Notes under the pieces: model-generated
What the model saw: the letters and a program-made list of their open reading frames with translations, nothing else
Databases searched by the model: none
What the model was told of the DNA's origin: nothing
Shown: piece after piece, positions 1 to 16,961 of the stretch
How positions within the stretch are numbered: position 1 is the first letter of the stretch
Layout: each line of letters starts with the position of its first letter
Assembly (NCBI GenBank): GCA_014384545.1
Contig: JACNFQ010000081.1
Coordinates: 1 to 16,961, forward strand
Direction: 5' to 3'
DNA length: 16,961 nt
Source of the DNA: a bacterium
Lineage (GTDB): Bacteria > UBP7 > UBA6624
Translations under genes and position numbers: made by a program

Positions 1-35
1 CGCCACTTCGGTTTGTGGGATAATGCCCCCCACCA

Positions 36-119
36 GCCGAAGTGGCGGAATCGGTAGACGCGCTGGACTCAAAATCCAGTGACCGCAAGGTCGTGTGGGT
101 TCAAGTCCCACCTTCGGCA
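36..119 (+). tRNA. tRNA-Leu (anticodon CAA)
   Basis: A class II tRNA of 84 nt that decodes the leucine codon UUG. The acceptor arms GCCGAAG (36-42) and CTTCGGC (112-118) pair fully, and A119 is the discriminator, as expected for leucine. The anticodon stem CTGGA/TCCAG (63-67, 75-79) encloses the loop CTCAAAA with anticodon CAA at 70-72. The T arm GTGGG-TTCAAGT-CCCAC is clear. The variable arm is long. CCA is not encoded in the DNA. A possible -10 box (GATAAT, 19-24) lies upstream. An 11-bp inverted copy of the tRNA 5' end sits at 1-11. Confidence 0.96.
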
Positions 120-383
120 TCTTTGCAACCCAGATTCAAGAGTGACTTTTTTTCTGGGATCCTTTTCCCGAAGCCGTTTCTCCCTTCAACGAAGAGCGCG
201 CGGACGTCATCAACTTCTCCTTTTAGGCGGGCGACGCCCAAGGACATGCTCTCCCAGGACGGGTCCTTCGATGTGGTCTTCAACGACGCGTATGCCCAAG
301 GCACCTGATTAGGCAAGGTCTCAAAACGGTCTAGACGACCGACAAAGATCGGTGGGGGGGGGTCACATGCTATACTCTATGAT
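120..383. other. Gene debris between tRNA-Leu and cluster c1
   Basis: No intact gene is seen. Two stretches read like tails of genes that are otherwise absent. Positions 161-226 in one + frame end in ...EERADVINFSF and a stop. Positions ~228-308 in another + frame end in ...SFDVVFNDAYAQGT and a stop, with mostly G/C third positions. Neither has a plausible start of its own. They fit the idea that broken neighbour-gene ends collect at cluster borders, but the parent genes cannot be named. The end of the stretch (315-383) is the c1 promoter. Confidence 0.4.
315..383 (+). promoter_or_regulatory. c1 promoter: upstream motif, G9 tract, TATACT, leaderless start
   Basis: A motif ending in GTCTCAAAACGGTCTAGA (to 335) recurs upstream of c4 with 19 of 21 positions matching. 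A run of nine G lies at 354-362, in the spacer where a -35/-10 promoter is sensitive to length. TATACT at 371-376 is followed by seven bases and then ATG at 384, so transcription should start at or next to the start codon. No Shine-Dalgarno sequence precedes the ATG. The motif-to-start distance is identical to that of c4 (49 nt). Confidence 0.6.
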
Positions 384-620
384 ATGAGGTCTCTTGTTGG
401 CGTAGGCTTCTTGGTCTTGAGTGCGGTGGTTGTCTTGGGCTCTACGTGGGCACCGCCTTCGTGGACTGGGGTAGAGTCGCCTGCGCTCCGCTTACTTGGC
501 AGAGAAGCACAAGGCGACCAGCCTGTGGGTAAGGAGGCAAATCTCCGGTTGTGCCCGCCTGTTTTCTGGAGGAATTCACACACCCCTTTCTTCGGACGAA
601 GAGAGTGGCTGCTCCGATGA
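384..620 (+). CDS. c1 Cys-rich secreted protein, 5' part with signal peptide (frame-broken)
   Basis: This frame begins with MRSLVGVGFLVLSAVVVLG, a typical N-region and hydrophobic core of a Sec signal peptide ending near residues 20-25. The ATG lies seven bases after TATACT, the same geometry as c4, whose product also begins MRSL. The frame runs on to 620, but a long Cys-rich reading frame with the expected downstream gene contact is in another + frame (to 1068). That frame is closed before 474, so the true protein probably switches frame somewhere in 475-618. This could be a real mutation, programmed frameshifting or a base-calling error. No known family is recognised. Confidence 0.5.
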   Translation: MRSLVGVGFLVLSAVVVLGSTWAPPSWTGVESPALRLLGREAQGDQPVGKEANLRLCPPVFWRNSHTPFFGRREWLLR

Positions 621-1068
621 AGGTTGTCCGGGACTTCCTCGATACGAGCCCCATCTTCAAGGCACTTCCATTGAGAAGATCGGGGTGACTTCATGCTGTG
701 TTCAGTCAGGTCCGGAATGCGAGGCAGAAGTCTGGGTTTTGCGGAGGTGGTATCACGATAGTTGTATCCTTGATGAATCGGTTTGTGATGCGGAAGTGGG
801 CAGCGAAGAGCTTTGCATCGTTAAGTCGTCTGGGGCGATGTGCGCTTATCCCAGGGAGACTGGGCAGATCTTTGTCAAGAATTGCAGAAATCCTGTCAAT
901 GGATTGAAGTGCTGCCACTGCCTCACCCATTCTGGCGACCCAGATTGCGACCCCTCGTTCTGTTGTCTGGAACCGGTTGGGTGGTGGGAAGAGCCCGAGA
1001 AGAATCCCCTGATGGGGGATGTAGCCTGCACCTGCCCGGACCTTTGTTGCCCTCGTGGGGGTGATTAG
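475..1068 (+). CDS. c1 Cys-rich secreted protein, main body
   Basis: An open frame of about 190 residues with about 21 cysteines, including CC and CxC groups (for example KCCHC, SFCC, ACTCPDLCC near the C-terminus). This suggests a disulfide-rich exported protein. The first ATG in this frame is at 496, but that start gives no signal peptide; one is in the frame starting at 384. The stop TAG (1066-1068) touches the start of the next gene (GTG 1068, ATG 1071), so the two are probably translationally coupled. The c4 counterpart also has about 21 cysteines and ends in a similar Cys cluster. Function is unknown. Confidence 0.6.
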   Translation, partial: SRLRSAYLAEKHKATSLWVRRQISGCARLFSGGIHTPLSSDEESGCSDEGCPGLPRYEPHLQGTSIEKIGVTSCCVQSGPECEAEVWVLRRWYHDSCILDESVCDAEVGSEELCIVKSSGAMCAYPRETGQIFVKNCRNPVNGLKCCHCLTHSGDPDCDPSFCCLEPVGWWEEPEKNPLMGDVACTCPDLCCPRGGD

Positions 1069-2003
1069 TGATGGGGGCTTCCTCCACCAGGCGACTCTTG
1101 CTCTCTTGCTCCGTTCTGGCTGCTTTATCTGGGTGTGTTCCAGAGAAGGGTCCTAGGATCTTAACGGATCCTTCAAGTTCAACGCCTGCCTCTCAGATTC
1201 CCGTTTCAGTGGATTGGTCCTGTGAAAGAACGACATTCCCCGGGTGCTCCCACCTTCAGCCGGGGTTCAATGCAGAGGATCCCATGGCTCGAAGAGTGGC
1301 TGGCAACCTCTCGATGCTCGCCCTTGCCCTCATGGTGGCGGTGGAGCAGGGACGCGATGTGGGAGAGTTGGTTAGATTCAAAGAGTCGCCTGAGTTTGAA
1401 GCCGTCAACCTGTGGAACCCTTATCAGGACGAGGGAGGCTTGCTTGAGGCGGGACCACCCCGGGCTGGCGCTCCTGATGGGTCCTCCTTCTTTGAGGTGT
1501 CCTTGGCTTGGGAGGGTCGCCGGTTCCTCCATGCAGTGACCAAGGATGCTGTCATCTCAGTGAAGGTGTCCATCAGTCTCCCTTCCCTTGAGGATCTGCC
1601 ACCTGGCGCTTTGGAGGAGGGGATGGGGAGAGTGGAACTCCCCTACCCGCCTATTCCCCAAGAGGAGGACCCAGCCTTGGCCGCCTGCCGCATCATCGGG
1701 AAGGTCGCCTTCCATGCCCGCCCTTCGTTGCCAATACGTGGGGTGGCAGCCGACCCCCTCCCAGATGCCACAGGATTGGAGGACCTCAAGACGAATTGGC
1801 GGTTGTGGGATCCTGAGACCTTCTTCTCTGACAGCCCCATTCTCCCCGAGAATGTCTCGCTTCATCCGGGTTTGACATGGCCAGGCCCCTTTACCGACTG
1901 CCACACCTCGGAGGGGTCGGTATGGAAGAGGGGAACGCCTCTAGAGAAGGGGGTGTTCTCGCGGCTAGAGGAGCTTGGTCTTTTGGGAGACCCAAACCCC
2001 TAA
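1068..2003 (+). CDS. c1 predicted lipoprotein, paralogue of the c4 lipoprotein
   Basis: About 311 residues. The N-terminus RRLLLSCSVLAALSGC is a lipoprotein signal with lipobox LSGC (Cys ~23), so the protein should be acylated and membrane-anchored outside the cytoplasm. It is paralogous to the c4 lipoprotein (11273-12217) through four blocks in the same order: LQPGF...RRVAGNL, PEFEAVNLWNPY, GLEDLKTNWRLWD, and DCHTSEGSVW. No known domain is recognised. The start is GTG 1068 (overlapping the previous stop by one base) or ATG 1071. It follows the Cys-rich gene as in the other clusters, which suggests the two products act together at the cell surface. Confidence 0.8.
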   Translation: MMGASSTRRLLLSCSVLAALSGCVPEKGPRILTDPSSSTPASQIPVSVDWSCERTTFPGCSHLQPGFNAEDPMARRVAGNLSMLALALMVAVEQGRDVGELVRFKESPEFEAVNLWNPYQDEGGLLEAGPPRAGAPDGSSFFEVSLAWEGRRFLHAVTKDAVISVKVSISLPSLEDLPPGALEEGMGRVELPYPPIPQEEDPALAACRIIGKVAFHARPSLPIRGVAADPLPDATGLEDLKTNWRLWDPETFFSDSPILPENVSLHPGLTWPGPFTDCHTSEGSVWKRGTPLEKGVFSRLEELGLLGDPNP

Positions 2004-2023
2004 AGGCAAGACGCTGAGGAGCC

Positions 2024-2160
2024 CCCGCCTAACGGGTAGAACGAGATCCGTTAGGGCGACCATCACTTTAGGGCAAGGCTTGTGGCTTGGAGAGCCAAAA
2101 TCACCGACCTAACGGAGAGCCACAACCCCCAGCCTATCGGTCTTAGGGGGGGCGCCTGGG
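2024..2160. terminator. Nested inverted repeats between convergent c1 and gltA
   Basis: CCTAACGG (2028-2035) and CCGTTAGG (2048-2055) form an 8-bp stem with a 12-nt loop. A third CCTAACGG is at 2108-2115. TTGTGGCT (2080-2087) and AGCCACAA (2118-2125) form a second 8-bp inverted repeat around it. The position between two convergent genes suggests bidirectional transcription termination, but there is no T tract. A G7 run is at 2146-2152. Termination is inferred. Confidence 0.35.
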
Positions 2161-3267
2161 CTAGGCCTTGGTGGTGAGGTCGCGGGGGCCGGTGTAGACC
2201 AAGCGGGGACGCATCAGGCGATTGGATGCCTTCTGCTCCAGGATATGGGCGCACCATCCAGAAACACGACTCATCGCAAAGATAGGGGTGTAGATATCCA
2301 GCGGGATGCCCATGCTGTAGTACAGGCTAGCCGAGTAAAAATCAACATTGGGGTCAATATCCTTCTTGGCTTTCATGACCTCCACCATGCGGTCGCTCAT
2401 CCTCAGCCACTTTTCGTCTGCACCCCTCCCTATCATCCCCACCGAAAGTTCCCGTAGCACTTTAGCACGGGGATCGAAGACCTTATAGACGCGATGACCA
2501 AATCCCATAATGCGCCTTTTGTGGGCAAGGGCGTCGTCCACAAACGCCTCGGCTTCGTCTTCGCTGCCAATTGTGAGGAGCATCTCCATCACGCGGCTGT
2601 TCGCTCCACCATGGAGGGCTCCCTTGAGCGTGCCGATGGCGCTGACGACCGCCGAATGGAGGTCGCTCATTGTGCTGGTCGTAACGCGAGCACTAAATGT
2701 GCTGGCATTGCAACCATGGTCTGCGTGGAGAGTAAGGCAGGCATCAAAGACCCGCACGAAATGGTCGTCGGGTTCTTCGTCCCGAATGGATCGCATAAAG
2801 TACCTTGCCATATCATCATTGGGGTTGTTATCTAAAGGGGGAAGTCCCTCTCGAATGCGGTGAAAGGTCGCAACCGCAGCACCCAACTGACCAATGAGCC
2901 GGAAGGATTTCGCTCGGTTCGCTTCCACGCTGTCATCCTCCGAAGCGCTGTCTATCCCTCCCAAGAGGCTTACTGCCGTGCGGATGGCGTCCATCGGATG
3001 GGCGTCTTTGCACGCCTCCAATGCGGCCACCACTGCGGGGGGCAAGGTGCGAGAAAGAGCGATCTGTTCCCTCAGAGTTTCCCGTTCGTCGGCGTCGGGT
3101 AGAACCCCGAAAAAGAGCAAAAAGACAGTATCCTCAAAGGTGCGATTCAAAGCGAGGTCCTCAATGGTATAACCTCTGTAAATGAGTTCACCCTTTTGAC
3201 CATCTACACTGGAAAGTTTACTCTCTCCGATATGGATTCCTTCTAGTCCTTGGTTCATTTCAACCAT
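2161..3267 (-). CDS. gltA: Citrate synthase
   Basis: Condenses acetyl-CoA and oxaloacetate to citrate, the entry step of the TCA cycle, in the cytoplasm. The 368-residue length matches the shorter bacterial citrate/2-methylcitrate synthase type. Active-site elements are visible: HADHGCNAST (residues 181-190), GALHGGAN with H219, MGFGHRVYK with H258, and VDFYSASLYY with D309, which make up the His-His-Asp catalytic set. The C-terminal RLVYTGP block is typical. ATG 3267 is preceded by GGAGG with a 9-nt spacing. The gene is divergent from the lhgO-like gene (99 bp between starts) and convergent with c1. Sequence alone cannot fully separate citrate from methylcitrate synthase, but citrate synthase is the better call. 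Confidence 0.94.
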   Translation of the reverse strand: MVEMNQGLEGIHIGESKLSSVDGQKGELIYRGYTIEDLALNRTFEDTVFLLFFGVLPDADERETLREQIALSRTLPPAVVAALEACKDAHPMDAIRTAVSLLGGIDSASEDDSVEANRAKSFRLIGQLGAAVATFHRIREGLPPLDNNPNDDMARYFMRSIRDEEPDDHFVRVFDACLTLHADHGCNASTFSARVTTSTMSDLHSAVVSAIGTLKGALHGGANSRVMEMLLTIGSEDEAEAFVDDALAHKRRIMGFGHRVYKVFDPRAKVLRELSVGMIGRGADEKWLRMSDRMVEVMKAKKDIDPNVDFYSASLYYSMGIPLDIYTPIFAMSRVSGWCAHILEQKASNRLMRPRLVYTGPRDLTTKA

Positions 3268-3366
3268 GATGTGTATCCTCCAAACTGTTCCGTGGGGATT
3301 CTAGAGGAAGCCCCTCGGTTCCAAGGTCTGGAAATGGTGGCGATACCTCTCTATTGACGGATTACG

Positions 3367-4566
3367 ATGGGGTGCGTGGACAACAGTTATGATTTTGTGG
3401 TTGTGGGTGGGGGATTGGTGGGGCTTTCTACCGCCCGAGCACTCCTCACTCGCCACCCCACCTCCAAGGTGGCTCTCCTTGAAAAAGAGGACGGCGTCGC
3501 CAAACACCAGTCGGGGAGGAACTCGGGCGTGGTCCATTCAGGCATCTACTATGCTCCAGGCTCTCAAAAAGCCCAACTGACAGAAAAGGGCAAGGTTGCA
3601 TTGGCATCGTATTGTCGCGAGAAGAAGATCCCTTGGCGAACTGTAGGAAAACTGATTATCGCCACAACGCCTGAAGAGGTGCCGGCGCTGGAGGGACTAT
3701 ACCAGAGAGCCAAAGAAGACCCTGTAGGCGAAGTGCACCTCTTGGATGGGAGCGGGATTCGTGGGGTGGAGCCCAAGGGGTCAGGGTTGGTCGCTCTCCA
3801 CTTGCCCGATAGCGCCATTACCGAATACACTCGGATTGCTAAGGCGATCGCTACGGACTTGTGGGAAGCTGGCGCAACCGTTCTCTACAACCACGAACTA
3901 CACAATGCCACTCTCAAGAAAGGGGAATGGCACTTGGAGACATCCCAGGGGGTCGTGAACGGAGCCTACTTTCTGAACACCGCTGGACTCCAAGCCGATA
4001 GGTTGGCGTGGGTGGCGGGCGCCAACCCCTCCGTTCGCATCTTCCCATTCCGCGGGGAGTATTGGCGTCTCAAGCCCGAATCAAGCATCACCAAAGCGCT
4101 TCTCTATCCTGCACCAAACCTAGGAATGCCTTTCTTGGGCGTTCATTTCACACCAGAGATGGATGGTGGAACCCTTCTTGGACCCAACGCCCTACTCGCC
4201 TGGCACCGCGAAGGATACGAAAGGGGAATGGTAGAGAACCGCCAGATTGTGGATGCCCTAAGTTGGACAGGGTTCTGGTGTTTGGGTGGGCGCCATCTAC
4301 GGGCAGGGTGGGAGGAGTGGAAGCGCTCTCGCACGGCTCAAGCCGTTGCGCATTCAGCCCGACGACTCGTTCCATCTCTCCCCGACAACGCCCTCCAAAG
4401 GGCACTTTCGGGGGTGCGTGCCCAAGCGGTAGACCAAGATGGAAACCTCGTGAATGACTTTGTGGTGGAGGAGTCCCCTCAGGCGCTCCACCTTCTGAAC
4501 GCCCCCAGTCCCGCCGCCACGGCGTGCCTTGCTATCGGGGAGTACATCGCTAAGATGCTTCCATAA
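3367..4566 (+). CDS. lhgO: L-2-hydroxyglutarate oxidase/dehydrogenase (FAD)
   Basis: A flavoenzyme of the DAO/FAD-dependent oxidoreductase fold that oxidises L-2-hydroxyglutarate to 2-oxoglutarate and passes electrons to oxygen or quinones. The 399 residues match LhgO (YgaF). The N-terminal Rossmann dinucleotide motif VVVGGGLVGLSTA (residues ~11-23), the family signature HQSGRNSGVVHSGIYY (~47-62), and the C-terminal GVRAQAVDQDGNLVNDF and LLNAPSPAATACLAIGEYIA segments are all present. There is no strong Shine-Dalgarno before ATG 3367. Its last ~18 codons recur as a remnant at 7353-7425, just before the metallophosphoesterase gene, so the two genes were probably adjacent and overlapping before c2/c3 came between them. 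A general FAD oxidoreductase is the only real alternative. Confidence 0.87.
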   Translation: MGCVDNSYDFVVVGGGLVGLSTARALLTRHPTSKVALLEKEDGVAKHQSGRNSGVVHSGIYYAPGSQKAQLTEKGKVALASYCREKKIPWRTVGKLIIATTPEEVPALEGLYQRAKEDPVGEVHLLDGSGIRGVEPKGSGLVALHLPDSAITEYTRIAKAIATDLWEAGATVLYNHELHNATLKKGEWHLETSQGVVNGAYFLNTAGLQADRLAWVAGANPSVRIFPFRGEYWRLKPESSITKALLYPAPNLGMPFLGVHFTPEMDGGTLLGPNALLAWHREGYERGMVENRQIVDALSWTGFWCLGGRHLRAGWEEWKRSRTAQAVAHSARRLVPSLPDNALQRALSGVRAQAVDQDGNLVNDFVVEESPQALHLLNAPSPAATACLAIGEYIAKMLP

Positions 4567-4757
4567 AGACTTGCCTTCAGCGATATCCATACCGACTGTG
4601 AAGGCGGCTGGGTACCTTCTGATTTTTGCTTTTCGGGGCGGGCTGACCACTCCTACGGGATTGAGGTGGCGAAGCAGAGGGCTGCACCCAGAGATGTATT
4701 ACGGAGGGGTTGAAGGCGCGTGAGAAGGACTCTTTGGCGGAGGAGATAAGAGCCTAG
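4567..4757 (+). pseudogene. 5' stub of a metallophosphoesterase gene plus unrelated coding debris
   Basis: Directly after the lhgO stop, 4573-4597 are identical over 25 bases to the 5' end of the intact metallophosphoesterase gene at 7434-7458, encoding AFSDIHTD, the first metal-binding motif. The copy has lost its start codon (GTG replaced, with a 2-nt length change) and diverges after ~4605, so it is a dead fragment of about 12 codons. Beyond it, 4707-4757 in one + frame reads GLKAREKDSLAEEIRA and a stop, which looks like another gene tail. No complete gene is seen. This is the left copy of the duplicated lhgO/phosphoesterase junction. Confidence 0.75.
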
Positions 4758-5179
4758 TGCCCGGATGGAGGGGCTGGGTGCACGAAGATCGACCAACCAC
4801 CCTCGCGCCATTCAGTCGTTACTTCGGCTCCGCCTGTCTGCATCGCCAAGATTCTGAACGCGTCCTCCACTGAGCCAACGAAATCAATCGCTACGGCGTG
4901 CTGTGGCATCGTTTCGCAGACATGCTCCCCCATCTCCTCTCCCCTCTCTGCCTGATAGGTGCAGGAGTAGAAGAGGTCAGGATCCACCCAGAGGGATACA
5001 TCGGCAGAATGAGCCACAGATTGCATTGCGCCCAAGAGGGGCATCGCCTCCTTGATTGTGAATCTCATGCTTGGGAGGGGGATTGGTGGCTGTTCGGCAT
5101 CCGTGCTGTTTTGACCAGCTAAACCTCCTAAGAAAATCAAGCAAAGAACAGGGATCAATCCCATCCAAGTCTCTTTCAT
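4754..5179 (-). CDS. c2 signal-peptide protein with STN-like repeats
   Basis: About 141 residues from ATG 5179, chosen because GGGAGG lies five bases upstream and the N-terminus MKETWMGLIPVLCLIFLGGLAG is then a clean signal peptide. The mature part resembles the short N-terminal domain of secretins and TonB receptors (STN): MRFTIKEAMPLLGAMQSVAHSADVSLWVDP and later VAIDFVGSVEDAFRILAMQTGGAEV...WSIFV. The second segment resembles the C-terminal part of the upstream Cys-rich product (VSVDFYGTKKDIIAALAAATGG). It has only two or three cysteines. No secretin or barrel domain follows, so it is not a secretin. It lies 25 nt after the Cys-rich gene and is probably cotranscribed with it. Confidence 0.66.
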   Translation of the reverse strand: MKETWMGLIPVLCLIFLGGLAGQNSTDAEQPPIPLPSMRFTIKEAMPLLGAMQSVAHSADVSLWVDPDLFYSCTYQAERGEEMGEHVCETMPQHAVAIDFVGSVEDAFRILAMQTGGAEVTTEWREGGWSIFVHPAPPSGH

Positions 5180-5204
5180 AAATCCTCCCAATCTCCCCAA
5201 CGAC

Positions 5205-5564
5205 CTACAGTTGAATCCCAAGAGAGGAGAGTAGGGTAAAGAGAAGAACATCCGACTCTTGAACTGTGATGACGGTCTCTGAATCGCTGGAAAAGGAACC
5301 TCCGGTTGCAGCGGCTAGGGCGGCGATAATGTCCTTCTTCGTGCCATAGAAGTCCACAGATACTTTGTGGTTCCCAAAGGTGGAGCATAGCACTGGAAAG
5401 GGGTCGGGAACGGGACCACACCAGCAGTGCGTGGCACAGCCGGTTTGAAGACAGATGATACAGACCGCCCCTCCCACACCTTCACATGTTATTGAGCATC
5501 TGCAGGATGAACCAGCGTCGCAATTGTAGGTTGTTGAGATCTCAAAAGCCTCCCTAGAAATCAT
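5205..5564 (-). CDS. c2 Cys-rich protein with C-terminal STN-like segment
   Basis: From ATG 5564 the product is ~119 residues with ten cysteines in the first ~65 (SSCRC, CIIC, CATHCWC), followed by a Cys-free segment VSVDFYGTKKDIIAALAAATGGSF...ETVITV resembling an STN-type fold. It is the first gene of c2 and lies 25 nt before its partner. The start is unsure. TATAAT on the minus strand (5568-5563) overlaps the ATG, so it cannot be both promoter and start; an in-frame ATG at 5603 is the alternative, and the open frame extends to 5798. No signal peptide is seen from either start, unlike c1, c3 and c4, so the 5' end may be damaged. Function unknown. Confidence 0.5.
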   Translation of the reverse strand: MISREAFEISTTYNCDAGSSCRCSITCEGVGGAVCIICLQTGCATHCWCGPVPDPFPVLCSTFGNHKVSVDFYGTKKDIIAALAAATGGSFSSDSETVITVQESDVLLFTLLSSLGIQL

Positions 5565-5710
5565 TATACACACATTTGCGTACAGGTGGCATCTCTGGAG
5601 CATGGAGACCACATCCCCGTTGGGGGAGGCGGAGACGCGCGAGTGGGCGGCGAACGGTGGCGGCGGTTCGCGTTGGGGGCGACACTGTCCCGCCCCCTCT
5701 TTCTTGGGCG

Positions 5711-5923
5711 GTGATCGCGGGGGAAGGAAAGGGATCCGAAGGCCTCCCCCGGGCATCGTTGCTGGTGGTGGGCTGGACGATCTTGGTGTGGCAGTCACCG
5801 CATCTCGCCTACGCCATCACCTGGATCGGGGTCGCTGCCCTCGTCCTGGCCTATGGAGTTTGGGGAGTGACTAGGAGGATTCGGGGGAAGCGAGGCTCTG
5901 TTCCTGTGCTGAAAGAAATGTGA
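5711..5923 (+). CDS. Possible small membrane protein or 3' remnant
   Basis: The frame has two hydrophobic segments, LLVVGWTILVW and YAITWIGVAALVLAYGVWGV, then a basic tail RRIRGKRGS, which is a convincing membrane hairpin. GTG 5711 is a possible start without a Shine-Dalgarno; the frame is open upstream to 5576. Local GC is higher than in c2 or c3, more like the dinB region, so this could be the tail of a lost housekeeping membrane protein left between c2 and c3. It is not a member of the Cys-rich set. Confidence 0.35.
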   Translation: MIAGEGKGSEGLPRASLLVVGWTILVWQSPHLAYAITWIGVAALVLAYGVWGVTRRIRGKRGSVPVLKEM

Positions 5924-5968
5924 GGTTTGAATACCTCTTGTGGCGAAGAACTCCCCCAGATGATTTGC

Positions 5969-5995
5969 GGGGGGGGCGTACCCTATAATGCTGGC
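5969..5995 (+). promoter_or_regulatory. c3 promoter: G8 tract, TATAAT, leaderless start
   Basis: Eight G (5969-5976), seven bases, a perfect TATAAT (5984-5989), six bases, then GTG at 5996. There is no Shine-Dalgarno. The order and spacing match the c1 and c4 promoters, but the upstream GTCTCAA...GTCTAGA motif of those two is absent here. Confidence 0.6.
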
Positions 5996-6313
5996 GTGCA
6001 GACGATAATCCTGACCTTTTCCCTTTCGTTACTATTGGTGGGTCCTGCACCTATGCAAGACGATCCAACCACGCCCGGTGCAGCGATCTGTCCTGCCCAG
6101 GTGCTCGCTGGAGGTAGTTGCGGCTGTTGCCAAATCAACAAGTTTGAGAGTGCGGGGATAAACAGTTTCACCCTGTGGTATGACTGCACGGCCCATGAAG
6201 GGTGGTGGGGGTGGGAGGATTCCATCCCACCAGGGCATGCAACGTGTGGCTTGCAGATCAGCACGAGGAATGTTGGATTCCAATACTTCAAGGATCCAAG
6301 TGGGATGTTGTGA
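5996..6313 (+). CDS. c3 Cys-rich secreted protein (frame-broken near its 3' end)
   Basis: From GTG 5996, six bases after TATAAT, the product starts MQTIILTFSLSLLLVGPAP, a signal peptide. The mature part carries SCGCC and further cysteines and is rich in Trp (EGWWGWED). The frame stops at 6313, but another + frame continues with WDVVNCSEMG...RCTSCN to a stop at 6414, only 23 nt before the next gene, and that Cys-rich end resembles the ends of the c1 and c4 proteins. I infer a frame break at about 6285-6312. It is the first gene of c3 and probably cotranscribed with the lipoprotein gene that follows. No family is recognised. Confidence 0.6.
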   Translation: MQTIILTFSLSLLLVGPAPMQDDPTTPGAAICPAQVLAGGSCGCCQINKFESAGINSFTLWYDCTAHEGWWGWEDSIPPGHATCGLQISTRNVGFQYFKDPSGML

Positions 6314-6414
6314 ATTGCTCCGAGATGGGACAGCAAATCAGCCAAGTCGAGGCTTGTGCCACCAGCGAGTTCGAGGATCCTGGGGACGATCCCCGTTGCA
6401 CATCCTGCAATTGA
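6290..6414 (+). pseudogene. c3 Cys-rich gene, out-of-frame C-terminal tail
   Basis: This frame reads KWDVVNCSEMGQQ and continues to DPRCTSCN and a stop at 6412-6414. It adds about four cysteines and ends like the other Cys-rich products. It has no start or Shine-Dalgarno of its own, so it is best read as the displaced 3' end of the gene starting at 5996. A single-base correction in 6285-6312 would join the two. Confidence 0.5.
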
Positions 6415-6437
6415 GCCTAACGGGGAGGAGACGAAAA

Positions 6438-7154
6438 ATGGACAAGAACAGACATCGAAGAGCGGAAGGGCTTGGGAGAAAGGGACTTTTGTTGCTTACG
6501 ACTTTGCTCCTCGCTTCCTGCGGAGTAGAGCCCTTCGTGTTCAGCATCGCGGTTGAGCCGGGTGGTGCGGTAAGCATGCACTGGGTAGAAAAGGGGGTCA
6601 TCAACCCCAGCCTCAATGACGTTTGCGCCACGCCATCCCACCACGACAGGCCCGTCGCCTACTTCGAATCCCGCGGTATCGATGGCACCTTTTCCTCCTG
6701 GGCTGAGGAGAAGGGTCCTTCACAAGAAGAGGGGCTCATCAACTGCTGGGTCCACGGTAAGATCGACTACGCCACAACGGAGGATTGGTCGCGGCACTTT
6801 GCGGAGATCGAGGCGGACTTCCTCTCCGACTGGCATCTGGATACCGAGGACCTCTTCATACCGCCCCTGCCGGGATCCTTGGAGAGATCGGTGGGGGAGG
6901 ACGGCGCCCTGACCGTCGTGGTGGGGACAGAGACGATGAAGACCCTTCTGGAATTGACCCGCTTGAAGGGTTCCCTGATGGAGATTCGCTTGAGGCTCCC
7001 CTGTGCCGTTGAGAGCCTCACGCCGGGTCTTGGCGTCCAGGAGGAGGAAGGGAAGGTCGCGGTGTGGAGGTTCAGGGTGTCTCCAGGGCAACCGGTGGAG
7101 GTCACGGCCCGGACAGCCCCCGGGTGCGAAGTGCCTCCTGTGCCGCCCGCCTAG
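6438..7154 (+). CDS. c3 predicted lipoprotein
   Basis: 238 residues from ATG 6438, chosen because GGGGAGGAG lies just upstream and because the N-terminus then reads KGLLLLTTLLLASC, a lipoprotein signal with lipobox LASC (Cys 28). The mature protein has few cysteines and ends with a Pro-rich tail (CEVPPVPPA). A segment near residues 145-220 (LTVVVGTETMKTLLELTRLKGSLMEIRL, then KVAVWRFRVSPGQPVEVTAR) suggests a beta-rich domain but matches no family I can name. It does not share the NLW[ND]PY blocks of the c1 and c4 lipoproteins, so the pair layout is conserved but this partner is a different protein. Confidence 0.78.
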   Translation: MDKNRHRRAEGLGRKGLLLLTTLLLASCGVEPFVFSIAVEPGGAVSMHWVEKGVINPSLNDVCATPSHHDRPVAYFESRGIDGTFSSWAEEKGPSQEEGLINCWVHGKIDYATTEDWSRHFAEIEADFLSDWHLDTEDLFIPPLPGSLERSVGEDGALTVVVGTETMKTLLELTRLKGSLMEIRLRLPCAVESLTPGLGVQEEEGKVAVWRFRVSPGQPVEVTARTAPGCEVPPVPPA

Positions 7155-7352
7155 CCGTCCACCAGCCCCTCTCCACTCCCGTGCTCTGCGCGCATCTCCC
7201 CTTCCGAAGAGCCCACGTCGGAGACCCGCGCCCAGCAAGACCTGTTCTAGCCCCCGGGCTAGGGGGGGTGGTGGAGGGGTCCATGTCTTTAGTATACAAG
7301 CAGTGGCGGGTCGGTAGGAGGGGATGGCGCACTGGAAGGAGAGCGTGAACCC
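7155..7352. other. Gene-free stretch after c3 with hairpin and G7 tract
   Basis: No gene is seen. CTAGCC/GGCTAG (within 7247-7262) forms a short stem, possibly ending c3 transcription, and G7 (7262-7268) follows at once. TATACA occurs at 7293-7298 but no convincing gene follows. The stretch leads into the lhgO remnant. Confidence 0.35.
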
Positions 7353-7425
7353 CGGGGAGCCCAGCGGATACGCTGGCGCAACGTGCCTTCCCATCGGGGA
7401 GCACACCGCTAGGATGCTCCTGTGA
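7353..7425 (+). pseudogene. 3' remnant of an lhgO-like gene
   Basis: In frame, this reads ATCLPIGEHTARMLL and stops at TGA 7423-7425, matching the end of the intact lhgO-like protein (ATACLAIGEYIAKMLP). Homology fades upstream of ~7353. The stop overlaps the GTG of the metallophosphoesterase gene (GTGA at 7422-7425), which shows how the two genes were joined before c2/c3 separated them. It is the right-hand copy of the duplicated junction. Confidence 0.82.
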
Positions 7426-8024
7426 AGATCCTCGCCTTCAGCGATATCCATACCGACTTTGAGGGCGCGGAACGCCTAGCTGAACTCTCAGGAGAGGCGG
7501 ATGTCGTGGTGGGGGCGGGGGACTTCTGCGCCGCCCACCACGGGCTGGAGGAGATGATCAAAGTGCTGGGAGCGATAGAGACACCCTCGCTGGTCGTCCC
7601 CGGCAATAACGAGACCGACACCGCCCTTCGTGCCGCCACGGCCTCCTATTGGCCCTCGGCCAGAGTACTCCATGGCGAGGGGACGGTCTTGGGCGGCGTG
7701 CCGTTCTTCGGATTGGGTGGCGGCATCCCCACCACGCCTTGGGGCTGGAGCCACGACTTGACAGAGTATGAGGCAGAGGCGTTGCTGGAGGAGGCGCCCG
7801 CTGGGGGTGTTCTCATCCTCCACAGCCCTCCCAAGGGGTATGCGGACGGGCGTGGCGGGGGGCATTTCGGGAGCGAGGCCATCCTCGCCGCCATCCAGAG
7901 GCATACGCCCCAGTGGGCGTTCTGCGGGCATATCCACGAGTGCTGGGGAGAGGAGCATCTCATCGGGGCCACCCATCTCCTCAACTGCGGCCCGTCGGGC
8001 CGCTTTGTCACATTGGGCGAATAG
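7422..8024 (+). CDS. Calcineurin-like metallophosphoesterase
   Basis: A 200-residue dinuclear-metal phosphoesterase. The metal-ligand set is complete: DIH (D8, H10), GAGD (D34), GNN (N62), H134 in LILHSPP, and CGHIH (H170, H172). The last motif is followed by an NCGPSGRF segment typical of small cytoplasmic members of the family. The substrate cannot be told from sequence. GTG 7422 is chosen because the DxH motif then lies at residues 8-10 and because it overlaps the lhgO remnant stop, an ancestral coupling. The gene heads a same-strand block with dinB and the SRAP gene and has higher GC than gltA and lhgO. Confidence 0.88.
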   Translation: MKILAFSDIHTDFEGAERLAELSGEADVVVGAGDFCAAHHGLEEMIKVLGAIETPSLVVPGNNETDTALRAATASYWPSARVLHGEGTVLGGVPFFGLGGGIPTTPWGWSHDLTEYEAEALLEEAPAGGVLILHSPPKGYADGRGGGHFGSEAILAAIQRHTPQWAFCGHIHECWGEEHLIGATHLLNCGPSGRFVTLGE

Positions 8025-8162
8025 ACCGGCTTACCATAAAATCTCGGAGGTTGACTCCTCATCTTCGTAGCAGAGAGAGGAGCATTCCCTGCGCTGTCAA
8101 TCGGTTCGCTGGATATGCGTACGAATCTTTACAAGAACGGTGATATCATCGGGGGGAACAAA

Positions 8163-9347
8163 ATGGGAACAAACGCCCGACAGATCCTCCATGTGGACAT
8201 GGACGCCTTCTTTGCCTCCATCGAGCAGCGGGAGAACCCCGTTCTGCGCGGTAAACCCGTCCTTGTGGGTGGGGGCCGCCATCGGGGCGTGGTGGCGGCG
8301 GCATCCTACGAAGCGCGTCCCTTTGGCATCCGGAGCGGGATGCCCACCGCCCATGCCCTCCGGCTTTGCCGGCACGCCATCCTCATCCGCACCCCCAGTT
8401 GCTCCTATGCGGGGGTGGCCCAGGAGATTCGGGGGGTGTTCCACACCTTCACCCCGCGGATAGAGAGCACCTCCCTCGACGAAGCGTATCTGGATATGAC
8501 CGGGACCCAACGTCTTTTCGGCGCGGTGGAGGGAAGCGCCCAGCGGCTCAAGGAGAGCGTCCGCCGCGAGACAGGGCTGGCGTGCACGGTGGGCATTGGC
8601 CCCAACAGGCTCTTGGCCAAGATGGCCTCCAATCTCGCAAAACCGGATGGACTCCTTGCCCTTCACTACGCTTCAGCCAAAGTGCGGTTTGCCCCCCTTG
8701 CCCTAGAAGCCCTCCATGGGGTAGGGCCAGCGATGGCGAACCGTCTCAGGAGGATGGGGCTGGATACCCTAGGGGATTTGATGGAGGTGCCCCAGCGGGT
8801 GCTGGAGGGGCATTTGGGTCCGGCGGGCGTCCGGCTTTGGCAGCGTGCTCAGGGGTATGGCGAAAGCCGGGTGACGGTTGCGCGCCCCTCCCAATCCATC
8901 AGCAGGGAACGGACATTCTTTGCCGACAGCGTCAAGCGGGCGGCGCTTGAGGGGGTGCTGAGCGGGCTGGCCCAAGACGTCGCGCGCGCCGCCCGCAGGA
9001 AGCTTCTCCAAGGCAACGGGGTTTGGATCAAGGTGCGATACGGCGGTGGGTTCCATACGATCACCCGTCGCCCCACGCTCTCTTTCCCCACCGCCTCCAC
9101 CCGCGCCATCCGCGCCTCCGCGCTCTCCCTCTTCGCCAAAGTGCCCTTGGGGCAGGGCATCCGCCTCTTGGGGGTGGGGATGGGTGGGTTAGGGCAGGAG
9201 GGGTTGGCACAGGGGCATCTCTTCCCCCCGAAGGGCGAGAGGAGGGAAAGCGCTCTGGACAAGGCATTGGACCGCATCGCCCAGAAGCACGGCCCCTCCG
9301 CCCTGCGATATGGCGGAACGCCCGCGCTGCGTCGCCGGGAGGGATGA
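8163..9347 (+). CDS. dinB: DNA polymerase IV (Y-family translesion polymerase)
   Basis: Low-fidelity polymerase that copies past damaged bases. From ATG 8163 it has 394 residues, normal for DinB. Catalytic carboxylates are D12 in HVDMDAFFASIE and D106-E107 in STSLDEAYLD; F17 is the likely steric-gate residue. Further elements: CTVGIGPNRLLAKMAS, the helix-hairpin-helix ALHGVGPAMANRL, a little-finger domain with SISRERTF, and a C-terminal QGHLF that fits a sliding-clamp-binding peptide. The frame is open up to ATG 8115, but homology starts after 8163; a TATCAT box (8144-8149) and G6 lie just before it. It ends 10 nt before the SRAP gene, so the two are probably cotranscribed in DNA-damage tolerance. 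Confidence 0.95.
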   Translation: MGTNARQILHVDMDAFFASIEQRENPVLRGKPVLVGGGRHRGVVAAASYEARPFGIRSGMPTAHALRLCRHAILIRTPSCSYAGVAQEIRGVFHTFTPRIESTSLDEAYLDMTGTQRLFGAVEGSAQRLKESVRRETGLACTVGIGPNRLLAKMASNLAKPDGLLALHYASAKVRFAPLALEALHGVGPAMANRLRRMGLDTLGDLMEVPQRVLEGHLGPAGVRLWQRAQGYGESRVTVARPSQSISRERTFFADSVKRAALEGVLSGLAQDVARAARRKLLQGNGVWIKVRYGGGFHTITRRPTLSFPTASTRAIRASALSLFAKVPLGQGIRLLGVGMGGLGQEGLAQGHLFPPKGERRESALDKALDRIAQKHGPSALRYGGTPALRRREG

Positions 9348-9357
9348 GAATCGGGGC

Positions 9358-10029
9358 ATGTGCGGACGGTACACCCTCTCAGCAAGCCGTGAGGCGATGA
9401 TGGAGGGGTTCAAACTCATCATCCGCCCTCAGATCCTTCACCCCCGCTACAACATCGCTCCCAGCCAGCCCGCCGCCGTTATCACTCCTTCGCCCCAAGG
9501 AGGTCGCGCCCTTGACTTCATGGTGTGGGGGCTCATCCCCTCGTGGGTAAAGGATCTCTCCCGCTCCCACGCCCCCATCAACGCGCGGAGCGAGACTGTC
9601 GCCACCAAGCCCTCTTTCCGCGCCGCGTTTCGCCACCGCCGCTGCCTCGTCCCGGCCGACGGCTTCTACGAGTGGGGATTGGCGGATGGGCGCAAGCGTC
9701 CCCATCACTTCAAACGGAGGGATGGTGCCCCCTTCGCCTTAGCTGGAATCTGGGAGAACTGGATGGATGCCTCCGGGACGGAGATCCACTCCTTCGCCAT
9801 CCTTACTACCGAGCCCAATCCCCTCGTCTCCCCCATCCACCACCGAATGCCCGTCATCCTTCCTCCTTCAAGCCACGAGCGCTGGCTGGCGCCCGATCCC
9901 CTGGAAAGCGCCGAGGCTGGCGAACTCTTCCTCCCCTTCCCAGCCCAGGAGATGACTGCCCACGCCGTCAGCGATCACGTCAACAACCCCGCCCACGACG
10001 ACCCCCTCTGCATCGCCCCCGTCCCCTAG
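9358..10029 (+). CDS. SRAP domain protein (YedK/HMCES type)
   Basis: Abasic-site sensor that forms a covalent thiazolidine link to abasic sites in single-stranded DNA and so shields them. ATG 9358 is certain because the family needs Cys2 after Met removal: the product begins MCGRYTL. The 223 residues also carry N75 in NARSET, E105 in PADGFYEW, and H161-H162 in HHRMPVIL, at nearly the same positions as in E. coli YedK, so it should be active. It lies 10 nt after dinB, which makes functional sense. Its last ~25 codons are repeated at 12276-12372 on the far side of c4. Confidence 0.95.
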   Translation: MCGRYTLSASREAMMEGFKLIIRPQILHPRYNIAPSQPAAVITPSPQGGRALDFMVWGLIPSWVKDLSRSHAPINARSETVATKPSFRAAFRHRRCLVPADGFYEWGLADGRKRPHHFKRRDGAPFALAGIWENWMDASGTEIHSFAILTTEPNPLVSPIHHRMPVILPPSSHERWLAPDPLESAEAGELFLPFPAQEMTAHAVSDHVNNPAHDDPLCIAPVP

Positions 10030-10555
10030 CCCAACTAGGTCGGGGTACTAGCGCGGGAGCAAGTTTGTCGATGTTGTGGATTTCATGAGCATCGCTGTTT
10101 CTGATGCCGGGATACCCCATATGTCCAATCTTGACATTCCAGATCGGGATCTAGGGTATGCATGGCGACCAGTAGACAACTTGGATTACGGAAACAGTTG
10201 ACGCAGCGGGGAAAGTAAGGGCGAAACTCATCTGCATTGGGAGTGAGGGAACCTATGTCTGGTGCCCATAGTATGGTGTTCTTGGATGGTAGGACCTTGG
10301 AGGAACTCTTCAACAACCGCGTGTGAAATGCGCGCATGAAGACGACCGCTTCTTTGCCTATTGTTGGTGTGTGTAGCTTTGGGCAATTCCCCCTACCCTC
10401 TCTTGCAGATCGCTTTCGCGAGGTGCCGTTCCGGTTGGATATGTCGCTTTACCCTTTGTCCTAGGCTCTGACGGTTTGAGGTCCCTCTCCGTAAGAGCTC
10501 CATCCCCTGTTCTTGATGATGAGGCAGGGCACCGGGAACCAGACCAAGTTGCCCC
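10030..10555. other. Gene-poor stretch between SRAP and c4, with a partial copy of the c4 Cys-rich gene
   Basis: I see no intact gene. An 84-residue minus-strand frame (10337-10083) and a short + frame from 10336 have no recognisable features. At 10472-10520, 49 bases match 10711-10759 inside the c4 Cys-rich gene with about seven differences, and the same residues are encoded (GLRSLSV..PSPVL vs GLRSLSV..PTPVL). This looks like the 5' part of an older, broken copy of the Cys-rich gene 239 bp upstream of the present one. Confidence 0.5.
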
Positions 10556-10624
10556 AAAGTCTCAATACGGTCTAGAAACGATCCCTAGGGGGGGGTGCCG
10601 CTTCATTGCGGTATGATTTGATTT
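10556..10624 (+). promoter_or_regulatory. c4 promoter: upstream motif, G8 tract, TATGAT, leaderless start
   Basis: A motif ending in GTCTCAATACGGTCTAGA (to 10576) matches the one before c1 at 19 of 21 positions. G8 is at 10588-10595. TATGAT (10612-10617) is followed by seven bases and GTG at 10625. The distances from motif to -10 box (36) and to the start codon (49) equal those in c1. No Shine-Dalgarno is seen. Confidence 0.62.
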
Positions 10625-11272
10625 GTGAGGTCTTTATGCGGGTTCTTGGGTCCTGTTGCGGGGTTACCTGTTCTCCTCGGGTTGATGTGGGTTCCTGGTG
10701 GTGGTCCAGCCGGTTTGAGATCCCTTTCCGTAAAAACTCCAACCCCTGTTCTTGGCGATTGCAAAGGGGGAAACGGGGGCTTGCTCCTGATTGACGCAAA
10801 CCTTGACTGTGACTGCGACCAGCCAGGTTGTGGTGGCGAGGCGTGCACAGAATACGAGTTGGAGACGGCGTCTGTCGTCGATGTGGACCCAGGTCTGATC
10901 ACCTGTTGCGAAGACATTACGGCAACCCCTTGTTCGCCTGTCATCAAGAGGATAACGCGTCAGTATATCTGTGACGGTGTGACCAACCGCGCATGTGAGG
11001 GGTTTGGTTGTGGTGCCCTTTTCCCTTACTCTGAGCAGCAGAACAACGGACAGAACCACGCTTACAGACCCCGGCGCACTATAGAAGTGACTTGGGATTG
11101 CAGCCAATGCAGAGACGGCGGCGGGTGCGGGGGGGCTTGTTGTGTTCGGATCAATCCCCAGCAGATACTTGACTGGATTGAGCAGTCGGGACTGGATGTG
11201 GGAGAGAATCCTGATCCTGCAGGCGGGGTCTGTCTAGAGAAACCATGCAATGTCTGCTGTAGTGATTCTTGA
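10625..11272 (+). CDS. c4 Cys-rich secreted protein
   Basis: 215 residues with about 21 cysteines in clusters (DCDCDQPGC, TCC, CSQC, GGCGGACC, KPCNVCC). GTG 10625 lies seven bases after TATGAT, as in c1; the N-terminus MRSLCGFLGPVAGLPVLLGLMWVPGG is a weak but plausible signal peptide. It appears to be the intact counterpart of the frame-broken c1 gene: same MRSL start, similar length, same Cys-rich C-terminal cluster, same kind of partner. G7 at 11129-11135 lies in frame and could slip. The stop TGA is directly followed by the ATG of the lipoprotein gene. No known domain is recognised; a disulfide-rich surface or extracellular protein is inferred. Confidence 0.78.
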   Translation: MRSLCGFLGPVAGLPVLLGLMWVPGGGPAGLRSLSVKTPTPVLGDCKGGNGGLLLIDANLDCDCDQPGCGGEACTEYELETASVVDVDPGLITCCEDITATPCSPVIKRITRQYICDGVTNRACEGFGCGALFPYSEQQNNGQNHAYRPRRTIEVTWDCSQCRDGGGCGGACCVRINPQQILDWIEQSGLDVGENPDPAGGVCLEKPCNVCCSDS

Positions 11273-12217
11273 ATGGAAGCAGGGAGGATTGTTCAGAATT
11301 CGGTTGGAAGTGGTATCAGGGCACTCCTTCCACTCTGCCTCCTATTTGGGTCTATCGCTCCCGGTTGCCACCGTGGGAATCGCACTGAGTCGCTAAGCCC
11401 CGTAAGAGTGAATACCGTCAGCGAGCCTGTCGCCGTCCACCAACAGTTCCACAACCCTTCGGCGGCTTATCTGACACCAGGATTCAGCGAGGAAAGTTCC
11501 AGCTCGCGGCGGATGGCTGGAGGGCTGAACGCCCTTTTCACGGCTTGGTGGGAGGTCTCCAAATGGATGCCTGCCCCCAGTGGGTCCGCTGGATTGGTAG
11601 TTACGCCCGAGTACCAGGCATTGAACCTATGGGATCCTTACACGGACCGCCCGGCGGTTTTAGGCGATGGGGAACCCCCTTCTGATGCTCCCCCGGGGAG
11701 TTTCTGGATGTGGGAAGAGCCTCATTGGAACACGCTGCTTGCACAAGGAGGTGTCAAGGCGCAGTGGTTCGCAGCCGGCACAGAGGAAGTGATGCTCAAG
11801 GTCTCATTCCGACGGTACGACAAGGCGGGCATGCATGCGGAACTGGCATGGGATTCAGGAAAGACCGCCTCTCCCAGTCTGTCTGTTCCCGAGGGGAGGC
11901 GAGAACAACTTGCGTTCTGCACCGTTCTAAGCGAACTGGTGTTCAGATCTCTCCCCCTTTGGCCCTATGAGTCTCATCTTCCCCTTGAGCGAGAAGCGGT
12001 CAAAACGATAGAGGATCTCAAGGCGTTCTGGTGGCTGTGGGACTCTGAGGCGATGTTGGCGGGAGGTCTCTTCGGAGAGGCTGACTTAGTCCTTTACGGG
12101 GACAGCCGCCTGGTGGATGTTGACTGTCAAACCGAGGAGGGTTCAATTTGGAACTGGGCCAAGACGGAAGGGGAAAGACGAATCAAGTCCGAATATGCAT
12201 TAGCCCCGCCCAAGTAG
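11273..12217 (+). CDS. c4 predicted lipoprotein, paralogue of the c1 lipoprotein
   Basis: 314 residues. The N-terminus GIRALLPLCLLFGSIAPGC is a lipoprotein-type signal, with Cys 32 the likely acylation site, though the lipobox is imperfect. Blocks shared with the c1 lipoprotein are LTPGF...RRMAGGL, PEYQALNLWDPY, IEDLKAFWWLWD, and DCQTEEGSIW. The sequence between them differs strongly, so the pair is old. ATG 11273 abuts the stop of the Cys-rich gene with no Shine-Dalgarno, which implies translational coupling. Function unknown. Confidence 0.8.
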   Translation: MEAGRIVQNSVGSGIRALLPLCLLFGSIAPGCHRGNRTESLSPVRVNTVSEPVAVHQQFHNPSAAYLTPGFSEESSSSRRMAGGLNALFTAWWEVSKWMPAPSGSAGLVVTPEYQALNLWDPYTDRPAVLGDGEPPSDAPPGSFWMWEEPHWNTLLAQGGVKAQWFAAGTEEVMLKVSFRRYDKAGMHAELAWDSGKTASPSLSVPEGRREQLAFCTVLSELVFRSLPLWPYESHLPLEREAVKTIEDLKAFWWLWDSEAMLAGGLFGEADLVLYGDSRLVDVDCQTEEGSIWNWAKTEGERRIKSEYALAPPK

Positions 12218-12538
12218 GTTCTTGAAACTCGCCAAGACCTCCAGATGAGGAAGGATGTGACAAGGCTCCACTTTCAACCTCTTCGTGTCGAACCGATGAC
12301 TACTCACATCGTCAGCGATCACGTCAACAACCCCGCCCACGACGACCCCGTCTGCGTCGCCCCCGTACTTTGATTATGTCCTGATCAGGAGGGGGCGAGC
12401 ATCCTCCACTTCAAGGGTCAGAGCGTCATAGCGGGTTCGCACAAGCCCCCTTAGTCACCCGAAGTCGCAGGGCACGCCGGGGTTCTGGCTGGTTGGGGGG
12501 GAACAGCCAGAGCGGAAGCATACCGCCACAGATGCCAC
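12218..12538. other. Right flank of c4: SRAP remnant and a hairpin
   Basis: No intact gene is seen. The SRAP remnant (12276-12372) is listed separately. TCTGGCTG (12484-12491) and CAGCCAGA (12504-12511) form a perfect 8-bp stem whose loop holds G7 (12495-12501). It lies just past the 3' end of the minus-strand c5 operon and may end its transcription, although no T tract follows. Confidence 0.4.
12276..12372 (+). pseudogene. 3' remnant of an SRAP gene
   Basis: In frame, 12290-12372 reads EPMTTHIVSDHVNNPAHDD, then PVCVAPVL and a stop, against EMTAHAVSDHVNNPAHDD, then PLCIAPVP at the end of the intact SRAP protein. Positions 12310-12349 are identical to 9966-10005 over 40 bases. Weaker similarity reaches back to ~12276 with small indels. 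It is a dead tail only, separated from the full gene by c4. Confidence 0.88.
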
Positions 12539-13123
12539 TTACGGGCTCTCGGGAATGAGGGTCGTCAGATCACGTTCGGGGAAGAGGATGGGGAGGAGGA
12601 CGCTGTTGCCCAGCGACTGAACCAGACCTGCCAGATTCGTGATACGGGGATCAGACGGCCACACGCCCGTCCAGTCCCCATCCTGCCAGCAAGACAGATT
12701 GACGAATCTATAGAGGTCTCCACGAGCCTCGATCTCCACCACCCAGAGGTGGGCCTCCCCTCCCCGCGGATCCTGGGGCAATGGTGGAAGGGTGGGCGCA
12801 GTCTCATGGAAGAACAGCCTTTGGGTGTCCATTGAAAGAAGACCTTGCCAAGGGCCAAAGGGGCTCGGATCCAAACCCTCTTCCTCCCGTGTGATCTCCT
12901 GCCGAACCACAAACCCCAAGAAACATGTGGCTTCGGAAGGGTTCGAGGGTTCCAATTCCTGCCTCTTGAGGTGGGCAATCCACTTGGACTCGCCGCGCAA
13001 TCCGTAGGGAGCCAAGTCAGCGAACTCGTCTTTCATGCCCCCCCAAACCCAAAGTAGCACCCCGACAGCAGGGATCACCAGCCAATGGAGACCAATCCTG
13101 TGACCGCGATGCCCCTTTGTCAT
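12539..13123 (-). CDS. c5 membrane-anchored protein, unit 2
   Basis: 194 residues from ATG 13123, chosen because it gives MTKGHRG, matching MTKGNRD of the paralogue in unit 1 (14210), and because its ATG would overlap the frame-corrected stop of the upstream Cys-rich gene. The N-terminal segment IGLHWLVIPAVGVLLWVW is a membrane anchor or signal. Shared blocks with the paralogue are PFGPWQGLLSMD, APTLPP, GEAHLWV, and RFVNLSCWQDGDWTGVW. A G7 run (13038-13044 on +) lies in the coding sequence just after the anchor. No known domain is recognised. It is the last gene of the c5 operon. Confidence 0.76.
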   Translation of the reverse strand: MTKGHRGHRIGLHWLVIPAVGVLLWVWGGMKDEFADLAPYGLRGESKWIAHLKRQELEPSNPSEATCFLGFVVRQEITREEEGLDPSPFGPWQGLLSMDTQRLFFHETAPTLPPLPQDPRGGEAHLWVVEIEARGDLYRFVNLSCWQDGDWTGVWPSDPRITNLAGLVQSLGNSVLLPILFPERDLTTLIPESP

Positions 13124-13481
13124 GCCGGCGGCGTGCAGACCTCCATATTGACATTGGGTACAACACAATCTTCTTGATTGAGGCAATGATCGGATCTGCA
13201 GTATTCGGGCAATCGCAATGGCTACCCTTGGTCACCGCCAACAAGTCGGTTTCCGGGATGGGGCAGGATTCGACAGTCTTATCCCCCGGGAACGCTCTGC
13301 CACAGATGACGAGATCGGCACTTCCACACTCGCTCGCCGGCGCAGAGCGTCCCACGAGTTCAACCCCCGTCGTGGTCAAGACGATTTCGCAATACAGCCC
13401 CCCCGGCCAGTGGTTGCTGCTGAATCCGGGTTGTGTGAAAATCTCACCCGTACCACAGTTCAGATAGAGGGTGGACTGCAT
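13017..13481 (-). CDS. c5 Cys-rich protein, unit 2 (3' frameshift)
   Basis: Paralogue of the unit 1 protein (14207-14614): TLYLNCGTGEIFT, NHWPGGLYC, VICGRAFPG, and GSHCDCPNTA align block by block. After IKK the frame reads a non-homologous basic tail to 13017, through the next gene. A one-base shift between 13155 and 13170 restores NVNMEVCTPPA and a stop TGA at 13122-13120, matching NINVEVCTSAP in unit 1 and recreating the ATGA overlap with the next gene. So the natural end is probably 13120 and the sequence carries a one-base deletion, unless it is a base-calling error. ATG 13481 directly follows the previous stop TAG. It lacks the short N-terminal extension of unit 1. Confidence 0.62.
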   Translation of the reverse strand: MQSTLYLNCGTGEIFTQPGFSSNHWPGGLYCEIVLTTTGVELVGRSAPASECGSADLVICGRAFPGDKTVESCPIPETDLLAVTKGSHCDCPNTADPIIASIKKIVLYPMSIWRSARRRHDKGASRSQDWSPLAGDPCCRGATLGLGGHERRVR

Positions 13482-14210
13482 CTAATCCCCCATTTGAGGG
13501 GTGAAATGGGCAAGGCGCCACAGGTCGTGTCGGAGACGCTTGTCAGTAAAGACCGCCGCGCCGATTTCTGGGTTGTCGAGGCAAGTGGCCCAATCCTCCT
13601 CATTCCTGGGCCAATCTGCCAAGCGTCCTGTTCCCACGCACCATTCTGCGATGGGGATCACCTGCATCATGGAGAAGGAATCAGAAAAAACCTTGCTGCC
13701 CGGGGAAAGAACGGGAGAAGACCTGGTGGTCCTGTACTTGTAATGGCGCCCCTCCCACAACGGGGTCCAACCCCCTTTGTCCCAACAGGTGAGGTTGACA
13801 AACTGGTTCGTTCCTCGTGGATAGTCGGTCTGCTCGATCCAGATATGGACCTCACCGTCCTTTGGATTGCTGGGCCCATTCGCCAAAGTCGGCGCATCCT
13901 CGTGGTAGACAACCCGGGTCGGATCCAAGGCCAGCAAGTCTCTCCAACTCCCAAAAGGACCCACCCCGTAACCCGACCTTGCTTGAATGATCCCCACCTG
14001 AACGGCCCGTCCGAGGCGGCAAGGGGCCATGGCTGGCGTCGGGGGTTCCATTCTCATCATGCTTGAAATCCCCGCCATCTCGGACGCATAGTGGTTTCGG
14101 ACATCGACCCACTGGCTTTCACGGCACCCCAAGAACCACAGAGGGATCAAGACAACGAGGACAGCCGGCAAATGGTCCCGAATCCACTGGTCCCGATTCC
14201 CCTTCGTCAT
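13482..14210 (-). CDS. c5 membrane-anchored or lipoprotein, unit 1
   Basis: 242 residues. The N-terminus RDHLPAVLVVLIPLWFLGC is a hydrophobic signal ending in a lipobox-like LGC (Cys ~29), so this copy may be a lipoprotein while the unit 2 copy lacks that Cys. Blocks shared with unit 2 are PFGSWRDLLALD, APTL, GEVHIWI, and QFVNLTCWDKGGWTPLW. It has a C-terminal extension of about 60 residues with WCVGTGR and RLRHDLWRLAHF that unit 2 lacks. Its ATG overlaps the previous gene's TGA (ATGA), and its own TAG abuts the next ATG. No family is recognised. Confidence 0.78.
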   Translation of the reverse strand: MTKGNRDQWIRDHLPAVLVVLIPLWFLGCRESQWVDVRNHYASEMAGISSMMRMEPPTPAMAPCRLGRAVQVGIIQARSGYGVGPFGSWRDLLALDPTRVVYHEDAPTLANGPSNPKDGEVHIWIEQTDYPRGTNQFVNLTCWDKGGWTPLWEGRHYKYRTTRSSPVLSPGSKVFSDSFSMMQVIPIAEWCVGTGRLADWPRNEEDWATCLDNPEIGAAVFTDKRLRHDLWRLAHFTPQMGD

Positions 14211-14614
14211 GGCGCGGATGTGCAGACCTCCACATTGATATTGGTCACCCTACCTGTCTTCTTGATCTGAGCGATGATGGCCGCGGCTGTATCCGGGCAA
14301 TCGCAGTGGCTCCCCATGGCGATCTCCTTGAAGGCTCCTGCTGGGGCAGGGCAGGAATCGACAATCGCAGTCCCCGGGTAGGCTCTTCCACATGTGACAA
14401 CCTCCGGGTCGCCGCACTGGGTTTGATCCGCAGACACAACCACCAATTCGCCGTTGGTGGACACGATGTCTAATGCACAGTAAGGACCCCCGTGCCAATG
14501 GCTGCTCAAGAAGCCCGCCTCAGTGAAGATCTCCCCGGAGCCACAGTGTAGGTAAAGCGTATAAGGGACGGTACCCTCCCCTACCCACATCAACAAACAA
14601 CACGCATGGGTCAT
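14207..14614 (-). CDS. c5 Cys-rich protein, unit 1
   Basis: 135 residues from ATG 14614, chosen because ATGA at 14614-14611 overlaps the stop of the upstream gene. About ten cysteines are present, with blocks TLYLHCGSGEIFT, SHWHGGPYC, VTCGRAYPG, DSCPAPAG, and MGSHCDCPDTA. No clear signal peptide is seen from this start. It appears intact and ends NINVEVCTSAP, serving as the reference for the frameshifted unit 2 copy. The following gene's ATG overlaps its stop. A disulfide-rich partner of the membrane-anchored protein is inferred; function unknown. Confidence 0.72.
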   Translation of the reverse strand: MTHACCLLMWVGEGTVPYTLYLHCGSGEIFTEAGFLSSHWHGGPYCALDIVSTNGELVVVSADQTQCGDPEVVTCGRAYPGTAIVDSCPAPAGAFKEIAMGSHCDCPDTAAAIIAQIKKTGRVTNINVEVCTSAP

Positions 14615-15108
14615 TTCCCCGTCCTCTCTTCCTCCGCAGATTCCAATGCTCCGCGCACACGGTGCCAGCCGTTGGCCTGAGCCAGAGAAGCCAAGGGTTG
14701 GACAATCCTCCACGCATTCCGGGAAGAAATGGGGAACCCATCAAGCCCCCCCACCCCAGAGATCAACCCTGTGGCCAACATGTACAAGGCATGGAAGGCC
14801 GCCTCCTCGTCTTCTTCAGCCATGGCATGCCTGATTTCCTGGCAACCGCGATCGAGCGAACCAAGCACCCCCTGCACCTCCCGGACGCCCTGCAAGGCAA
14901 CAACCGCACCCTCAAACAGCCCCCTGAAGGAAGGGGACTCAATCCAGCCCATCACCGTTTCCAGAGCACCAAGAGGGGAAGGCGGACCCTTTTGGTCACC
15001 AGGCCAAAGCGTGTACTGCACACAAACCAAAAGCCCGTAAAGCCGCGCATCGGTCTCTGGCGTTGCCTTCACCATCGCACGTATTGTACTCATGGATTTG
15101 GCGGCCAT
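14611..15108 (-). CDS. c5 first gene, soluble helical protein of unknown function
   Basis: 165 residues from ATG 15108. The protein looks cytoplasmic and helix-rich (LEGAVVALQGVREVQGVLGSLDRGCQ, AFHALYMLATGLISG, ASLAQANGWHRVRGALESAEEE) with few cysteines, unlike the other first genes. An alternative start is ATG 15075, which lies seven bases after TACAAT (15088-15083 on the minus strand), the same leaderless spacing as in c1 and c4, and gives MVKATPETDARLYG. I cannot choose between them, since neither has a Shine-Dalgarno. The stop overlaps the ATG of the next gene, so it heads a five-gene coupled operon. G7 (14746-14752 on +) lies in frame. Confidence 0.65.
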   Translation of the reverse strand: MAAKSMSTIRAMVKATPETDARLYGLLVCVQYTLWPGDQKGPPSPLGALETVMGWIESPSFRGLFEGAVVALQGVREVQGVLGSLDRGCQEIRHAMAEEDEEAAFHALYMLATGLISGVGGLDGFPISSRNAWRIVQPLASLAQANGWHRVRGALESAEEERTGK

Positions 15109-15150
15109 CTTGGCGGAGTCCTTGGGCCGGTTCGCGGCTAGGATGGACCC

Positions 15151-15300
15151 ATGCCCGAGACCGCCGATCTCCTCCTGCGGGACCACCCCGACCGGTGGGC
15201 GTGGGAGAAGGTCCCCGAAAGGGAACGCCTCACCTATGAGGAGGGCGTCCGCCTGATGGAGACAGGGGACCTCTTGGCTCCTCGTGCCGGTCCTAATTGA
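15151..15300 (+). pseudogene. 5' fragment of a radical SAM gene (MqnE/MqnC-like)
   Basis: 49 codons from ATG 15151. The section WEKVPERERLTYEEGVRLMETGDLLA resembles the N-terminal lead-in of futalosine-pathway radical SAM enzymes (MqnE/MqnC/CofG type), where RLT..EG..L....DLL precedes the catalytic core. The CxxxCxxC cluster is missing because the frame ends at TGA 15298-15300 after an unrelated APRAGPN. TAGGAT (15139-15144), six bases and ATG give a leaderless-type start. It sits between the 5' end of c5 and the 3' end of c6. A full copy may lie nearby outside the window. Family placement is from memory of motifs only. Confidence 0.5.
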
Positions 15301-16186
15301 TACCCTCAATCCATCTCCTCCTGCCAAGGACTCTGCCAATCAGAGGGCTTGAGTCAGGAAAGTAGGCCTTCCACTCATCCGGTGTCAAACACTCGTTTGA
15401 GTCCAGCGTAGACGACCATATGGGAATCTGGCGGTCTTCGGTCAGGAAAAGGCCAGCCAAGTCATGAATCCAGGACAGATCTTCCTCAATCACCAGTTCA
15501 AGCAAGTCTCGGACTGCCGACGCCTCCCCAACCTGGTCTTCTATGAGGTAGGCGAATTGTGCCAAGACAACCCTGCCCTCATACCACTCCCGCCAGGTAA
15601 TGGCGGCCGGCACTCTCCAAACGGTCACGTGAATCAATCCCTCTATTCCCAGATAGCCCCCCCTCACATCGTCCAGGCCTCGGGCCGTCTGCACCTGTCT
15701 CCATCCCTCCTGGCCAACCCATCGCGGTCTTTCTGCAAGAGAGGTGATCTTTCCCAGAATTTGCTCCAATTGCTCGTCATAGGTCGTGATGTCGAGGTTC
15801 AGGAGATCCTCCAGATAGCCTCTGCTTCCTGCCCGGAATGAGCAGAACCGGATTGGACTCCGCTCATACAAGGATAGGCCGCCGTTCCATACCGGGAAAC
15901 TCCCAAACGGTGGCGGGAGGGTCAGTGTTTGGAGATTGTCGGAGGGATAACCAAGAGATGACGGGTGGTTGCCAAAGGAAAGACTTTCTGCGATCCAGAG
16001 TCCATCCCAATGGCTTACGCCTATCTGAACCACAAGCCCTGTCTTCGCAGACCAGTACCCTTCAGTCAATGCTGGGTTGGAACCAGAACCCAATCCCAGG
16101 GCATCCCCCCCATCAAACCCGAAGGCGGCGAGCGCAACCACTATCAAGGTTGAGGGGATCGGCCATCGTTTCGCAAGAATTCTCAC
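15293..16186 (-). CDS. c6 signal-peptide protein of unknown function
   Basis: 297 residues from GTG 16186, six bases after the metalloprotease stop. The N-terminus RWPIPSTLIVVALAAFGFDGGDALG is a signal peptide. Recognisable features are few: GYWSAKTGLVVQIGVSHWDGLWIAESLSFG near the start, then mainly mixed alpha/beta composition (YLEDLLNLDITTYDEQLEQILGKI, WREWYEGRVVLAQFAYLI). It has only two cysteines. Two G7 runs (on + as C7: 15657-15663 and 16105-16111) lie in frame, the second in the signal-peptide end. It occupies the second place of c6, the slot of the lipoproteins in c1, c3 and c4, but has no clear similarity to them. Function unknown. Confidence 0.75.
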   Translation of the reverse strand: MRILAKRWPIPSTLIVVALAAFGFDGGDALGLGSGSNPALTEGYWSAKTGLVVQIGVSHWDGLWIAESLSFGNHPSSLGYPSDNLQTLTLPPPFGSFPVWNGGLSLYERSPIRFCSFRAGSRGYLEDLLNLDITTYDEQLEQILGKITSLAERPRWVGQEGWRQVQTARGLDDVRGGYLGIEGLIHVTVWRVPAAITWREWYEGRVVLAQFAYLIEDQVGEASAVRDLLELVIEEDLSWIHDLAGLFLTEDRQIPIWSSTLDSNECLTPDEWKAYFPDSSPLIGRVLGRRRWIEGIN

Positions 16187-16192
16187 GCCTAT

Positions 16193-16961
16193 CTACTCTC
16201 GCCCAGGCAAGCTTCTCACCTGCAAGATCTCCTCCACTGAAACCCAGTGTGCGTTCACCCCGGATGGCTTGGAAGGATCAAGATCGTAGCAGGATCTGTA
16301 CATCAAGGTCTCCTCGATCGGCGTTCCCCAAGGGCAGGGGGGATCACTCGGGTCCGGATGGCTCCAGTTCAGGAGAATGTGCCCCAACTCGTGGGCCGAT
16401 CCGGTGTCCCAGCAGTACTGCGGAGAACACGTTGTAGGCTGGCTCCCTGGCCACCCATCAATAGAAAGAGTTCCAATGGCAATGTGGAGGTCATTGCTTT
16501 CAGTTGGGCCACAAGACAGTGACCACAAGTACACCACCGGGGCGTTTGGTAACCCCTTCTTGGGAAATCCCTTGTATACATTGATCTCCTGGAACCAGTG
16601 CCTGGGCAAGATGGAGGATCCGGACCCCTGGGGGTTGGGGCCGTGGAATCCAATCCAGAATGGGGGAGGGCCGTAATGTGCCCACCAGATTAATCCCGTC
16701 CCATTCGACCAGCAGGTTCCATCATTGCTTGTGAAATCTCTCCCAAACGAGGCAAGAAAGACATCCTGCTGACCGGAGGAAATCTCTTCAATCCAATAGT
16801 AGGCATCCTTCCAGATCGCCGCCGCCTTCCCTTGGCTTTTATCCCAGCCTTTCGTTGCGTGGTGGACAAAGCCAGAGGCATCCGTTTCGCTAGAGGTGTC
16901 CGATCGGAACCAACCCTTCCTCCACACGGTGAGGGCGGGTGACCACTTGGTGCGGACGGGC
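16193..16961 (-). CDS. c6 metzincin-type zinc metalloprotease (partial, runs off the window)
   Basis: The frame is open to the right edge, so the N-terminus is missing; GTG 16927 is only an internal candidate because upstream residues (PVRTKWSPALTVWRKGW) read as coding. The zinc-binding motif HELGHILLNWSH has three His ligands and the catalytic Glu, and ETLMYRS about 20 residues later is a likely Met-turn; together they define a metzincin, perhaps matrixin- or pappalysin-like. Asn replaces the usual Gly in HExxHxxGxxH. Several cysteines (TCSPQYCWD, PPCPW) suggest an exported, disulfide-bonded enzyme. It is followed after six bases by the signal-peptide gene, so the two are probably coexpressed. 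Confidence 0.8.
   Translation of the reverse strand, partial: PVRTKWSPALTVWRKGWFRSDTSSETDASGFVHHATKGWDKSQGKAAAIWKDAYYWIEEISSGQQDVFLASFGRDFTSNDGTCWSNGTGLIWWAHYGPPPFWIGFHGPNPQGSGSSILPRHWFQEINVYKGFPKKGLPNAPVVYLWSLSCGPTESNDLHIAIGTLSIDGWPGSQPTTCSPQYCWDTGSAHELGHILLNWSHPDPSDPPCPWGTPIEETLMYRSCYDLDPSKPSGVNAHWVSVEEILQVRSLPGRE

Follow-up and report, generated by a model that had tools for sequence, protein, structure and literature searches.

The window, i.e. the whole stretch of 16,961 nucleotides from an uncultured bacterium analyzed here, carries lhgO and a gene encoding a calcineurin-like metallophosphoesterase (MPE), separated by a segment with two groups of orphan genes, c2 and c3. Sequence belonging to the junction between lhgO and MPE lies at both edges of this segment, which raises the question of how DNA could be placed between two genes and leave their junction on either side. 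The locus was investigated in the genome that contains it (G000; 1.39 Mb, 79% complete, 107 contigs), using a comparison set with three genomes of its phylum. Coordinates of the features are given in Table 1.

Table 1. Features of the duplicated junction, the inserts and the neighboring genes in the window
Feature	Position	Strand	Evidence or remark
lhgO (L-2-hydroxyglutarate oxidase), live	3367..4566	+	NF008726, E 4.6e-134, above cut-off
Left junction copy	4512..4606	+	Alignment to 7371-7467, 97 columns, 80%
Dead MPE 5' stub	4567..4606	+	Start codon lost, 2-bp deletion
Inserted segment, 2764 bp	4607..7370		Separates genes adjacent in G001
Orphan protein, predicted secreted, cluster c2	4754..5251	-	ORF without family match
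Orphan Cys-rich protein, cluster c2	5205..5798	-	ORF without family match; true start uncertain
Orphan Cys-rich protein, cluster c3	5927..6313	+	ORF without family match
Orphan lipoprotein-like protein, cluster c3	6438..7154	+	ORF; contigs C4 and C12 contain related sequence
Right junction copy	7371..7467	+	Alignment to 4512-4606
Dead lhgO 3' tail	7371..7425	+	Ends at GTGA overlap
MPE, live	7422..8024	+	PF00149, PF12850, PF14582; GC3 0.79
dinB-type Y-family polymerase	8115..9347	+	PF00817; GC3 0.77; in high-GC3 block
HMCES/SRAP gene, live	9358..10029	+	PF02586, E 2.7e-73
Second scar, left copy (HMCES 3' end)	9951..10022	+	92% to 12295-12366
Second insert (cluster c4)	10030..12294		Cys-rich 10625-11272, lipoprotein 11273-12217
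Second scar, right copy, dead HMCES tail	12295..12366	+	Alignment; own stop directly after
Dead dnaE2/imuC 3' tail	12374..12483	-	Convergent with dead HMCES tail; live gene in contig C95
Dead 5' piece of mqnC/mqnE-like radical SAM gene	15151..15279	+	62% nt, 65% aa to L081:1414-2577(-)

The lhgO-MPE junction is directly duplicated around the insert

Positions 4512-4606 and 7371-7467 were found to be a single direct duplication spanning the lhgO-MPE junction, with 78 of 97 columns identical in a gapped alignment (80.4%), a score of 116 against a best of 44 among 200 shuffles, and a BLASTN E-value of 1.5e-17. An earlier note on this DNA had proposed such a duplication on both sides of c2 and c3, of 80-100 bp and thus far longer than a normal transposon target duplication, which the alignment bears out; the 25-base identity that it reported (4573-4597 and 7434-7458) is exact and forms the core of the repeat. 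The duplicated sequence comprises about 55 terminal bases of lhgO and about 46 initial bases of MPE. Since it crosses the gene boundary, running from the end of lhgO through the stop codon to the start of MPE, the similarity is more than a conserved protein motif. Matches to the junction in the available genome (1.39 Mb, 79% complete) were confined to these two places, and no third copy was found in the spacers of the window or of contigs C89 and C95.

The arrangement described in the note, with an intact lhgO and a dead MPE stub on the left and a dead lhgO tail and an intact MPE on the right, was seen in the sequence. The left lhgO reading frame is open up to a TAA at 4566, and the MPE copy that follows has its GTG start converted to ATA and carries a 2-bp deletion (38 of 43 columns identical to live MPE). 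On the right, the lhgO tail retains a 4-nt GTGA overlap (7422-7425) with the complete MPE, and it differs from live lhgO by 3 synonymous and 7 non-synonymous changes, a neutral pattern. Because the junction lies on both sides, neither host gene was left without a complete copy. Profile and nucleotide tests gave nothing above shuffles for MPE beyond the left repeat (4607-4760) or for lhgO beyond the right repeat (7155-7370). A possible extension of the left stub to an SDFC...H..G motif (4607-4690) was suggestive by eye, but was rejected as it did not exceed shuffles.

The uninterrupted pair that the note had suggested seeking in relatives was found in G001, a genome of the same family and another genus, where homologues of lhgO (37% identical; locus L004, 326-1504) and MPE (51% identical; L004, 1501-2094) share an ATGA overlap. 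Hence lhgO and MPE were most likely adjacent before the interruption, and their adjacency is most likely the ancestral state. A scan of genome contigs for lhgO matched only an Actinomarina lhgO, with no MPE adjoining it. For HMCES and dnaE2 the comparison showed no more than co-location, in G003, with both genes and a dinB within 6 kb; the three genes plausibly once belonged together.

Equivalent scars at other genes

The last 72 bases of HMCES are repeated, at 92% identity, on the far side of a Cys-rich/lipoprotein pair, and a tail of about 101 bases of cstA is found again beyond two such pairs in contigs C4 and C89, which are joined by an exact 55-nt overlap, as expected for neighboring contigs of an assembly graph. 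The stop codon is no more than about 13 bp away from the insertion at both HMCES and cstA, with the gene end restored. The genome thus holds three independent cases with duplications of 97 (lhgO-MPE), 72 (HMCES) and about 101 bp (cstA). In contig C95 a 58-base internal piece of dnaE2 lies beyond another cluster pair, a case that is not a simple insertion. In the same contig (L033, about 6070-6235), the 15-mer GGAGCGCCGACATCC is located at the 3' end of a tRNA-like sequence and occurs a second time some 140 bases downstream, immediately ahead of the dnaE2 piece; this repeat could be attachment-site-like.

The distribution of gene fragments was assessed by comparing 521 kb, about a third of the genome, with the genome's own ORFs. 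All six out-of-frame gene fragments were confined to the five contigs with clusters or a cluster remnant, which amount to 59 kb (P 2e-6, a value to be taken as a guide only, because the scan was partial and the contigs were partly picked for their clusters). The other contigs also gave out-of-frame matches, which were attributed to a dispersed repeat, overlaps at contig ends, a tRNA, tandem repeats, or spurious frames that overlap within gene families. The dispersed repeat is an intergenic family of sequences about 75-90% alike, in tandem and inverted copies and without an Rfam match (L031 2888-3052, L042 3721-3938, L047 9146-9417, L054 3649-3985, L073 413-636).

Content of the inserts

Seven Cys-rich/lipoprotein pairs of one type are present in G000, and c2, c3, c5 and c6 represent further types. 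Their products are predicted to be secreted, judging from signal or lipobox-like N-termini. Cluster proteins gave no convincing match in Pfam, PHROGs or PADLOC. The c4 lipoprotein was modeled (pLDDT 71), and the predicted structure matched nothing in the PDB at E 0.001; no member of the lipoprotein family was detected in G001 or G002. No recombinase was detected in the inserts by Pfam, PHROGs or PADLOC, and no common terminal or edge sequence was found among them.

The window also holds a tandem duplication formed by c5 and c6 (12669-13472 and 13765-14560, 61% identical), and 49 bases from the beginning of the Cys-rich gene of c4 (10711-10759) recur 239 bases upstream (10472-10520) at 86%. The tandem Cys-rich genes of L032 (191-763 and 1986-2486) encode about 60 near-identical N-terminal residues followed by divergent sequence, a pattern resembling families diversified by partial gene conversion. 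Dead 3' tails of lipoprotein genes of types c4 and c3 occur in intergenic or antisense position (L034 8978-9286 and L031 4795-4974). Upstream of several Cys-rich genes lies the conserved motif GTCTCAAaACGGTCTAGA, with GATC and then some 8-9 consecutive G after it (window 314-363 and 10555-10596; L032 120-175 and 1913-1934). With up to 3 mismatches allowed, the genome contains 8 matches, against 0 for the reversed control. This motif looks like a promoter, and phase-variable expression could result from the G run. A shared promoter-like motif, GTCTCAAAACGGTCTAGA, was first read as an element end; it is also found upstream of unrelated genes, and is therefore more likely a promoter.

Composition of the region and origin of the copies

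MPE, dinB, HMCES and dnaE2 have GC3 values of 0.76-0.80, as compared to 0.62 for both lhgO and citrate synthase, and about 0.5-0.6 for most of the sampled genes of G000. The difference between lhgO and MPE (0.62 vs 0.79) was significant (P 3e-5); no such difference exists in G001 (0.28 and 0.27). Live dnaE2/imuC (L033, i.e. contig C95, 8025-11024) is a mosaic, with a GC3 of 0.60 up to codon 238 and 0.81 over the remaining three quarters of the gene, a switch exceeding all 500 permutations. Given these seams, at lhgO/MPE and inside dnaE2, homologous recombination has probably imported or replaced part of the region.

When compared with their live counterparts, neither the fragments of lhgO, HMCES and cstA nor the internal dnaE2 piece had a significant excess of synonymous changes, and their differences fit drifting dead copies, as expected. 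The dead dnaE2 tail, which is lower in GC3 than the live gene, differs from it by 24 changes of which 12 are synonymous (P 0.008), and the mqnC/E-like piece (GC3 0.83-0.86) has 25 synonymous changes among 47 (P 2e-5). Synonymous excess in both pieces indicates that they derive from diverged functional genes.

Possible origins of the duplicated junction

The explanation that we favour, with a probability approaching one half, is that the insert was placed at the lhgO-MPE boundary with duplication of a target of about 97 bp on both sides, as at HMCES and cstA. Starting from adjacent lhgO and MPE genes with overlapping ends, a segment of about 2.8 kb with two orphan secreted-protein gene groups would have inserted about 40 bases 3' of the lhgO stop, so that some 97 bp around the break ended up flanking it on each side; the incomplete pieces left behind, the MPE start before the insert and the lhgO tail after it, would then have decayed as dead copies. 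Equivalent scars would have formed at the 3' ends of HMCES (72 bp) and cstA (about 101 bp). We infer that the duplication was made in one step together with the insertion, the simplest and likely route being break repair, with the overlapping ends of a staggered break filled in or copied during capture of paralogous (ectopic) cluster DNA. The target-insert-target layout, the sharp edges, the similar lengths and the lack of a recombinase match this explanation. The uninterrupted pair in G001, the neutral differences in the lhgO, HMCES and cstA fragments and the restriction of gene fragments to cluster contigs also speak for it. Against it stand the GC3 seams at lhgO/MPE and in dnaE2, at which imported DNA would meet resident DNA, the synonymous excess of the dead dnaE2 tail, the lack of a common terminal sequence in the inserts, and the C95 case with its 58-base dnaE2 piece. 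No Ku gene was found in G000 (79% complete), and classical NHEJ is therefore unsupported. A doubtful extension of the favoured explanation is that the Cys-rich/lipoprotein pair is a mobile unit without its own transposase, copied into gene junctions via breaks filled in over 70-100 bases; such fill-in would let the neighboring genes survive, and the duplicated junction would sign each insertion.

In view of the composition seams, additive recombination with foreign homologous DNA stays the main and a serious rival, albeit on the unlikely side. A block from a high-GC relative, comprising the lhgO tail, MPE, dinB, HMCES and dnaE2, would have entered by homology, either in circular form or as a linear molecule with one end illegitimately joined, so that both source copies of the junction stayed and cluster DNA lay at the seam. 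The high GC3 of MPE, dinB and HMCES (0.77-0.80) relative to lhgO, citrate synthase and the sampled genes, the abrupt change at codon 238 of dnaE2 and the high-GC mqnC/E piece all favour import, which also better explains the dead dnaE2 tail with its lower GC3 and synonymous-rich differences. However, the inserted clusters themselves have a moderate GC3 (about 0.55-0.64), the lhgO, HMCES and cstA fragments lack a significant synonymous excess, the MPE starts differ at just 3 of 37 aligned bases, and import alone does not explain the cstA case. The earlier note had proposed integration of a circle carrying the junction; its interpretation is partly supported, in that the seams favour some foreign homologous recombination, but no sign of a circle was seen and the lhgO, HMCES and cstA fragments are neutral.

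The note's other proposal, a tandem duplication that trapped the cluster, is disfavoured and appears improbable. In this scenario junction and cluster would have been duplicated as one unit, and most of one copy would later have been deleted, which left short edges of the neighboring genes. Clusters are tandemly duplicated elsewhere (c1-l1/c2-l2 of contig C89, 62% over 1.7 kb; c5/c6 of the window), and the cstA tail sits between further paralogous pairs; but a cluster would have to be at the junction beforehand and the remaining MPE and lhgO be lost precisely, and it is the lack of longer MPE or lhgO remnants outside the repeats of about 97 bp, and the similar lengths in three cases, that argue against this scenario. 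Integrative elements that enter gene 3' ends, of the e14/icd type, leave the gene end duplicated on either side of the insert. Site-specific integration of an element of this kind, bringing a replacement 3' end, would suit the position of the HMCES and cstA insertions near the stop codon and the restored gene ends, yet it is very unlikely here, given that the inserts contain no integrase or phage protein, that the targets differ and share no attachment core, and that the lhgO repeat straddles two genes. Still less credible is an assembly or binning artefact, to which the metagenome-type assembly in 107 contigs and the high-GC3 genes might point: exact identity between the copies extends over at most 25 bp (lhgO) or 40 bp (HMCES), and the window holds no repeated 55-mer, the assembly overlap observed being 55, which makes misassembly unlikely.

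Relation to known rearrangements and significance

Insertion with long target duplication was reported for restriction-modification genes from H. pylori strains (Nobusato et al. 2000, Gene 259:99), as cited and illustrated in PMC1643837, and is also mentioned in PMC3154945 and PMC4978471. As in those cases, the genes studied here lie between direct repeats far longer than transposon target duplications, an uninterrupted relative reveals the insertion, and the event is recurrent within one genome with one kind of cargo. Unlike those cases, the cargo consists of orphan Cys-rich/lipoprotein pairs, the lineage is a sparsely sampled phylum, the copies are 8-20% diverged, and compositional seams accompany the inserts. 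In homology-facilitated illegitimate recombination (PMC3240628), foreign DNA can be joined by homology at one end and illegitimately at the other, which could likewise leave both junction copies; here, by contrast, no donor is known and the cluster between the copies would not be explained by that route. The lhgO-MPE case thus appears to match a known rearrangement class, insertion with long target duplication, with several candidates for the exact mechanism.

The movement of small gene sets without a transposase or integrase is poorly understood in bacterial genomes. The scars described here are of a rare kind; they surround members of a single gene family, in a lineage unrelated to H. pylori, and have diverged to differing degrees, which may allow fill-in of staggered breaks, import by homology and amplification to be distinguished by strain comparison. 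They suggest how clusters of secreted-protein genes could spread without a recognisable transposase, by insertions that can leave both flanking genes intact.
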